This document shows positions 1 through 64,000 of a stretch of 64,000 bases of DNA, one piece after another (position 1 is the first letter of the stretch; each line of letters begins with the position of its first letter). The notes beneath the pieces were generated by a model. The model worked only from the letters and a program-made list of their open reading frames with translations. It ran no database searches and was not told where the DNA came from. The stretch comes from Myxococcota bacterium (GTDB lineage Bacteria > Myxococcota_A > UBA9160 > UBA4427): assembly GCA_028823175.1 (NCBI GenBank), contig JAPKBZ010000006.1, forward strand, positions 1 to 64,000, read 5' to 3'. A program made the translations under genes and the position numbers.

Positions 1-135
1 GAAGCAGAAGAAGCAGAAGAAGCGGCGCCCGAGGCTGGGGCCGAAGAAGCTGTTGGCATCGAGGAAGCTGCGGCCAGCGAAGAGGCTGGTGAGGAAGCTG
101 AAACAACTTCAACGGATGGGTCGGACGAGTCGTAG
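1..135 (+). CDS. nusA: C-terminal end of an acidic protein, probably transcription factor NusA (5' truncated)
   Basis: The frame is open from base 1 to a TAG at 133-135 and encodes 44 residues that are almost all Glu, Ala, Gly and Ser. The start lies outside the window. No NusA domain is visible. The identity rests on position: nusA directly precedes infB in most bacteria, and NusA proteins in several lineages end in an acidic tail. The next gene begins 17 bp later, so the two are likely co-transcribed. Another acidic-tailed protein is possible. Confidence 0.6.
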   Translation, partial: EAEEAEEAAPEAGAEEAVGIEEAAASEEAGEEAETTSTDGSDES

Positions 136-152
136 TTCGGGGTACGGGGTAC

Positions 153-2642
153 ATGGCCAAAATTAGGGCATACAAGCTCGCGGAAGAACTCGGGATCGAT
201 CGGCATGATTTTGTCGACCGAGCAGCAGAGGCGGGCGTCGTTCTCAAGAATTCAATGGCTTCTCTCGACGAGGAGCAGGAGGCCCAGCTACGCCAGAAAC
301 TTGGTCAGCCCGAGGAGTCTGGCAAGCTGGTGGTGGAAAGCCGGGTTGAGCGCAAGGGGGGCAAGACCGTCCTGCGCCGCCGGAAGCGGGTCAAGGTCGA
401 GGAACCGCCGCCCGAGCCGGAGCCCGTTGTGGAGGCAGCGCTCGAGGCCGGTGAAGAATCGTTGCCGGAGTCCGAGGCGGTTGTCGCCGAAGGCGTGGCC
501 CCGGAAGGCGCGGAGGCTATTTCCGAAGCGCCCGAGGAAGTGGCGGCAGAGGCCGAAGTCCAGCAGCCCGCCCAGGCTCCCCAGCCTGGCGCCGCTCGTC
601 CCGGGACGGAAACTCCGGATCGAAGGCCGGCCACGGCCAAGCCGGATGCCCAGCAAGCGACCCCGGATCGCAAGGGGCGCCAGCGAAAGCGGGTCCGCGA
701 AGTGGTGAATCTGCAGGAGCAGGAGCGGTTCACGCAGCAGATCACCGGGCGCGGCGCTCAGCCCCGCCGCACTGCCGACATGGGACCGCGCGCAGTCGTC
801 AATCCTCGACGCAAGCGACGCGACAAGTTGGCCGTTCCGGCCGCGCGTCCCCCGGCGGACCAGAAACGCGTCGTCAAGATCGCGGGTGAGATCAGCGTCG
901 GAGAGCTCGCAAAACTCCTGGGGGCGAAGGCGGCTGCGGTTCAAGGCAAGCTGATGGCCTTGGGAATCATGGTTTCGATCAATCAGCGTGTTGATTTCGA
1001 GACGTGCCGGAACCTGGCGACGGAATACGGCATTGAGGTTCAGGATGTCGGCTTCAAGGAAGAGGCCTTCATTAATACGGGTTCGGTACCCGCCGCGAGC
1101 GAGGAGATCGAACTTCCCGGAACACTCGAAAATCGTCCGCCGATCATCACCGTCATGGGACATGTCGATCACGGAAAGACCTCCCTGCTCGATGCCATAC
1201 GGAACGCCAAGCTGAATGTGGCGGATAGTGAGGCGGGCGGAATTACGCAGCATATTGGTGCCTACCAAGTAACTACGGGTGAGAAGAAGTTGACCTTCAT
1301 CGATACCCCAGGGCACGCGGCCTTCACCGCCATGCGCGCTCGGGGAGCCGCTGTGACCGATATCGTGGTCCTGGTGGTGGCTGCCAATGATGGCGTGATG
1401 CCCCAGACCGTCGAAGCCATTGAGCATGCCCAGGCGGCAGGCTGCCCCATTGTGGTTGCGGTCAACAAGGTGGACCTTTCCGACGCCGATCCTGAAAAAA
1501 CCAAACAGCGCCTGACCGAGCACAACCTGGTTCCCGAAGACTTCGGCGGTGACGTGATCTGCGTCAATGTTTCGGCGAAAACAGGGGAAGGCATCGAGAA
1601 TCTCCTGGAAATGCTCGCCCTGCAGACCGAGGTCATGGAGTTGCAGGCCGCCGGGGATCGCCAGGCGAAGGGTGTGGTTCTCGACGCGCGACTCGACAAG
1701 GGACGGGGGCCGGTGGCCACGGTTCTGATCCAGGACGGCACCTTGAAACGGGGTGACGTCATCGTGGTCGAGTCCGAGTTTGGCCGGGTCCGAGTGATGG
1801 AAGACGACCTCGGCAACAAGGTCACCGAGGCGGGCCCTTCCATGCCAGTCCAGGTTCTCGGGCTCTCCGGGGTACCGTCGGCGGGTGCGGGCTTCCATTC
1901 CGTGGAAAGCGATCGAGTTGCCAAGCAGATCGCAGCGCACCGGGCGGATCAGGAGCGCGGCAAGATCAAGGTGGCGCCTGCGAAATACACCCTTGAGGAA
2001 TTCTTTGCCCAGGCGGGCGGAGAAGGGCCCAAGGAACTGCCGATCGTTCTCAAGGCGGATGTTCAGGGCACCTGCGAGGCCGTGCGGGACGCTCTGAATC
2101 AACTCTCGACGGAGAGTGTGCGGATCAAGATTCTGTCTGCGGGTGTGGGGGCCATAAACGAAAACGATGTAATGCTGGCTTCGGCGAGTGGTGCGGTCGT
2201 GGTGGGATTTCATGTGCGCCCTGACCCCGCAGCGAGACGAGCAGCCGACGGTCATGGGGTCGATCTGCGAACCTACACGATCATCATGCAACTCCTCGAT
2301 GATATTACGGGCGCCATGGTGGGTCTGCTGCCGGCGGTTCGGAACGAGAGCATGCTCGGTCGAGCGGAAGTTCGTCAGCTCTTCGTCGTGCCCAGGGTGG
2401 GTACGATCGCCGGTTCGATGGTGGTCGAAGGCAAGGCTTCGCGTGATGCCCACTGCCGCCTGGTTCGTGACGGCACACAGGTCTTTGAGGGCAAGATGGG
2501 CTCCCTGCGTCGGTTCAAGGAAGACGTGCGGGAGGTGCCCAATGGAAACGAGTGCGGTATCGGAATCACGAATTTCAATGACCTGAAGATTGGTGACGAA
2601 ATCGAAATCTTCGAGGTCGAGGAGGTGCCGGCCACTCTTTGA
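153..2642 (+). CDS. infB: Translation initiation factor IF-2
   Basis: This is the GTPase that places fMet-tRNA on the 30S subunit and promotes 50S joining in the cytoplasm. The 829-residue protein starts with an IF2-N module (about 1-55), followed by a long Pro/Glu/Ala-rich and then basic linker (about 60-240). A second IF2-N-like segment precedes the G domain. G motifs are clear: GHVDHGKT near residue 335, DTPGHAAF near 384 and NKVD near 436. The beta-barrel and C-terminal tRNA-binding domains follow, ending in an acidic tail. Length is typical for a proteobacterial IF-2. It lies between the nusA tail and a DUF503 gene, within the conserved translation operon. Confidence 0.98.
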   Translation: MAKIRAYKLAEELGIDRHDFVDRAAEAGVVLKNSMASLDEEQEAQLRQKLGQPEESGKLVVESRVERKGGKTVLRRRKRVKVEEPPPEPEPVVEAALEAGEESLPESEAVVAEGVAPEGAEAISEAPEEVAAEAEVQQPAQAPQPGAARPGTETPDRRPATAKPDAQQATPDRKGRQRKRVREVVNLQEQERFTQQITGRGAQPRRTADMGPRAVVNPRRKRRDKLAVPAARPPADQKRVVKIAGEISVGELAKLLGAKAAAVQGKLMALGIMVSINQRVDFETCRNLATEYGIEVQDVGFKEEAFINTGSVPAASEEIELPGTLENRPPIITVMGHVDHGKTSLLDAIRNAKLNVADSEAGGITQHIGAYQVTTGEKKLTFIDTPGHAAFTAMRARGAAVTDIVVLVVAANDGVMPQTVEAIEHAQAAGCPIVVAVNKVDLSDADPEKTKQRLTEHNLVPEDFGGDVICVNVSAKTGEGIENLLEMLALQTEVMELQAAGDRQAKGVVLDARLDKGRGPVATVLIQDGTLKRGDVIVVESEFGRVRVMEDDLGNKVTEAGPSMPVQVLGLSGVPSAGAGFHSVESDRVAKQIAAHRADQERGKIKVAPAKYTLEEFFAQAGGEGPKELPIVLKADVQGTCEAVRDALNQLSTESVRIKILSAGVGAINENDVMLASASGAVVVGFHVRPDPAARRAADGHGVDLRTYTIIMQLLDDITGAMVGLLPAVRNESMLGRAEVRQLFVVPRVGTIAGSMVVEGKASRDAHCRLVRDGTQVFEGKMGSLRRFKEDVREVPNGNECGIGITNFNDLKIGDEIEIFEVEEVPATL

Positions 2643-2662
2643 GGCCGGGAGGTTAGGAGCCC

Positions 2663-3016
2663 ATGAGGGTTGGTGCGGGCCTGATCGAGTTGCACGTCCA
2701 CGGTTCTCAGTCGTTGAAGCAGAAGCGAGGCGTCGTCAAATCCATCGTTCAGCGCCTGCGCAACCGATTCAACATCTCGGTGTCCGAAGTCGGTGGCCAG
2801 GAAACATGGCAGCGAGCGGTGCTGGGCCTGGCGGTGGTCGGCGTTGATGACCAAGGGGTTAGGAGTCGTCTCGGGGCTGCGGTGGAGTTCGTCGAATCCC
2901 TGCATTTGGCCGAGGTCCGCGATTCGGACGTAGAGGTTCTCGAGTTGGCGACTAAGGATTGGAACGCAGAAAAATCGTTTCCAGGGGACGATCCGCTTCC
3001 CTGGGAGAAAGAGTGA
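2663..3016 (+). CDS. DUF503 (YlxP-like) family protein
   Basis: A 117-residue protein that opens with MRVGAGLIELHVHGSQSLKQKR, matching the DUF503 pattern of an alternating beta strand followed by a conserved SLKxKR segment. The family is a small cytoplasmic ferredoxin-like fold. Its members lie between infB and rbfA in Firmicutes and deltaproteobacteria, which suggests a role in ribosome maturation or translation, but the function is not established. It starts 20 bp after infB and ends 3 bp before rbfA, so it is certainly in the operon. The C-terminal 20 residues are acidic. Confidence 0.9.
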   Translation: MRVGAGLIELHVHGSQSLKQKRGVVKSIVQRLRNRFNISVSEVGGQETWQRAVLGLAVVGVDDQGVRSRLGAAVEFVESLHLAEVRDSDVEVLELATKDWNAEKSFPGDDPLPWEKE

Positions 3017-3019
3017 TAG

Positions 3020-3442
3020 GTGTCGCTAAGAAACGAACGCATCGCCGAGCAGGTTCGCTCTGAACTCTCTCGCCTAATTCGTGAGGAGGTCACGGATCCG
3101 CGGATTTCGCTGTTGACCCTGACCCGGGTTAAGGTGAGCCCCGATCTTTCGACGGCAACCGTCTTCTGGAGCCCCCTTGAGCTCGATGACAAGGCCGAAA
3201 CGAGTGAAATGGGCCAAGGGCTCGAGTCCGCCGCGGGTTTCCTGCGAAGCCGACTGGCTAAGGCGCTTTCCTTGCGCCGGACGCCGGCGCTCTCGTTCCG
3301 ACACGATCGATCCATCGAGGAGGGGTCGAGGACACTCGCGCTGATCCGCTCCTTGCCGGAATTAGCCAAGGAGCCCGAAGGCGAAGGCTCAGCGACCGAC
3401 GAAGAGAAGGGGAAGGAAGAGGGCTATGGGCAAGAGGAATAG
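3020..3442 (+). CDS. rbfA: Ribosome-binding factor A
   Basis: RbfA binds the 30S precursor and helps 16S rRNA 5'-end maturation. The 140-residue product has the KH-like family pattern: RNERIAEQVRSELSRLI at the N-terminus, then DPRISLLTLTRVKVSPDLSTA, then the helix with LRSRLAKALSLRRTP. The start is GTG at 3020, three bases after the DUF503 stop. The acidic, Lys-rich C-terminal extension (from about residue 115) is a common RbfA tail. The gene overlaps truB by 17 bp, which implies translational coupling. The oligoribonuclease NrnA gene often found between rbfA and truB in deltaproteobacteria is absent. Confidence 0.95.
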   Translation: MSLRNERIAEQVRSELSRLIREEVTDPRISLLTLTRVKVSPDLSTATVFWSPLELDDKAETSEMGQGLESAAGFLRSRLAKALSLRRTPALSFRHDRSIEEGSRTLALIRSLPELAKEPEGEGSATDEEKGKEEGYGQEE

Positions 3443-4352
3443 GCGAGGCGGGCGAGAAAGGCCCGGGCCGGCCGGATTCCTGGTGGTCGACAAGCCACGC
3501 GGGCAAACTTCCCACGACGTGGTGGATGCGGCGCGCCGCTGGTTGGGGATCCGAAGGGTCGGTCATCTGGGGACGCTCGACCCCCAGGCCACGGGCGTGC
3601 TGCCCCTGGTCGTCCGAGGGGCGACAAAATTGGCGCCCTTCTTTGGGAGCGGGAACAAGACCTATGTGGGGACCGTTCATCTGGGAGCGGTCACCGATAC
3701 CCTCGACGGCGAGGGCGAGGTCGTGAAGCGCCACGAGGGGGCGCTGCCCGACGAGGCTGCGGTCCGCGAGGCTCTGAAGGGCTTCGTGGGGGAGATCGAA
3801 CAGATTCCGCCGATGTACAGCGCCGTCAAGCGCGACGGTGTGGCTCTCTACAAGCTCGCCCGTCAGGGCGAAGAGGTCGAGCGCGAGCCCAAGAAGGTGA
3901 TCGTTGACTCCCTCGAACTCACTCGCTTCGACTCGCCGGACGCTGAGATCGCCGTGAAATGCGGCAGCGGGACGTACGTTCGGAGCTTGGCCCACGACCT
4001 GGGGAGCGCCTTGGGGTGTGGGGGATACCTGGCGAGCTTACGAAGGCTCTGGAGCGAGCCCTTCGGCATCGAGGTGGCGCACAGCTTCGAGGCTTGCGAG
4101 GAGGCGGCTCGGGCCGGCAAAATGGACGATCTGCTGATTTCGCCCGAAAAAGGTTTGGATTTACCCGTGATTCGCCTCGCCACCCAGGGGGTGCGCCGAG
4201 TGGAAAACGGGGGAGACATTTCCCCGGGGACATTGGAGCGCTCGAAGCCCGGGACCCGGGTATCGGCCCTCAACGAAGAGGGGCGTATGATCGCCGTTCT
4301 GGAAATCCGAGCCGATCGTCGCCTCTGGCCCGTACGGGTTTTGCCCGCTTGA
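3426..4352 (+). CDS. truB: tRNA pseudouridine(55) synthase
   Basis: TruB isomerises U55 in the T-loop of tRNAs. The 308-residue protein carries the N-terminal GFLVVDKPRGQTSHDVV motif and the catalytic motif GHLGTLDPQATGVLPL, in which Asp52 is the expected nucleophile. The downstream SAVKRDGVALYKLARQG and CGSGTYVRSLAHDLG motifs are also present. A C-terminal PUA-like region occupies roughly residues 245-308. The start is inside rbfA (17-bp overlap). Length is normal for the family. Confidence 0.97.
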   Translation: MGKRNRRGGRERPGPAGFLVVDKPRGQTSHDVVDAARRWLGIRRVGHLGTLDPQATGVLPLVVRGATKLAPFFGSGNKTYVGTVHLGAVTDTLDGEGEVVKRHEGALPDEAAVREALKGFVGEIEQIPPMYSAVKRDGVALYKLARQGEEVEREPKKVIVDSLELTRFDSPDAEIAVKCGSGTYVRSLAHDLGSALGCGGYLASLRRLWSEPFGIEVAHSFEACEEAARAGKMDDLLISPEKGLDLPVIRLATQGVRRVENGGDISPGTLERSKPGTRVSALNEEGRMIAVLEIRADRRLWPVRVLPA

Positions 4353-4505
4353 AGGTATTCTTACGGAAAGCCGGGGCAGAGGGGATTGCACTTCCCGGGG
4401 GTGTCTGCCAAACTCACGCCGATTCGGATCGAGGGGATATTGAGTCCCACTCGCGGAGGGGAGCCGAGGTTCCCCGCCACTCGAACCGACCCGTAATTGT
4501 TTTTG

Positions 4506-4520
4506 GCCCCGTTGCGGGGC
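4506..4520 (+). promoter_or_regulatory. Short GC hairpin in the truB-rpsO spacer
   Basis: GCCCC-GTTGC-GGGGC forms a perfect 5-bp stem with a 5-nt loop in the 286-bp spacer ahead of rpsO. There is no T-run after it, so an intrinsic terminator is unlikely. It could be part of an rpsO leader structure. This is inference only. Confidence 0.3.
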
Positions 4521-4568
4521 ACGCGGCGGGATCCGGCGCTGGTCACTGAGCCTCGGGAATGTTGCCGG

Positions 4569-4586
4569 CGGCTCGGATCCGAGCCG
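4569..4586 (+). promoter_or_regulatory. 18-bp perfect palindrome in the rpsO leader
   Basis: The sequence from 4569 to 4586 (half-site CGGCTCGGA) is identical to its reverse complement. It is followed within 10 bases by an A/T-rich stretch (CAATTTTATAAC, 4591-4602). It lies about 50 bp before the rpsO start. Possible roles are a protein-binding operator, an mRNA stem-loop for S15 autoregulation (known for rpsO leaders in several bacteria, by different structures), or a stem bordering a TATAAC -10 element. The sequence does not decide between them. Confidence 0.45.
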
Positions 4587-4638
4587 GACTCAATTTTATA
4601 ACAAGATCAGAACAAGCATAAAGCCAAAGGAAAAGAAG

Positions 4639-4905
4639 TTGATCTCGGCTGAGACCAAGCGAAATACCATCGACGGACACAAGCACCACGACAAGGACAC
4701 CGGTTCGCCCGAGGTCCAGGTGGCTCTGCTCACCGCTCGGCTCACTGAGCTCGCGGAGCATTTCAAGTTTCACAAGAAGGATCATCACTCCCGTCGCGGC
4801 CTGCTAAGGATCGTGAGCCAGCGGCGGCGCTTGATCGATTACCTCAAGCGAAAGGATTACGCGCGCTACCAGAAGCTCATCGAGAGCCTTGGTCTGCGGC
4901 GATAA
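4639..4905 (+). CDS. rpsO: 30S ribosomal protein S15
   Basis: S15 binds 16S rRNA helices in the platform. The 88-residue product has the invariant [16 protein letters not shown] segment, [12 protein letters not shown] and a C-terminal [12 protein letters not shown] motif. The start is TTG at 4639. It gives the family's normal spacing of about 19 residues before DTGSPE, and an AAGG sequence lies about 9 bases upstream. No ATG start gives a sensible length. The gene is transcribed with or just after truB and precedes pnp by 270 bp. Confidence 0.96.
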
Positions 4906-5175
4906 ATTGTCGGCGAGTGCTCCGATTAGGATCGGATGACTCGAGACGACACCAGGAGCCTGTCCGCCCGGGGGGTAGGGCAGGCACGACCCAAAGCAAC
5001 CGGCGATGCGGTTTGGACGTGTTTCGGTGGGGTGCGGGAGTTGGTCATACGCGAAGCGGCCCGAGGGCTTATTCGCGCATGAGTGATCCTGCATTCCGGC
5101 GCAAACTCTCCTCCGCGTGGCCACCCCACAAAATTCGGAATCCCATGAGAGGATTGCCGAAGAGGAGAATATAGG

Positions 5176-7362
5176 ATGCCTTATTGGTTTGAACCGACGA
5201 CTGTCACGATGGACGTGGGCGGTCGAGAAATGAAGATTGAGACTGGCCGCATGGCCAAGCAGGCGGCTGGTTCCGTCTTGGTGAGCTACGGCGCGACCTC
5301 CGTGCTCGTAACGGCGGTTCATTCGAAGCCGCGACCGGGGATCGATTTCTTCCCGCTGACCGTGGATTTCGTCGAGAAGTTTGCCGCTGCTGGCAAGATT
5401 CCCGGCGGCTTCTTCAAGCGTGAAGGCCGTCTCTCGGACCGCGAGGTCCTGACCTCTCGCTTTATCGACCGTTCGATTCGGCCGCTTTTTGCCGATGGCT
5501 ACAACGACGACACCCAGGTGACGGCGACGGTGCTCTCCGCGGAGGCCGACTCGTCCGCCGACATGTGTGCATTCGTTGGCGCCTCTGCGGCCCTGTCGAT
5601 TTCGGATCTTCCCTTCCTTGGGCCGATCGGAGCCGTGAGAGTTGCCCGGGTGGACGGCGAATTCCTCGTCAACCCCACCCCCGAGGCGCTCGAAGGCGCC
5701 GATCTCGAACTGGTGGTGGCCGGCACGAGGGGCTCGGTGGTTATGGTTGAGGGCGGTGCCCAGCAGGTGCCCGAATCCGAAATGCTCGCGGCCCTGAAAT
5801 TCGCCCATGAGAGGATTCTCGAGATCATCGGGACCATCGAGGGTCTCCAGAAGCAGGTCGGCAAGGAGAAGATCGTTCCTCCCGTCGCCGCCGATCTCTC
5901 GAGCTTGGAGGCCGAGATCAAGGGCAAGGCCGAGCAGCGCCTGTCAGATGCTTTCCAGATTCAGGGCAAATTCGAACGCAGCTCAGCGGTCAAGGCCGTG
6001 GAGAAGGAAGTCATCAAGGGGTATGTCGACGACTACGCGAACGAGAAGGTGAGCGTCGATACTCTCGCCGGCTGGGAAGATCGCCGGACGGGTCTCTCGA
6101 CCTTGCGTTCCAATGTCGGTCAGATCCTGCACGATCTGGGCGGTAATCTGATGCGCGAGCGAGTGCTCGCGACGGGTGAGCGGATCGACGGACGCAAGAA
6201 TACCGAGATTCGTTCCATTGCTTGCGAGGTGCGGGCCGTTCCGCGCCCGCATGGCGTGGCCCTGTTTACTCGAGGTGAAACCCAGGCCATGGTGAATTGT
6301 ACCCTGGGCAGTGGCTTTGATGAGCAGACCATCGACGGGATGAACGGTCGTTTCAAGAAGACCTTCATGCTGCACTATAATTTCCCTCCCTTCTCGGTGG
6401 GCGAGGCTCGCCCCTTGCGGGGCCCCGGTCGCCGCGAGGTTGGCCATGGCACCCTAGCCGAGCGGGCTGTCACCCCGGTGCTGCCTGCGCACGAGGATTT
6501 CCCGTACACGATTCGCATCGTGAGCGAGACCCTCGAATCGAATGGTTCTTCGTCGATGGCGGCGGTCTGCGGTTCGACCCTGGCCATGCTTGACGCCGGT
6601 GTGCCTCTTCGGGCCCCGGTGGCGGGCATCGCGATGGGGCTGATCACCGATGGCGATCGCACGGTCATCCTTTCGGACATTCTGGGCGACGAGGATCACC
6701 TCGGCGACATGGATTTCAAGGTGGCCGGAACCGAGCAGGGGATCACCGCTCTCCAGATGGATATCAAGGTGACGCAGATCGATTGGGATATTCTTGAGAC
6801 TGCCCTTGCCCAGGCGAGGGATGGTCGACTGCATATTCTTGGCTGCATGAAGAGCGAAACCGAAGCCGAACTGGGAGGCCTCATGCCTCGCACGGAGCTG
6901 CACGAGTTCGCGCCGCGGCTTGAGGTACTGACCATCAAGCCGGACCGCATTCGGGACATCATCGGGCCTGGGGGCAAGGTGATCCGGGCCATCCAGGAGA
7001 CCACTGGGGCCAAGATCGATGTCGAGGATTCGGGTCGGGTATCCGTCTTTGGTCCCGATGGGGCCTCGGTTGAGCAAGCGCTGGCGATGGTCCAGGAGCT
7101 CACCCAGGAAGCGGAAATCGGGAAGGTCTATCTCGCCAAGGTCAAGCGCGTGGTGGACTTCGGCGCCTTTGCCGAGATCTTCCCCGGAACCGACGGCCTG
7201 ATCCACATCAGTCACCTCGCCGAGGGGCGGGTCGACAACGTGACCGATGTCGTCTCAGAGGGTGACGAGGTCCTCGCGAAGTGCATCGATATCGATCCCG
7301 CAGGACGAATTCGGCTCTCTCGCAAGGAAGCCCTGGCGGACGCGGCGGCCGAGGCCGAGTAA
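5176..7362 (+). CDS. pnp: Polyribonucleotide nucleotidyltransferase (PNPase)
   Basis: PNPase degrades RNA 3' to 5' by phosphorolysis and is a degradosome component. The 728-residue protein has two RNase PH cores (about 10-230 and 320-550) joined by an alpha-helical linker. The first contains [14 protein letters not shown]. The second contains [26 protein letters not shown] domain with [13 protein letters not shown] lies near residue 595, and an S1 domain with [13 protein letters not shown] is near 655. GAGGAG is found about 8 bases before the ATG at 5176. Length is typical (about 700). The 270-bp leader resembles the long leaders of other pnp genes, but I saw no clear RNase III stem in it. 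Confidence 0.98.
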
Positions 7363-7372
7363 GGGCGGCCCC

Positions 7373-7825
7373 ATGAGCCAAGGCGTCCAGGTTCGGCTGC
7401 TCCGTCAGCCTGGAGCAGAAGGTCTACCGCTGCCGGAGCCCGCTACGGCGGGCTCCGCCGGCGTTGACTTGAGGGCGGCGATCGGAGCCGATGTTGTGAT
7501 CCGTCCGGGGGAACGCGTATTGGTACCCTCGGGTTTCGCGATCGAATTGCCCCCGGGCTACGAAGCCCAGGTGCGGCCTCGCAGTGGTCTCGCCCTGCGC
7601 CACGGCATCACGCTGCCCAATGCCCCTGGAACCATCGATGCCGACTATCGAGGCGAGATCAAGGTGATCCTGATGAACCTCGGCGACGGCGATTTTACCG
7701 TGGCTCGAGGGGAGAGGATCGCGCAGCTCGTCGTCGCGCCGGTGAGCTCGGTCGATTGGACTGAGGTCGACGCTCTGGACGAAACCAAACGCGGCGAAGG
7801 GGGCTTTGGCCACACCGGACGGTGA
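7373..7825 (+). CDS. dut: Deoxyuridine 5'-triphosphate nucleotidohydrolase (dUTPase)
   Basis: dUTPase converts dUTP to dUMP and pyrophosphate, preventing uracil incorporation and feeding dTMP synthesis. The 150-residue trimeric-type enzyme shows the five family motifs: [43 protein letters not shown], and a C-terminal [11 protein letters not shown] that closes over the active site. The ATG at 7373 is 10 bp after the pnp stop. The M16 peptidase gene that separates pnp and dut in several deltaproteobacteria is missing here. Confidence 0.97.
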
Positions 7826-7908
7826 TGAATGGCGCCCGTGGAAGGGGCGAAGAGAGAGGTTCACCGGGGTATGTCTCTCGCGGCGAGCGGCTGGTGTATG
7901 CTTGGGCC

Positions 7909-8907
7909 GTGACTGAAAATATCAGCGATCCGGAAGAAAGTCGGCCGGAGCCCGGCAGCAGCGTGCATCCGCAGCCGCCGACGCCACTTCCCGAGAAGAA
8001 AACTCGGAAGCCCCCGGGCGATCTTGCCTCCAGGCTTCTGACGGCTTCCGTGCTGATCCCCGGGGTGCTCTATATCATCGTTGTGGGCGGCTATCCCTAC
8101 CTGGCGACGGTGCTCGTCTTTGGTTTGCTCGCCCAGCGCGAGTTCTACCAGTTGATCGAGGGGAAGGGCGCGCGCCCTCTGACGACCGTGGGCCTCTTCT
8201 TCGGGGCTGCGGTGATCAGCGTGGCCTGGCTCAGCAGCGAGTACCACGCCATGCTGCTGATGACCGCCTCGCTGCTCGTGCTGATGGTCGGGCAGTTGGG
8301 CAAGGCACGCATACAGGAAGCCTTGGCCAGCATTTCAGGGACCTTCTTCGGCGTGTTCTACGTCGCCTGGCTTCTCTCCCACGCGGTGCTTCTGCGCTTT
8401 TTCTATCGCTCCGCCGCCGACCACTCCTCGGAACAATCGCTTTCGGCCGTGGGTCTGGATCCCAACTCGGGTATTTTTCTGACCATTTTTTGCCTGGTGG
8501 CGGTGGTCTTGTGTGATGCCGGTGCCTATTTCGCAGGACGTGCCTGGGGGCGGCGCAAACTCGCACCGGATATCAGCCCTAATAAGAGCGTTGAGGGGGC
8601 CTTGGGGGGCATCGTTGCCGGGACCCTGTCGGCTCTGGCGACCAAGGCGATCTTTGGGGTCTTCTGGCCCGAGCAGTCCGCAATTTTATCCTGGACGGCG
8701 GCATTTGTGATGGCCGGGGTGCTCTGCGTGGTGGGAATCATCGGCGATCTGGTGGAGTCACTTCTCAAGCGTGATGCCGAGGTCAAGGATACGGGTGCGC
8801 TTCTGCCCGGCATGGGAGGCGTCCTCGACCGGATTGATTCTCCGCTCCTGGCTTTCCCCGCGATGTACTACATGATGCTGGGCTATCTGTGGTTTCGACT
8901 CCTTTGA
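7909..8907 (+). CDS. cdsA: Phosphatidate cytidylyltransferase (CDP-diglyceride synthase)
   Basis: CdsA makes CDP-diacylglycerol from CTP and phosphatidate in the inner membrane, supplying enzymes such as PgsA (encoded at 17.9 kb). Seven to eight hydrophobic segments follow a Pro-rich cytosolic N-terminus. The C-terminal family signature is clear: SLLKRDAEVKDTGALLPGMG followed by GVLDRIDS. The usual PGHGG reads PGMGG here. The start is uncertain. I chose GTG 7909 (332 residues). In-frame starts at GTG 7822 or ATG 7825 would overlap the dut stop and add 28-29 residues. No start has a strong Shine-Dalgarno sequence. Confidence 0.93.
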   Translation: MTENISDPEESRPEPGSSVHPQPPTPLPEKKTRKPPGDLASRLLTASVLIPGVLYIIVVGGYPYLATVLVFGLLAQREFYQLIEGKGARPLTTVGLFFGAAVISVAWLSSEYHAMLLMTASLLVLMVGQLGKARIQEALASISGTFFGVFYVAWLLSHAVLLRFFYRSAADHSSEQSLSAVGLDPNSGIFLTIFCLVAVVLCDAGAYFAGRAWGRRKLAPDISPNKSVEGALGGIVAGTLSALATKAIFGVFWPEQSAILSWTAAFVMAGVLCVVGIIGDLVESLLKRDAEVKDTGALLPGMGGVLDRIDSPLLAFPAMYYMMLGYLWFRLL

Positions 8908-8931
8908 GCGCCAGCGCTCAAATAGGAGTCG
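8896..8931. terminator. Bidirectional hairpin terminator between convergent cdsA and purC
   Basis: Two nested arms pair here. CGACTCC plus TTGAGCG on the left match CGCTCAA plus GGAGTCG on the right, around a CCAG loop with a small internal bulge. The inner stem (8903-8922) is a perfect 8 bp with A/T at its base. It overlaps the end of cdsA and lies 27 bp from the purC stop, the expected place for a shared terminator. There is no long T-run. Confidence 0.7.
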
Positions 8932-8957
8932 TGCTGCGCCGCTCGGGCTGACGCCCT

Positions 8958-9920
8958 CTAGATTCCCAGATTGCTCCGAATCCGGGAAATCGGCTCCGAA
9001 AGATCCGGCGTAAAGCTGAGCCCGCTGACCTGCTCGTAGGCACGCACGTAGCGACGGGCGGCTTCGCAGCGGACCTCGTCGCTCAACTCGGGAGGCGTTC
9101 CCTCTCCCTTGTAGCCTCTTTCGCCGAGCCAGAGGCGGATATACTCCTTGTCGATCGCCTCGGGGCTTTCCCCCTTGGACATGGCCGAATCGTAGCTGTC
9201 GGCATACCAGTAGCGGGACGAATCGGGGGTGTGGATCTCGTCGATCACGACGAGATCGCCGTTTTCGTCGAGGCCGAGTTCGTATTTCGTGTCCACGAGG
9301 ATCAGGCCCCGTTCCTTGGCGAAATGGGTTCCTGCTTCGAAGAGGGAGCCGGTGAGCGCCTCGGCCCGGGCGTAGAGCTCGGCGCTCATGACGCCGTTTG
9401 CGACGATCTCGGACTTCGTGGTGACTTCGTCGTGAGCTCCCATCTCGGCCTTTGTGGTGGGGGTTAGCAGGGCCGTTGGGAGCTGTTCGTGCCGTTTGAG
9501 CCCGTCCGGCAGATCGTGCCCGCAATAGCGGCGATCGCCCCGGTCGTAGGCGGTCCAGATCGATGTGCTGGTCGAGCCGGTCAAGTAGCCGCGGTAGACG
9601 AATTCGACCGGGAGCAGGGCACACTCGCGTACGATGGAGACGTTCGGGTCGGGAACGTCGATGAGGTGGTTGCTGGCGAGGTCGCTCAATTTCTGGAACC
9701 AGAAGGCAGCCATCTGGTTCAGAACCTGCCCCTTGAGGGGAATGGTCCCGAGCACGACATCGAAGGCGCTCACCCGGTCGGAAACGACAATGGTCCGCGT
9801 GTCGCCCCTGACGTAACTGTCGCGCACCTTCCCCTCGAATTTCGTTCCGAGATTGCTGAAATCGGTGCGGTCGAGGGTGTGGTCGCAGAGTTCGAGAAGT
9901 TGCTGGTCATCGAGGGCCAA
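8958..9920 (-). CDS. purC: Phosphoribosylaminoimidazole-succinocarboxamide synthase
   Basis: SAICAR synthetase joins CAIR and aspartate with ATP in purine synthesis. The 320-residue protein has KFEGKVRDSY near residue 28, VSDRVSAFD, GYLTGSTSTSIW, and the C-terminal half with LILVDTKYELGLDENG and IDEIHTPDSSRYW. It is the longer (about 300-residue) form of the enzyme. The start is TTG at 9920, five bases after a GGAGGAG ribosome-binding site. It is divergent from purF, so the 368-bp spacer probably holds both promoters. Confidence 0.97.
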   Translation of the reverse strand: MALDDQQLLELCDHTLDRTDFSNLGTKFEGKVRDSYVRGDTRTIVVSDRVSAFDVVLGTIPLKGQVLNQMAAFWFQKLSDLASNHLIDVPDPNVSIVRECALLPVEFVYRGYLTGSTSTSIWTAYDRGDRRYCGHDLPDGLKRHEQLPTALLTPTTKAEMGAHDEVTTKSEIVANGVMSAELYARAEALTGSLFEAGTHFAKERGLILVDTKYELGLDENGDLVVIDEIHTPDSSRYWYADSYDSAMSKGESPEAIDKEYIRLWLGERGYKGEGTPPELSDEVRCEAARRYVRAYEQVSGLSFTPDLSEPISRIRSNLGI

Positions 9921-10288
9921 AGGTTCTCCTCCGGACGGTCTGGGGGTTTTGGGGGCGAGCTCGGCCCCACATTATGACAGGCATTTAAGCCCTCGGTCGG
10001 CCTGTGGGCAAGGGTTGGAGCTCCCTTTTTCCGAGCATTTCCGTCGATCCTGGTCGAGTTTCCTGGAATCCCGGCTCGCGCTTGGAGGTGGCGCGAGCAG
10101 CCGGCTCTCGGATAGACTCGGTTTTCGCGCTATTCCGGTGGAGCCCCTCCGGATTGACCCTTGACTCATCATCTCGAGGCCCCCTTGCAGGTAGTTTTTT
10201 TGCTTCGTGTCGGTTTTTCCTCCGACGCGAGCCCGTTCCAGGTTCGACCCTGGAAGGCGAGGGTGCTGGTCTCGGGAGGAGGATTCCG
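9921..10288. other. Divergent purC-purF intergenic region
   Basis: This 368-bp spacer must hold the promoters of purC (minus strand) and purF (plus strand). The frame of purF stays open through most of it, but GC-rich DNA makes that unremarkable. I could not identify a convincing PurR-type operator, purine riboswitch or sigma-70 promoter pair. TTGACC and TTGACT near 10154-10166 lack good -10 partners. Confidence 0.4.
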
Positions 10289-11797
10289 TTGAGCGATTCC
10301 GAGCAGGCCGTTCGGTCCAGGCTTCCGATTACTCGGGAGGCCGAAAGCGAGCTGGCCCGAGAGCGGGAAGCGGACCACTTTCACGACGAGTGCGGGGTCT
10401 TCGGGATCCACGGCCATGACGAGGCCGCGCATATCACGTATCTCGGCCTCTACGCGCTCCAGCACCGGGGGCAGGAGAGTTGCGGCATCGTGGCCTCCAA
10501 CGGCGGAGAGCATACGGCCCACCGTGCCATGGGGCTCGTGGCCGACATCTTCGGGGCCAAGACTCTCGACCGACTCAAGGGGCGCCACGCCATCGGGCAC
10601 GTGCGCTACTCAACAGCCGGTGAGAGTCTGCTCAGGAACGCGCAGCCCATCTGCGCGAATACCGACGGCGGCCCCGTGGCGATTGCCCACAACGGCAATC
10701 TGGTCAACGCTCACGCGATTCGTCAGGAACTGGAGGGGCGGGGTGCCATTTTCGGCTCCACCTCGGATAGCGAAGCCATCCTGCACCTCTTGGCGCGGTC
10801 ACGTGAAGGGGCCATGGAAGATCGTTTTATCGATGCGATCTCCCGGGTGAAGGGTGCCTTCAGTTTGATCCTGCTCACCGAAGACGCCATGATCGCCGCC
10901 CGGGACCCCAGCGGTTTTCGTCCTCTCAGCCTGGGCCGTCTGGATGGCGCCTGGGTTCTTGCGAGCGAGACCTGTGCCCTCGACTTGATCGGGGCAACAT
11001 TCGAAAGAGATATCGAGCCGGGGGAGGTGGTCGTGATTCGGCGCGGCCGGCTCAGGAGCCTTCGGCCCATGGACCGCTCCGTCGAGGAACGCTTCTGCAT
11101 CTTCGAGTACATCTATTTTGCGCGTCCGGATTCCAACTTGATGAGCCGGAACGTCTACGCTTTCCGCAAGGAACTCGGCCGAGCCTTGGCGCGGGAATTT
11201 CCGGTACCGGCCGACATGGTAGTGCCGGTTCTCGATTCGGGAACGGCGGCCGCCCTGGGATACGCCGAGGAAGAAGGTATTCCCTACGAGACAGCCCTGA
11301 TCCGCAATCACTACGTGCGCCGAACTTTCATCGAGCCCGCTCAGTCGATTCGGAATTTTGGGGTCAAGGTGAAGCACAACGCCATTCGGTCATTCCTCGA
11401 GGGCAAGCGGATCGTGCTGGTGGACGATTCGATCGTACGCGGGACGACCCTTGTCAAGATCGTTGCGATGCTGCGGACTGCAGGCGCGCGCGAGGTACAT
11501 ATTCGAATTTCCTCCCCGCCGACTATCGGGCCCTGCCATTATGGGATCGATACGCCGACCCAAGAGGAGCTCATCGCGTCGAACCATACAATCGAAGACA
11601 TACGCGAGATTATTGGGGCTGATTCGCTCGGCTATCTGACTCAGTCCGGCCTTCGGAATGCGGCGAAGCACGAGTTGAAGCTTGGGATCTGCGACGGATG
11701 TTTCACCGGCGAGTACCCGATCCCGGTGGAGAGCGAGCGGGAGGTGCCGCAGCTCTCCCTCTTCAGGGCCATCGAAGACGAACCCGAAACCAGCTGA
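10289..11797 (+). CDS. purF: Amidophosphoribosyltransferase
   Basis: PurF commits PRPP and glutamine to purine synthesis. The start is TTG at 10289, six bases after GGGAGGAGG, giving 502 residues. This leaves a 34-residue propeptide before Cys35 in HDECGVFGIHG, the Ntn nucleophile exposed by self-cleavage, as in the Bacillus type. The glutaminase motif LYALQHRGQES follows. The PRTase motif IVLVDDSIVRGTT is near residue 370. The C-terminal GICDGCFTGEYP, with FEYIYFARPDS and GPCHYGID, fits the [4Fe-4S]-containing, oxygen-sensitive class. It precedes a glutamine-synthetase homologue by 51 bp. Confidence 0.97.
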   Translation: MSDSEQAVRSRLPITREAESELAREREADHFHDECGVFGIHGHDEAAHITYLGLYALQHRGQESCGIVASNGGEHTAHRAMGLVADIFGAKTLDRLKGRHAIGHVRYSTAGESLLRNAQPICANTDGGPVAIAHNGNLVNAHAIRQELEGRGAIFGSTSDSEAILHLLARSREGAMEDRFIDAISRVKGAFSLILLTEDAMIAARDPSGFRPLSLGRLDGAWVLASETCALDLIGATFERDIEPGEVVVIRRGRLRSLRPMDRSVEERFCIFEYIYFARPDSNLMSRNVYAFRKELGRALAREFPVPADMVVPVLDSGTAAALGYAEEEGIPYETALIRNHYVRRTFIEPAQSIRNFGVKVKHNAIRSFLEGKRIVLVDDSIVRGTTLVKIVAMLRTAGAREVHIRISSPPTIGPCHYGIDTPTQEELIASNHTIEDIREIIGADSLGYLTQSGLRNAAKHELKLGICDGCFTGEYPIPVESEREVPQLSLFRAIEDEPETS

Positions 11798-11848
11798 CGG
11801 CCTCGCCTTCGAAACCGGGTGCAGGAGCCGAAAGAGCGGAGGCTTGTA

Positions 11849-13237
11849 ATGAGCGATCGTGGAAGGCTCGATCTAGATACGCTTCGACGTAAGATCGAGG
11901 ACGGCAGTATAGAAACAGTTCTCACGGTTTTCCCCGATCTCTACGGCTGTCTGATGGGGAAGCGAATCGTTGGGCGTTTTTTCCTCGAGGAGGTCGCCGA
12001 CGGAGGAATGCACGCCTGCGACTACCTGCTGGCCAGCGACATCGAGATGGAGCCGACGCCCGGTTACACGTTTACGAGTTGGGAGACCGGCTACGGAGAC
12101 CTGCGGGCAGTGCCCGATTGGTCCAGCCTGCGAGAGGCCGCGTGGCTGGATCGTACAGCGATCGTCTTCTGTGATGCGCTCGAAGAAGAGCGCGATGTGC
12201 CCATTGCTGTGGCACCGCGGAGCATCCTCAAGGCGCAACTCGAAAAGGCAGCGGGCGCGGGAATCGTTCCGCATTTCGCCAGCGAACTCGAATTTTTCCT
12301 CTTCAAGGAAACCTACTCCGGTGCCCGGAAAAAGCACTACCAGGACCTCGAATTAAGCCAGTCCTACAACGAGGACTATCACGTTCTCTCCGGAGCCTTC
12401 GCGGAGCCGGTCATCGGCGCAATCCGCCGCCTTGTGGATGCTTCGGGCGTGCCCGTGGAGTTCAGTAAGGGAGAGGCCAGTGCCGGGCAGCACGAGATCA
12501 ATCTCCGATATGCCCAGGGCGTGGAGATGGCGGATCGCCACGTCATCTACAAACTGGCGGCGAAAGAGATAGCCGCCGCTCAGGACGCGTCGTTGAGCTT
12601 TATGGCCAAATGGCACACCGATCATGCGGGTAATAGTCTGCATGTTCATATGAGTTTTACGGACCCAGAAGGCGCTTCACTTTTCTCCGGGGACGGGGAG
12701 AAGATTCCGGGAACCGAGGCGCGGCCGACGGATACTTTTCGCCATGCCGTGGGTGGGTTGCTCGAGCACGCCCGGGAACTCTCGATGCTTTTTGCGCCCA
12801 ACGTAAATTCCTATAAGCGCTATGTCGAAGATACGTTCGCACCGACTCGCATCGCCTGGAGTTACGACAACCGGACGGTGGGATTTCGGGTGGTGGGTCA
12901 CGGTCCGAGTCTCCGGGTGGAATGTCGAATTCCGGGCGGCGACGCGAATCCCTACCTCGTCTACGCGGGGATGTTGGCCGCGGCCCTCGACGGAGTTGAG
13001 CGGAAAGTCGACCCTGGCCCCCTTTTCGAGGGCAACGGCTACGAGGCGCAAGATCTGCCCCGGGTTCCCCATACCCTGGGAGAAGCCATCGAGGCCTTCG
13101 CGTCCAGCGCGTTCATACGAGGAGCCTTCGGAGAAGAGGTTGTCGAGCATCTGGCCCATTTTGCGCGCGCCGAGCTTGCGGAATACCAGCGAGTGGTGAC
13201 GGATTTCGAGAGGGCCCGATTCTTTGAGCGGATCTAG
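11849..13237 (+). CDS. Glutamine synthetase family protein
   Basis: A 462-residue member of the ATP-dependent glutamate/ammonia ligase fold. Metal- and nucleotide-site motifs are visible: HFASELEFFLF near residue 130, SAGQHEINL near 210, HVHMSF near 265, and NSYKRYVEDTFAPTRIAW near 315 followed by DNRTVGFRV. The sequence is closer to the catabolic or gamma-glutamyl-amine ligase branch than to housekeeping GlnA, but the substrate cannot be read from sequence. The adenylylation Tyr motif is not evident. ATG 11849 has GGAGG 7 bases upstream; a GTG at 11819 is the alternative. It may be co-transcribed with purF and the following SDR. Confidence 0.85.
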   Translation: MSDRGRLDLDTLRRKIEDGSIETVLTVFPDLYGCLMGKRIVGRFFLEEVADGGMHACDYLLASDIEMEPTPGYTFTSWETGYGDLRAVPDWSSLREAAWLDRTAIVFCDALEEERDVPIAVAPRSILKAQLEKAAGAGIVPHFASELEFFLFKETYSGARKKHYQDLELSQSYNEDYHVLSGAFAEPVIGAIRRLVDASGVPVEFSKGEASAGQHEINLRYAQGVEMADRHVIYKLAAKEIAAAQDASLSFMAKWHTDHAGNSLHVHMSFTDPEGASLFSGDGEKIPGTEARPTDTFRHAVGGLLEHARELSMLFAPNVNSYKRYVEDTFAPTRIAWSYDNRTVGFRVVGHGPSLRVECRIPGGDANPYLVYAGMLAAALDGVERKVDPGPLFEGNGYEAQDLPRVPHTLGEAIEAFASSAFIRGAFGEEVVEHLAHFARAELAEYQRVVTDFERARFFERI

Positions 13238-13320
13238 CGGCGCTCGCGTTCGCCGGGTGCCCGCCCTTCGAGTCTCGGAGGGTGTTGAGGGAGATCCGAT
13301 AGCATGACGATTTGGGAGAG

Positions 13321-14103
13321 ATGGAGTTGAGTTCGCTCGAAGGAAAAATCGCTTTTATCACGGGTGCAGGGAGTGGCATCGGGCGTCAGAGCGCGCTGCT
13401 GATGGCCGGCGCTGGCGCCCGGATTGTTGTGTGCGATCGCGACGAGGAGGCGGGACAGGCGACGGTTGGCATGATCGAGGGCAAGGGCGGGGGGGCCTCC
13501 TTGGTCGTGGCGGATGTCTCGGACGACGGGCAGATGCGCGCGGCGATCGATTCGGCCTGCAGCGAGTACGGTGGTCTGCACGTGCTTTTCAACAACGCAG
13601 GCATCTTTCCGGACGGAGATGGTTCGCCAGTGGATACGCCCCTGGATATTTGGCAGTGGGTTATCGATGTGAATCTCAAGGGCGTTTTTCTGGGATGCAA
13701 ATACGGCATTCCGGCCATGCTGGAGAGCGGTGGAGGCTCGATTATCAATACGGCCTCTTTTGTGGCGGTGATGGGAGCAGCGACCTCGCAAATTGCCTAC
13801 ACCGCGAGCAAGGGGGGAGTGCTCGCCATGACCCGGGAAATTGCCGTGGAGTACGCACGCCAGGGCATTCGAGCGAACGCGCTTTGTCCGGGCCCGGTGA
13901 GGACACCCCTGTTGGAAGAGTTTCTCTCGGATCCGGAGGTGAAGGCTCGGCGCCTCGTCCACATCCCGATGGGGCGGCTGGCGGAACCGGAGGAGATCGC
14001 CCAGGCGGTTCTCTTCCTTGCTTCGGAGGCCTCGGCGTACGTAACGGGTACGACCTTTCTTGTGGATGGTGGAATCAGCGCGTCCTATGTGACTCCGGAA
14101 TAG
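13321..14103 (+). CDS. Short-chain dehydrogenase/reductase (classical SDR)
   Basis: A Rossmann-fold NAD(P)-dependent oxidoreductase of about 260 residues. It shows the cofactor motif TGAGSGIG near residue 17, NNAGIF near 92, the catalytic Ser in INTASFVAVMG and the YTASKGG catalytic Tyr-Lys pair near 161. The C-terminal TGTTFLVDGGIS is typical of FabG-like SDRs. The start is ambiguous among TTG 13312, ATG 13321 and TTG 13327; GGGAG at 13314 favours 13327 by spacing. Substrate unknown. A TauE-type permease starts 8 bp downstream. Confidence 0.9.
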   Translation: MELSSLEGKIAFITGAGSGIGRQSALLMAGAGARIVVCDRDEEAGQATVGMIEGKGGGASLVVADVSDDGQMRAAIDSACSEYGGLHVLFNNAGIFPDGDGSPVDTPLDIWQWVIDVNLKGVFLGCKYGIPAMLESGGGSIINTASFVAVMGAATSQIAYTASKGGVLAMTREIAVEYARQGIRANALCPGPVRTPLLEEFLSDPEVKARRLVHIPMGRLAEPEEIAQAVLFLASEASAYVTGTTFLVDGGISASYVTPE

Positions 14104-14111
14104 TTCCGAAA

Positions 14112-14831
14112 ATGGAGCTCACCACACCCGAGTATCTGGTGGCCTTTGTGACCGTGGCCGCCGGCGCGACTTTGCAGGGCTCGATTGGCTTCGGACTCGC
14201 CCTGGTGGCGGCGCCGGTTCTGGTGATGGTGGACCCTGCATTGGTTCCGGGGCCTCTGCTGATCGTCGGGCTGCCCTTCATGCTTATGCTGGGCTGGAAA
14301 GAGCGCGCCTCTGTCGACTATCGGTCGATGCCGGTTCCGATCATCGGGCAGGTGGTCGGAATGCTCGTCGCCCTGGTGCTTCTTCACTTCAGCGATGCGA
14401 GAAGCCTTTCGGTGATCGTCGCCCTGGTGGTGCTGCTGGGGGCGGGGCTCTCCGTGTCAGGGTTGAGGCCCCCTGTGAACAACCGAAGTTTTCTCCTGGG
14501 AGGGATTTTGGCGGGGTTCATGGGGATGACCTCGTCCATGCCCGGTCCGGCTCTGGCGCTGGTTTACCAGCATGTCTCTCCGGCGCGAATGCGGGGGACC
14601 CTGGCCCCTTTCTTCATCGTCGCGAGCGGAGTGGGTCTCGTCGGGTTGGTCGCGGTAGGGCAGATGGACTGGCAAGGGGCGCTCACGGGGTTTTCATTGG
14701 TTCCGGCCACCCTGCTCGGCTTTGTTATCTCCATCTGGACGGCTCCTAGGATGAAGGACTCCTTTACCCGACCCGCTGTCCTTATCTTCGCGGTCTCCGC
14801 TGCCTGCGGACTTCTCTATCAGTCACTTTGA
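14112..14831 (+). CDS. TauE/SafE family membrane permease
   Basis: A 239-residue inner-membrane protein with about seven to eight hydrophobic helices. An N-terminal repeat (GATLQGSIGFGLALVAAPVL) and a second half (GILAGFMGMTSSMPGPALAL) give the two-repeat TauE/SafE pattern. The family is linked to export of sulfite, sulfoacetate and other organic anions. Substrate is unknown here. It follows the SDR by 8 bp and is probably co-transcribed. Its last 13 bp overlap the 3' end of the oppositely oriented protease gene. Confidence 0.88.
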   Translation: MELTTPEYLVAFVTVAAGATLQGSIGFGLALVAAPVLVMVDPALVPGPLLIVGLPFMLMLGWKERASVDYRSMPVPIIGQVVGMLVALVLLHFSDARSLSVIVALVVLLGAGLSVSGLRPPVNNRSFLLGGILAGFMGMTSSMPGPALALVYQHVSPARMRGTLAPFFIVASGVGLVGLVAVGQMDWQGALTGFSLVPATLLGFVISIWTAPRMKDSFTRPAVLIFAVSAACGLLYQSL

Positions 14832-15814
14832 CGCGATGAGATAAATACCTTCCAGCTCGCGAATCCCACCAAGATCCAGAGGCAGAGGGTCACGATGTTC
14901 CGGGGAAGGTCGGAAGTCTCGATTTGGGAGGAGTCGGGGGGTGCCGTTTGAGTCCCCACCCCACCCGGGAAGACGAGCGCGATGATTTGCTCACGGTAGT
15001 AGCTGAGGTCCGCGAGCCACGTCACGTCACCATAGAAACTGGTTTCTTTGGGGCGATCCGCCTGGGTAGCCACGCTGAAAAGGAGCCCCGAGAGTGTCCA
15101 GGGGGATTCGGGGTCGCGAGGATTGGAGCGGGCAAAGACCGCTCCCCCTGAATCACCTTTGGCCGCCACCGCTTCCTGGCGAGTGCCCGAAACGGATTCG
15201 ATGCGGTCAAAAAAAATCGGCATGGCCATCGTCTCTGTGCCGCTCATCTCGACCATCCCCGGCTCTTCCTCAATAATATTGGTTCCCCAGCGCTTGGTCT
15301 GGTCCGGCTTCCAGCGAAAGCCGTCGACGATCCCCTGGCCTTCGGTGGTCAGGCTCATGCGCTTAGCTCGGGAGGAGCCGGCCGCCACGAGCACAACCGC
15401 CTGACCGACTCTCGCCGGGGAGGTCGCAATGGTGAGCGCGGGGAGGTTCGGGTCGCCGTCGATTCGGAAGAGCAAAAGGTCGGCCTGGCTACCATCGGAG
15501 TTCGTTAGCTGGGTGGGGGAGCCGGCGATGGGGTCGAAGCGCTGTTCGCCGAAGGTCACGATGCTGGCGCCTGCGTGCGCGGCGGTCAGAACCCAGCCAT
15601 TCCCGAGGTAGACCACCGATGGGCTTCCAAGGTGCTGGCCCACATTATGCCAGCCCGGGTCGTTCTCGGGGGACGTGGTGTTCCCGGAGCCGTCACCGGC
15701 ATCGAGGATTAGGGAAAGTGCGGGGGCTGGGAATCCAAGGCAGAGCGCGAGGAGGAGTGCGCGTAACAACATGGTTCGGGCCGCAGGGTGTTGTGGGTCG
15801 CGAAAAGAGAGCAT
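14819..15814 (-). CDS. Exported trypsin-like serine protease with C-terminal membrane anchor
   Basis: A 331-residue protein. A signal peptide (hydrophobic core LLRALLLALCLGFPAPA) is followed by a chymotrypsin-fold domain. The triad is visible: His in VLTAAHAG (about residue 80), Asp in SQADLLLFRI, and Ser in KGDSGGAVF. A single hydrophobic helix (IVTLCLWILVGFASWKVF) and a short basic tail end the protein. It is therefore probably secreted across and tethered to a membrane. ATG 15772 is an alternative start with a more compact signal peptide. It lies 82 bp after nadB on the same strand and converges on the TauE gene. Substrate unknown. Confidence 0.85.
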   Translation of the reverse strand: MLSFRDPQHPAARTMLLRALLLALCLGFPAPALSLILDAGDGSGNTTSPENDPGWHNVGQHLGSPSVVYLGNGWVLTAAHAGASIVTFGEQRFDPIAGSPTQLTNSDGSQADLLLFRIDGDPNLPALTIATSPARVGQAVVLVAAGSSRAKRMSLTTEGQGIVDGFRWKPDQTKRWGTNIIEEEPGMVEMSGTETMAMPIFFDRIESVSGTRQEAVAAKGDSGGAVFARSNPRDPESPWTLSGLLFSVATQADRPKETSFYGDVTWLADLSYYREQIIALVFPGGVGTQTAPPDSSQIETSDLPRNIVTLCLWILVGFASWKVFISSRQSD

Positions 15815-15896
15815 CAATCGTAAGTTTCTTCCGGCTCGTCGATTTGGGTTCGGCGTTGCGAAGGGGGCGCTCTCTGTCAGACCGTCTTGAGGACGC

Positions 15897-17516
15897 TCAG
15901 CTTACCACGGGGCTCTTCGAAAGTAGGGTGTCGGTGCAAAAATTCGAGTCGTCCTTGTCAGGATAGTCGAGATTGAAGTGCAACCCACGACTTTCGAGTC
16001 GGTGCTCGGCGGATCGGATGATGAGCTCGGCCACGGTGGCGAGGTTTCGAAGCTCCAGGAGCGGCGATGTGATCCGGAAATTCCAGTAATACTGGTTGAT
16101 TTCCTCTTGCAGTACATCGATTCGATGGTGGGCCCGGGCAAGGCGACCATTGCTTCGAACGATGCCCACGTAGTTCCACATAAACCTGCGTATTTCGTCC
16201 CAGTTCTGGGTAATGACAACGGCCTCGTGGCTCTTGCCGACCTCTCCGTGAACCCACTCGGGGGCCTTCATCAACGGGGGGTGGTCGTCGAGGCGTTGGA
16301 TGGCCTCGGTGGCCGCCGCATCGGCAAAGACAAGGGCTTCGAGGAGTGAGTTCGATGCCAAGCGATTTGCTCCGTGGAGTCCGGTGCAGGTGACCTCGCC
16401 GGCCGCAAAGAGGTTGGGGATATCCGTTTCGCCATTGAGATCGGTCCTGACCCCGCCACAACAATAATGCGCCGCCGGGACCACGGGGATCGCATCCCTG
16501 GTCATGTCGATGCCAAAACGAAGGCAATGAGCATCGATGTTGGGAAACCGGCGTCGAATAAAATTTCCGTCTTGATGAGTGATGTCCAGGGTTACGAAGT
16601 CTTCGCCCGAGCGCTTGAGTTCGTCATCGATCGCCCGGGCGACAATATCACGAGGGGCAAGGTCGCCCATCTCGTGAGCCTGACGCATGAATGGCTCGCC
16701 TTCGCGGTTTCTGAGGATGCCCCCTTCTCCTCGGACGGCTTCGCTAATCAGAAAGGATTTTGAGTTCGGGTGATAGAGGCAAGTTGGGTGGAATTGCATG
16801 AATTCCATGTTGGCGATGGTGGCCCCGGCCCGATAGGCCATGGCTACCCCATCCCCCGACGCGATGTCCGGGTTGCTCGTGTAGAGGTAGACCTTTCCTG
16901 CCCCTCCCGTGGCCAGAAGCGTGACGTTGGCAAGAAAGAGATCGACCTCTCCGGTAGCGGAGTCGAGGGCGTAGGCCCCGAGGCAGCGATTCGTTTCGTT
17001 GCGTTCGGCCCGGTGGGAAGTCAGAAGGTCGACGGCGGAATGGTCTTCGTAGAGAGCAATATTGGGATGGGCGGAGACCCTTTGCAGCAGGGAATTTTCG
17101 ATCTCACGGCCAGTAGAATCCTGATGGTGGAGGATTCGTCGCTTCGAGTGTCCCCCCTCTCGGCCGAGGTCGTAGCCGAGGCCGTCAGCGCCCGCCTGTT
17201 CGCTGCGATCAAAGTTGACTCCCCACTTGAGGAGATCATCGATCGCTCGGGGGCCACGTTCGATGACGAAGTGCACGACATCTTCGTCGCAGAGCCCGGC
17301 GCCGGCGTAGAGCGTGTCCTGCACGTGTGCGTCGAAACTATCCTCGGAGTTCATGACCGCAGCGATGCCGCCCTGGGCATAGTTGGTGGCGGATTCCGAC
17401 GCGCGTCTCTTGGTCACGATGGCGACCCGGCCTCGGTCCGCGACGCGCAAGGCGAAGTGGAGGCCGGCGACGCCGCTGCCAATGACCAGGAAGTCAAATT
17501 TCATGGGTGCTGCCAT
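15897..17516 (-). CDS. nadB: L-aspartate oxidase
   Basis: NadB oxidises L-aspartate to iminoaspartate, the first step of de novo NAD synthesis. The 539-residue flavoprotein has the FAD Rossmann motif [28 protein letters not shown] near residue 60, and [11 protein letters not shown]. Also present are [23 protein letters not shown] near 365, and [20 protein letters not shown] followed by SNSLLE. Together these match the succinate-dehydrogenase-like family and NadB specifically. I chose ATG 17516 (MAAPMKF); ATG 17504 is also possible. No nadA or nadC is nearby. Confidence 0.95.
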
Positions 17517-17890
17517 GGCGAACCCTGATTCCTTGGGTGGACGGGGGGAGCGAAAAACTCTGGGAAAGGGAGACTGAAGCAGGCCCCGAATCTTTTCGGG
17601 AGACGCAGGAGACCCGTCGCAGTCTATCCCCACCCGCCGAGGCTATGCAAACCTTCGACCCCCGGGGTGAGCCCAAGCCGGCGACGGGCCTACGGGCTTC
17701 CTCTAGCCCTTGGCCGGGGTCTGGGCGAGCGGGCTTACCCGGACCGGGATCTGGGCCTATCATCCCGGCTGCCGAGATTTGAGCGTTCTCTCCATCCCGT
17801 GGTATCGCGCGGGCTTCGTCTTGCGAGGGGGGGAGATTTGGAGAGGGCTAAGGGTCGCTCGGGAGCGCCCGAGGGACCCTGGGAGAGAGA
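17517..17890. other. Divergent nadB-pgsA intergenic region
   Basis: A 374-bp gap between divergent genes. Reading frames within it are short and lack family features. I saw no tRNA, repeat or clear operator. It presumably carries both promoters. No NiaR- or NrtR-like palindrome was recognised. Confidence 0.35.
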
Positions 17891-18568
17891 ATGACATCTG
17901 AGCAGACTAGCCAGTCGGGAGTCAAAACGGCGTCCTCGGGGGCCGGGACCGAAGCGCGTTCGGCTTTTGCTGGGATCCAGGCGAATTCCACCGAAAAATT
18001 CTGGAATATGCCGAATTCCGTCACGCTGCTCCGCATCGCGGTGGTTCCGATCCTCTTCTTCATTCCCACGGACTGGGGGATGACCCGGACGGGCAGTCAG
18101 GTGATGGCCTGGGCATTCATTCTGGCGGCCCTGTCGGATATTCTCGATGGCTGGCTCGCGCGGCGCCAGGGCGGCGAGCAGATGACCCGGGTGGGCAAGT
18201 TACTGGATCCTCTTGCTGACAAGTTGCTGGTGACCACTTCGCTGATCATGTTGGTGGCCTGCGGGCGAATCCCCGTGTGGGCCGTGGGAATGGTGGTGGT
18301 GATCGTGGCGCGAGAATTGGCGGTGACAGGCCTGCGAAGTATCGCCTCCTCGGATGGGCATGTCGTTGGGGCCTCCTGGCAAGGGAAACTGAAATCCCTG
18401 GTCCAAAACTTTTCGGTGGGTGCCCTCCTTTTTCACTATCAGACGATCGGGCTCCCCGCCCACAAAATTGGTCTGACGCTGCTCGCGTTCGCGACAGCAC
18501 TCACTTTGTGGTCGGGCTACGTGTATTTTGCTGATTACTTTGGGTGGAGTAGACCGATACGACCCTAG
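17891..18568 (+). CDS. pgsA: CDP-diacylglycerol--glycerol-3-phosphate 3-phosphatidyltransferase
   Basis: PgsA makes phosphatidylglycerophosphate, the precursor of phosphatidylglycerol and cardiolipin. The 225-residue integral membrane enzyme has the CDP-alcohol phosphotransferase signature: DGWLARR near residue 87, followed at the proper spacing by GKLLDPLADK. NMPNSVTLLRIAVVP at about residue 40 is the typical PgsA start, so the first 35-40 Ser/Thr/Ala-rich residues are an extra N-terminal extension. CdsA, which makes its substrate, is at 7.9 kb. Confidence 0.93.
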   Translation: MTSEQTSQSGVKTASSGAGTEARSAFAGIQANSTEKFWNMPNSVTLLRIAVVPILFFIPTDWGMTRTGSQVMAWAFILAALSDILDGWLARRQGGEQMTRVGKLLDPLADKLLVTTSLIMLVACGRIPVWAVGMVVVIVARELAVTGLRSIASSDGHVVGASWQGKLKSLVQNFSVGALLFHYQTIGLPAHKIGLTLLAFATALTLWSGYVYFADYFGWSRPIRP

Positions 18569-18682
18569 GGGGCTCGTGGCCCGCTCGGAGGCGCCCGAAC
18601 TACGGCCAGCTTCAAGATCCTGATATTCAAGAGGGGACCGACCCCGGGTAATTCGCGACGAAGAGAGTGAGGACCGACGAGA

Positions 18683-20002
18683 ATGATCAGCAGCGCATTG
18701 CGGGAACTGGGCGCGAAAATCGACGACCGAACCGCGCGTATCGGTGTGATCGGGCTGGGGTACGTCGGGCTGCCCCTGGCGGTTGAATTGGCGGCTGCCG
18801 GCTTCGAGGTTGTGGGATTCGACATCGACTCGGAGAAGGTTCAGGCGATTGAAGCCGGAAACTCATATATCGGCGACGTTTCCAGCGAGGAGCTTCGCTC
18901 TGCTCGTGAGGCCAATCGATTGAGGGCGACGACAGATTTCGACGAGCTTCATGACGTCCAGATCGTCAACGTTTGCGTTCCGACGCCGCTGACGAAAACT
19001 CGTGATCCCGATGTCTCCTTTATGGCGCATGCGGTCGAGGAGATTCGGAAACGACTTCATCCGGGGGAGCTCATCATTCTGGGAAGCACCACTTATCCGG
19101 GGACGACCCGGGAACTCTTCGTTCCGGTTCTCGAGGAAACCGGCCTCAAGGTCGGCAAAGATTTCTCTCTTGCTTTTGCGCCCGAGCGTATCGACCCGGG
19201 AAATACGCGATTCAAGGTCAAGGATGTCCCCAAGGTGGTGGGGGGGGAAAGCCCAATCTGCACCGAGTTGGCCTGCAAGGTCTTCGGTACGGTCTTCGAG
19301 ACCACGGTTCCGGTCAGCTCGACCCAGGCGGCAGAGATGGTCAAGCTGCTCGAGAATACCTTTCGGGCGATTAATATCGGGCTCGCCAACGAAGTTGCCC
19401 TGATGTGCGAGCGCCTGGATCTTGACGTCTGGGAAGTGATCGAAGCGGCAGCTACGAAGCCCTACGGCTTCATGAAATTTCTTCCCGGGCCGGGGTTGGG
19501 CGGGCACTGCATCCCGGTGGATCCCAGCTACCTCTCGTGGAGGATGAAATCTCTCAACTTCTCCGCTCGTTTCATCGAGTTGGCAACGGAGATCAACAGC
19601 TCCATGCCGGCCCACGTAGCCGACCGGGTCGCGGATCTTCTCAACGATGCGCAACGCGCGGTGAACGGCGCAAGGGTGCTCGTGCTCGGTGTGGCCTACA
19701 AGAGCGACGTGAACGACCTGCGCGAGTCTCCCGCGCTCGATGTCATATCGATCCTGGCCGGGAAGGGCGCCCAGGTGAGCTACCACGACCCCTTCGTGGC
19801 CGAATGCGAGATCGAGGGCACCCTCTATAAGGGCGTGGAATTGAGCGACCAGGCCCTCGCCGAGAGCGACCTCGTCGTGATCCTGACGGACCACAGCGGC
19901 GTGGACTACGGGCGTGTGATCGACAGGGCGAACCGTGTCTTCGACACCCGGAACGCGACAGCAGGCGTCCCGGACCCGGCGGGGAAGGTGGTCAAGCTCT
20001 AG
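18683..20002 (+). CDS. Nucleotide sugar dehydrogenase (UDP-glucose/UDP-HexNAc 6-dehydrogenase family)
   Basis: A 439-residue enzyme expected to oxidise C6 of a UDP-sugar to the uronate. The N-terminal Rossmann motif is GVIGLGYVGLPLAVELA. The catalytic Cys (about 276) lies in PGPGLGGHCIPVDPSYLSW. The C-terminal NAD-dependent domain contains VLGVAYKSDVNDLRESPA. The pattern is nearest the WecC/TviB branch, but the sugar cannot be decided by eye. No glycosyltransferase or other capsule gene lies beside it, so it is an isolated surface-polysaccharide gene. Confidence 0.9.
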   Translation: MISSALRELGAKIDDRTARIGVIGLGYVGLPLAVELAAAGFEVVGFDIDSEKVQAIEAGNSYIGDVSSEELRSAREANRLRATTDFDELHDVQIVNVCVPTPLTKTRDPDVSFMAHAVEEIRKRLHPGELIILGSTTYPGTTRELFVPVLEETGLKVGKDFSLAFAPERIDPGNTRFKVKDVPKVVGGESPICTELACKVFGTVFETTVPVSSTQAAEMVKLLENTFRAINIGLANEVALMCERLDLDVWEVIEAAATKPYGFMKFLPGPGLGGHCIPVDPSYLSWRMKSLNFSARFIELATEINSSMPAHVADRVADLLNDAQRAVNGARVLVLGVAYKSDVNDLRESPALDVISILAGKGAQVSYHDPFVAECEIEGTLYKGVELSDQALAESDLVVILTDHSGVDYGRVIDRANRVFDTRNATAGVPDPAGKVVKL

Positions 20003-20041
20003 GTTCCCCCAGGGGAAGTCGGAAGGCTTTTTTCCGGGTAG

Positions 20042-20070
20042 TTGACTCCGGGCCTTGGGTTGCTTAAACC
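20042..20070 (+). promoter_or_regulatory. Sigma-70-type promoter for tRNA-Gly
   Basis: TTGACT at 20042-20047 and TAAACC (or TTAAAC one base earlier) at 20064-20070 are separated by 16-17 bp. This places a start site about 15 bases before the tRNA. Spacing and the -35 match are good; the -10 match is moderate. Confidence 0.55.
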
Positions 20071-20092
20071 CTTCGTCCCGAAGCGATTTTAG

Positions 20093-20168
20093 GCACGAGT
20101 AGCTCAGCTGGTAGAGCATAACGTTGCCAACGTTAGGGTCGCCGGTTCGAATCCGGTCTCGTGCTCCA
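20093..20168 (+). tRNA. tRNA-Gly(GCC)
   Basis: A full cloverleaf can be drawn. The acceptor stem is GCACGAG/CTCGTGC, the D stem GCTC/GAGC with AGCTGGTA loop, and the anticodon stem TAACG/CGTTA. The loop TTGCCAA has anticodon GCC at 20126-20128. The T arm contains GGTTCGAATCC. The discriminator is T and CCA is encoded (20166-20168). The anticodon reads glycine codons GGC and GGU. Confidence 0.97.
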
Positions 20169-20174
20169 GCAACG

Positions 20175-20211
20175 AAAAATGCCCTCGGCGATCTCGCTGG
20201 GGGCATTTTTT
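20175..20211 (+). terminator. Rho-independent terminator after tRNA-Gly
   Basis: AAAAATGCCC pairs with GGGCATTTTT (10-bp stem) around a 16-nt loop that can itself form an inner GGCGA/TCGCT pairing. The stem ends in a six-T run. It begins 7 bases after the tRNA CCA. Confidence 0.9.
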
Positions 20212-20303
20212 GTTCGTCGTCCTCCGCCCTTGGCGTGCCTCCCCGGCCCGGCTCGTACCGGGAACCGCCTGGGGGGGGGAGGCATTTGAATGGGGGTCAG
20301 GCT

Positions 20304-21128
20304 GTGGCTAAAATCGGTGACATGATTCGAGGGAATGTTTATCTCGGCGGCGGGCTGCTGACGCTTTTTCTCCTGGGGATCGGCATCGGCTGGTGGAGCG
20401 CGGCCCGGCCGGCTCCCGAGAGTGCCGTGGAGGGATCTCGCCTTGGGGGGGCCTCTGCTCTGGGCACAGAACCGGCCCGGCTGCTCGAAGGGGCGGATGA
20501 GGCGGACTCCTCGCCAGACGCCGCAAACCGCGCCCTGCTCGAAGCCCTGGCGGCGAGCGACGCTTCGCTTCCCCAGGCAAGCCTCCTGCGCCTCATGGCC
20601 CGATTCAGTCCGGACCCAGAGGCCATGGTGGCGATGATTATCGATTCCATGAGCGCGGAAGAGTTGACACTTTCCCTCGCGAGCCTGAGCCGGATCGCGC
20701 CCGAGAAGCTTCAGCAGCTCTCGGACCCGAAGGCGTTCACCCAGCGATTGGCCCAATTGGCAATGCAAGACTTGTTCAATGTGGGGCGCGACGACCCACC
20801 GGCTCCGCAGAGCGTTCTTTTCTCGGAGGAGGGAAGCGACGCCGATCTGGCTAGCCAGGCCTTCCCGACCCTGCTCGGGGAGGGTCGAATTCGGGCCACG
20901 TTCCCGATGGAGGGCTACGAGGGAAAAGAGGTATTCGTCAAGTGGGTGCGCTTGGACGACCCGAAAATCATGTTGTTCAACCACTATCCCATCCGCTCCG
21001 GGGCCGACTTCAATTACGTTTGGCTCGAGCCGGGCGACGGTTGGGAAAAAGGCGAATATCAGGTCGATTTCTACACCGCAGATGAGTCGCTCTCGCCTCT
21101 GTCCGGCGGGCGGTATCTCATCGACTAG
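20304..21128 (+). CDS. Membrane-anchored protein of unknown function
   Basis: A protein of about 274 residues. An N-terminal hydrophobic helix (VYLGGGLLTLFLLGIGIGWW) suggests a single membrane anchor with the rest periplasmic. It is followed by an Ala/Glu/Ser-rich linker, a helical Leu-rich middle (about 75-150), and a beta-rich C-terminal domain rich in Trp, Tyr and Asp. I recognise no family. The start is either GTG 20304 or ATG 20322; the frame runs upstream into the tRNA, which is not coding. It follows the tRNA terminator and precedes a hybrid histidine kinase by 143 bp; a functional link is not shown. Confidence 0.7.
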   Translation: MAKIGDMIRGNVYLGGGLLTLFLLGIGIGWWSAARPAPESAVEGSRLGGASALGTEPARLLEGADEADSSPDAANRALLEALAASDASLPQASLLRLMARFSPDPEAMVAMIIDSMSAEELTLSLASLSRIAPEKLQQLSDPKAFTQRLAQLAMQDLFNVGRDDPPAPQSVLFSEEGSDADLASQAFPTLLGEGRIRATFPMEGYEGKEVFVKWVRLDDPKIMLFNHYPIRSGADFNYVWLEPGDGWEKGEYQVDFYTADESLSPLSGGRYLID

Positions 21129-21271
21129 TCGAGGGTTGACTCCCTACGTGTTTCCCCACAAGCTTAAGCCCCTCTGGTCGCTGCACTGTCACCCCGGGTT
21201 GCCACGCCGACACCGGGCTGCCTATGCTTGGACATGGCGCAGTTGCTCAACTGGGCACTAACTGAGGCGGT

Positions 21272-23656
21272 ATGGGGACAACACCAGTTCGCAAGGCGGG
21301 ACAAGAGGTTCCGGAAAGGAAAGACGTCGGGCTCGGTGAGCGTCTGACCGACATGGCCTCGTGGTCTGCGGCACACAAGAGCCTGCTGGTTTCTGTGGCA
21401 GTTCTTGGACTGTGCCTCTACGCGACCGGCCTTCTCTATTTCGCACGATTTAATCCCGAGCAATTTCCTTTCATCGATCCCAGAGTGCTCGGGTACCAGA
21501 TCGACTTCTCGTTTCTGACGATCGGGTGCTGGGTTCTACTCGGCGTTGCGTCGTTCGTCGTGCCGGCCCGCCATTCGAACTCGGTGTTCTTCGAGCATGC
21601 TCCGATCCAACTTTTCGCGATCAGCAACGTGTTTTTCGCCTATCTCTATGGCTTTTTCACGGACCCCTACGGCTTCGTCACGCTGATCGGAGGGATGCTG
21701 GTCGGTATTCCCCTATTTGGGACGGCTCCGACCCGGCTCGGGTTGGCTAGCTGGCTTATGATATTCGTCGCTTTGAGCCTCCTTGAGCAGATGGGCGTGA
21801 TTCCCTACGCACCGCTCTTTAGCCACTGGCCGGTGTTGGACGGCTCCTTGTCGACCTTTTGGGCGCTGGGAATGGGGTCGGTCAACGTGATCGGCGGATT
21901 GCTCTGTTCCTTCTTCGGCTTCTTCCTGCTTTCGAGGATGAGAGAGCGCGATCAACTTCTCAAGAAAAACGAGGGCGAGCTGCTGACCGTAGTGAATACA
22001 CTCAGGCAGACGTCATCGGATCTGGAGGACTCGCGTCGGGAACTCGAATTGCGTGTCGACGAGCGAACCCTGGAACTGAAAGTGGCGAATCGGAACCTTG
22101 AGTTCGAGATCGAAGCGCGCGAGAGAGCTGCGGTCGAGTTGATCAGCATTCGAGCAGCGATGGAATCGGCGATCGAAGGCGTCGCTCTTGTCGGGACGGG
22201 TGGCCAGGTTGAGAGCGCCAACGCCGCTTTCATCGAAATGCATGGGACCACGGCCGAAGAGATGATCGGGTCGTCAGCAAACGTGTGGATCGCGGAGGCA
22301 AATAGGCCGGAAATGGTGCGGGCCGTTCTTGATATAGCGAGTGGAGGGAAGGCGGAGATTAATGTTGCTGGGTTGCGTTCCGAGGCTTCGGATTTCCCTC
22401 AATTTATAGCCGCCGTGAATATCCCCGGCGGAGAGATGGGCCAGCACTATCGGTTCGCTCGAGACGTGACTCGTCAAACCGAGCTCTCCGCCCAGCTGAA
22501 TCAGGCGATGAAGATGGAGGCAATCGGTCATCTCGCCGGGGGGATTGCACACGATTTCAATAACCTGCTGATGGCGATTCTTACCGCCAGCGGGCATCTC
22601 CAGGATTTTTTCCAGGATTCCAGCCAAGCCGGCGAGGAATTGGAGATGGCGGATATGATCACCATGGCGGCGACGCGGGCAGCAGCGCTGACCAGTCAGT
22701 TGCTCGAGTTCGCCCATGCAAGGCCGTCGGCGACCACTACCTTCGATGTCAATGAAAGTTTCAGGAACATGTTTGATATCCTGAGGCCCGCCCTCGACGA
22801 ATCAATCCAGGTGAATTCAAAATTCTGTGAGGAGCAGCTCCTTACCGAGGGCGATGCTTCTCGTTTCGATAGCGGGCTACTCAACGTGGCGCTGAATGCG
22901 CGTGATGCCATGCCGGACGGCGGCACGCTGAGGGTACAGAGCGCAGTGGTAGAAATCGATCCGAGCGATTCGCGTTTCGCCAATTTCAGCCCGAGCACTA
23001 CGCGACAAGCGCGGATCGAATTGGTCGATGATGGCTGCGGCATGGAGCCGTCTACGGTGGAGAGGGTCTTTGACCCGTTTTTCACGACCAAGCCGGCCGG
23101 AGAGGGGACGGGTCTCGGCCTCTCCGTCTTTAGCGTCTACCTGCGCGAGGTCGGTGGCGCCATGACCATGGAGAGCGCGCCGGGCGAGGGGACGACGTGC
23201 TCGATCTACGTTCCCCTCTCCCAGGGCGACTTGAGCATCGAAGAAGACTCGCCCCGAACCGTCGATGGCCGGGGAAACGAGGTGATCCTCCTGGTCGAGG
23301 ACGAGGATCTGGTCGCGGTAGCCACGACCCGGCTGCTTGTTCGACGAGGTTATCGCATTGTTCGGTGCGCAAACGGCCTCGAGGCGCTCACGCTCTTTCG
23401 CGAGCGAGGAGCGGAGTTTGACTTAGTCCTGCTTGATTATCGGATGCCGGTCATGGGCGGAGCTGAAACCCTGGAGGGCTTAAAAGAGTTGTCGCCCCAG
23501 ATTCCTATCGTCCTGATGAGTGGGAACCTCTCGCCCGCCGAACTCGCGGATCTGGAAGACAAGGGGTTGGATGGAGTGATCGGGAAACCCTGCTCCGGCG
23601 ATGCTCTGTCGGCAAAAATCCGTGAAACCGTGGACGCAGCGGCTTCGAGGAAATGA
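21272..23656 (+). CDS. Hybrid sensor histidine kinase/response regulator
   Basis: A 794-residue membrane sensor. About six hydrophobic helices (30-225) form an MASE-like membrane input region, followed by a coiled coil (about 230-275) and a PAS-like domain (about 280-400). The phosphoacceptor domain has the motif GHLAGGIAHDFNNLL (His near 426). The ATPase domain carries LVDDGCGM and GTGLGLSVFSVYLREVGG. A C-terminal receiver (about 670-790) has acidic residues in LLVEDEDL and the phospho-Asp in LVLLDYRMPVMGG. With no output domain, it probably passes phosphate to another protein or uses the receiver as a phosphate sink. No partner regulator is adjacent. The signal is unknown. Confidence 0.93.
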   Translation: MGTTPVRKAGQEVPERKDVGLGERLTDMASWSAAHKSLLVSVAVLGLCLYATGLLYFARFNPEQFPFIDPRVLGYQIDFSFLTIGCWVLLGVASFVVPARHSNSVFFEHAPIQLFAISNVFFAYLYGFFTDPYGFVTLIGGMLVGIPLFGTAPTRLGLASWLMIFVALSLLEQMGVIPYAPLFSHWPVLDGSLSTFWALGMGSVNVIGGLLCSFFGFFLLSRMRERDQLLKKNEGELLTVVNTLRQTSSDLEDSRRELELRVDERTLELKVANRNLEFEIEARERAAVELISIRAAMESAIEGVALVGTGGQVESANAAFIEMHGTTAEEMIGSSANVWIAEANRPEMVRAVLDIASGGKAEINVAGLRSEASDFPQFIAAVNIPGGEMGQHYRFARDVTRQTELSAQLNQAMKMEAIGHLAGGIAHDFNNLLMAILTASGHLQDFFQDSSQAGEELEMADMITMAATRAAALTSQLLEFAHARPSATTTFDVNESFRNMFDILRPALDESIQVNSKFCEEQLLTEGDASRFDSGLLNVALNARDAMPDGGTLRVQSAVVEIDPSDSRFANFSPSTTRQARIELVDDGCGMEPSTVERVFDPFFTTKPAGEGTGLGLSVFSVYLREVGGAMTMESAPGEGTTCSIYVPLSQGDLSIEEDSPRTVDGRGNEVILLVEDEDLVAVATTRLLVRRGYRIVRCANGLEALTLFRERGAEFDLVLLDYRMPVMGGAETLEGLKELSPQIPIVLMSGNLSPAELADLEDKGLDGVIGKPCSGDALSAKIRETVDAAASRK

Positions 23657-23866
23657 CCCTTGCCGCCGTTGGGAGAATGGCCGGGGGGCGAACTCGGTCG
23701 TTGGTTCGTTCCTAGCTTTACGCCCCGGCGCTCATTCTTGCCAGCGTACGCGCTCAGCCCCTCGCCGAAGTAGATCGCCGGAAATAAGTTTCGATTTTGA
23801 TTGGCGCAGTGGCCCAGTTTTGCGAAAATCCCGCTCGCGTTCACCCTGAATAAAAACGGAGTCTAG

Positions 23867-24991
23867 ATGTCTCGATCCACGGTTCTGCTCACGGGTGCTT
23901 CCGGGAGTATGGGTCACGAAGCCTTTCTCGAATTGCGTCGGCGGAGTGACGCCCACGCGACTCGCCTGCTGCTTCGCCCATCGAAAGTCAACAAGAAGAT
24001 GTTTGCACCCTATGCGGGCGAATCCTGGCTGGAGATTGTCTGGGGAGATTTGACCGATCCCGGTGATGTGGATCGAGCTGTCGATGGAGTGGATTTCGTA
24101 TTGCATCCGGCGGCGATGATTTCTCCTGCAGCCGATCGCAACCCCGAGCTCGCCCAGGCGATCAATGTCGGGGGTACGCGCAATCTGGTCGATTCAATCC
24201 TGCGTCAGCCCGACGGGGCGGAACGGATCCGTTTGGTGGGTGTGGGGTCCGTGGCTCAATATGGCGATCGTCTTCCGCCCAACGAGATGATCCGGGTGGG
24301 TGATCCCCTGATTCCCAGTGTCCATGACTACTACGCACTTACGAAATGTGCAGCCGAGCGCTTGATCGCGGAGTCGGGGATAAAAAACTGGGCGAGTCTT
24401 CGCCAGACGTTCATCGTTCCTCCGCAGCTGTTGGGGTTGCTCGATCCGATTCTCTTCCATCAGCCCCTCAATCAGCACATTGAACTCATTACGAGTCGGG
24501 ATGCAGGGTACGGGTTAGTTCAGTGCTTGGGGACCTCGGATGATTTCTGGGGGCGCATTTATAATATGTCCGGGGGCCCGAGTTGCCGAGTCGTTTACGA
24601 GGGTTTTCTCGCCGATCAATTCGCCGCCGTGGGGCTCGGCGATTATCGGAAGATCTTCGACCGAAATTGGTTCGCGTTGAAAAATTTCCACTGCGGTTAT
24701 TTTGCGGACAGTGAAGATCTGAATCACCATCTCGGTCATTTCCGGGACACCCTCGACGACTGCTACGCGATGGTGGAGGAGGGGTTGGCGACCTGGATGA
24801 AGTGGGGGGCGCGAATGGCACCGGCCCCGCTTCTCAAGGTTCTCGCGCGCCGATGGGCAGAACCCCTGCAATGGATCGCCGAAGACAACACGGCCTATAT
24901 CGAAGCCTTTTTCGGGTCGAAGGAGGCCTGGGCGGCCATCCCGGACTGGGACGAGGCGGGGGCCGGGCAGGGCATGGAGGGAACGCGATGA
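23867..24991 (+). CDS. NAD-dependent epimerase/dehydratase family protein (extended SDR)
   Basis: A 374-residue Rossmann-fold protein. The cofactor motif TGASGSMGHEAF is at the N-terminus. Further motifs are VDFVLHPAAMISPAADRN, INVGGTRNLVDS and the catalytic YYALTKCAAERL (Tyr-x3-Lys). The C-terminal 120 residues are helical and Trp-rich and do not match standard sugar epimerases. The function could be 3-beta-hydroxysteroid-dehydrogenase-like or another alcohol oxidation. GGAG lies 5 bases before ATG 23867. The stop overlaps the next gene's ATG (ATGA), so the two are translationally coupled. Confidence 0.85.
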   Translation: MSRSTVLLTGASGSMGHEAFLELRRRSDAHATRLLLRPSKVNKKMFAPYAGESWLEIVWGDLTDPGDVDRAVDGVDFVLHPAAMISPAADRNPELAQAINVGGTRNLVDSILRQPDGAERIRLVGVGSVAQYGDRLPPNEMIRVGDPLIPSVHDYYALTKCAAERLIAESGIKNWASLRQTFIVPPQLLGLLDPILFHQPLNQHIELITSRDAGYGLVQCLGTSDDFWGRIYNMSGGPSCRVVYEGFLADQFAAVGLGDYRKIFDRNWFALKNFHCGYFADSEDLNHHLGHFRDTLDDCYAMVEEGLATWMKWGARMAPAPLLKVLARRWAEPLQWIAEDNTAYIEAFFGSKEAWAAIPDWDEAGAGQGMEGTR

Positions 24992-25257
24992 GCGAGTCGA
25001 CGATGGATATCCAAAATCTGGCCGCCTACGCGGAATCCCGAGGTGGCCGGTTGCTCTCGCCGGAATTCGAGGGGATGCGGAAGGCTCACCATTGGGGCTG
25101 CGCCTTCGGGCACGAGTTCGAAGCGACACCGTGGATCTTGATCCACGGTGGCTATTGGTGCCCTGATTGCTTTCCCGTCGCAGAGGAAAAGGGCAGCTGG
25201 GATTGGGATAAACAGTCCGAAGTCGATCCCCTCTTGGCTCGCTTCTACCGAGGGTAG
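24988..25257 (+). CDS. Small treble-clef/zinc-ribbon-like protein
   Basis: An 89-residue protein with HHWGCAFGHEFEATPW followed by YWCPDC. The W-x-C-x3-GH-x-F...CPxC pattern is that of treble-clef zinc-binding domains found in DNA-associated and HNH-related proteins. The N-terminal 25 residues resemble a repeat seen beside such fingers. ATG 24988 overlaps the previous stop and follows GGAGG. The function is unknown; a structural zinc role or nucleic-acid binding is inference. Why it is coupled to an SDR is unclear. Confidence 0.75.
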   Translation: MSESTMDIQNLAAYAESRGGRLLSPEFEGMRKAHHWGCAFGHEFEATPWILIHGGYWCPDCFPVAEEKGSWDWDKQSEVDPLLARFYRG

Positions 25258-25450
25258 GTACAGAGATAAACACAGCGAGCGGGCCGCCCCATGGCTCCCC
25301 TTCGATTCTTGCATCTGTCGGGGCTCGCGGCTGGGTTGAATCTGGCGATGAGTGGCTAGACTCAGAGTTCGAAGACCCGTTGGGGAAGCGTAAGAGGCGT
25401 TCTGGAAAATTTCGAGACTGCATCAAATCCCTCAACGATCAGGAGAAATT

Positions 25451-26635
25451 TTGTCCCCGCATCCGCTTCGAGCCAGCGCCGCTTTGGTCGGTATCGGCGA
25501 AACCGATTACGTGCGCGGAGCGGACGAGACACCCGTCCAGTTGATGTTGCGGGCCTCAGTCGCGGCCATCGAGGATGCAGGACTCGAGGCCTCCGAAATC
25601 GACGGCATTATTCCTCCTCCCGGCTATACCTCGGCCGAGGAGTTGGCCGCGAACCTGGGAGTCGAGGATCTCCACTACGCCGCCACCGTGCACCTGGGCG
25701 GGGCTAGCCCGACGGCTTCGCTCCAGAGCGCAGCCATGGCCATTCATTCTGGCGTGGCGAAGAACGTGCTTGTGGTCGTGGGTTGGAACGGGTTTTCGGC
25801 CTTTCGCCCGCGACCCGGGTTGAAGCCGCCGCGATACGGGCTGGATCCGGGTTCGGTGGGGAACGTCACCATGGACTACTACCTCCCCTATGGTGCGCGA
25901 ACCGCCGCCCAGTTCTACTCGTTTATCCTCATGCGCTACAAGCAGATCTACGGGATTCCCGACGAGGCAGCGGCGGAGGTGGCCCTTGCATGTCGGGCCC
26001 ATGCTCAGTTGAACGAGAAGGCCCTGATGCGCGGTCGACCCATGGACCTCGAGGACTACTTGGCATCTCCGTGGGTCGCGGAGCCCCTACGTAAATTTGA
26101 TTGCTGTCTCGAAACCGATTGTGCTGCAGCGGTGGTGATGACATCGGCGGAGCGCGCGGCTGATCGGCCCCACACGCCGGTGTTCTACCTCGGCGGCGCC
26201 GAGGGGCACCCCTATCCCGCCGACGACATCACCAACCGTCCCGACCCCTTCAAAGTCGGGCTCTGCCACGCTGCTCCCCGGGCCTTCGCGATGGCCGGGG
26301 TGGATGTCGGCGATATGGACTTCCTCCAGATATACGACTGCTTTACCTATGTGGTTTTGTTGCAACTCGAAGCCCTCGGACTCTGCGGCCGAGGGGAAGC
26401 CGGGGATTTCGTCCAGGGCGGTCGAATTCGCCTGGGGGGCGAGATGCCCGTGAATACCCATGGCGGATTGCTCTCCCAGGGGCATATGTGGGGGATGAAT
26501 CATGTCGTGGAAGCCACTCGGCAGCTGCGCCACGCAGCCGGCGCAGCCCAGGTGGAAGGCGCGGAGTTGGGCCTGGTCACGGGCTGGGGAGATTTTGGGG
26601 ATGGCAGTATCGCGATCTTGGGCCGGGGAGACTGA
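25451..26635 (+). CDS. SCP-x/Ltp2-type thiolase-fold protein (probable acyl-CoA aldolase)
   Basis: A 394-residue thiolase-superfamily protein. It lacks the nucleophilic Cys in the usual N-terminal loop (the segment reads [12 protein letters not shown]). It keeps the [17 protein letters not shown] and [20 protein letters not shown] motifs of Ltp2-like proteins. In steroid degraders Ltp2 binds a DUF35 protein and performs retro-aldol cleavage of a beta-hydroxyacyl-CoA to a ketone and propionyl-CoA. A DUF35 gene follows at 26678, matching that arrangement. The start is TTG 25451 after AGGAG; no ATG fits. It opens the catabolic island. Confidence 0.88.
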
Positions 26636-26677
26636 GATGACCCGTTCCGCCCCAGGCCAGAAAACGGAGACCCACGA

Positions 26678-27097
26678 ATGAGCGCCCCCGCAAAATTCAT
26701 TCCCGACCCCGATGGCCGAAACGCGGATTTCTATCGGCACCTGGCCGGCGGAACGCTGCATTTGCAGCGCTGCGAAGGGTGCTCACAAGTCTTCCATCCC
26801 CCTCGCTTTCGCTGCGCTCGATGCGGCTCCGATGCTCTGGCCTTTGATCCCTCGCCGGGCAAGGGACGAATATTCTCCTGGACAGTGACCCATCGCCCGG
26901 TCGATCCGGGCTGGGCCGCCGAGGCGTTGCCCTACGCAACGGTGGTCATCGAGATGGAAGAGGGGATTCGCCTGGTGGGCGGCTGGCGGGGAACTCTCGA
27001 GGAGATTCGCCTCGATCTGCCCGTTTGCGCCGAAGTCGAGCCCGCGAACGAGAGCTTCGGACTTATCTACTTCGCCCCCGTCGAGCAAGGGGACTAG
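26678..27097 (+). CDS. DUF35 OB-fold/zinc-ribbon protein, partner of the Ltp2-like protein
   Basis: A 139-residue two-domain protein. The N-terminal rubredoxin-like ribbon carries CEGC and CARC pairs (about residues 31-51), followed by an OB fold beginning GKGRIFSWTVTHRP. Such proteins act as acyl-CoA-binding or scaffolding subunits for thiolase-fold partners. It lies 42 bp after the Ltp2-like gene and 2 bp before an acyl-CoA dehydrogenase. These genes therefore form one operon with the dehydrogenase pair. Confidence 0.9.
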   Translation: MSAPAKFIPDPDGRNADFYRHLAGGTLHLQRCEGCSQVFHPPRFRCARCGSDALAFDPSPGKGRIFSWTVTHRPVDPGWAAEALPYATVVIEMEEGIRLVGGWRGTLEEIRLDLPVCAEVEPANESFGLIYFAPVEQGD

Positions 27098-27099
27098 CC

Positions 27100-28260
27100 G
27101 TGGATTTCAGCTGGGAGGATGAGTACGTCGAATTTCGCCAGGCCTTGCGAGAATTCATCGCCGAGCGGCGCACGCCGGAACTCCTCGAGGAATACGCCCG
27201 AACCTACGGGGGCGGCGGCGAGCTGATCCGCACCTTCCACGAAGCCATCCACGAGCGTGGCTGGATGCGGATGTGTTGGCCCAAGGAATATGGGGGCGAG
27301 GGCCGGGATATGCTCTACCAGTACATATTCGTCGAGGAGATGGAATATTGGGGCATGCCCTACGGAAACCTCACTTTTACCTCGATTGCGCCGTCGATTC
27401 TGGCCTTCGGGAGCGAGGAGCAGAAGCGCGCCTTGCTGCCCGGTATCTACCGCGGGGAGTATTGCTTTGCTCTCGGCTACAGCGAGCCCAACGCCGGCAC
27501 CGATCTCGCCTCCCTGCGTACCCGGGCCGAACTCGATGGTGACGAGTGGGTGATCAACGGCCAGAAGATCTGGACTTCCCTGGCCGATGTTTCAACCCAT
27601 CTCTGGCTGGCGGTGCGCACGGATCCCGCCGCAAAAAAACACGCGGGCATCTCCATCATGATCGTTCCCACCGAGACCGAGGGAATCACGATCCGCCCGC
27701 TGCCGACGCTCTACGGCGGGCATACGAACGAAACCTTCTACGACAATGTCCGGGTTCCGGTGGGCAGCGTCGTGGGTGGGGTCAATCAGGGTTGGCCCAT
27801 CGTCATGCACGCCCTCAATCACGAACGGGTCGGACTCGCCGCCACCGGCGCCCTGGCGCGGATCTACGATCAGTTGGTGGGGCACCTCGCTGAGGCGTGT
27901 CCCGAGAGGCTTGCCGATCCGGTGGTCCGCCGCCGGCTGGCGGAATTGCAGCTCGATCTCCGGGAGCATCGCGCCTTGGCGCTCCAGAATGCCTGGATCA
28001 TCTCCCGGGGCAGGACGCCCATCGCCGAAGCGTCGATGGCGAAGGTTTCGGGGACCGAGTTGCGAACCCGGTTGGCGAGCGCCGCCATGGATCTCCTGGG
28101 GCGCTACGGGGGGCTGAGCGCCGAATCCGGCGAGCACGCTCCTTTTGCGGGGCGCGCCGAATTCAATTTCAGGCTCTCGCCGATCTTTCGTTTCGGGGGC
28201 GGAACGAACGAAGTCATGCGTGACATCATCGCAGCCGCGGGCCTCGGTCTGGCTCGCTAG
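27100..28260 (+). CDS. Acyl-CoA dehydrogenase, subunit 1 of a paired enzyme
   Basis: A 386-residue flavoprotein that should oxidise an acyl-CoA to the 2,3-enoyl-CoA, passing electrons to ETF. Family motifs: GYSEPNAGTDLASL near residue 125, INGQKIWTS, and a C-terminal FRFGGGTNEVMRDIIA. The position that carries the catalytic Glu in MCAD-type enzymes (EGTSE/EGTNE) is Gly here. The base may instead be the Glu of NHERVG (isovaleryl-CoA-dehydrogenase-like position). Start is GTG 27100, two bases after the DUF35 stop. The next gene is a second ACAD, as in alpha2beta2 ChsE-type enzymes. Confidence 0.92.
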   Translation: MDFSWEDEYVEFRQALREFIAERRTPELLEEYARTYGGGGELIRTFHEAIHERGWMRMCWPKEYGGEGRDMLYQYIFVEEMEYWGMPYGNLTFTSIAPSILAFGSEEQKRALLPGIYRGEYCFALGYSEPNAGTDLASLRTRAELDGDEWVINGQKIWTSLADVSTHLWLAVRTDPAAKKHAGISIMIVPTETEGITIRPLPTLYGGHTNETFYDNVRVPVGSVVGGVNQGWPIVMHALNHERVGLAATGALARIYDQLVGHLAEACPERLADPVVRRRLAELQLDLREHRALALQNAWIISRGRTPIAEASMAKVSGTELRTRLASAAMDLLGRYGGLSAESGEHAPFAGRAEFNFRLSPIFRFGGGTNEVMRDIIAAAGLGLAR

Positions 28261-28271
28261 GAGGAGTGGGA

Positions 28272-29354
28272 ATGAATCTCGATTTCAGCGAAACCCAGCA
28301 ACTCCTCCAGGAAACCGTTTCCGGCTTTCTCGAAACCGAGGCGCCCTACGATCGCACCCGAAAGCTCGAGGCCGAGCAGGGCTGGGACGCCGAACTCTGG
28401 CAGCGCGTCTGCGAGCAGGGTTTTCTGGGTTTGGCCTTCGACGAAAGCCTTGGCGGGGGAGGGGGGAACCTCCTCGAACTCGGCCTCCTGGTCGAGGAAT
28501 TCGCCCGGCGGGCCGTCATGGTGCCGATTCTCGAGGTGGCGGTGGCCGGCCGGGCCCTGCAGGCGGATCCGGCCCTGGCCGGTGACTGGGTGCCCCGGGT
28601 TCTCGAGGGCGACGTGGTGCCGGTGCCTGCGATCCTTGAGTCGGCAGATGATTTCAAAAAAATAACGCTTGAGGTCGGTCCCGGCGGATTGCTTTCCGGG
28701 GCAAAATATTTTGTGGACTATGGACAACACGCGACCCATCACCTCGTCGCCGCCGTGGAGGGCGAAGACTCGGCCTTCTTCCTGGTGGAGACGGGGGCTG
28801 CAGGCGTTGAGTGTGAACCCCTGCTCTCGGTGGGGCGGACCCCGGTGGCCGTGGTCCGCTACTCCGGTGTCCCGGCCCAGCGCGTGGCGGCCGTCGGACA
28901 GGTCTCCGGGACCGTCGTACTCGCCCGGGCGCTGGCCGCTCTGCAATGTGTGGGATCAATGCAGACCTCCCTCGATATGACCGTTGCCTATGCGAATACC
29001 CGGGAGCAATTCGGCCAGCCCATCGGCCGCTTTCAGGCGGTTCGTCATCATTGCGCCAATATGGCGAGCCGAGTGGTGAGCGCTCGGCTTCTTGCCCTTG
29101 AGGCGCTGTCGGCCCTGGATCGCGGCGAGGATGCGGGGATCCGGGCGGCGGCGGCCAAGGCGGCGGCCTCGCGTTCGGCGCCCGAGGTTCTGATGCTCGG
29201 TCATCAGGTGCACGGCGGGAACGGGGTGATCGAGGAGAATGATCTCTATTTCTTTACGCTGCGGGGCAAAGAACGCTCGCTCGCCTGGGGAACCGTCGAG
29301 GAATGTCTCGCCGTGATGGCCGAGGATATTCCCCGGGAAGTGGAGTGGCTCTGA
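28272..29354 (+). CDS. Acyl-CoA dehydrogenase, subunit 2 of a paired enzyme
   Basis: A 360-residue, divergent ACAD. Its N-terminal domain begins MNLDFSETQQLLQETVSGFL. The FAD-binding middle is short and lacks the usual SEPxAGSD motif. The C-terminal helical domain keeps TREQFGQPIGRFQAVRH and LGHQVHGGNGVIEENDL. Loss of substrate-loop motifs fits a partner subunit in a heterotetramer such as FadE28-FadE29. ATG 28272 follows GGAGG by 8 bases and is 11 bp after subunit 1. Electrons probably go to the EtfAB encoded at 44.5-46.2 kb. Confidence 0.88.
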   Translation: MNLDFSETQQLLQETVSGFLETEAPYDRTRKLEAEQGWDAELWQRVCEQGFLGLAFDESLGGGGGNLLELGLLVEEFARRAVMVPILEVAVAGRALQADPALAGDWVPRVLEGDVVPVPAILESADDFKKITLEVGPGGLLSGAKYFVDYGQHATHHLVAAVEGEDSAFFLVETGAAGVECEPLLSVGRTPVAVVRYSGVPAQRVAAVGQVSGTVVLARALAALQCVGSMQTSLDMTVAYANTREQFGQPIGRFQAVRHHCANMASRVVSARLLALEALSALDRGEDAGIRAAAAKAAASRSAPEVLMLGHQVHGGNGVIEENDLYFFTLRGKERSLAWGTVEECLAVMAEDIPREVEWL

Positions 29355-29390
29355 GGCCCCCCGCTCTTCGCTGCCGAGGGGAAGGTTTCC

Positions 29391-31796
29391 TCAGCTGAGA
29401 ACGCCGTCGAGGACGAGCTGAATATAGTCGGCCTCGCTGAGTCCGAGCACTTCGCGCACGATCTCCTCATTGTGCTCGCCCCACATCGGTGCCCGAGAGA
29501 TCTGGTGCTCGACCCCGGCGAAGCGAATCGCTTCGCGGTCGACGGGGAAGTCGAGATCCGGCGCCAGGGGATGCTGGATCCGCTGGTAATGCGCGCGAAG
29601 TTGGGGGTCGCGTTCGTAGGTATCCCGCAGGTTTTCCACCGGCGCCGCGGCGATGCCCGCGGCCTGGAGCCTTTCTGCCAAGACGAAACGTTCATTTTCT
29701 GCCGTCCAACTCGCCATCAGGGCGTCGAGTTCGTCCTCGTTCTTCTTGCGGGCTGTGTGCTCGGCGAAGCGCGGGTCTTCGGCGAGTTCGGGGCGTGTCA
29801 TGGCGCGGCAGAGCGCGCGCCACTCTTCGTCGCCCTCCACCGCCAAAGCGATCCACTCGTCTTCTCCCTGGGCGGGGAAGAGGCCGTGGGGGGCGTAGGC
29901 GGGGTCGCGATTGGCCGAGCGTTGGGGCGCCTCCCGGGTATGGGCGTATTGCATCCACTCGGGGCCGACCAGGGAGAGCGTGCCCGAGAGTTGCGAAAGG
30001 TCCATGGCCCGGGCCTCGCCGGTCTGGTCGCGAAGGCGAAGCGCGGCCATTGTGCAGGTGGCCAGAAGGTAGGGGGAGGTAAAATCGGGGTAGGCGACGC
30101 CGTAGCCCCGAGGACGCTGATGGGGGAAGCCCATGAGCATGTTGAGCCCCGCGGCCCCCATGACGGCGTTGCCCGTGGTCGGCCGCTGGCTCCAGGGACC
30201 TTCGGCATGGGTGCCGGGTAGGTTGAGCAGCACGATGTCGGATTTGCGCGCACGCAGGGTTTCGAAACCGAGGCCCATACGGTCCAGGGCGCCGGGCCGG
30301 AAATTGTTGGTGACCACGTCAGCCTGGGCGATCAGATCGAGGATGATCTCCCGACCCCGAGGCGAGCTGAGGTCGAGGGTCAGCGAGCGCTTGCCCGCGT
30401 TGGCACCGTTGAAGAGCCCGCCGAGGTCCGCATGGGGCTCCCCGTCCGGCCCCGATTGTTTTCGCATGCCGTCGATACGGCGACTCGATTCGACCCGAAT
30501 CACATCGGCTCCGAAATTGGCGAGTAGCCGGGTGCCCAGGGGACCGGCCAGAACCCAACAGAAGTCCACCACCCGGATGCCGTCGAGGGCTTTGTAGGGA
30601 TCGAGGGCGGGGGTGGGGCTCGCCGATACGGGCGCCTTGGCCCGGGTGGTCTCGAGGACCCGCGCGCTGTCGGCGCCGAATGTCGGCGCCGAGCGAAGCG
30701 CAACGCCTCCGGTCACGGAGTCCACCGGACTGCGGGTAAAGCTGAATGTTTCCCCGAGAAGCTCGTGCTTCACGCCGACGAATTGCTGGTTCCCGCTGAA
30801 CTGAGGATGGTGCTCCATGCTGGGGAAATCCATAATGGGCAGGCAGATGGTCTCGGCCTCGGCGGCGCGGTCGGCGAACGCGTCCCGGTCGTAGCGCTCG
30901 GCGAGCTCGCGCAGGACCTGGGCGACGGGGTTGCCCTCTCGGGGCGCATAGATTTCGGCCCAATGATCGTCATCCGGAGAGAGTTGAGTGGGGGTCTTTG
31001 CCTCGATCGCCCAGTCCCGGAAGTTCGCGAAGCTCACCGGGCGAACGAGTAGGCCCACCCATCCCCCGTCCCGGCATTGCAGCGCATTGGAGAGGCCAGG
31101 CCGTCCGGGAATACGGCCGAACCACGACCAGAAAGTCGGGGTGGCGGACTGGATCGCCGCCATGCTGGCGGCTTCTTGGAGGGCGACTTCGAGGTGGGCA
31201 CCCGGGGCGCCTGACCCCCGCCTTTCCCGGGCGGTCAACGCCGCCATGATCCCGGTGGCTGCGGCCAGGCTCGCCATGGAGTAGGCCGGGCGTCCGCTGC
31301 CATGCCAGGGCGGACCCCGGCGCTCTCCGCAGAGCCAGAGCAGGCCGCTGGCGGCCTCGGCGACTAGGTCATTGGCCCGCCAATCTCGCCACTCGCCCTC
31401 GGGACCGAAGGGGGTGATCGAGGCGTGGATCAGGCCGGGGTTGAGCGCCTGGAGGACTTCGGGAGCCAGGCCCCGAGCCGCTCGCTCGGAGACCGGTGCG
31501 GTTTCGATCAGCACGTCCGCGCTGGCCACCAGACCACGAAAATCGTCTTGGTCCTCGGCGCGTGTAGGATCCAGGGCCACCGAGTGTTTGTTGGCGTTGA
31601 AGTAGAGATGCGCATACGCGCGCTCGGGGTCGGCTCGCTCGCCGGCGAAGGGGCCGCGATGTCGGATCGGCGCGCCCATCCCAGGCTCGACGAGGATGAC
31701 CTCGGCGCCGAGGTCCGCGAGCAGGCGGCCGGCGAAGGCTGCCGACGCATCGGCGAGATCGAGAACCCGGATGCCGGATAGAGCGCCGGCTTTCAC
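29391..31796 (-). CDS. Tandem-domain class III CoA-transferase (CaiB/BaiF fusion)
   Basis: An 801-residue protein with two complete CaiB/BaiF domains: about 1-385, starting LSGIRVLDLADASAAF, and about 400-801, starting LDGIRVVDFCWVLAGPLG. The family moves CoA between carboxylic acids by way of an aspartyl intermediate. The C-terminal half keeps the catalytic Asp (ARAMDLSQLSG). The matching N-terminal position reads HLEVALQEA, with Glu in place of Asp. The start is GTG 31796, overlapping the MaoC gene's stop as GTGA, so the pair is coupled. Single-domain family members are normally about 400 residues and dimerise; this chain would be a covalent dimer. Confidence 0.9.
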   Translation of the reverse strand: MKAGALSGIRVLDLADASAAFAGRLLADLGAEVILVEPGMGAPIRHRGPFAGERADPERAYAHLYFNANKHSVALDPTRAEDQDDFRGLVASADVLIETAPVSERAARGLAPEVLQALNPGLIHASITPFGPEGEWRDWRANDLVAEAASGLLWLCGERRGPPWHGSGRPAYSMASLAAATGIMAALTARERRGSGAPGAHLEVALQEAASMAAIQSATPTFWSWFGRIPGRPGLSNALQCRDGGWVGLLVRPVSFANFRDWAIEAKTPTQLSPDDDHWAEIYAPREGNPVAQVLRELAERYDRDAFADRAAEAETICLPIMDFPSMEHHPQFSGNQQFVGVKHELLGETFSFTRSPVDSVTGGVALRSAPTFGADSARVLETTRAKAPVSASPTPALDPYKALDGIRVVDFCWVLAGPLGTRLLANFGADVIRVESSRRIDGMRKQSGPDGEPHADLGGLFNGANAGKRSLTLDLSSPRGREIILDLIAQADVVTNNFRPGALDRMGLGFETLRARKSDIVLLNLPGTHAEGPWSQRPTTGNAVMGAAGLNMLMGFPHQRPRGYGVAYPDFTSPYLLATCTMAALRLRDQTGEARAMDLSQLSGTLSLVGPEWMQYAHTREAPQRSANRDPAYAPHGLFPAQGEDEWIALAVEGDEEWRALCRAMTRPELAEDPRFAEHTARKKNEDELDALMASWTAENERFVLAERLQAAGIAAAPVENLRDTYERDPQLRAHYQRIQHPLAPDLDFPVDREAIRFAGVEHQISRAPMWGEHNEEIVREVLGLSEADYIQLVLDGVLS

Positions 31797-32734
31797 CCCG
31801 GGCCGCCGCCGGCCAGGGGAAGGATCATCTTGCCCCTGAGCAGGGTGCGCTCTTCGCCCTCGACGCTGAGTTCGCAGCCGACCTGATCCCCGGTCACCTC
31901 GACGACCCGGGCGGAGGGCACGATATGGCTATCGGCGTAGGTTTGCCCGACCCAGCGGACGTCGAAATGGGCCCCGTGCAAGAGGCACTCGGGCCCCCAC
32001 ACCTGCATTAGCCGCGCCTGGAGAAAGGACAGGACATGCGACCCCCCGGCGATGGGAGCCGCCAGGCCCTCGCGTTTGGCCACCGCGGGATCGGTATGGA
32101 TGGGGTTGTCGTCTCGGCCGGCATCGCGTTGCTGCATCATGGCGAGGGTGACCTGGGCGCGCTCGCCCGTGATCACGTCGCCGGGCTGGGCCTCGGCCAG
32201 CCGATCGAGGCAGGGGTTATGCGTCGCCGCAGAGGCATCCGGGCCCGGTCTCGCATCGTCGTGCTCGGCGATGCCCTCGTAGGCGTCCTCGAGCCCGGGT
32301 TCGCGCCGGTAGGAGAGCAGCCCGGTGGTGCAACTCGAGACCAAGAGTCGGCCGTCCTCGCCGACGGTGGTCGATCGGGTGACGCCGTAGCGCCGCCCCT
32401 TGCGCGAGAAGCGTCCGATGGCTTCGCCTGTCACCCGCACGGGTTCGTCGATACGCATGGGGGCATGGAAGGTGACCTGTTCGCGGACCCAGACCCCGCC
32501 TTCGATGGCGCCTCGGATTTTTTGGCCTCCGCTTCGGGGGCGCCGAGGCTGGCGGGCCAAGAGATGAAGCGTCATGGCGGTGACGACATCCGGGGGAACC
32601 AAGCCGAGAGCGACCAGGGCCTTGACTCCATCGGCGTGGGGGCCGAGACCGAGGATCGATCCTTCGCAGACTCCGGCCGGAAGCGGGCCATCGACGGCGG
32701 TCAATTCTTGGGGCAGGGGGGGGCCACCGAGCAT
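31793..32734 (-). CDS. Double-hotdog MaoC-like enoyl-CoA hydratase
   Basis: A 313-residue protein with two hotdog halves. The second (about 165-313) carries a hydratase-2 motif, RDDNPIHTDPAVAKREG with GGSHVLSF, containing the Asp/His pair expected for catalysis. The first half lacks it and probably shapes the acyl pocket, as in eukaryotic-type and HtdX-like enzymes. Expected reaction: hydration of 2-trans-enoyl-CoA to the (3R)-hydroxyacyl-CoA. It is coupled to the tandem CoA-transferase by a 4-bp overlap and divergent from a crotonase gene. Confidence 0.85.
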   Translation of the reverse strand: MLGGPPLPQELTAVDGPLPAGVCEGSILGLGPHADGVKALVALGLVPPDVVTAMTLHLLARQPRRPRSGGQKIRGAIEGGVWVREQVTFHAPMRIDEPVRVTGEAIGRFSRKGRRYGVTRSTTVGEDGRLLVSSCTTGLLSYRREPGLEDAYEGIAEHDDARPGPDASAATHNPCLDRLAEAQPGDVITGERAQVTLAMMQQRDAGRDDNPIHTDPAVAKREGLAAPIAGGSHVLSFLQARLMQVWGPECLLHGAHFDVRWVGQTYADSHIVPSARVVEVTGDQVGCELSVEGEERTLLRGKMILPLAGGGPG

Positions 32735-32858
32735 AGAGGGAGCCTATCTCAGAGTGGCGCGCCCTGCGCCGGGATGCCTGCCCATTCCGGATGGGATCCA
32801 CTAGGGTTCCCGGCCAGGCGAAGAGCGGCCCGCTTCGAGCTGCAGAGGAGATTGAGCG

Positions 32859-33686
32859 ATGCCCGAGACAAACTCCCCCGAGCGCCACCTCTTGGTCGAG
32901 GAGGAGGACGGTGTCATGACCCTGATCATGAACCGCCCGGAGGCTCGAAATGCCCTGAGTCCCCAAATGCTGATTCAGCTCTGCGAAGCCTGGCATGAAT
33001 TTCGCGATCGCGACGACCTGCGGGTGGCGATCCTCACGGGGGCCGGGGAGACGGATTTCTGTGCGGGTGGAGACCTCAAGCTCACCATGCCCCTGATGAC
33101 CGGGGCGCGGAAGCCCGAGGATAAATGGGACCATCAGATCCTCGAAAATCCGGGCCAGTTTACCGACGCCATTTTGCGCGGCTTTGAGCTCTACAAGCCG
33201 GTGATCGCCGCGGTCAATGGGAACGCTCTAGGCGGTGGCACGGAGATGACCAATGCCTGCGATCTGCGGGTGGCCTCGGAGCACGCGGTTTTCGGAACGC
33301 CCGAGGCCCGGGTCGGCCTGCTCCCCGGCGGCGGTTCGATCAGCCGTTTGCCTCGGCAGATCCCCTGGGCGAAGGCCATGGAGATGCTGCTGATCGGTGA
33401 TCATTGGAGCGCCCGGGATGCCCTCGAAATGGGCTTGCTCAATTACGTGGTCCCCCACGCGCAGCTCCTTGCCAAGGTCCATGAACTCGCGGATAAGCTG
33501 GCGCGCAATGGACCGCTGGCGGTTCGCAAGATCAAGGAGGGCGTGATGCGAGGCAGCGGATTGAGTCTCTCCGAAGCCTTGAAGATCGAGGACGAGGTCT
33601 CCGCCACGGTGATGATGTCCAAGGACGCCCGGGAGGGGCCGCGCGCCTTCAAGGAAAAACGCGCTCCGCGCTTCACGGGGGAGTAG
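32859..33686 (+). CDS. Enoyl-CoA hydratase/isomerase (crotonase family)
   Basis: A 275-residue crotonase. The oxyanion-hole segment DFCAGGDLKL is near residue 68. The two catalytic-Glu regions read GNALGGGTEMTNACDLRVAS and FGTPEARVGLLPGGG. Both Glu positions appear kept, favouring hydratase activity over a simple isomerase. GAGGAG precedes ATG 32859. It is the first gene of a rightward run (crotonase, TrmH-like, CoA-transferase, MaoC-DUF35 fusion). Substrate unknown. Confidence 0.92.
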   Translation: MPETNSPERHLLVEEEDGVMTLIMNRPEARNALSPQMLIQLCEAWHEFRDRDDLRVAILTGAGETDFCAGGDLKLTMPLMTGARKPEDKWDHQILENPGQFTDAILRGFELYKPVIAAVNGNALGGGTEMTNACDLRVASEHAVFGTPEARVGLLPGGGSISRLPRQIPWAKAMEMLLIGDHWSARDALEMGLLNYVVPHAQLLAKVHELADKLARNGPLAVRKIKEGVMRGSGLSLSEALKIEDEVSATVMMSKDAREGPRAFKEKRAPRFTGE

Positions 33687-33689
33687 CGC

Positions 33690-34727
33690 ATGCGTCGCGG
33701 CTGGGGTCGCTGGCGAGGCTACATGGACGAGATCGAGGTGGTCATGCGCCAGGCCGCCGAGCGACTCGAGGAGGCCGAGCGACTGATCGCCGAGGCCTGG
33801 GAGCGCGGCCTTTGGCACAAGCGCCAGCGCGAGAGTGTCGAGACCGAGATTGTGCGCCGGGCCCAGGATATGCCCTTCCTCGGAGGGCTGATCGCGCACG
33901 CCCGCCAGTTGGGGGAGAACGAGCGTCTCGAGCCCCCGGATTTTATCGGCCGCCCCTGGCAGGAGGGAGAGGAGAGGGCCGAGTTGACTCCCGCCCTGCG
34001 TTTTCCCGAGCACCCGGAACTCGAGGCGGTGCGGCCCGTGGAGGGATCCGCCGCGCCGGCTCGGTTGAGGGCCGCCGAGCGGGCGCTCAGCGAGCGCAGT
34101 CGTTCCATGGTGGTGCTCCTCGATGACTTGGTGAATCCGCGCAACGCGTCCGCGGTGCTGCGCACCAGCGAGGCGTTGGGGGTGCAGGAGGTTCATATCG
34201 TTCAGCAGGAGGGCCGAGCGGATCTTGAGCGTACGGTGACCATGCTGGCCGAGCGCTGGCTCGATCTCTTCTGGTACCGGGATATCGAAGCAGCGGTCTC
34301 GGCCCTGCGCGCACGCGGTTACCGGATCCTGGTGAGCGACTACTCGTCCGGGGCCGAATCCCTGGAGGACGCTCCCCTGGCAGAACGGGTCGCCGTGGCC
34401 TTCGGGAGCGAGCAGCGCGGGGTCAGCCCGGCTCTACGCGCCGCGGCCGATGGCTTCTTCTTCCTTCCTTCGGTGGGCTTCACCTCGTATCTCAACGTCT
34501 CGGTGATGGCCGGCATTTCGCTTTATACCCTCGATCGGCGCATGCGGGCCGAGGGATTCTGGCGGGCCATCTCGGTCCAGGATCGAAGCCAGCTTCGACG
34601 GGCCTGGTACGCGGCCCTCGCCAAGGGAGACGTCCGGCGCGCCCGGGAGTTCAAGGGCTGGCTCGACAATCCCCCCGAGCCGGCCCCGGCCCGGGGCTCC
34701 GAGTCCGCCCGTCGCAGGGAAGAGTGA
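33690..34727 (+). CDS. SpoU/TrmH-family RNA 2'-O-methyltransferase
   Basis: A 345-residue protein. The C-terminal SPOUT domain (about 130-290) shows all three family motifs: NPRNASAVLRTSEALG, VAFGSEQRGVS, and LNVSVMAGISLY. The N-terminal 110 residues are helical and charged and do not look like the usual L30e-type RNA-binding domain; the last 50 residues are basic with a Pro/Ala-rich end. The likely substrate is tRNA or rRNA. It starts 3 bp after the crotonase stop, so a translation-related gene sits inside a catabolic operon. Confidence 0.88.
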   Translation: MRRGWGRWRGYMDEIEVVMRQAAERLEEAERLIAEAWERGLWHKRQRESVETEIVRRAQDMPFLGGLIAHARQLGENERLEPPDFIGRPWQEGEERAELTPALRFPEHPELEAVRPVEGSAAPARLRAAERALSERSRSMVVLLDDLVNPRNASAVLRTSEALGVQEVHIVQQEGRADLERTVTMLAERWLDLFWYRDIEAAVSALRARGYRILVSDYSSGAESLEDAPLAERVAVAFGSEQRGVSPALRAAADGFFFLPSVGFTSYLNVSVMAGISLYTLDRRMRAEGFWRAISVQDRSQLRRAWYAALAKGDVRRAREFKGWLDNPPEPAPARGSESARRREE

Positions 34728-34769
34728 ACCCCTCAAGGCGGGCTACCATTGCGGTTCAGGAGGAAGTGC

Positions 34770-36038
34770 ATGTCAACGTATAAGTCGGCCCCGGCGAGAG
34801 GCGGCCCGCTCGACGGCATCCGGGTGCTGGAGGTGGCGACCTTTGTCGCTGCGCCCGCCGCGGGGGCGCTGCTCGCCGAACTCGGCGCCGAGGTGATCAA
34901 GCTGGAGGTGCCCGCCGGCGAGTTGTTGCGCCATACCCGGCCCCGGCACAACGGCTTCCGCTCGGATTTCGAGGGCTCGCCGCAATTCGAGATGGAAAAT
35001 CGGGGCAAACAATCCCTCGCCCTGGATCTCAATAACCCCGCCGCCCGGGCCGCGTTGCTCGAGGTCATCGACGGGGTTGATGTGGTGCTCACCAACATGC
35101 TTCCCGGCCGCTGTCGGCGTTTTGGGATCGACCCCGAGAGCTTGCGGGAGAAGCGCCCGGAACTGATCTACGCCTCCCTCACCGGCTACGGGAATAAGGG
35201 CGACGAGGCCGATTCTCCGTCCTTCGACTACGCGGCGCTTTGGGCGCGCACGGGCATGATGGATCTCACCCGGGACCCCTCGGCTCCGCCGGCGTTCCTG
35301 CGACCCGGGGTCGGGGACCATTCGGCAGCGCTCTCCCTGGTCTGCGGGATTCTCGCGGCTCTGCGGGTCCGAGATGCCGGAGGCGGGGGGCAGGTTGTCG
35401 ACGTTTCCCTGCTCCAGACCGGTCTCTATCTCCAGGGCAACGATCTCTCCCAGACCCTGGCCACGGGCAATCCCGCGCCCATGCACGACCGCTCGGCGCC
35501 CCGCAATCCGCTCTGGAACCACTACGAGACCCGGGACGGCCGCTGGGTGATGCTGGTGATGATCGAATCCGGCCGCTACTGGCCGAGCTTTACCCGGGCC
35601 ATCGGCCGCCCGGAACTCGAATCCGACCCGCGCTTCGTCGGGCCGGTGGAACGCTATCGCCAGAACCGCGAGCTCGCCGAGATCCTTGATGCCGTCTTCG
35701 GCGCCCACACCCTGCTTGAGTGGGAGCAGAAACTGGCGGGCCATTCGGTCATCTGGGCGCCGGTGAGGCGCTTGGAGGAAACCCGGGACGACCCCCAGAT
35801 TCAGGCCATGGGGTATTTTCGCACGGTGGAGCATCCCGAGTTGGGAGCCTTTGAGACCGTGGGGCCGCCCCTGTCCATGTCGGCGCATCCGATGCCTTCG
35901 AATGCCCCGGCCCCTGGGCTGGGTGCGGATTCGTCGGCAGTGCTTCGGGCCGCGGGCCTGGACGAGGCAAAAATCGAGGCGGCGCTCTCGGCGCCCGGTC
36001 GGGAGAGTGAGAGCGTGACGAAAGAGGGAGAGGCATGA
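34770..36038 (+). CDS. Class III CoA-transferase (CaiB/BaiF family)
   Basis: A 422-residue enzyme. It begins with LDGIRVLEVATFVAAPAAG and has the CoA-loop-type segment ENRGKQSLALDLNN. The catalytic Asp lies in GQVVDVSLLQTG near residue 215. It should transfer CoA between acids in the degradation pathway. AGGAGG is 6 bases before ATG 34770. Its stop overlaps the start of the MaoC-DUF35 fusion (ATGA), so the two are translated together. Confidence 0.93.
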   Translation: MSTYKSAPARGGPLDGIRVLEVATFVAAPAAGALLAELGAEVIKLEVPAGELLRHTRPRHNGFRSDFEGSPQFEMENRGKQSLALDLNNPAARAALLEVIDGVDVVLTNMLPGRCRRFGIDPESLREKRPELIYASLTGYGNKGDEADSPSFDYAALWARTGMMDLTRDPSAPPAFLRPGVGDHSAALSLVCGILAALRVRDAGGGGQVVDVSLLQTGLYLQGNDLSQTLATGNPAPMHDRSAPRNPLWNHYETRDGRWVMLVMIESGRYWPSFTRAIGRPELESDPRFVGPVERYRQNRELAEILDAVFGAHTLLEWEQKLAGHSVIWAPVRRLEETRDDPQIQAMGYFRTVEHPELGAFETVGPPLSMSAHPMPSNAPAPGLGADSSAVLRAAGLDEAKIEAALSAPGRESESVTKEGEA

Positions 36039-37429
36039 GCGAATCCGAGGGGCCGGGCTTCGTCGCCGGGCTGAGAGAATCGATTGGTCGGTTGGGATCC
36101 GCCTGGGTGGCGCGAGATCCCGTCAACCCGGCGATGATCCGCCACTGGTGCGACGCCATGCAGGATCACAACCCCGTCTATACGGATGCCGACGCGGCGG
36201 CTCGGTCGATTCACGGGGGGATCGTGGCACCGCCCGCGATGCTGATGGCCTGGTCGATGCGCGGTCTCGAACCGCCCAGCGATGGACCCGACAACGCCGA
36301 GGATCCGGGGAGCGGTGTCTATCGTGCGCTGGATGCCGCGGGCTTCACCTCGGTGGTAGCCACCAACTCAGAGCACGATTACCTGCGTTACCTGCGACCA
36401 GGCGATGAACTGCACTCTTCCCAGGTCGTGGAGGACGTTTCCGAAGAGAAGAAGACCGGCCTCGGGGTCGGCCATTTCGTGACCACCCGCACCGAGTATC
36501 GGACCCAGCACGGAGAGAGCGTGGGTCGCATGCTCTTCAGGATCCTCAAGTTCAAGCCGGGGACGGGTCGTATGGCCCAGGCTGGGGGGGAGGAAGCCGC
36601 TGCGCGGCCCATGCGTCCCCAACCGGGTATCAGCCGGGATACGGCTTTCTTCTGGGAGGGGCTCGAAGCGGGACAGTTGCGGATCCAGCAATGCGGGGCG
36701 TGCTCAGTCCTTCATCACCCCCCGATGGTTCGCTGCCCCCAATGCGGAAACTATGACCTCGGCTGGGTCGAGGCGAGCGGCCGCGGAACGGTTTATAGCC
36801 ACGTGGAACCCGTTCACCCCGCTTTCGCCGCCTTTGATCCCCCCTACGTGGTGGGCCTCGTGGAACTCGAGGAGGGGACCCGACTCCTGACGAATATCGT
36901 CGATATCGATCCCGAGGCGGTGAGGGTGGGGATGCCCGTGGAATTGGTGATCCGGCGGGAGAATTCCCAGGGATCGCTGCCCCTCTTTCGCCCGGCTCGC
37001 CCCGCCCGCAACGAGGTGAACCGGGCTCGGGATGCGGTTGCGGTGGGGGATGAACTGCCCCCATGCCCGATCCCCATCACCACGACCCTGATCGTCTCGA
37101 CGGCGATTGCCTCCCGGGACTACCAGGACGTACACCACGACCGGGACCTGGCCATCGAGCGGGGGTCGCCGGATATCTTCATGAATATCCTGACCACGTC
37201 GGGCCTTTGTGCGCGCTACGTGACGGATTGGGCAGGGCCCGAAGCCGTGATCAAACGGCTTTCATTGCAACTGGGTGTGCCCAATTACCCCAACGACACC
37301 ATGACCATGTCGGGCTCTGTGCGCTCATCCGAAGCGGGCCGAGTCGAAGTCGATATTCGCGGTTATAACCGCCTGGGCAACCACGTGACGGCGAGTGTCG
37401 AACTCGAACTTCCCCCGGCCGCCGATTGA
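36035..37429 (+). CDS. MaoC-DUF35-MaoC fusion protein (ChsH2/ChsH1-like enoyl-CoA hydratase)
   Basis: A 464-residue, three-part protein. Residues about 10-185 form a MaoC hotdog in which the motif reads DHNPVYTD (Tyr49 where the catalytic His would be). Residues about 195-320 form a DUF35 unit with CGAC and CPQC zinc pairs (about 220-239) and an OB fold. Residues about 330-464 form a second MaoC hotdog with an intact SRDYQDVHHDRD motif. In mycobacteria ChsH2 is MaoC-DUF35 with a catalytically silent hotdog, and ChsH1 is a separate MaoC subunit. Here both appear in one chain. Expected roles: hydration of a steroid- or isoprenoid-side-chain enoyl-CoA, and docking of an Ltp2 aldolase through DUF35. 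Confidence 0.88.
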   Translation: MSESEGPGFVAGLRESIGRLGSAWVARDPVNPAMIRHWCDAMQDHNPVYTDADAAARSIHGGIVAPPAMLMAWSMRGLEPPSDGPDNAEDPGSGVYRALDAAGFTSVVATNSEHDYLRYLRPGDELHSSQVVEDVSEEKKTGLGVGHFVTTRTEYRTQHGESVGRMLFRILKFKPGTGRMAQAGGEEAAARPMRPQPGISRDTAFFWEGLEAGQLRIQQCGACSVLHHPPMVRCPQCGNYDLGWVEASGRGTVYSHVEPVHPAFAAFDPPYVVGLVELEEGTRLLTNIVDIDPEAVRVGMPVELVIRRENSQGSLPLFRPARPARNEVNRARDAVAVGDELPPCPIPITTTLIVSTAIASRDYQDVHHDRDLAIERGSPDIFMNILTTSGLCARYVTDWAGPEAVIKRLSLQLGVPNYPNDTMTMSGSVRSSEAGRVEVDIRGYNRLGNHVTASVELELPPAAD

Positions 37430-37450
37430 GTCCGGTGCGAGCAGGGTAGG

Positions 37451-37466
37451 GGGCTTTCCGGAGCCC
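37451..37466. terminator. Weak hairpin between convergent genes
   Basis: GGGCT-TTCCGG-AGCCC forms a 5-bp stem immediately before the stop of the leftward outer-membrane protein gene and 21 bp after the fusion gene's stop. Position suits a shared terminator; the stem is short and lacks a T-run. Confidence 0.3.
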
Positions 37467-37467
37467 T

Positions 37468-38028
37468 TCAGAATCGATACATAGCGCCGAAATTCAGAGC
37501 CAGGAAATAATTATTCCAGACCTGGCCGACCCCCCAGACAAAGGTGGTTTCGGCCGTGAGCGCCCAGTGGTGGCTGATGTAGTAGTCGACGCCCACGCCC
37601 TGGCGGAAGGCCCAGTCGATCTTGGTTGAAGTCGCGCCGGGCGGCCGGGCCCACATGGCTCCGGCCCCAGCGATCAAGTAGGGCTGAACCCGGTCTTCGG
37701 CGAGGAAATACTTCAGGTTCGCGCCCAGCAGCCAGTTGCCGTATTCGATGCCCTTGGTGCTGGGGACCCAGCCAAAGTCGATTTCCATGGCGAGCCTCTC
37801 GTGCTCACGCCAGCCGATCCGGAAATCGAGGGATGGGTCGGGTTGCCAGCTCGGGGTTTCGGCGCCGGGAAAACCTTCGTTGGAAGTGCTCAGGGCGAAA
37901 TAGCCTCCCCCGCTGAGATAGAGCCCCGGTCGCGAGTAGTTGGCGGCATGCTCGGGATCATGTGCCTGGGCCGAAAGGCTCAGGCTGACTGCGATTAGGG
38001 TGACGAGCAGTGGGGCGATTCGGATCAT
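37468..38028 (-). CDS. Outer-membrane beta-barrel protein
   Basis: A 186-residue protein with a clear signal peptide (MIRIAPLLVTLIAVSLSLSA, cleavage after AQA). The mature part consists of alternating amphipathic strands rich in Gly, Tyr and Trp, and it ends in Phe (AMYRF), as outer-membrane barrels do. The size suggests an eight-stranded OmpA/OmpW-like barrel. The start ATG 38028 has AGGAAA upstream. It is divergent from the KstD-like gene and may help substrate entry; that is inference only. Confidence 0.82.
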   Translation of the reverse strand: MIRIAPLLVTLIAVSLSLSAQAHDPEHAANYSRPGLYLSGGGYFALSTSNEGFPGAETPSWQPDPSLDFRIGWREHERLAMEIDFGWVPSTKGIEYGNWLLGANLKYFLAEDRVQPYLIAGAGAMWARPPGATSTKIDWAFRQGVGVDYYISHHWALTAETTFVWGVGQVWNNYFLALNFGAMYRF

Positions 38029-38327
38029 GAGTGGTTTCCTGGCTCGGGGATCGTGGGACGGCTTGTCGAACTCGGCAGAGTGTTTTTCGCCGCCGGCCAC
38101 GTGCCGCCGCTGTTGGAATTTGACCTATAGTAACCGAAGGATAGCTCCCCGTTGGAAGTGTCCACCGCCCCTCGGGCAAAGGGTGGGCGGTCTGGGAGAA
38201 GTCCGGCGATTCTTTTCTTGGGCCGGGGGTTGGGCGAGGAGGGCCAGAGTCGCCCAATTTCCCAAAACTGAGGCATGGGCCCCACGTGCGGCCGATTAGG
38301 CCACTAGGGCAAGATGGAGGGCGACAC

Positions 38328-40034
38328 ATGAGCGAATCAGGCATTGAGGGTTGGGACGAGGAATTCGATGTCGTCGTGATCGGCTCCGGAGCCGGAGCGA
38401 TGACCGCTGGCATCGTTGCACACGACCGAGAGGCCGATGTGCTGTTGGTCGAGAAGGCCGAGCGCTACGGCGGTTCGTCGGCGATGTCCGGCGGCAGCTT
38501 GTGGGTTCCCCAGAGTCATTTCATGGCAGAGGCCGGCATCGAGGATACGCGCGAAGAGGCCCTGTCCTATCTCCAAGAGATCACGGCTGGCCAGGTCGAT
38601 TTGGCGAAGCTCGAAGCCTATATCGACCATGCACCCGAAGCCCTGCGCTACCTCGCCGACCACGCGGACCTGAAGATGTATTCGATGCCCGCGTACTCGG
38701 ACTATTATCCCAGGGCGAAGGGCAGCAAGCCCGGCGGAAGATCCCTGGATCCCGAGACCTTCGACGCGCGGAGTCTGGGCGATGACTTGCTTTCGATGCA
38801 GGATCAGAACGCCCAAATGCTGGTAATGGGCCGACTCTTTATGACAATTCCCGAATCGCGGACCATGCTGACTCGCGCCCCGGGGTGGGTTCGGCTGATG
38901 CTGCGCCTGATGGTTCGCTATGTGCTGGATATGCCCTGGCGCTTCAAATCCAAGCGCGATCGTTTCCTGGCCATGGGGAACTCCCTGGTGGGGATGCTGC
39001 GTCAGGCCATGCTAGATCGCGGGATTCCTCTCTGGCTCGAGAGCGGTGTCAGCGACCTCGTCTCCGAGGAGGGTCGCGTGGTCGGTATCGTCGTCCAACG
39101 AGGAGGCCAACCCGTGCGCGTGCGCGCCCGCAAAGGCGTGGTGGTGGCCGCCGGCGGGTTCGAGGGAAACCAGGCCATGCGCGAAAAATACCTGCCCGGC
39201 CCGACCCGCGTCGAGTGGACCTGCGCAAACAAGAAGAATACGGGCGACCTGATCGAATTGGCCCGGGATCTCGGTGCCGGTGTCGAGTTCATGGACGAGG
39301 GTTGGTGGGGGCCGGTGACAGTGGTGCCGGGAGAAGCCAATGCGCGCATGCTGGTGATCGAGAAATCCCTGCCCGGCAGCATCATGGTCAACAAGGCCGG
39401 CAGGCGATTCGTGAATGAAGCCGCTCCCTATATCGACGTCGTCAACGCCCAGTACGAAGACCACTCGGACGAGGCACCCTGTATCCCGTGTTATCTCGTC
39501 TTCGATGCCCGCTTCCGCAAGAGTTACCCGGTCGGCCCTCTGCTCCCGGGAGCCCAGCAACCCGATATCCTCATCACCAAGATGTTGCGCGATGGCTACC
39601 TCAAGCGAGCCAACACCATCGCGGAACTGGCCGTGAAGTTGGGCGTCGATACCGCCAACCTGGAAGAAACCGTCGCCCGCAACAACGAGTTCGCAAAGAC
39701 CGGTAAGGATCTCGATTTCGGTCGCGGAGATACGGTCTTCGATCGCTATTATGGCGATGAGAAGGTCGAGCCGAACCCCTGTCTGGCGCCCATCGAGACC
39801 GCTCCTTTCTACGGGATGGAGTCCTTTCCCGGCGAGCTCGGGACCAAGGGCGGGATTCGGACGGATGCAAGGGCCCGGGTTCTGACCGAAGAGGGTGAAG
39901 TGATCGAGGGACTCTATGCCATAGGGAATTGCTCTTCGCCGGTGATGGGGCGAACGTATGCCGGCGCGGGCGCGACTCTGGGACCGGCCACGACGTTTGG
40001 TTATCTCGCCGCCCGGGATCTGACGGCCGACTAG
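38328..40034 (+). CDS. KstD-like FAD-dependent dehydrogenase (3-ketosteroid delta-1-dehydrogenase family)
   Basis: A 568-residue flavoprotein. The FAD motif VVVIGSGAGAMTAGI is at residue 15, with YGGSSAMSGGSLWVP next. The C-terminal motif GRTYAGAGATLGPATTFGY matches the KstD signature in which a Tyr and a Gly contact the 3-keto group. The family includes ketosteroid 1-dehydrogenases, 4-ene dehydrogenases and fumarate-reductase-like enzymes. Substrate assignment as a steroid is inference from motif and context. GGAGG is 7 bases before ATG 38328; GTG/TTG starts further upstream are unlikely. Confidence 0.85.
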   Translation: MSESGIEGWDEEFDVVVIGSGAGAMTAGIVAHDREADVLLVEKAERYGGSSAMSGGSLWVPQSHFMAEAGIEDTREEALSYLQEITAGQVDLAKLEAYIDHAPEALRYLADHADLKMYSMPAYSDYYPRAKGSKPGGRSLDPETFDARSLGDDLLSMQDQNAQMLVMGRLFMTIPESRTMLTRAPGWVRLMLRLMVRYVLDMPWRFKSKRDRFLAMGNSLVGMLRQAMLDRGIPLWLESGVSDLVSEEGRVVGIVVQRGGQPVRVRARKGVVVAAGGFEGNQAMREKYLPGPTRVEWTCANKKNTGDLIELARDLGAGVEFMDEGWWGPVTVVPGEANARMLVIEKSLPGSIMVNKAGRRFVNEAAPYIDVVNAQYEDHSDEAPCIPCYLVFDARFRKSYPVGPLLPGAQQPDILITKMLRDGYLKRANTIAELAVKLGVDTANLEETVARNNEFAKTGKDLDFGRGDTVFDRYYGDEKVEPNPCLAPIETAPFYGMESFPGELGTKGGIRTDARARVLTEEGEVIEGLYAIGNCSSPVMGRTYAGAGATLGPATTFGYLAARDLTAD

Positions 40035-40083
40035 AGTCCCTTGGTTCCAGCGCATTCGAGCGAAGAAATGAGAGGGAGAGCCA

Positions 40084-41139
40084 TTGCGAGTTGAAACAGT
40101 GATGCTCGGGCCCGATACCGAGCAGTATGCGGGTGATGGGGTCAAGCGAGCCAGTCTCGAGGAGATCGGCTTGGCGGCTCGGCGGCTCGAGGAGATCGGC
40201 TTCGACGGTGTCACGGCCCCCGAGGCGGGGCATGACCCCTATCTCCCCCTGGCGATTGCCGCGGAACACACCGAGCGGGTGAAGTTGGCCACCAACGTGG
40301 CCATCGCCTTTCCGCGCAGCCCCATGGTGACCGCCCAACTGGCCTGGGATCTACAGCACTACTCCAATGGGCGTTTCTGCGTCGGCCTGGGAACCCAGGT
40401 CAAGCCCCATGTTGAAAGGCGTTACGCGAGTACCTGGACGGGGCCTCCCGGCCCCCGGCTCCGCGAATATATCGAATGCATGAAGGCGATCTTCGACAGC
40501 TTTCAAAACGGAGCCCGGGCGGATTTCAAGGGGGAGCATTACCAGTTCACCCTCTGCCCGCCCTTCTTCAATCCCGGTCCGGCGGAGCATCCCGATATCC
40601 CGATTCAGATTGCCGCGGTGAACCCCTATATGGGGCGCCTTGCCGGGGAACTCTGCGACGGGCTCCGCCTGCACCCGATCGCGACCTTCCGATTTACCGA
40701 GGAGGTGCTTGTGCCCGCCATTGCCGAGGGCGCCGAGAAAGCCGGGCGCAGCCCCGATGCTGTGGATTTAATTGGCGCGCCATTTCTCGCCCTGGCTCGC
40801 GACGAAGAAGGGGTGGCGGCGGCCAAGCTGGATCTGAAACAACACATTTCCTTCTACGCTTCGACGCCCACCTATCACTCGGTCCTTGAGTTTCACGGCT
40901 GGATGGATGCCGCGGCAGAACTCCATCGGCTATCCAGGGAGGGGAAGTGGAAGGCGATGCCTGGCGTGATCAGCGACGAGATGCTCGACGAGTGGGCGAT
41001 TATCGCCACCGCCGACGAGTTTGTTGACCGAGTCAAGCAACGCTGCGACGGGCTCTACTCGACGATCCTCCTCGATATCCCGCCGGATTTTCGAAGTGAC
41101 GACGATTGGTTGCGGGAGACGGTCGCTCGGCTTAAGTAG
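40084..41139 (+). CDS. LLM-class F420-dependent oxidoreductase
   Basis: A 351-residue luciferase-like TIM-barrel enzyme. It shows the RVKLATNVAIAFPRSPMVTAQ strand region, LQHYSNGRFCVGLGTQVKPH and an IQIAAVNPYMGRLAGE segment typical of the F420-dependent subgroup found in actinobacteria and Binatota-like bacteria. It could reduce or oxidise an intermediate with F420, or act as an FMN monooxygenase. The start is TTG 40084 after GGGAGAG. A 17-bp direct repeat at 40156 and 40186 encodes LEEIG twice in one helix. Confidence 0.85.
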   Translation: MRVETVMLGPDTEQYAGDGVKRASLEEIGLAARRLEEIGFDGVTAPEAGHDPYLPLAIAAEHTERVKLATNVAIAFPRSPMVTAQLAWDLQHYSNGRFCVGLGTQVKPHVERRYASTWTGPPGPRLREYIECMKAIFDSFQNGARADFKGEHYQFTLCPPFFNPGPAEHPDIPIQIAAVNPYMGRLAGELCDGLRLHPIATFRFTEEVLVPAIAEGAEKAGRSPDAVDLIGAPFLALARDEEGVAAAKLDLKQHISFYASTPTYHSVLEFHGWMDAAAELHRLSREGKWKAMPGVISDEMLDEWAIIATADEFVDRVKQRCDGLYSTILLDIPPDFRSDDDWLRETVARLK

Positions 41140-41163
41140 CGGCACGCCTGTGGGAATGAAAAA

Positions 41164-41175
41164 CGCGATATCGCG
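41164..41175. promoter_or_regulatory. 12-bp perfect palindrome before a crotonase gene
   Basis: CGCGATATCGCG lies 33 bp ahead of the crotonase start, in a 68-bp spacer after the LLM gene. It could be an operator or a chance GC-rich palindrome. Confidence 0.25.
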
Positions 41176-41207
41176 ATAGGGCAAGAGCAGCGAAAGGGAG
41201 AAGCACG

Positions 41208-42032
41208 ATGGGAGTCGAGGATCAATTCAGCTTTACGACGGATGAGGGTGTTGGGATCATCACCCTGAACCGGCCGGAGCGCATGAATGCGGTTAATTGG
41301 GATCTGTGCGCGGCGATATCGGCCAAGCTCCGTGAGCTGCGTACGAATGATGATGTTCGGGTCCTGGTGCTGACTGGGGCCGGTGGTAATTTTTCATCCG
41401 GTGGCGACGCCGAGTTCCTGAGCGGCAACGACGAGGGCCGCCCGATTCCGGGTCTTACGGATACGCCTCTCGAGCGCTATCAGCGCAAGACACCGGCCGG
41501 GGCCTTCGCTGAGATGACCAAGTGGATCATTGAGGTGGACAAGCCCGTGATCGCCGCAGTGGAGGGGGTCTGCATGGGAGCGGGTCTCGCCTACGCTCTG
41601 GCCTGCGATCGGCGTTTCGGGTCGAAGACTGTTCGCATGAGCGCCGCGATGGTTCGCCTGGGTTTCGGTCCCGATTGCGGGATCAGTTGGTTCCTCCCCC
41701 GGGTTACCCGGCTCCCCACGGCGCTCCGCATGATTACCACCGGCGATATCCTCGAAGCCGAGGAATGCCACAGGGAAGGGCTGATCGACGAACTCGTCGA
41801 GGAGGGGGACGCCCTGGAGGCGGCCATGGCCTATGCAAAGAAGCTCGCTCGTGGCCCCAGCGTGGCTATCGACCTTGCCCGGCATTTCGTCTACAAGTCG
41901 CTGACTTCGACCGCCGACGAGATGTACGACTACGAGGGCGTCGCCGCTGTTATGTCGGCGATGACCGAAGACGCCCGGGAGGGGACCCAGTCCTTTCTCG
42001 AGAAGCGCCGGCCCAAGTACAAGGGGCGCTAG
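41208..42032 (+). CDS. Enoyl-CoA hydratase/isomerase (crotonase family)
   Basis: A 274-residue crotonase. The segments are NFSSGGDAEFLSG near residue 65, VEGVCMGAGLAYALACDRRF and MVRLGFGPDCGISWFLPRV. The usual first catalytic Glu position (GGG-x-E) reads GAGLA, and the second is Asp in GPDCG. The enzyme is therefore more like the isomerase or PaaG-like subset than a true hydratase. It ends EKRRPKYKGR, as family members do. GGGAG precedes ATG 41208. Confidence 0.9.
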   Translation: MGVEDQFSFTTDEGVGIITLNRPERMNAVNWDLCAAISAKLRELRTNDDVRVLVLTGAGGNFSSGGDAEFLSGNDEGRPIPGLTDTPLERYQRKTPAGAFAEMTKWIIEVDKPVIAAVEGVCMGAGLAYALACDRRFGSKTVRMSAAMVRLGFGPDCGISWFLPRVTRLPTALRMITTGDILEAEECHREGLIDELVEEGDALEAAMAYAKKLARGPSVAIDLARHFVYKSLTSTADEMYDYEGVAAVMSAMTEDAREGTQSFLEKRRPKYKGR

Positions 42033-42183
42033 TCGCTTCGGCCTGGGAGCCGACACGAGCTCAGCTTCTTGGCGGAAGGGCGAGGCGCTATTTGGCCGAT
42101 CCGGTCGATTGAGCTCCTTTTTGTCCGCTATGCTCGGCCCCGCGCTCCGCTGGCTCGATGAAGAGGGCGCCGAGGGAGCGAGC

Positions 42184-42726
42184 ATGTCCGGAAATTTCGA
42201 GTCGAGCTGGAAGAAATGCAGCGCCTGCAAGAAGTCGATTAATTTCAGTGCAGCGTATTACGTCTGCAACGTCTCGACGTGCAACCGAAAGCGCACCGCC
42301 CTCCAGTTTTGCGATGTGAGCTGCTGGGAAGTCCACCTGCCCGTGGCCCGGCACCGCGAGTCCTGGGCCGAGGAGAGACGGGCACCGAGCCAGGCCGAGG
42401 CCCAGCGTCAGGCGGCGGCCGAAGCCAGCGGCGAACGCAAACCGCGTCGCATCATCGCCGACCGGCCGAAGCCCGAGCGGAGCGTCGGCGCAGGGGCTAG
42501 CGGCGGGACGGCGCCGACATCGGGTCCGCCCCGGGAAGTGCTGATCGTTGCCAGCCGCCTCAAGGAATACGTCCGGGCTTCAGCGGGGTACAAGACCAGC
42601 GAGGGAGTGCTCGGCCCGCTCTCGGATATCGTGCGCGAGATCGCCGAAGAGGCGATTCGAAACGCCCGGGCCGACGGCCGCATGACCGTGCTGGATCGCG
42701 ATATCCCCAAGCGATTTCGTTCCTAG
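42184..42726 (+). CDS. Zinc-finger/histone-fold fusion protein (bacterial histone)
   Basis: A 180-residue protein in three parts. Residues 12-57 are Cys/His-rich: C12xxC15, C28x4C33, C43x3C47 and H51/H57, similar to a MYND-like zinc finger. Residues 58-116 are a charged, Arg/Pro/Ala-rich flexible linker. Residues 117-178 form a histone fold: a short helix (VLIVASRLKEYVR), loop KTSEG, a long helix (LSDIVREIAEEAIRNARADG) and loop RMTVLDRDI. This pattern matches the Bdellovibrio histone Bd0055 as I remember it (shared EVL-V-S--K, TS, LS, A-ADGR-TV--RDI). ATG 42184 has GAGGGAG upstream; TTG 42109 is less likely. It overlaps the convergent thiolase gene by 4 bp. Confidence 0.82.
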   Translation: MSGNFESSWKKCSACKKSINFSAAYYVCNVSTCNRKRTALQFCDVSCWEVHLPVARHRESWAEERRAPSQAEAQRQAAAEASGERKPRRIIADRPKPERSVGAGASGGTAPTSGPPREVLIVASRLKEYVRASAGYKTSEGVLGPLSDIVREIAEEAIRNARADGRMTVLDRDIPKRFRS

Positions 42727-43901
42727 CGCTTGAGCACTGCCGCAGTCCCGTTGCCGCCGAGCCCGATGCTCTGGGCCATGCCGATCTTCGCGCCGGGGAC
42801 TTGGCGTTCGCCAGCCTCACCGCGCAATTGCCAGGCGACCTCGCAGATCTGAAAGAGCCCCTGGGCGGTGGTGGCCTCACCGAAGCAGAGGAAGCCGCCG
42901 CTGGGATTGATGGGCATGCTTCCGTTGGGCAGGGTTTCACCCTTGTGGAGCAGGCTCTCGGATTGCCCGGGTTCGCACATCCCCCACTCCTCGGGGAAGG
43001 CGAGCTCGTAGTAGACCGTGTTGTCCTGGAGTTCGACGAAGTCGAGATCCTTCGGCCCGATTTCGGCGGCTTCAAGAGCCTTGGCCACGGAGATCCGGGC
43101 CTCGCTGTGGTGGGTGCGGCCCGGGGAGGGGACGCAGCCGAGGCCGCGCGGCAAACCGTCGTCGAAACGCGCGGTGGCCACGGCACTCGAGGCCGCCCAG
43201 ACCGGGTTGCTGGCCTTCTTGCGGGCGTACTCGGCGGAGCAGAGCACCACGGCGGCCGCGCCATCGCTCACGGGACAAATCTCGTAAAGCCGCAAGGGAT
43301 CGCTGACCATGTTCGAGTTGAGGACATCTTCGAGACTGAAGAGTTGACGGAAGCGTGCGTTCTCGTTGTGGGTGCCCACTTTGTGGGCCTTTACGGCGAC
43401 GGCGGCCAAGTCCTCGTGGCTCGTGCCGTACTCCTCCATTCGCTGTCGGGTCAGTAGGGCCCAAAATCCGGGTCCGGGCAGACCGACGCAGCGCTGACGA
43501 AGATATTCCGGGTCAGTCTCGTCCTCGAGACCCGAGGTTTGGATGAAGCCCTTGGGCATTTTTTCGCCGCCGACGACGAGCACGACATCGTGGGCCCCAC
43601 TGGCCACCATCATGTGGCCCACGTTGAAGGCGTTGGCGCCCGCCGCGCAGCCCGCCGAAAGGTTGTAGACGGGCAGGCCCGTGGAGCCCATGTCCTCGAC
43701 GATATCGTTGCCGTTCAGCCCCCAGCCCTTGCCGCCGGAAAAACGAGAACTGGCCGCGGCCACGGCCCCGACTTCCTTCCAGTTGACGCCGGCGTCGGCG
43801 AGGGCCGCGTCCACCGCGACCCGGCAGATCGAGTTCAGGTTCTTCTTGGGGAATTTGCCCCAGGGATGCATTCCGATGCCGAGAACGGCGACTTCACCCA
43901 T
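42723..43901 (-). CDS. Thiolase family protein (SCP-x/lipid-transfer type)
   Basis: A 392-residue thiolase. The nucleophilic Cys is kept in YNLSAGCAAGANAFN (about residue 84). The C-terminal region reads INPSGGFLCFGEATTAQGLF, the Ltp-subfamily variant of the GHP motif, and ends GLGGNGTAAVL. Unlike the protein at 25451, it has a full thiolase nucleophile and may cleave a 3-ketoacyl-CoA. GGAGG precedes ATG 43901. It is the last gene of the leftward operon (NMO, small ORF, etfB, etfA, DUF35, thiolase). Confidence 0.9.
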   Translation of the reverse strand: MGEVAVLGIGMHPWGKFPKKNLNSICRVAVDAALADAGVNWKEVGAVAAASSRFSGGKGWGLNGNDIVEDMGSTGLPVYNLSAGCAAGANAFNVGHMMVASGAHDVVLVVGGEKMPKGFIQTSGLEDETDPEYLRQRCVGLPGPGFWALLTRQRMEEYGTSHEDLAAVAVKAHKVGTHNENARFRQLFSLEDVLNSNMVSDPLRLYEICPVSDGAAAVVLCSAEYARKKASNPVWAASSAVATARFDDGLPRGLGCVPSPGRTHHSEARISVAKALEAAEIGPKDLDFVELQDNTVYYELAFPEEWGMCEPGQSESLLHKGETLPNGSMPINPSGGFLCFGEATTAQGLFQICEVAWQLRGEAGERQVPGAKIGMAQSIGLGGNGTAAVLKR

Positions 43902-44006
43902 TGGCTGGTGCCTCCAATCTTTATTTGGGGCGCCCTGAAGTTAAGGCAGGGCTCCCGGCCTTGATCCGGATACGCCGCGGTCAGTTGATCCGCGAGCGGT
44001 GAAAGC

Positions 44007-44435
44007 TCAGCGCGGTTCGAATTGCCAGGAAATCACCTCGTGCCCGTCCTGGCCTTGGCCGAGGGGGGCAAGGACCAGTTCCACCGGGCCACCGACCTTC
44101 ACGGACGCAGGATCCTCGACGTGCAGGCGCCCGATCACCCGCAGGCCATCGGTCTCGAGGTCGACGAGGCCTACGGCGTAGGGGCTATAGGGGTCGGAGG
44201 CGACCACCGGCGGCGGCGGCGGATAGTTCTGGACCGTGACGCTCCAGAGGGTACCGTGCGGCCCGAAATGCGCGGGTTGGATATCTGAGTGGTCGCAGTC
44301 GGGGTTGTGGCAGGCTTCGCTACTCGGGAAATAAGGGGCTCGGCAGGTCTCGCAGCGGGAACCCAGGAGGCGCGGCCCGTCGGAGGTCTCGACGAAAAGA
44401 TCTTTGGCTGCGTGAACGGGAGATGAGTCGGTCAT
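44007..44435 (-). CDS. DUF35 OB-fold/zinc-ribbon protein, partner of the thiolase
   Basis: A 142-residue protein with CETC and CHNPDC zinc-binding pairs (about residues 28-49), followed by an OB fold beginning GPHGTLWSVTVQNYPPPPP. DUF35 proteins serve as acyl-CoA-binding partners of thiolase-fold enzymes. The gene lies 105 bp upstream of the thiolase on the same strand. GGAGAAGG is 2-4 bases before ATG 44435, which decides this start over longer frames. Confidence 0.9.
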   Translation of the reverse strand: MTDSSPVHAAKDLFVETSDGPRLLGSRCETCRAPYFPSSEACHNPDCDHSDIQPAHFGPHGTLWSVTVQNYPPPPPVVASDPYSPYAVGLVDLETDGLRVIGRLHVEDPASVKVGGPVELVLAPLGQGQDGHEVISWQFEPR

Positions 44436-44455
44436 ACCTTCTCCGGAGTGGATCG

Positions 44456-45427
44456 CTAACGAGCGTTGGCCGCCCGAATCAATTCGGGCAGGATCTCGAG
44501 GGCGTCTCCCTGGATCCCGTAGCGCGCGTGCTGAAAAATCGCGGCGTCCGCGTCCCGATTGATGGCAACGATGGTGCCTGCGGCCGAGCATCCCGCCATG
44601 TGTTGGCTGGCGCCTGAGATTCCTACGGCGATGTAGAGATTCGGACGGGTAATTCGGCCGGTCAAGCCCACCTGGTGGCTCGAGTCCACCCAGCCCTCGT
44701 CGACGATGGGTCGCGAGGCGCCGGGCAGGCCTCCGAGCGCCGCGGCCAGTTGTTCGATCAGCTTGTAATTGTCAGCGCCTCCCAGCCCTCGTCCACCGGA
44801 AACGATGATCTCTGCGTCATCGAGACGCGGCCCATCGAAGCTTGCCTGCTCGACGATCTGGATGCGTTCTTCGACGCTCGAGAGATCGACGGCGAGGGTC
44901 TCAGGGCTTACTGCGTCACCTTCGGCGGGCTCGGGTACGACCGCGTTGGCGATGAAGGAGAGAATGCTGCCGCTGCTGACCTCGTAGATCACCCGGGTAT
45001 CGCCGCCGTAGGCCGAAGCCGTGATCTGGTAATTGTTCGCCACCGCTTCCACCGAAATGCCGTTCATGACGACGGCTTTGCCCAGGCGCCCGGCGACCCG
45101 GGGCGCGACGACTCGGGCCTCGTTGGTCTGGTGAAGGATGAGGGTCCCAGGCGAATGGGTTTCCCAGTAGGCAGCGATGGCCTCTACGCAGGCGTCGCTA
45201 CCGGCGGGGTCGAGTTTGGGGTCCGTCGCATGCTGCAATTTGGCGACGCCGTATTTTCCGGCCAGCTCGGGCGCGCTTTCGGGCAGGGGGCCGAGGACGA
45301 GCCAGGCTAGCTCCGTGCCCAGAGCACTCGCCATGCCTCGGCCGATGTGCAGGACTTCTTCGATGCCCTCGGGCAGGCCGTCTCGGCCGGTGCTCCAAGT
45401 GCAGACAACGATGGCATTTTCCGACAT
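44456..45427 (-). CDS. etfA: Electron transfer flavoprotein alpha subunit
   Basis: A 323-residue ETF-alpha (FixB family). The C-terminal FAD-binding domain contains IIVSGGRGLGGADNY near residue 210, VDEGWVDSSHQVGLTGR, and YIAVGISGASQHMAG followed by INRDADAAIFQHARYGI. It accepts electrons from acyl-CoA dehydrogenases, here probably the 27-29 kb pair, and passes them to an ETF-quinone oxidoreductase not seen in this window. It follows etfB by 21 bp. Confidence 0.95.
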   Translation of the reverse strand: MSENAIVVCTWSTGRDGLPEGIEEVLHIGRGMASALGTELAWLVLGPLPESAPELAGKYGVAKLQHATDPKLDPAGSDACVEAIAAYWETHSPGTLILHQTNEARVVAPRVAGRLGKAVVMNGISVEAVANNYQITASAYGGDTRVIYEVSSGSILSFIANAVVPEPAEGDAVSPETLAVDLSSVEERIQIVEQASFDGPRLDDAEIIVSGGRGLGGADNYKLIEQLAAALGGLPGASRPIVDEGWVDSSHQVGLTGRITRPNLYIAVGISGASQHMAGCSAAGTIVAINRDADAAIFQHARYGIQGDALEILPELIRAANAR

Positions 45428-45448
45428 GGTCGTTCCTTCCCGGTTCGA

Positions 45449-46246
45449 TTAGAGGATGCTGTCCGCTTTGAGTCGCTCGATGAGTTGGTCGGCGACCTCG
45501 CTGGGTTCGCCCTGGATGAATTCGCAATTGCCCTGGACCTCGGGCACGAATTGTCGGGTGAGCATCACTCGGGGTTGGAGCTCCGCCTCTCCCAGGCCCA
45601 AGTCCGCCGGGGTGGTGACCGTGGGCTTGACCCGGCGTGCCTTGACCTTTGCCGAAGCCGTGGGGTAACGGGGATCGCCGATCTCGTTACTGATCGTCAC
45701 TACCGCGGGGCAGGCCACTTCGACCACTTCGTCGCCCTCGGACGTGACCCGGGTGACCCTCAATTTGTCGCCCCTGAGTTCCAGGGCCCGGGCGAGGGTG
45801 ACCACCGGCATTCCGAGGCGCTCGGCCACTAGGGCCGGGACGACACCCTGGTCGTCATCCGAGGCCTGGCGGCCGCAGAGAATGATGTCGGCTCCTCCGG
45901 TTTTCTCGATCTGGGCGGAGAGCAGGGTGGCCACCGCGTGGTAATCGTGCTGCCCGGGATCAATGGGGATGGAGACGATTTCCTGGGCGCCCAGGGCCGC
46001 GGCGTGCTTGAGCATCTTCTCGGGTTCCGGCCCGGCCGACACCACGGTCAGGGTGAAATCCGCTCCGGCGTCGCGCAGTTGCAGGGCAGCCTCGATGGCT
46101 TGCTCGTCGTAGCCGTTCATCAGCCTCGGGATCGCGGTCTGGGTCAGGGTTTTTCCGTCGGGGCCGATTTCGAGACGGCCGGCCACGGCGTAGTTATTGA
46201 CGGCATCCGGGTCCATGACTTCTTTGACGCAGACGGTAATTTTCAT
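45449..46246 (-). CDS. etfB: Electron transfer flavoprotein beta subunit
   Basis: A 265-residue ETF-beta (FixA family). Motifs are KITVCVKEVMDPD, MNGYDEQAIEAALQLRD, ILCGRQASDDDQGVVPALVA and the ETF-beta signature region VTISNEIGDPRYPTASAKVK. It binds AMP and forms the dimer with EtfA. ATG 46246 follows GGGAG; a longer frame upstream lacks family similarity. The leader holds a 16-bp palindrome and 9-bp repeats. Confidence 0.95.
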   Translation of the reverse strand: MKITVCVKEVMDPDAVNNYAVAGRLEIGPDGKTLTQTAIPRLMNGYDEQAIEAALQLRDAGADFTLTVVSAGPEPEKMLKHAAALGAQEIVSIPIDPGQHDYHAVATLLSAQIEKTGGADIILCGRQASDDDQGVVPALVAERLGMPVVTLARALELRGDKLRVTRVTSEGDEVVEVACPAVVTISNEIGDPRYPTASAKVKARRVKPTVTTPADLGLGEAELQPRVMLTRQFVPEVQGNCEFIQGEPSEVADQLIERLKADSIL

Positions 46247-46266
46247 GTTCGGGGCTCCCGTTGGGA

Positions 46267-46282
46267 TGCGGCTCGAGCCGCA
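46267..46282. promoter_or_regulatory. 16-bp perfect palindrome upstream of etfB
   Basis: TGCGGCTCGAGCCGCA is its own reverse complement and ends 21 bp before the etfB start codon (leftward). It may be an operator or the stem of a leader RNA. No regulator is known from sequence. Confidence 0.4.
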
Positions 46283-46302
46283 GAGCCTTGGGTTGAATGC
46301 GG

Positions 46303-46338
46303 GTTGAGGCCGTTGAGGCAGTTGAGGCAGTTGATGAA
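46303..46338. repeat. 9-bp tandem repeats upstream of etfB
   Basis: GTTGAGGCC, GTTGAGGCA, GTTGAGGCA and GTTGATGAA follow each other without gaps: three near-identical units and a decayed fourth. They lie in the 130-bp gap between the small reading frame and etfB. Confidence 0.6.
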
Positions 46339-46376
46339 GGTGAGGTCGGGGAAGAGCCAACCGCTCGCGGCGGGCT

Positions 46377-46559
46377 CTATTTGTTCTCGATCAGGAAGAG
46401 GCTCTCGGCTTCGCACCAGACGGATTTGAAGGGGTAGTCGTTCGGCTTGTGGGTGAGTTCGATCATTTTGTACCAGCGCCAAGGCGGGTCGCCTTCGTCG
46501 TAGTATTCTCCGGTCAACGTCCCCGTGAACTCCTGCCGAGCCGCGTAGTGGCTGCCCAT
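46377..46559 (-). CDS. Small hypothetical protein
   Basis: From ATG 46559 this encodes 60 residues with a Trp/Tyr-rich, amphipathic composition (EYYDEGDPPWRWYKMIEL). An alternative TTG at 46649 overlaps the stop of the upstream gene (TTGA) and would give 90 residues including an Arg/Glu-rich N-terminus. I recognise no family. It lies between the nitronate-monooxygenase-like gene and etfB on the same strand, so it is probably translated from that operon. Confidence 0.5.
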   Translation of the reverse strand: MGSHYAARQEFTGTLTGEYYDEGDPPWRWYKMIELTHKPNDYPFKSVWCEAESLFLIENK

Positions 46560-46645
46560 GACTAGGCCGCCGCCGTCGCATTCGGCCCGCCTTCCGGCTC
46601 GTTCCGGATCCAGGCCCGGCTCGGTGCGCGTTGCGGGCGAGGATG

Positions 46646-47746
46646 TCAATCGGGCAGGCCCACAAGATCGTCGAAGACCCCAAGAGCCTCCTCGACCATA
46701 TTCGAGACGATCTGCCTCGCGGGCAGCATTTCTGTGACGAAGCCCACGCCCTGGCCCGCGGCCTCGGTCATGAGATCCGCTCGCCGTGCATCGTTGGCGC
46801 CCTGGATATAATCCGAGCTGAGAATCATCTGGTAGGGCGAGGTTAGCGGCCGGGGCGCCTCGGGATTCTTCCACTCTTCGGTCCAGGGGCATTTGAGAAC
46901 CCGCATGGTGAAGCCCGAAATTGAGTCCGACCAGACCGTATCGGCGGCGGTGGCTTCGATCAGGCGCTCCTTGATGATCATGTCGATATCCGACTCCCGG
47001 CAGGCGAGCCAGAGCGTTCCGGTCCAGACGCCCGAGGCCCCGAGGCAGAGAGCCGCGGCCAGGTGTCGGCCCGTGGTGATACCGCCCGCCGCAATAATCG
47101 GTGTATCCCCTGCGATGGCCGAGACCTCGGCCACGATCGAGAGGGTTCCCATATCACCGGTGTGGCCCGCCGCATCGAAACCCTGGGCGATGATCGCATC
47201 CACGCCCGCCTCGAGCTGTCGCTTGGCCTGCCGCGTACGGCCGACCAGCCCCCAGACCAGGCTGCCCCTCTCGTGGGCGGCGTCCAAGAGAAAGGCCGGG
47301 CTGCCGAGCCCCGAGGCGATGACGGGCACGCGCTCTTCGAGGACAACCTCGAGCTGGGCCCGACCGAGGGCCTGACTGAGCCCGCCCCACTGGTGGAGGT
47401 CGACGGACTCCTTGGGCATGGGGACGTCGTATTTTTGCATAATCATCTGTTCAAATTCACGATGAGACTCGGGGATCTTGGCGCTGATCTCGTCGAGGCT
47501 CGTCTCAGCGGGCGCGGAGGCCGGCAATACGAGGTCGATGCCAAAGGGCTTGCCGTCGATCCGCTCGCGGATCCACTTGATGTCGGCCTCGATTTCTTCC
47601 GGGGTGTGCATCGCCTCACCGAGAACCGCAAAACCGCCCGAATTGATCACAGCAACTGCAACATCCTTGCAGTGGGTGAAGGAAACGATGGGGAACTCGA
47701 CGCCGAGCTGATCGCAGAGTTTTGTGTGAAGCGGATCCTGGGTCAT
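46646..47746 (-). CDS. Nitronate monooxygenase / 2-nitropropane dioxygenase family protein
   Basis: A 366-residue FMN-dependent TIM-barrel protein. The active-site His lies in AQGFDAAGHTGDMGT, and the FMN-phosphate motif is IIAAGGITTGRHLAAALCLG followed by ASGVWTGT. The family includes nitronate monooxygenases and NAD(P)H:quinone or enoyl reductases, so the reaction in this pathway is open. ATG 47746 has GGAG upstream. It is the first gene of the leftward operon that ends with the thiolase, and is divergent from acxA. Confidence 0.87.
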   Translation of the reverse strand: MTQDPLHTKLCDQLGVEFPIVSFTHCKDVAVAVINSGGFAVLGEAMHTPEEIEADIKWIRERIDGKPFGIDLVLPASAPAETSLDEISAKIPESHREFEQMIMQKYDVPMPKESVDLHQWGGLSQALGRAQLEVVLEERVPVIASGLGSPAFLLDAAHERGSLVWGLVGRTRQAKRQLEAGVDAIIAQGFDAAGHTGDMGTLSIVAEVSAIAGDTPIIAAGGITTGRHLAAALCLGASGVWTGTLWLACRESDIDMIIKERLIEATAADTVWSDSISGFTMRVLKCPWTEEWKNPEAPRPLTSPYQMILSSDYIQGANDARRADLMTEAAGQGVGFVTEMLPARQIVSNMVEEALGVFDDLVGLPD

Positions 47747-48067
47747 TTCGGGGGCTCCTGGGGGGTGCTGGCCCTTTTGGGGCTTCGGGTAGGGGTGCGT
47801 GTCCGCCGGGATATGCGTTTGCGGCGTGGCGCCGACGGTGCCAGATTCGATACATTACTGCAACGCGTTCTAGCTTAGCTCCAGCACGGGGAATTCGGAA
47901 GGTATCGAATGCCCCGGAAAGTCATTTTTCAATCGATTTGCCCGGACTTCCTTCAAGGGCCGCGTGGGTAGACGAGCGAGAAGCCGGAAGACGCGCCGCC
48001 CACCGGGCGGCGTTCGAGCTAGGAACCCAAGTCAAACCCGAGTTCTTCAAGGAGGCAGAGTCTCTCG
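47747..48067. other. Divergent promoter region between the NMO-like and acx operons
   Basis: A 321-bp spacer carrying the KstR-like site at 47859-47872. No protein-coding potential was recognised in it. The site is about 113 bp from the NMO start and 195 bp from acxA, so it could control either or both. Confidence 0.5.
47859..47872. promoter_or_regulatory. KstR-like TetR-family operator candidate
   Basis: TGCAACGCGTTCTA fits the consensus TNNAACNNGTTNNA, published for the mycobacterial cholesterol repressor KstR (from memory), at all eight fixed positions. The core AACGCGTT is a perfect palindrome. It stands in the divergent promoter region of two catabolic operons. No tetR gene is visible in the window. 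Many TetR repressors of acyl-CoA genes bind similar AAC-NN-GTT sites, so the exact regulator is unknown. Confidence 0.5.
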
Positions 48068-50212
48068 ATGTCCCGCTATCTAGTTGCCTGCGACGCTGGC
48101 GGCACCATGACCGACGTGATTATCGTGGACGAGGAAGGCCGGAGCGTGATCGGCAAGGCCCCCACCTCGCCCCAGGACGAAAGCATCGGCTACATGGAGT
48201 CCTTCTGGGAAGCCCTTGAGTTCATGGGGATCTCCAAGGAGGACGGCCAGAACTTCGGTGCCTCGGTGGAGACCGCCATCTACACCGGTACCTCGATGTT
48301 GAACACCGTGATCAACATGAGCGGCTACAAGACGGGCATTCTGGTGACCCGGGGGTTCGAGGACATCATTTCCCAGGGGCGAGGCTCCCAGACCTTCATC
48401 GGTGCGCAGTGGTCAGAGATCACGCACATGCAGTACCGCAGGCATCGTACCCCGCTGGTGCCGAGTCAATTGGCCCGGGGTGTGACCGAGCGGATCGACA
48501 TGTTCGGGACCCCCGTGATTCCTATGTACGAGCATGAAGTGCGCCAGGGTGCTCGGGAATTGATCGAGGATGAGAAGGTCGAGGCCATCGCCATCATCTT
48601 TCTTCAGTCCTTCGTGAACCCCGCCCATGAAAACCGCGCGGCGGAGATTTGCCACGAAGTCATGGAGGAATTGGGCCAGGAGGTGGTGCTGGAGGTCTCC
48701 AATAAGGTGGCGCCCACGACCCGGGAGATTTCCCGGGCCAACGCCACGGTGGTGCAGGCCTACGCGTCGGATCCCGCTCGGAAGCAGCTCTACCGCATTG
48801 AGGAAGAACTCTCGAAGACCGGTTATGCCCACAGCCTGAAGACGGTGCTGGGCTATGGAGGGATTACGAATATCCGGTATCCCCGGCTCTTCGAGGCCGC
48901 CATGTCGGGTCCCGTCGGGGGTCTGATGGGCGCCAAATATCTCTCGAGCGTGATCGGCGAAGAAAATATCGTCTGCAGCGATGTGGGGGGAACGTCCTTC
49001 GACGCCGGGACCATTACGGCGGGAGTTCTGCCCATTGACCGCGAGCCTGGCTTCCAGGGCATGTACGTCAACGTCCCGATGCTTGGAATTACGTCCATCG
49101 GCGCGGGGACGGGCACCTATATTCGGGTCGATCCCCAGACCAACCGGATCAAGCTTGGCCCCGATTCTGCGGGCGGGACGCCCGGGCCGACCTTTATGGA
49201 GGCGGGCAACACGACGCCCACCATCAACGACGTCAACCTGCTTCTTGGGATTCTCTCCGAGACCAATTACCTGGGCGGCAAGGTCAAGATCAACAAGGAC
49301 GTCTCCTACAAGTTCTTCAAGGAGAAGGTCGCCGATCCCCTGGGCATGGACGTCTACACTGCCGCAGAGACCTGCCTTGAGTTGCTCAACGTGATGATGC
49401 GTGAGCACCTCGTCAACAGTCTCATGGTGGGCCACGACCTGCGCGAGTATGTCTTGCTCGGCTACGGGGGAGGGGGCCCGCTCCATCTTCTCGGCTACGC
49501 GGGCGATTTTCCGTGGAAGGCTGTCTGCACGGTTCCCCATGCGGGCGGGTTCTCGGCCTGGGGCGGTGCCTGCATGGATTACTCCCATCGCCGCCACAAG
49601 AGCGTGGGGGCGGTCGTCACCCCGGATCTCGACGATGCCACCAAGCTGCAATACCTGCAGCCGGTTACGTCGGCGTGGAACGAACTCGAAGCCGAATTGC
49701 GCGAAGAGTTGAAGGTCGAGGGCTTCGACCCGGATCAGGTCTCGATCTCTCGAGTGGTCTACATGAAATACTACGGCCAACTCGACGATGTCGAGGTCGA
49801 CTCTCCGGTGGCCAGCCTGGACACTCTTGAGGATATGAACTCCTTGATCACTACGTTCGAGGACCTCTACGCCAAGATGTTCACCATGGCGGCCCGTCCC
49901 GATGTGGGCGCCTACCACATCACCGAGGTCTGCGTGATCGCCAAGGTGGCCACGGTCAAGCCCAAGCTTCGTAAGTTCGAGCTCGCGGATAAGAAGCCGG
50001 CGGAAGAGGCCTATAAGTGCTCACGGCCGGTCTATATGCGCGGTGCCTGGCAGGATGCCGACATTTGGGAGATGGAGAAGTTGGTGCCGGGTAACGAGAT
50101 CGACGGCTTGGCGGTTATCGAAGCTTCTAATACAACTCTGCTCGTTCCGCCGGAATGGCACGTGCGCATCGACGCCCACGATATCTACTGGATCACGAGG
50201 AAGGATTCGTAA
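48068..50212 (+). CDS. acxA: Acetone carboxylase-type beta subunit (HyuA/AcxA family)
   Basis: A 714-residue protein of the hydantoinase A/acetone carboxylase family (AcxA is about 717). The N-terminal ATPase fold starts LVACDAGGTMTDVIIVDEEG, and the second phosphate motif is VCSDVGGTSFDAGTI near residue 305. It also has GYGGGGPLHLLGYA near 466. In acetone carboxylase this subunit hydrolyses ATP to phosphorylate acetone and bicarbonate. AGGAGG precedes ATG 48068 by about 12 bases. Its stop overlaps the acxB ATG (TAATG). An acetophenone-carboxylase-like ketone substrate is an alternative. Confidence 0.9.
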   Translation: MSRYLVACDAGGTMTDVIIVDEEGRSVIGKAPTSPQDESIGYMESFWEALEFMGISKEDGQNFGASVETAIYTGTSMLNTVINMSGYKTGILVTRGFEDIISQGRGSQTFIGAQWSEITHMQYRRHRTPLVPSQLARGVTERIDMFGTPVIPMYEHEVRQGARELIEDEKVEAIAIIFLQSFVNPAHENRAAEICHEVMEELGQEVVLEVSNKVAPTTREISRANATVVQAYASDPARKQLYRIEEELSKTGYAHSLKTVLGYGGITNIRYPRLFEAAMSGPVGGLMGAKYLSSVIGEENIVCSDVGGTSFDAGTITAGVLPIDREPGFQGMYVNVPMLGITSIGAGTGTYIRVDPQTNRIKLGPDSAGGTPGPTFMEAGNTTPTINDVNLLLGILSETNYLGGKVKINKDVSYKFFKEKVADPLGMDVYTAAETCLELLNVMMREHLVNSLMVGHDLREYVLLGYGGGGPLHLLGYAGDFPWKAVCTVPHAGGFSAWGGACMDYSHRRHKSVGAVVTPDLDDATKLQYLQPVTSAWNELEAELREELKVEGFDPDQVSISRVVYMKYYGQLDDVEVDSPVASLDTLEDMNSLITTFEDLYAKMFTMAARPDVGAYHITEVCVIAKVATVKPKLRKFELADKKPAEEAYKCSRPVYMRGAWQDADIWEMEKLVPGNEIDGLAVIEASNTTLLVPPEWHVRIDAHDIYWITRKDS

Positions 50213-52401
50213 TGGCGCTCTCGCTTCGCGAACGAACCCAGGCCCACGAAGACGCCTTCAAGGCGACCGGATGCCTCTTTGGGCTCGAGACACTTGTCTG
50301 TAAGGAAACCGATCCGGGAGGCTACGAAGCCGTCTGGCATATTCTTTCAAATCTCTGCAATGCGGCCTGGGCGGTGGGTTGCAAGGTCTCCTCCTCACCG
50401 ATTGCGGCCGAGGGTGGCGATGCGCTCTGGGGCCTGCACACGGCGACGGGCGAGGCTATCTGCATCTCCCGGGGCATTTCCGCTCATGCCGGCTTGCTCT
50501 CCGACATGATCAAGAATTTCATTGCGCTGGGATACGAGGATAACCCCGGGTTCAAGCCCGGCGATATCTTCGAGAACAACGACCCTCATTACGGCGGCAT
50601 CCACTCTCCCGACTTCGATATGTGCATGCCCCTTTTTTATGACGGGGAATTGATCGCCTGGGCCTCCTGCGTCAGCCACGTTTCCGATGCGGGCTCGGTG
50701 ACGCCGGGCTCGATTGGTTTCTTGAACCCCGATTGCTACTCGGATGGCTTGGCGATTTCCATGGAGAGGGTGGGAGAGGGAAATCGTTTTTACCCCTGGT
50801 ATGAACTGCGGATTCGCTCGCGTACGCGAACCCCGGATTTCGTGATGGGTGATGCCCGCGGTCGTCTCGCCGGTTGTTTGACTATCCGCGATCGACTCGA
50901 AGAGGTCATCGAGAAATACGGGCTCGACTTCATCACCGATGCGAGCAAGGAGTACATCGAGGACAGCCGCCGCTACGCGGTGGGGCGGGTCAAGACCCAG
51001 ACGGTGCCCGGTCGGGTGAGGAAATCCCAGTTCAAGGATCTGGCCATGAAGGGCAAGAGGGTTCTTCTTGCCAAGCAGGACCTGGACTGCGCATTCAACC
51101 TACCCATGGAACTCACCATTAACGCCGACGCGAGCGTGGATCTCTCGCTCCAGGGGGCCAGCGGCACCGTTCCCTTCGGTGAGAATATCAGCCCGACGGC
51201 GCTGAAATCGGGCCTCATGATGGGGTATTCGCACATCGTCGGTTTCGATATGTTCAACTCCGGCCCGATTTCGGCCTGGAATGTCGAAATGCCTCCCGCG
51301 GGCTCATGGGCGAATCCCTTCGAGAAGAATTACGAAGCGGCCTCGGGTGTTGCTTGGGCGCCCGCAGTGACCTGGGTGAGCAACCTTTACGAAGTTTTCG
51401 GTCGTCTCTTTCAGATGCGAGGGTTCGTCGAGGAAATGGCGGCGGGGGCGGGCACGATCATGACCGCCGAATTCTCGGGCATCAACCAGACGGGGATGTA
51501 TCTCACGGGTCTGACCCTCGAGCAGGCCAGCCAAGGCTCTCCTGCCCGGGGCTATAGCGACGGCGAGAACAGCGCCTGGTGCATCTACACCCCCGAGGCC
51601 GATTTCGGCAACGCCGAAATCTCAGAGCTCTACTATCCGATTCTCTTCCTCGGCCGCAACGTGGCCCCGAATTCCGGAGGCTATGGCCAATTCCGGGGGG
51701 GGCTCGGGCATACGGCAGTCTGGATGGTGTACAACACCCCCGGCCTGGAATACCAGTGCGGGGATGCCGGAATGCGCTCGAAGATGGTGGCCAACCACGG
51801 GATGTACGGGGCCTACCCCGTAGTGCCCGACAGGCCGGCCTATGGGCACAAGACCAATGTCAAGCAGCTCATCGAAGAGCAGAAGCCGTTGATCCACGGC
51901 CGGGGCGATCCTGAAAGCCCGCTGATCGCTTCCTTGATCGAGGCGGAGGTGGTGGAGGACAACGCGATAGCGCCCTTCGTCACCCCTGAGCCGCTGCAGG
52001 ACTACGATATCATCGTGCACCCCATCGCAGGGGCTCAGGCCATGGGGGACCCGATTACTCGCGATGTCGCCTCGGTGGAACGGGACCTCAACGAGGGTTG
52101 GACGACGACGCGGGTGGCCAGTGAGATCCACGGCGTCGTGGCGGACAAGCCCAACGGGGCCTTCGTGGTCGACTCGGCTGCGACGGATGCCAAACGATCC
52201 GAGATTCGTGCAGCGCGCAAGGCTCGGGCCGTCCCCTTCAAGGATTGGTGGCTCGAGGAGCGTGAGAAGGTGAAGGCCGAGGAGAATATGGACCCGGCGA
52301 TTCTCACCATGTGGTCGACCTGCATGGAATTCTCCCCTAAATACGGGGAAGAGTTGCTGGCGTTCTGGGCGCTCCCCGAGGATTTTACTTTCTCGGGCTG
52401 A
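50212..52401 (+). CDS. acxB: Acetone carboxylase-type alpha subunit (HyuB/AcxB family)
   Basis: A 729-residue HyuB-family protein. In acetone carboxylase the alpha subunit holds the Mn site where the phosphorylated intermediates join to give acetoacetate. A metal-ligand pattern is visible as H131-x-x-D134 in GGIHSPDF, after PGDIFENNDPHY. An upstream Glu in AAEGGDALW may be the third ligand. The start is ATG 50212, overlapping the acxA stop by one base. A frame from 50155 would run inside acxA and is rejected. Length is close to the family's 770. Confidence 0.9.
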   Translation: MALSLRERTQAHEDAFKATGCLFGLETLVCKETDPGGYEAVWHILSNLCNAAWAVGCKVSSSPIAAEGGDALWGLHTATGEAICISRGISAHAGLLSDMIKNFIALGYEDNPGFKPGDIFENNDPHYGGIHSPDFDMCMPLFYDGELIAWASCVSHVSDAGSVTPGSIGFLNPDCYSDGLAISMERVGEGNRFYPWYELRIRSRTRTPDFVMGDARGRLAGCLTIRDRLEEVIEKYGLDFITDASKEYIEDSRRYAVGRVKTQTVPGRVRKSQFKDLAMKGKRVLLAKQDLDCAFNLPMELTINADASVDLSLQGASGTVPFGENISPTALKSGLMMGYSHIVGFDMFNSGPISAWNVEMPPAGSWANPFEKNYEAASGVAWAPAVTWVSNLYEVFGRLFQMRGFVEEMAAGAGTIMTAEFSGINQTGMYLTGLTLEQASQGSPARGYSDGENSAWCIYTPEADFGNAEISELYYPILFLGRNVAPNSGGYGQFRGGLGHTAVWMVYNTPGLEYQCGDAGMRSKMVANHGMYGAYPVVPDRPAYGHKTNVKQLIEEQKPLIHGRGDPESPLIASLIEAEVVEDNAIAPFVTPEPLQDYDIIVHPIAGAQAMGDPITRDVASVERDLNEGWTTTRVASEIHGVVADKPNGAFVVDSAATDAKRSEIRAARKARAVPFKDWWLEEREKVKAEENMDPAILTMWSTCMEFSPKYGEELLAFWALPEDFTFSG

Positions 52402-52524
52402 TGCCGAGAGATCAGGGATTCCTTGCTGGGATCGCTGGCTCGTTCGCCTGGGGCACCCGGGAAGACAAAGAGCGAACAGATAGAATCAAGCGTTGAAAGA
52501 TGAGCCGAGAGGAGTTGAAGAGGC

Positions 52525-53067
52525 ATGGCTGAATTCGACAAGGCCGATATCGAAAAATTGATCGACGGTGTGCTTCCGTGGCCCGCGACCCAGGACATGT
52601 TGAAAAGTCCGAAGGATACCGACCGCTTCGACAAATATGTCGAAATCATGCAGGCTCGGGTCGACTTCAAGGATCCCATCCTCCTGCCCCTGACGCCGAT
52701 GCTCTTCATCGTCGCCGCCGACGGTGAGCGGGTGGTCAAATGCCGCTGCGGCCACTCCTTTGGTGACTATCGGGCCAACTGGAAATTGTCTTCGCTGATC
52801 CACGTTCGGGACGACGAAGCTTCGATCTCCGAGATCTACAGGGGCCGGGAGATGCCGGATCCCGCCTGGGTCCAGATCCGCGAATATATTTGCGGAGGCT
52901 GTGGGTCTCAGTTGGAGGTGGAAGCCGTTCCCCGAGGCTGCCCGCCGGATTTCGATTTCCTCCCCGATCTCGACACTTTCTACGGCGAATGGTTGGGCCG
53001 GCCGCTGCCCGATACGTTCAGTTTCGAGGATAAGACCCTCGAAAAGATCGCCGAGTGGTCGAGCTAG
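52525..53067 (+). CDS. acxC: Acetone carboxylase gamma subunit
   Basis: A 180-residue small subunit with a zinc-ligand set: C73RC75GH near the middle (KCRCGHSFGDYR) and C123GGC126 (YICGGCGSQLE). Its length and motifs match AcxC (about 170). The three-gene order beta-alpha-gamma is that of Xanthobacter-type acetone carboxylase. It shows that this is a full acetone-carboxylase-type enzyme, not merely a hydantoinase or oxoprolinase. It lies 123 bp after acxB with its own AGGAG-type site. Confidence 0.9.
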   Translation: MAEFDKADIEKLIDGVLPWPATQDMLKSPKDTDRFDKYVEIMQARVDFKDPILLPLTPMLFIVAADGERVVKCRCGHSFGDYRANWKLSSLIHVRDDEASISEIYRGREMPDPAWVQIREYICGGCGSQLEVEAVPRGCPPDFDFLPDLDTFYGEWLGRPLPDTFSFEDKTLEKIAEWSS

Positions 53068-53086
53068 AACGCGCGGTGAGAAGTCG

Positions 53087-54307
53087 ATGAGTCAGGTTCT
53101 TGAAGGCATAGTTGTCGTGGATCTGAGCCGGGAGTATTGGGCTTCCCTGGCGGCGGCTCTGCTCGGCGATTTTGGTGCCCGGGTCATCCGGGTCGAGGAT
53201 CTCTCTACGGTTGCAAGGGATCCGGGCCGTGATGGGATCTACCCGGTCGATGCTCTCGGCAGCGAGGCGCGCCTGATTCACCGCAATAAGGAGAGCGTGG
53301 CCCTCGCCCTCGCCGATGATGCGGGTCGGGATCTCCTGGGCCAGCTCGTGAGTTGCGCGGATGTGCTCCTGACGGATGCGGCGCCGGCGAGTCTGAAGGC
53401 CTGGGGACTCTCCGATGAAGACCTGCTCACCGCCCGCCCCGAGTTCATCTATGCCGTGGGTTCCCTGGCGGGTCCCGAGGGCCCGGCTTCGACCCAGCCC
53501 CCCCTGGATGAGTTGGCGGCGGCGCGATCGGGCGTGATGTATTCCCTTCCCGAGCCCGGGCAGCCCCCGGTCAATGCGGGAGCGGGGCAGATGTACACCA
53601 GCGTGATGCTGGCCCTGGGGATCGTGACTGCCCTGCATCATCGCCACGAGACGGGGGAGGGGCAGCGAGTGGACGCCTCCCTGCTCGGCGGTCACATGTA
53701 CGCCTCGACCCTGACCCTCGACGCCTACATGGCCATGCGAGAGGATCGCCTCGGCGAACCGAGGAGACGCTTCGACGCTGCGAACCCCATGAGCGGGATC
53801 TCCTACCCGAGCCAGGACGGGCGCTGGGTGACCCTGACGATGCCGGATACCGACCGCTGGTGGCCCGCTTTTTCAAAGATCGTCGGGCTCAATGAGGACG
53901 ACGAACGCTTCGACACCCATGAAAAGCGCTGCGGGGATGCGCGGCTGGCCATGATGGAAGTACTCGAAGGAATTTTCGCGACCCGGCCCGCTGCTGAATG
54001 GCGGGCGAGTTTCGATGCGCAGAACCTCTCGGCCGATATCATCGAACGCTACGACTACCCGGCGGTTGATCCCAACGCTCGGAAGAATCGTTACGTGATC
54101 GAGTTGGACGACCCGAAACTCGGCAAGATCAAGAGCTTGGGCTTTCCGATCCACATGAGTGACACCCCCGCCCAGTTGCATCGCCCGGCACCGGCCGTCG
54201 GCGAAGACAGCGAGGCGATCCTGAAAACGCTCCTGGGCTTGACGGCTGAGGAGGTCGGCGAATTGGTTGGCCGAAGCACCGTGGGGATCCCCGGCTCGGT
54301 TTCGTAG
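53087..54307 (+). CDS. Class III CoA-transferase (CaiB/BaiF family)
   Basis: A 406-residue enzyme starting LEGIVVVDLSREYWASLAAA, with the catalytic Asp in GQRVDASLLGGHMYAS (about residue 200). It lies 19 bp after acxC, which makes CoA activation of the carboxylation product, for example acetoacetate, attractive but unproven. The start ATG 53087 is chosen by family alignment because the frame is open upstream into acxC. It is the first of three consecutive paralogues. Confidence 0.92.
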   Translation: MSQVLEGIVVVDLSREYWASLAAALLGDFGARVIRVEDLSTVARDPGRDGIYPVDALGSEARLIHRNKESVALALADDAGRDLLGQLVSCADVLLTDAAPASLKAWGLSDEDLLTARPEFIYAVGSLAGPEGPASTQPPLDELAAARSGVMYSLPEPGQPPVNAGAGQMYTSVMLALGIVTALHHRHETGEGQRVDASLLGGHMYASTLTLDAYMAMREDRLGEPRRRFDAANPMSGISYPSQDGRWVTLTMPDTDRWWPAFSKIVGLNEDDERFDTHEKRCGDARLAMMEVLEGIFATRPAAEWRASFDAQNLSADIIERYDYPAVDPNARKNRYVIELDDPKLGKIKSLGFPIHMSDTPAQLHRPAPAVGEDSEAILKTLLGLTAEEVGELVGRSTVGIPGSVS

Positions 54308-54367
54308 CATTCGGGCCGAGGGGCCCGCCCCAGTAGTGGGGACCTTAGAGACGAAAGGCAATCCGTC

Positions 54368-55579
54368 ATGGCGAAGCCGCTGGAAGGCATTCGGGTCCTG
54401 GATGCGACAGTTTGGTTCCAGGGGCCGGTCTGTGCGCAATACCTCGCCGATATGGGGGCCGAGGTCATCCACGTCGAGCGCCCGGTCACGGGTGACCAGG
54501 CTCGGGGCGTCCGCAGTATTGCTGCGGTTCCCGTCGCCGACTGGAATCAGTATTTCCTCGCCGTCAATCGCAACAAGAAGAGCATCGCAGTCGATCTCAA
54601 GAAAGACGAGGGGCGAGAGCTGCTGCACCGCTTGGTCGAAAAATCCGATGTCTTTCTCTGGAACCAGGGGCTCGAGAGCTTGCCCGGTCTGGGCCTCGAC
54701 TACGAGACGCTCTCGGCGATCAACCCGAAGCTCATCTACGCGACCAATAGCGGTTATGGCACGGCGGGAGCGGTGCATAAGCCGTCTTTCGATATGACCG
54801 TCCAGGCGCTGACGGGAATCATGGCGCGACTCGGAGAACCGGGAGAGCCGCCGATCTACCTCGGTTTGGGGGCGGGTGATGCCTATGGGGGGCTGATGGG
54901 CGCGCTGGGAATCCTGCTCGCTCTCTACCATCGAGACCGGACCGGGCGCGGCCAGGCCATCGATGCTTCGCTCTATGGCGCTCAACTCTTCCTGGCAGCC
55001 CCCACTCTCCAGCCCTATCTGGCGACGGGTGAGGCGGTCTACTCGCTCCAGCAATCGCGCAGCAAGACCCGCAACCCGCTCTGGAATCGTTACCGCGCCC
55101 AGGATACCTGGCTGGCTTTATGCGCCGAGAACAGCGATGAGGCCTGGCAGGTTTTGCTGGGTTGCATCGGTGCTCCGGGCCTGGGCGAGGATGCTCGCTT
55201 CGCGTCGTCGGCCGGTCGGCGCGAGAACAGCGAAGCCCTAGTGGCCGAACTCGACGCGCTTTTCGCGAGTCGCTCGGCGGCGGATTGGGTCGAAGCGCTC
55301 GTTGCGGGGGGGCTTCCCGCGGCGCCCATCGAAGCCTACCGGGGCGTCGCCGCCGACGAACACGCATGGGCCAACGGTTATTTCTCCCGGGTACACTGCG
55401 ACGAACTCGGGGAAGAAGTCGCTATTCGGGGCCTTCCCGTGGGCTTGGGCCGCTCGCCGGGCTCGGTGGAGACCCTGGGGCCGGAACTCGGGCAGGACAC
55501 CGAACTCCTCCTCTTCGACGTGCTCGGGTTGGATTGGGACCGCATCGGGGAACTCAAGGAACTCGGCGTCATCCCCTGA
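54368..55579 (+). CDS. Class III CoA-transferase (CaiB/BaiF family)
   Basis: A 403-residue enzyme. It begins LEGIRVLDATVWFQGPVCAQ, has NRNKKSIAVDLKKDEG near residue 70, and carries the catalytic Asp in GQAIDASLYGAQL (about residue 200). It follows the previous paralogue by 60 bp. The two differ widely in sequence, so they probably act on different acids. AAAGG precedes ATG 54368. Confidence 0.92.
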   Translation: MAKPLEGIRVLDATVWFQGPVCAQYLADMGAEVIHVERPVTGDQARGVRSIAAVPVADWNQYFLAVNRNKKSIAVDLKKDEGRELLHRLVEKSDVFLWNQGLESLPGLGLDYETLSAINPKLIYATNSGYGTAGAVHKPSFDMTVQALTGIMARLGEPGEPPIYLGLGAGDAYGGLMGALGILLALYHRDRTGRGQAIDASLYGAQLFLAAPTLQPYLATGEAVYSLQQSRSKTRNPLWNRYRAQDTWLALCAENSDEAWQVLLGCIGAPGLGEDARFASSAGRRENSEALVAELDALFASRSAADWVEALVAGGLPAAPIEAYRGVAADEHAWANGYFSRVHCDELGEEVAIRGLPVGLGRSPGSVETLGPELGQDTELLLFDVLGLDWDRIGELKELGVIP

Positions 55580-55632
55580 GGCTTGAAGCACGTCGGGCTC
55601 CCCTGCCACCCGCACCGAGAGGATCACGCAAA

Positions 55633-56868
55633 ATGACGAATGCCCTGGCGAATGGAGCCCTTTCGGGAATTCGCGTTCTCGACATGGCGACCATGTTGGC
55701 CGGCCCCTACGGAGCCACCCTGCTGGGGGACTTGGGGGCCGATGTCATCAAGGTCGAGTCCTTTTTCGGGGACGATAGCCGCCACCTGGGTCCCAGCCGC
55801 GAGGGCGAGCGTACGGCCTTCATGAGCCTGAACCGAAATAAGCGGGCGGTGGTCGTCGACATGACCCGGGGCGACGAGGCCCGGGAGATCCTGGGTCGGT
55901 TGGTGGCGAGTGCGGATATCGTGATCACCAATATTCGGCCCGCAGCCCTCGCCAAGCTGGGCCTGGAGTACGAGAGCCTGAAGGCCTTTCGCGAGGATTT
56001 GATCTGGGTGGGCGTGACGGCCTTCGGCCCGGACGGTCCCTACGCGGGGCGCCCGGGCATCGATTTTCTCGCCCAGGGCTATGCGGGGTTGCTGTCCCAG
56101 AACGGCGACCCGGACGGCCCCGAGGTTCGGCTGACGATTCCCCTGATCGACGTCATGACTTCGGAACTCGTCTGCACCGGTGCCCTGGCGGCCCTGGTGG
56201 CTCGGGGTACTACGGGCGAGGGCCAGAGGATCGACATTTCGCTCCTCGATGCCCTAACCCACGCCATGTGCAACCCCATCGGGGCCTGGGCGAACGCGGA
56301 GTTCGATACGCCGCGAACCGGAAACCGGAGCCTCTACTTTGCGCCTTCGGGGCTCTACGCCTGCCGGGATGGCCGGGTCGCGATCACCTGCCCCTCCCAG
56401 AAATTTTTCGTCAAGCTCTGCCAGGCCCTCGAACGGGATTGGGTCGCCGACGAACGCTTTGCGACCATCGAGGCGCGCAAGGCCAACGAGGAGGCGCTCG
56501 ACGCACTCATCGAGGCTCGCTGCCAGGATTTTTCCCGGGAAGCGCTGGTGGAAAAGCTGGTGGCTGGAGACATCTTGATCGCGCCCATCAACACGATCCC
56601 CGATGTGGTGAACGATCCTCAGATCCTCCACAACGAAATGCTGGTCGCTTTGGAGCACGCGCGGGTGGGTCAGATGACGGTGACGGGCGTGCCGATCAAG
56701 ATGCGCGGAACCCCCGGGAGCGTTCGCCTTCCGCCCCCCATGCTCGGGCAGCATACCGAGGAGGTGCTGGGCGAACTCGGCTACCCGGAGGAGGCTATCG
56801 CCGAGTTGGGCGCATCGGGTATCGTTGGGGTTCGCGACGGCATCGAGGGGTTGAAAACAAGGGAATGA
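55633..56868 (+). CDS. Class III CoA-transferase (CaiB/BaiF family)
   Basis: A 411-residue enzyme. It begins LSGIRVLDMATMLAGPYGAT, has NRNKRAVVVDMTRGDE near residue 75, and carries the catalytic Asp in GQRIDISLLDALTH (about residue 205). This is the most typical of the five (formyl-CoA-transferase-like). ATG 55633 follows GAGAGGA by about 10 bases. The stop overlaps the ATG of a 12-helix membrane protein (ATGA). Confidence 0.93.
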   Translation: MTNALANGALSGIRVLDMATMLAGPYGATLLGDLGADVIKVESFFGDDSRHLGPSREGERTAFMSLNRNKRAVVVDMTRGDEAREILGRLVASADIVITNIRPAALAKLGLEYESLKAFREDLIWVGVTAFGPDGPYAGRPGIDFLAQGYAGLLSQNGDPDGPEVRLTIPLIDVMTSELVCTGALAALVARGTTGEGQRIDISLLDALTHAMCNPIGAWANAEFDTPRTGNRSLYFAPSGLYACRDGRVAITCPSQKFFVKLCQALERDWVADERFATIEARKANEEALDALIEARCQDFSREALVEKLVAGDILIAPINTIPDVVNDPQILHNEMLVALEHARVGQMTVTGVPIKMRGTPGSVRLPPPMLGQHTEEVLGELGYPEEAIAELGASGIVGVRDGIEGLKTRE

Positions 56869-58184
56869 GCTCGGCCGATTGGCCAGAGGAGACAGAGGAA
56901 GGGGAGGGCGCCGGGCCGCCCCGGGTGGCCTCGCTTCCCTTCTTTTATACCGCCCCCATCGCCATGGCCATCGCGGGCGGGCTCTTACTGAATTGGGGCG
57001 CCCTGGCGCTCTCCACCCCGTGGTCCTCCCTCACCCTCGCCCTGACCCACGTGATGACCCTGGGCTTCCTGACCATGACGGGCCTCGGCGGCTTCTACGC
57101 GCTCGCCGCGCGTTCCGGGCTCGCCGCCATCGCCAAGCCCCGGCGCACCCATTTCGTCTATTACAGCTTGTTGGTGGGGGTCGTGGGGCTCGTCTGGGGG
57201 ACCGCCTCGGCCCAGAGCACCCCGGTCTTCATCGCCATCGGCGCCATGGGGCTCGCGGTTTCCGTCTTTGTCTTTGAGGCACGCCGGGTCGTGAGGGGGA
57301 CGTCCGGGGCCAACCGAGGCGTCCGGGCCCTGCGCCTGGCGCTCTGGGGTTTTGGTCTGGCGACCTTTCTGGGGGTCTGGTTGGCCCACGGTCATGGCGG
57401 GATGCGTTTTCCGGGGCTGCGCTCCCTCTGGATGCAGGTGCACCTGTGCATCGCCCTGCTCGGTTGGTTGGGGGGAATGCTGGTGGCCCTGAGCGGGGTC
57501 GCTCTGCCGACAAATTTTGGGGCTCCGGGGCTTTCGGCAAGGAGCTTGGACACGATTCTCGGCGGGGCGGCGGCGGGCATCTTTCCGCCCTTTCTGCTCC
57601 TCCTCTTCGGCTATTTCTTCGTGCCCAGCCCGGATCAGGGTTGGATCGAGCCCTGGGCCATGGGGCTTCTGGCGCCCGCGGCCCTGGCCATCTGGCTCGT
57701 GCATCCGGTCCTCGGCTTGATCGCCTTGGCCGGCGGCCGTCGGGGGCCGGGTCTTCGCCACTGGCAATTGGGGCTGGCGCTCGCTCCTCTGGTCCTGGGT
57801 GTAGGCGTAGCGGCCTGGGCTCAGCAGGACGTTCGCCTGGGCATGCTCTTCGGCTGGCTGGCGATTTTCGGCTGGGCGGGAACCCTGTTCTCGGGGCTGC
57901 TGCTGGGGACGCTGCCGGGGCTCCTCAGCCCCCTGTCGTCCGAGGGTTCGGTTCGCTTGACCCGGGCGGCCCAGGTCGGACTGCTCGGCCATGCGTCGGC
58001 GCTGGTCGCGGGTGCGGTGGGGATCGTGGGCCAGAGCGACGCGTGGTGCCGGGTTGCCGGTGGGCTCGTGCTGGCCGACGGGCTCTGGCTTCTGGTCGTG
58101 TTGGTTTGGGCGATGATGGATAGCCGCCGCTCTCCCTCCTCTCCCTCCTCCCCCTCCTCTCCGAGCCTCCCCGTGATGCCCTAG
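56865..58184 (+). CDS. Twelve-helix membrane protein, distantly heme-copper-oxidase/NnrS-like
   Basis: A 439-residue protein with about 12 hydrophobic helices. Several helices contain His, including LTHVMTLGFLTMTGLGGFYA, WMQVHLCIALLGWLGG and VGLLGHASALVAG. The H-x3-LGF pattern and helix count recall subunit I of heme-copper oxidases and related cytochrome or NnrS-like proteins. The HPEVY and HH ligand motifs of true oxidases are absent. Function is therefore unknown; heme binding is a guess. The C-terminus is a Ser/Pro repeat encoded by a polypyrimidine tract. It is coupled by ATGA to a CoA-transferase. Confidence 0.7.
   Translation: MSSADWPEETEEGEGAGPPRVASLPFFYTAPIAMAIAGGLLLNWGALALSTPWSSLTLALTHVMTLGFLTMTGLGGFYALAARSGLAAIAKPRRTHFVYYSLLVGVVGLVWGTASAQSTPVFIAIGAMGLAVSVFVFEARRVVRGTSGANRGVRALRLALWGFGLATFLGVWLAHGHGGMRFPGLRSLWMQVHLCIALLGWLGGMLVALSGVALPTNFGAPGLSARSLDTILGGAAAGIFPPFLLLLFGYFFVPSPDQGWIEPWAMGLLAPAALAIWLVHPVLGLIALAGGRRGPGLRHWQLGLALAPLVLGVGVAAWAQQDVRLGMLFGWLAIFGWAGTLFSGLLLGTLPGLLSPLSSEGSVRLTRAAQVGLLGHASALVAGAVGIVGQSDAWCRVAGGLVLADGLWLLVVLVWAMMDSRRSPSSPSSPSSPSLPVMP
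58130..58162 (+). repeat. 33-nt pure pyrimidine tract
   Basis: An unbroken C/T run made of degenerate CTCCCTCCT units at the 3' end of the membrane-protein gene. It encodes Ser-Pro-Ser repeats. Such tracts are prone to slippage. Confidence 0.7.
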
Positions 58185-58234
58185 AAATTGACCAGGCCGG
58201 AAACGGTCCCGGATACCCTTGAAAGGAAGCCCCA

Positions 58235-59365
58235 GTGATCACATCCATGGACGACTATCTGATCCACCAGACGTCGGAGCCCATCGCCGTTCCCGAGCCC
58301 ACGGATCGCAACTTCTACGACCGGTATTGGATGAACGGTTACGATGCCGAGGCGGGTTTTCTCTTCGAGTGTGGAATGGGGGTCTACCCCAACCGCAGGG
58401 TGATGGATGCCCACTGGAGCGTCTCCATCGATGGCGTTCAGCACTGTTTTCACGGATCGCGCCGGGCGCCTCAGGATCGCACCGAGTCCAGGCTGGGCCC
58501 CCTTGAGATCCGGGTGGTCGAACCCATGCGGAGCCTGCGGGTCACCCTCGGACCCAACGAGACCGGTATCGAGTGCGATCTGACTTTTACCGCTCGAACC
58601 TTTCCGCACCTCGAGCCCAAAAACGTCATGTACGACGAGCTTCGCTGTATCATGAACACGTCGCGTTTCACCCAGCTCGGCTGCTGGGAGGGCTATTTTT
58701 CGGTGAATGGCGAGCGCACTGACGTTCGCCCGGAGATTACCTACGGGACCCGAGATAAATCCTGGGGCGTGCGGCCGGTGGGCGAGCCCGAAGCGGGAGC
58801 GCCAGGCCGGCTGACCTCCGAGCCCGGGGTGTATTGGGTCTGGGCGCCGACCTTCTGGGAGGGCGGCTTCTGCACTCAATTCGGCACCTTCGAGGATCGC
58901 GACGGTCGGCCGACCCAGGTGAGCGGACACCGGTTGCCCCTCTATGCGAGCGCCGAGGAGATTCCCGCGGACAGCGATCCCGGAATCGTGGACATGGCTT
59001 CAGCGCGTCATACGATCCACTGGCAGAAGGGGACTCGGGTGGCGGAGCGGGCCGAGTTCGAACTCACCCAGCCCGATGGGGAGGTGATCTCCTTCGTCCT
59101 CGAGCCCATGATTCGTTTCCACCTGCTGGCCCTGGGCTATCAGCATCCCGAGTGGGGCCACGCGGTTTGGAAGGGGGAAGAGGTGATCGGGGGCGAATCG
59201 TGGAAGCTCGATGAGATCGATCTCCTCGATTACAAGCATATTCACAACCACCAGGTCTGCCGGGCCACCTCGGGAGATCGCACCGGGATTGCGACCCTGG
59301 AAACCATTGTCTTCGGCCGCCACGAGCCCTCGGGGTTTCAGGGAATGCTGGACGGAGCCCCCTGA
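58235..59365 (+). CDS. Conserved hypothetical protein, possibly AttH/CrtC lipocalin-like
   Basis: A 376-residue, probably cytosolic protein made of beta strands with many Trp, Gly and acidic residues (DAHWSVSIDGVQHCFHGSRR, GVYWVWAPTFWEGGFC). This two-barrel appearance recalls the AttH/CrtC hydratase fold and relatives found beside steroid- and terpene-degradation genes. I cannot identify catalytic residues. AAGGA is 7 bases before GTG 58235; ATG 58247 is the alternative. It lies between the membrane protein and the convergent BadI-like gene. Confidence 0.6.
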   Translation: MITSMDDYLIHQTSEPIAVPEPTDRNFYDRYWMNGYDAEAGFLFECGMGVYPNRRVMDAHWSVSIDGVQHCFHGSRRAPQDRTESRLGPLEIRVVEPMRSLRVTLGPNETGIECDLTFTARTFPHLEPKNVMYDELRCIMNTSRFTQLGCWEGYFSVNGERTDVRPEITYGTRDKSWGVRPVGEPEAGAPGRLTSEPGVYWVWAPTFWEGGFCTQFGTFEDRDGRPTQVSGHRLPLYASAEEIPADSDPGIVDMASARHTIHWQKGTRVAERAEFELTQPDGEVISFVLEPMIRFHLLALGYQHPEWGHAVWKGEEVIGGESWKLDEIDLLDYKHIHNHQVCRATSGDRTGIATLETIVFGRHEPSGFQGMLDGAP

Positions 59366-59387
59366 GAGGTTTTGCGCGTCTCGCCCG

Positions 59388-59425
59388 GACCCGGCGACGG
59401 CGGGTGCCGCCGCCGTCGCCGGGTC
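59388..59425. terminator. Strong bidirectional hairpin between convergent genes
   Basis: A perfect 16-bp stem (left arm starts GACCCGGCGACGG, right arm ends CCGTCGCCGGGTC) around a 6-nt GTGCCG loop. It starts 22 bp after the stop of the rightward gene and ends 3 bp from the stop of the leftward gene, as a shared terminator should. It is GC-only with no T-run. Confidence 0.75.
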
Positions 59426-59428
59426 GGC

Positions 59429-60310
59429 TCAGCTTTCCCCGTCCTCGTATTCCTTCTGGAATTGGGCCCGGAGTTCGGCTTCGCGCTCCCGGAGCGACCA
59501 GAAGCGCGGCGGACGCTTTTCCTGGAAGGAGGCGCCGCCCTCCTTGCCTTCGGGCATGTCGAACCAGTCGGGGTAGAACTGGCTCGAAATGACGCCCATT
59601 TCGGTGTAGCCGTCCATTTCCTGGTCGAAGCTCGCTTTGAGAATTTCCAGGCAACCGGGGCTTTTCTGGAGCAATTCCTCGCACCAGTTCTCGACCTCCT
59701 GCCAGATTTCGTCCAGCGGGAAGACGGCGTTGACCAGCCCCATATCGAGGGCCTCCTCCGCCGAATAGTGGCGGCAGAGCATCCACATCTCCCGTGCCTT
59801 CTTGGCTCCGATCACCTTGGTGAGATAAGGGACGAAGAACCCATCCGCGGGGCTCGAGACCTTCGGGCCGGCCTGGCCGAATTTGGCCGTGTGGGCGGCC
59901 AGTGTGAAATCGCAGCAATACGCCATGTGGTTGTGGCCGCCCAGGCAGTAGCCCTGGACAACGGCCAGTACCGGCTTGCGGGAATTGCGGATCAGGCGGT
60001 TATGGGGATAGCGGTTGTAGAAAGCTTCGCGCAGGCCCCATTGCTCCCACTCCACGTCCCCCCCGGTCCCGAAATGCTTCCCCGCTCCGGCCACGATGAT
60101 GACCCCTATGCTGGGGTCGTGGTTGGCGTCGTAGAAGGCCCGGAACATCTCGTCCACAGTGGAGAGGGACATGGTGTTGTACTTGTCCGGCTTGTTGATG
60201 GTCACCCGGGCGATCCCGCCTCCGAGTCCCTCGTGGTGCTTCTTGTCGTAGAGGATTTCGTCGAAGGTCATGCCCTCACCCTCGACATCTTTCCAGTCGC
60301 TCCAACTCAT
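59429..60310 (-). CDS. BadI/MenB-like crotonase-fold ring hydrolase
   Basis: A 293-residue crotonase. The segment FGQAGPKVSSPADGFFVPY, with AKKAREMWMLCRHYSAEEAL, closely resembles BadI (2-ketocyclohexanecarboxyl-CoA hydrolase) and MenB, not ordinary hydratases. The oxyanion-hole part reads HFGTGGDVEWEQWG. Expected chemistry is hydrolytic C-C ring opening of a cyclic beta-keto-acyl-CoA, or the reverse condensation. ATG 60271 (MTFDEILYD) aligns better with the BadI start and follows GAGGGTGAGG; ATG 60310 is kept as the longest form. Confidence 0.85.
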   Translation of the reverse strand: MSWSDWKDVEGEGMTFDEILYDKKHHEGLGGGIARVTINKPDKYNTMSLSTVDEMFRAFYDANHDPSIGVIIVAGAGKHFGTGGDVEWEQWGLREAFYNRYPHNRLIRNSRKPVLAVVQGYCLGGHNHMAYCCDFTLAAHTAKFGQAGPKVSSPADGFFVPYLTKVIGAKKAREMWMLCRHYSAEEALDMGLVNAVFPLDEIWQEVENWCEELLQKSPGCLEILKASFDQEMDGYTEMGVISSQFYPDWFDMPEGKEGGASFQEKRPPRFWSLREREAELRAQFQKEYEDGES

Positions 60311-60681
60311 GGGTGTTCTGGCTCCCTGTTCCGGTTTGCTACGCCCGCGCCCGCTGGGCAGCGTCTGCTGCCGGGAGCTTGGGTTCAGTGAAACTGTTCA
60401 TTTCGTCAAAATTTGGCGCGGCGGGATGCGGTTCGGCTGGGCGCAGGGCGCCGCCCTCCGTTGCCCAAAACTCGTGGCGGGCGAGCCCGCCGATATACCC
60501 ATTGGCCCTGGGAATGTCTATGCTCATGGAATAGCCCAAGGTCGGATAGACCTCTATAGGTCGTCTCGTGCTTCGTGGGGCAATCGGTCATTTCCGGAAC
60601 TCGTGCCAGGACGAGAATCGTCCTGGCGAGGTCGCTGGGTGGGGCTGGTGTGCCCCTAGAAATTAAATTGGAATCAAGCTC
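60311..60681. other. Divergent region between the BadI-like gene and the molybdenum hydroxylase operon
   Basis: A 371-bp gap that must contain two promoters. It holds the 23-bp inverted repeat at 60605-60627 and a smaller imperfect repeat (GACCT...AGGTC, 60549-60562). I found no coding sequence. Confidence 0.5.
60605..60627. promoter_or_regulatory. 23-bp inverted repeat upstream of the molybdenum hydroxylase operon
   Basis: GCCAGGACGA-GAA-TCGTCCTGGC has perfect 10-bp arms. It ends 55 bp before the first gene's start, so it could be an operator for a dimeric regulator or a hairpin in the 5' leader. Confidence 0.55.
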
Positions 60682-61569
60682 ATGAAGCCGGCGCCCTTTG
60701 AGTATGTGGCTCCCTCGACGATCAGCGGTGTCCTCGAAATTCTGGGTCAGAATGATCCGGATGAAGTGAAGCTCATGGCCGGAGGCCAGAGCCTGATGCC
60801 GCTGCTGAATATGCGGCTCTCCCGTCCCGCCCTGGTGATCGACCTCGGCAAGGTGGCGGATCTTGATTTTATTCGCGAGACGGATGAGGGCGTCGTGATC
60901 GGGGCGATGACGAGCAAGCGGGCCGTCGAGGACTCGGAATTGATCCTGCGCGAACACCCGCTCCTTTGGGAGTCGACGGTGGCCATCGGTCATCCCCCAA
61001 TTCGCAATCGGGGAACGGTGGGCGGCTCGATGGCCCAGGCCGATCCCGCATCGGAATATCCTGCGGTGGCCCTGGTGCTCGGCGCCGAACTTGTCGCGGT
61101 GAGCGCCCGAGGCGAGAGGACCATCCCCGCGGACGATTTTTTCGTGACCTTTCTGACGACATGCCTGGAGCCCGACGAAGTCCTGACCGAGATCCGGATA
61201 CCGCGCTTGGCGCCGCGGTCGGGTTGGGCCTTCCAGGAAGTGGCTCGTCGCCACGGCGACTTCGCCATTGTAGGAGCGACGGCCACCCTGCGCCTTGAGG
61301 CCGGCGTTGTGGTCGATCCACGCATCGCGGTTTTCGGGGTGGCCGACCGGGCCCTCCGCTTTTCCGCGGCCGAGTCCCTGCTCACCGGGCAGGCGGCCAG
61401 CGACGAGATGATCGATGAAGTGGCCTCCCAGGCTGCGGCGGCGGTGGAGGATCCTCTCGAGGACGCCCATGCCTCAGCGGATTATCGCCGCCACCTTGCG
61501 GGTGTGCTGGTGGGACGGGTGCTGCGGGAGGCGGCCGTCAGGGCTGCCGAGGCGAGTACAGGAGCATGA
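60682..61569 (+). CDS. Molybdenum hydroxylase, FAD-binding medium subunit (CoxM/XdhB family)
   Basis: A 295-residue FAD subunit that carries electrons away from the iron-sulfur subunit. FAD-binding motifs are MAGGQSLMPLLNMRLSRP near residue 33 and NRGTVGGSMAQADPASE near 111. The start MKPAPFEYVAPSTI is typical. Its stop overlaps the start of the 2Fe-2S gene (ATGA), showing coupled translation. Order M-S-L is that of coxMSL-type operons. Confidence 0.95.
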   Translation: MKPAPFEYVAPSTISGVLEILGQNDPDEVKLMAGGQSLMPLLNMRLSRPALVIDLGKVADLDFIRETDEGVVIGAMTSKRAVEDSELILREHPLLWESTVAIGHPPIRNRGTVGGSMAQADPASEYPAVALVLGAELVAVSARGERTIPADDFFVTFLTTCLEPDEVLTEIRIPRLAPRSGWAFQEVARRHGDFAIVGATATLRLEAGVVVDPRIAVFGVADRALRFSAAESLLTGQAASDEMIDEVASQAAAAVEDPLEDAHASADYRRHLAGVLVGRVLREAAVRAAEASTGA

Positions 61570-62078
61570 CGAATATGGCGAGTGAATCCCCCCAACAAGG
61601 CGGAATCAGGCTGAAGGTCAGGGTCAACGGGGAGCACCACGAATCCGTCGTCGATCCGCGGATGAACCTGGCCGACTACCTGCGCGAGGAGTTGCGGCTC
61701 ACGGCCACCCACGTGGGTTGTGAACACGGCGTCTGCGGCATTTGCAACGTCCTCGTCGACGGTCAGGCGGTTCGCAGTTGCCTGATGCTGGCGGTTCAAG
61801 TCGATGGCAAGGAGGTGCGCACCGTCGAAGGCCTTGCCGAAGGGGGTAAATTGCACCCCATCCAGGAGGCCTTTATCGAGGAGCACGGCCTGCAGTGCGG
61901 TTTCTGCACCGGCGGCTTCATGATGGCACTCTGCGAACTTTTTGATCGTAATCCGAGCCCGAGCGAAGCGGAGATCAAGGAGGTTGTCGGCGGCCAGATC
62001 TGTCGTTGCACCGGTTATAACGCGATTCTTCGCTCGGCTCAGAACGCCGCGGCGAAAATGAGTGCCAGTCGCTCCTAG
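61566..62078 (+). CDS. Molybdenum hydroxylase, [2Fe-2S] small subunit (CoxS family)
   Basis: A 170-residue subunit with two [2Fe-2S] clusters. C52, C57, C60 and C72 (GCEHGVCGIC...SC) bind the plant-ferredoxin-type cluster. QC111GFC114 and ICRCTGY (about 146-148) bind the second, near the molybdopterin. All eight Cys are kept. ATG 61566 overlaps the upstream stop; ATG 61575 is possible. Confidence 0.95.
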   Translation: MTNMASESPQQGGIRLKVRVNGEHHESVVDPRMNLADYLREELRLTATHVGCEHGVCGICNVLVDGQAVRSCLMLAVQVDGKEVRTVEGLAEGGKLHPIQEAFIEEHGLQCGFCTGGFMMALCELFDRNPSPSEAEIKEVVGGQICRCTGYNAILRSAQNAAAKMSASRS

Positions 62079-62113
62079 GCGGCGGCCAGTTAGGCAAGAG
62101 GGCAATCAAGCGC

Positions 62114-64000
62114 ATGGCCATCGAAATACCCAAGAGCTTGGATCAGCTTCCGACCACCCGTCCGCGCTACGTGGGCCGGGGCATTCGGCGCGTCGAAGAC
62201 GTAGGCCTCCTGACGGGTCGGGTGGAGTTCGTGGACGACGTCGTGCTTCCCCGGATGCTGCATTGCGCGATCCTGCGTAGCCCGCTCCCCCACGCACGGA
62301 TCACCGGCGTCGATACCCAGGCGGCCGAGGCTCTTGAGGGCGTTACGGCGGTGGTGACAGGGGAAGATGCCCGGCGCTGGAGCCTGCCCGCGCAATCCTC
62401 GCCCGAGGGTTGGGGAACTCATTGCATTGCGGGAGATAAAGTCCATTACGTGGGCGAGCCTGTCGCGGCCGTAGCGGCTTCGAGTCGCCGAGTGGCCGAG
62501 GATGCCCTGGAACTCATCGAGGTGGATTACGAACCCTTCGAGGCGGTGGCCGATCCCTTCGAGGCGATGAAGCCCGAGAGCCCCCGGGTCCTCGATGCCC
62601 AGGAGACCAACGTGATGTTGGATCGGGTCTTCACCTGGGGCGATGTCGATGGGGCCTTCGCGGATGCGGCCCACGTCTTCCAGGAAAAATTTCGCTGGAA
62701 TCGCCTGGGTGCCAACCCCACCGAGACTTTTGGGTGTATCTCTGAGTGGGATCCGATGAGCCTCGACCTCACGATTCATGGGAGCATCCAGTCTCCCGGC
62801 ATGTTCGGCCTGGGAAGGGCGGCGACTTTCGGCCTGCCCTCCAACAAGGTCAATATCATTTCCCATCCCCACGGAGGAAGTTTTGGGGGGAAGGGGGGAA
62901 CCCGGGGCTGCGACATCAGTTGCCTGCTCTCGCGCAAGGTCGGCGGCCGCCCGGTGAAATGGATCGAGGATCGCGGCGAGTACTTGCTCTCGGGAGGCGG
63001 CCAGGCCTGGGATCGCCATTACGAGGTCGCTCTGGCGCTGGATGCCCAAGGGATCGTGACCGGTCTCAAGGTCGGGCTGGTCGACGATCTCGGCGCTACG
63101 GGTGAAGCCTACGGGGCGATTTCCGCGGCCAAACCCTTGGCCGCCTTTACCGGTCCCTACACGATTCCCGTCGCGCAATACGACCTCAAGCTGGTGGCGA
63201 CCAACAAGTTGCCCTGCGGTCCGTATCGGGGCATGGGGCCGCCTCCGCATTTCTTCGTTCTCGAACAGATGATGGATATCGCCGCGCGCAGCCTGGGCGA
63301 AGACCCCGCTGAATTCAGGCGCAAGAATTTTATTCCCGCAGATCAGTTCCCCTACACGATTCCCAGCGGCAACGAATACGACAGCGGCAATTACGGCGAG
63401 GTCCTCGACCAAGTGTTGGCCCTCTCCGACTATTCTGCGATGCGAGCCGCCCAGGCCGAGGCTCGGGCCGAAGGGCGCCTGGTGGGTGTCGGCGTCGCGA
63501 GCGCCATCGAGCCCGGGGTCTTCGATTGGAACGCGTACGCGATCGTGGGCATGCCGGGGACGGGAGTGCCGGAAGGGGCCACGGTCAATATCGACATTTT
63601 GGGCAATGCCACGGTCCGTGTGGGTTTTTCCCTGGAAGGCCAGGGGCAGTACACCCTCATCACTCAGTTGGTGGCCGACTATTTCGGCTACGAACCCGAG
63701 GACGTACGGGTGGTACAACTCGATACCCAGTCGGCCCCGCCCTCGTTCGGGCCCGGTGGAAGCAGGCTCGGTGTGGCGATTACCGGCGCGGTTCTGGGCG
63801 CATGCGAGCGGATCAGGGAGAAAATGGCCCGGGTCGTGGCGGTTCTGATGCAGAGCGAGGCCGAGAATATCGAGTTTATGGACGGCAAGTTCATGCTGAA
63901 GGGCGCACCCGGCGCTGAGATGACGGTGGCGGAAGTGGCGGGGACCATGCTGGCCCGCTCGGATCTCCTGCCTCCGGATATCGACCCCAGGCCGGAAGCC
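62114..64000 (+). CDS. Molybdenum hydroxylase, molybdopterin-binding large subunit (CoxL/XdhA family; 3' truncated by window)
   Basis: The frame from ATG 62114 stays open to the last base, giving 629 residues of an expected 770-800. Features are YVGRGIRRVEDVGLLTGR at the start, GDKVHYVGEPVAAVAA near residue 115, and the Mo-cofactor motif HGGSFGGKGG at 253-262. LPCGPYRGMGPPPHF follows. The active-site Glu motif is beyond the window. The CoxL-specific AYRCSFR loop is not seen, so this is not a true CO dehydrogenase. It more likely hydroxylates an aromatic, heterocyclic or activated carbon using water. Substrate unknown. Confidence 0.9.
   Translation, partial: MAIEIPKSLDQLPTTRPRYVGRGIRRVEDVGLLTGRVEFVDDVVLPRMLHCAILRSPLPHARITGVDTQAAEALEGVTAVVTGEDARRWSLPAQSSPEGWGTHCIAGDKVHYVGEPVAAVAASSRRVAEDALELIEVDYEPFEAVADPFEAMKPESPRVLDAQETNVMLDRVFTWGDVDGAFADAAHVFQEKFRWNRLGANPTETFGCISEWDPMSLDLTIHGSIQSPGMFGLGRAATFGLPSNKVNIISHPHGGSFGGKGGTRGCDISCLLSRKVGGRPVKWIEDRGEYLLSGGGQAWDRHYEVALALDAQGIVTGLKVGLVDDLGATGEAYGAISAAKPLAAFTGPYTIPVAQYDLKLVATNKLPCGPYRGMGPPPHFFVLEQMMDIAARSLGEDPAEFRRKNFIPADQFPYTIPSGNEYDSGNYGEVLDQVLALSDYSAMRAAQAEARAEGRLVGVGVASAIEPGVFDWNAYAIVGMPGTGVPEGATVNIDILGNATVRVGFSLEGQGQYTLITQLVADYFGYEPEDVRVVQLDTQSAPPSFGPGGSRLGVAITGAVLGACERIREKMARVVAVLMQSEAENIEFMDGKFMLKGAPGAEMTVAEVAGTMLARSDLLPPDIDPRPEA

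What the first reader, a model, noticed from the sequence alone, without database searches (positions are those of the whole stretch)
42184..42726. Bacterial histone fold fused to a MYND-like zinc finger inside a catabolic island
The C-terminal 60 residues have the histone-fold layout (short helix, loop KTSEG, long helix, RxTVxxRDI loop) and share spaced identities with Bdellovibrio Bd0055 as I recall it. The first 57 residues hold three Cys pairs plus two His. A histone with an N-terminal zinc module and a 60-residue basic linker could recruit DNA or partners and is rare in bacteria. Its position between a crotonase and a thiolase (4-bp convergent overlap) suggests either a local regulator or architectural protein, or an unrelated insertion.
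Basis: partly seen in the sequence, partly recalled or inferred. Interest (0 to 1): 0.85.

Follow-up and report, generated by a model that had tools for sequence, protein, structure and literature searches.

The report
ZZ-finger histone of a myxobacterium
This gene encodes a small bacterial protein that joins a DNA-binding histone fold to a zinc-binding finger; it is a good example of the "ZZ histones" already described in 2024, common in this bacterial class, and its place among breakdown-pathway genes is incidental.

Summary
Window 42184-42726 (+) encodes 180 aa: a finger with eight candidate zinc ligands (residues 9-62), a variable linker, and a histone fold (117-174). The fold matches the solved Bdellovibrio histone Bd0055/HBb (PDB 8cmp: E 6e-6 alone, 3e-15 as a family profile) and keeps most of its DNA-contact residues. 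All eight ligands are invariant in 41 homologues. The finger model resembles ZZ domains (weak scores, but they lead the list), not demonstrably MYND. This is the published "ZZ histone" category (Schwab et al. 2024), so not a new kind. It is not rare here: 61 of 91 genomes of its class carry the finger, nearly all fused to the histone. The crotonase/thiolase neighbourhood is shared only within the genus and two sister genera. Modest additions: 20 of 22 finger-bearing genomes in its own family also carry a separate stand-alone histone, against 0 of 39 elsewhere in the class; some relatives keep the finger without the histone, and one has finger plus two histone folds. Best guess: a low-abundance DNA-bound adaptor whose finger recruits an unknown partner. 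I found no paper testing a ZZ histone's function.

The parts
42184..42726 (+). ZZ histone gene, 180 aa (ATG to stop)
   Evidence: the four congeners also start with Met at this position; purifying selection
42208..42369 (+). ZZ-type zinc finger, residues 9-62; candidate ligands C12 C15 C28 C33 C43 C47 H51 H57
   Evidence: all eight ligands invariant in 41 homologues; model resembles ZZ domains such as p62, HERC2, ZZZ3, KCMF1, p300
42370..42531 (+). variable linker, residues 63-116, with the conserved R88 of the RRII patch
   Evidence: 28% mean pairwise identity; R88 invariant in 41 of 41; pLDDT under 50 for residues 84-121
42532..42705 (+). alpha3-type histone fold, residues 117-174 (short helix, KTS loop, long helix, RMTVLDRD loop)
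   Evidence: PDB 8cmp/8fvx matches; predicted helix 12-22, helix 29-52, strand 57-59 of the 69-residue fragment
41208..42032 (+). enoyl-CoA hydratase (crotonase) gene upstream; neighbour only, not part of the system
   Evidence: Pfam ECH_1 E 8e-42; adjacency limited to the genus
42723..43901 (-). thiolase-like gene, convergent, 4-bp overlap; neighbour only
   Evidence: Pfam Thiolase_C_1 and Thiolase_N; adjacency in the genus and two sister genera only

Best explanation
The gene encodes a ZZ histone. The C-terminal fold most likely pairs with a second copy of itself and grips the DNA backbone without sequence preference, bending it as HBb/Bd0055 does. A flexible linker of about 55 residues holds the N-terminal ZZ-type finger, which most likely binds zinc and captures a protein partner (a peptide or an N-terminus), so the protein works as a low-copy adaptor that brings a partner to DNA rather than as a bulk chromosome packer. 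Shown here: domain composition, conservation of all candidate zinc ligands, conservation of most DNA-contact residues, wide retention in the class, no fixed gene neighbourhood. Inferred: homodimerisation, DNA bending, zinc binding, partner recruitment, low abundance. My confidence is about 0.95 that it is a ZZ histone and about 0.5 for the adaptor mechanism.
For: Histone fold: PDB matches to Bd0055/HBb, E 6e-6 alone and 3e-15 as a profile; also the NCBIfam archaeal histone model, below its cut-off. Of ten HBb DNA-contact residues named in PMC11317129, the window keeps five identically (S124, K127, S139, T168, R172), two conservatively (R125, R131) and one as another basic residue (K137 for N22), and lacks two (A123 for T8, M167 for K52); the RD clamp R166/D173 is invariant in 41 of 41. 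Finger: eight ligands invariant; across the family the finger is somewhat more conserved (69% mean pairwise identity) than the histone (61%) and far more than the linker (28%); ZZ domains lead the structural comparison, Z 3.7-4.9 in the top 15 rows. Adaptor rather than packer: the genome has two HU/IHF genes and a separate stand-alone histone; Schwab et al. report low transcript and protein levels of the B. bacteriovorus ZZ histone. The finger survives without the histone: dN 0.06 against dS 0.22 between G033 and G036.
Against: The AlphaFold models are modest (mean pLDDT 62 and 70; only nine sequences in the alignment) and Foldseek gave no significant match for either. Z-scores for ZZ domains are under 5, a range the tool warns about. 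Within the genus the histone is at least as constrained as the finger. Schwab et al. say the eukaryotic ZZ peptide-pocket residues are not conserved and doubt that the finger reads histone tails, so the ligand may not be a peptide. There are no expression, zinc or DNA-binding data for this protein.
Confidence: 0.6

Rival explanations
1. An architectural nucleoid protein: it binds DNA broadly as a histone dimer, and the finger is a second nucleic-acid contact or a bridge between dimers.
For: DNA-contact residues of HBb mostly kept; the linker carries a conserved arginine; in 39 finger-bearing class genomes outside its own family no second histone was found, so there it is the only detected histone.
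Against: Two HU/IHF genes in this genome; low reported abundance of the B. bacteriovorus ZZ histone; finger-only relatives.
Confidence: 0.25
2. The finger is the functional core (a protein-interaction or RNA-binding module) and the histone is a dispensable dimerisation or localisation domain.
For: Finger somewhat more conserved than histone across the family; five finger places without a histone among about 80, in several lineages; an Oligoflexia relative with finger and linker only.
Against: In about nine of ten places the fusion is kept, and the histone is under strong constraint.
Confidence: 0.1
3. A local regulator of the surrounding acyl-CoA catabolic genes.
For: Close packing between crotonase and thiolase genes, conserved in three congeners examined and partly in two sister genera.
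Against: In some 35 other loci of the class the flanking genes are unrelated; a fold of this kind has no expected sequence specificity.
Confidence: 0.05

Closest known systems
ZZ histones (Schwab et al. 2024, PMC11390915; example D0LYE7 of Haliangium ochraceum)
   Same: N-terminal finger with a C4 and a C2H2 site, C-terminal bacterial-dimer-like alpha3 histone; seven of eight ligand positions match those given for D0LYE7 at a constant offset of 8.
   Different: The eighth ligand here is C47 (would be C55), against C53 as printed in the paper; in all 41 sequences here the spacing is C-x3-C.
HBb / Bd0055, bacterial dimer histone of Bdellovibrio (PDB 8cmp, 8fvx, 9ezz, 9f0e)
   Same: Histone fold, RD clamp and most DNA-contact residues.
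   Different: HBb has no finger or linker and is very abundant.
Bd3044, second histone of B. bacteriovorus (PMC10627809)
   Same: Longer, less abundant histone-fold protein; by inference the ZZ histone of that species.
   Different: Its sequence was not compared here; its identity with the ZZ histone is inferred from two papers.
Eukaryotic ZZ domains (p62, HERC2, ZZZ3, KCMF1, p300)
   Same: Overall fold of the finger model (Z 3.4-4.8).
   Different: No significant sequence match; peptide-pocket residues reported as not conserved.
MYND / HIT treble-clef fingers
   Same: Similar Cys/His order and an FC-x3-C-W-x2-H pattern by eye.
   Different: No Pfam match to MYND or HIT was reported for any of 41 members; absent from the structural rows shown, which does not exclude them.

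Membership tests
ZZ histones (Schwab 2024) | C-terminal alpha3 (bacterial-dimer-like) histone fold | tested here: met
   PDB 8cmp E 3.3e-15 by profile; model has short helix, long helix and no long third helix
ZZ histones (Schwab 2024) | N-terminal finger with eight Cys/His ligands (C4 and C2H2 sites) | tested here: met
   C12 C15 C28 C33 C43 C47 H51 H57 invariant in 41 sequences
ZZ histones (Schwab 2024) | Finger has the ZZ fold | tested here: inconclusive
   ZZ domains lead the structural rows, but Z is under 5 and Pfam gives no ZZ match
ZZ histones (Schwab 2024) | Two zinc ions bound | not testable with these tools
   needs metal analysis
Bacterial dimer histones (HBb type) | Histone fold with RD clamp and DNA contacts kept | tested here: met
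   R166/D173 invariant; most contact positions kept, though the K52 position is Met in the window
Bacterial dimer histones (HBb type) | Stand-alone histone fold without other domains | tested here: not met
   finger and linker precede it
MYND finger proteins | Sequence or fold match to the MYND family | tested here: inconclusive
   no MYND match reported in Pfam scans up to E 10, but HMMER filters drop weak matches and the finger matches no family well

The most novel reading that the evidence does not exclude
The finger, not the histone, is the working core: a bacterial zinc-finger adaptor that reads an unknown bacterial ligand and is delivered to DNA by a histone dimer, which has been duplicated in one lineage and lost in others.
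Probability: 0.2. Interest if true: 0.6.

Novelty: new member of a known kind. Interest (0 to 1): 0.3.

Why it matters
Bacterial histones are a young field, and I found no paper that tests the function of a ZZ histone. The class surveyed here uses the fusion widely, often as its only detected histone, so it offers natural variants (fused, finger only, finger with two histones) for asking what the finger does. The individual finding is an ordinary member of a described group.

Tried and rejected
Pfam and NCBIfam called neither domain above its cut-off. Foldseek with both models gave nothing below E 0.001, and the second look with the histone-only model mixed globins, helical bundles and histone H2B, so the histone claim rests on sequence. 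MYND was considered and not adopted; it did not appear in the structural list, which does not exclude it. Neighbourhood conservation was tested and gave no partner gene beyond sister genera. Phage, plasmid and viral collections held no relative. No sigma-70-like promoter and no terminator after the gene were found by consensus scan.

Full report
Observation. The ORF at 42184-42726 (+) encodes 180 residues. The ATG at 42184 is supported by Met at the same place in four congeners. Pairwise dN is 0.14-0.16 against dS 0.5-1.1 with the window, dN being low in histone and finger and high in the linker, so this is a real, constrained gene.

Histone domain. A plain sequence search of the PDB finds Bdellovibrio Bd0055/HBb for residues 117-174 (8cmp E 6.2e-6, 8fvx 9.8e-6), then the Leptospira tetrameric histone (9qt0, 0.009). 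A profile of 41 homologues raises Bd0055 to 3.3e-15 and reaches archaeal histones. The DNA-contact residues listed for HBb in PMC11317129 map onto the window through the alignment, which I numbered by hand: S9-S124, K10-R125, K12-K127, K16-R131, S24-S139, T53-T168 and R57-R172 are identical or conservative; N22 is K137, T8 is A123, K52 is M167. The RD clamp (R166, D173) is invariant in the family. AlphaFold of the fragment gives helix 12-22, helix 29-52 and a short strand and turn, mean pLDDT 70: the expected truncated histone layout, but Foldseek with it found nothing significant.

Finger. All eight Cys/His residues are invariant in 41 sequences. Pfam matches are all weak and of mixed zinc-finger kinds. 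In the full model most of the finger is the best part (three of the first five 10-residue blocks have pLDDT 85-88; residues 31-40 have 64), and a structural second look is led by ZZ domains (a SAGA HAT-module chain, p62, HERC2, ZZZ3, KCMF1; p300 lower) with Z up to 4.9. This agrees with the published ZZ call rather than MYND, though the scores are too low to be decisive.

Literature. Schwab et al. 2024 (PMC11390915) define ZZ histones by exactly this domain pair, show the Haliangium example, report low expression of the B. bacteriovorus one, and doubt that the finger binds histone tails. Hocher et al. 2023 (PMC10627809) name a second, longer, less abundant Bdellovibrio histone, Bd3044; I infer it is that ZZ histone. 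One review (PMC11318664) states that deletion of Bd3044 is lethal, whereas the passages of the primary paper that I read describe deletion attempts for bd0055 only. Searches for 'ZZ histone' and 'Bd3044' in the held library gave two and three papers, none with a functional test in the passages read.

Distribution. 70 of 91 genomes of the class and 143 of 379 of the phylum have a match to the whole protein; with the finger profile, 61 of the 91 class genomes are positive (my count). Named relatives are Myxococcota and Bdellovibrionia/Oligoflexia MAGs. By my count, 20 of 22 finger-bearing genomes of the window's own family also hold a separate stand-alone histone, against 0 of 39 in the rest of the class. 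The window's genome has one such histone at C135:8300-8491 and two HU/IHF genes.

Variants. G014 encodes finger plus two tandem histone folds in one 279-aa ORF. G033 and G036, of one genus, encode finger-only proteins with no histone sequence in any downstream frame; between them dN is 0.058 and dS 0.220 over 62 codons, so imprecise. Other finger-only ORFs are in G152 and G209, as extra copies in G128 and G159, and in an Oligoflexia MAG. These are draft assemblies; repeated occurrence makes artefact unlikely overall, but single cases could be errors.

Context. The neighbours are an FAD-binding protein, a luciferase-like monooxygenase, a crotonase, a thiolase, a ChsH2-like OB-fold protein, two electron transfer flavoprotein subunits, and a nitronate monooxygenase family protein. 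The same order is kept in three congeners examined and partly in two sister genera, and in none of about 35 other class loci. The catabolic setting is therefore incidental.

Verdict. An ordinary, well-conserved member of a described histone category. The mechanism proposed is a DNA-bound adaptor; identification about 0.95, mechanism about 0.5.

Noticed in passing
L083 2010-2849 (-), genome G014: One ORF of 279 aa with a ZZ finger followed by two tandem alpha3 histone folds, a possible built-in dimer.
   Followed up: partly
L121 (G036) and L122 (G033), also L117, L120, L115, L116, L012: Short ORFs that keep the eight-ligand finger but have no histone fold; several lineages.
   Followed up: partly
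L084 about 8300-8500 (-), window genome contig C135: A separate stand-alone alpha3 histone in the same genome; among finger-bearing genomes of the class, such second histones occur only in the window's own family.
   Followed up: partly
window 44010-45427 (-) and on to 46360: ChsH2-type zinc ribbon and OB-fold protein next to the thiolase, with two electron transfer flavoprotein subunits: resembles steroid or side-chain acyl-CoA degradation clusters.
   Followed up: no
PMC11390915 Fig. 4 legend, against window residue C47: The last Cys of the C4 site is printed as C53 of D0LYE7; the family spacing found here (C-x3-C) would put it at C55.
   Followed up: no
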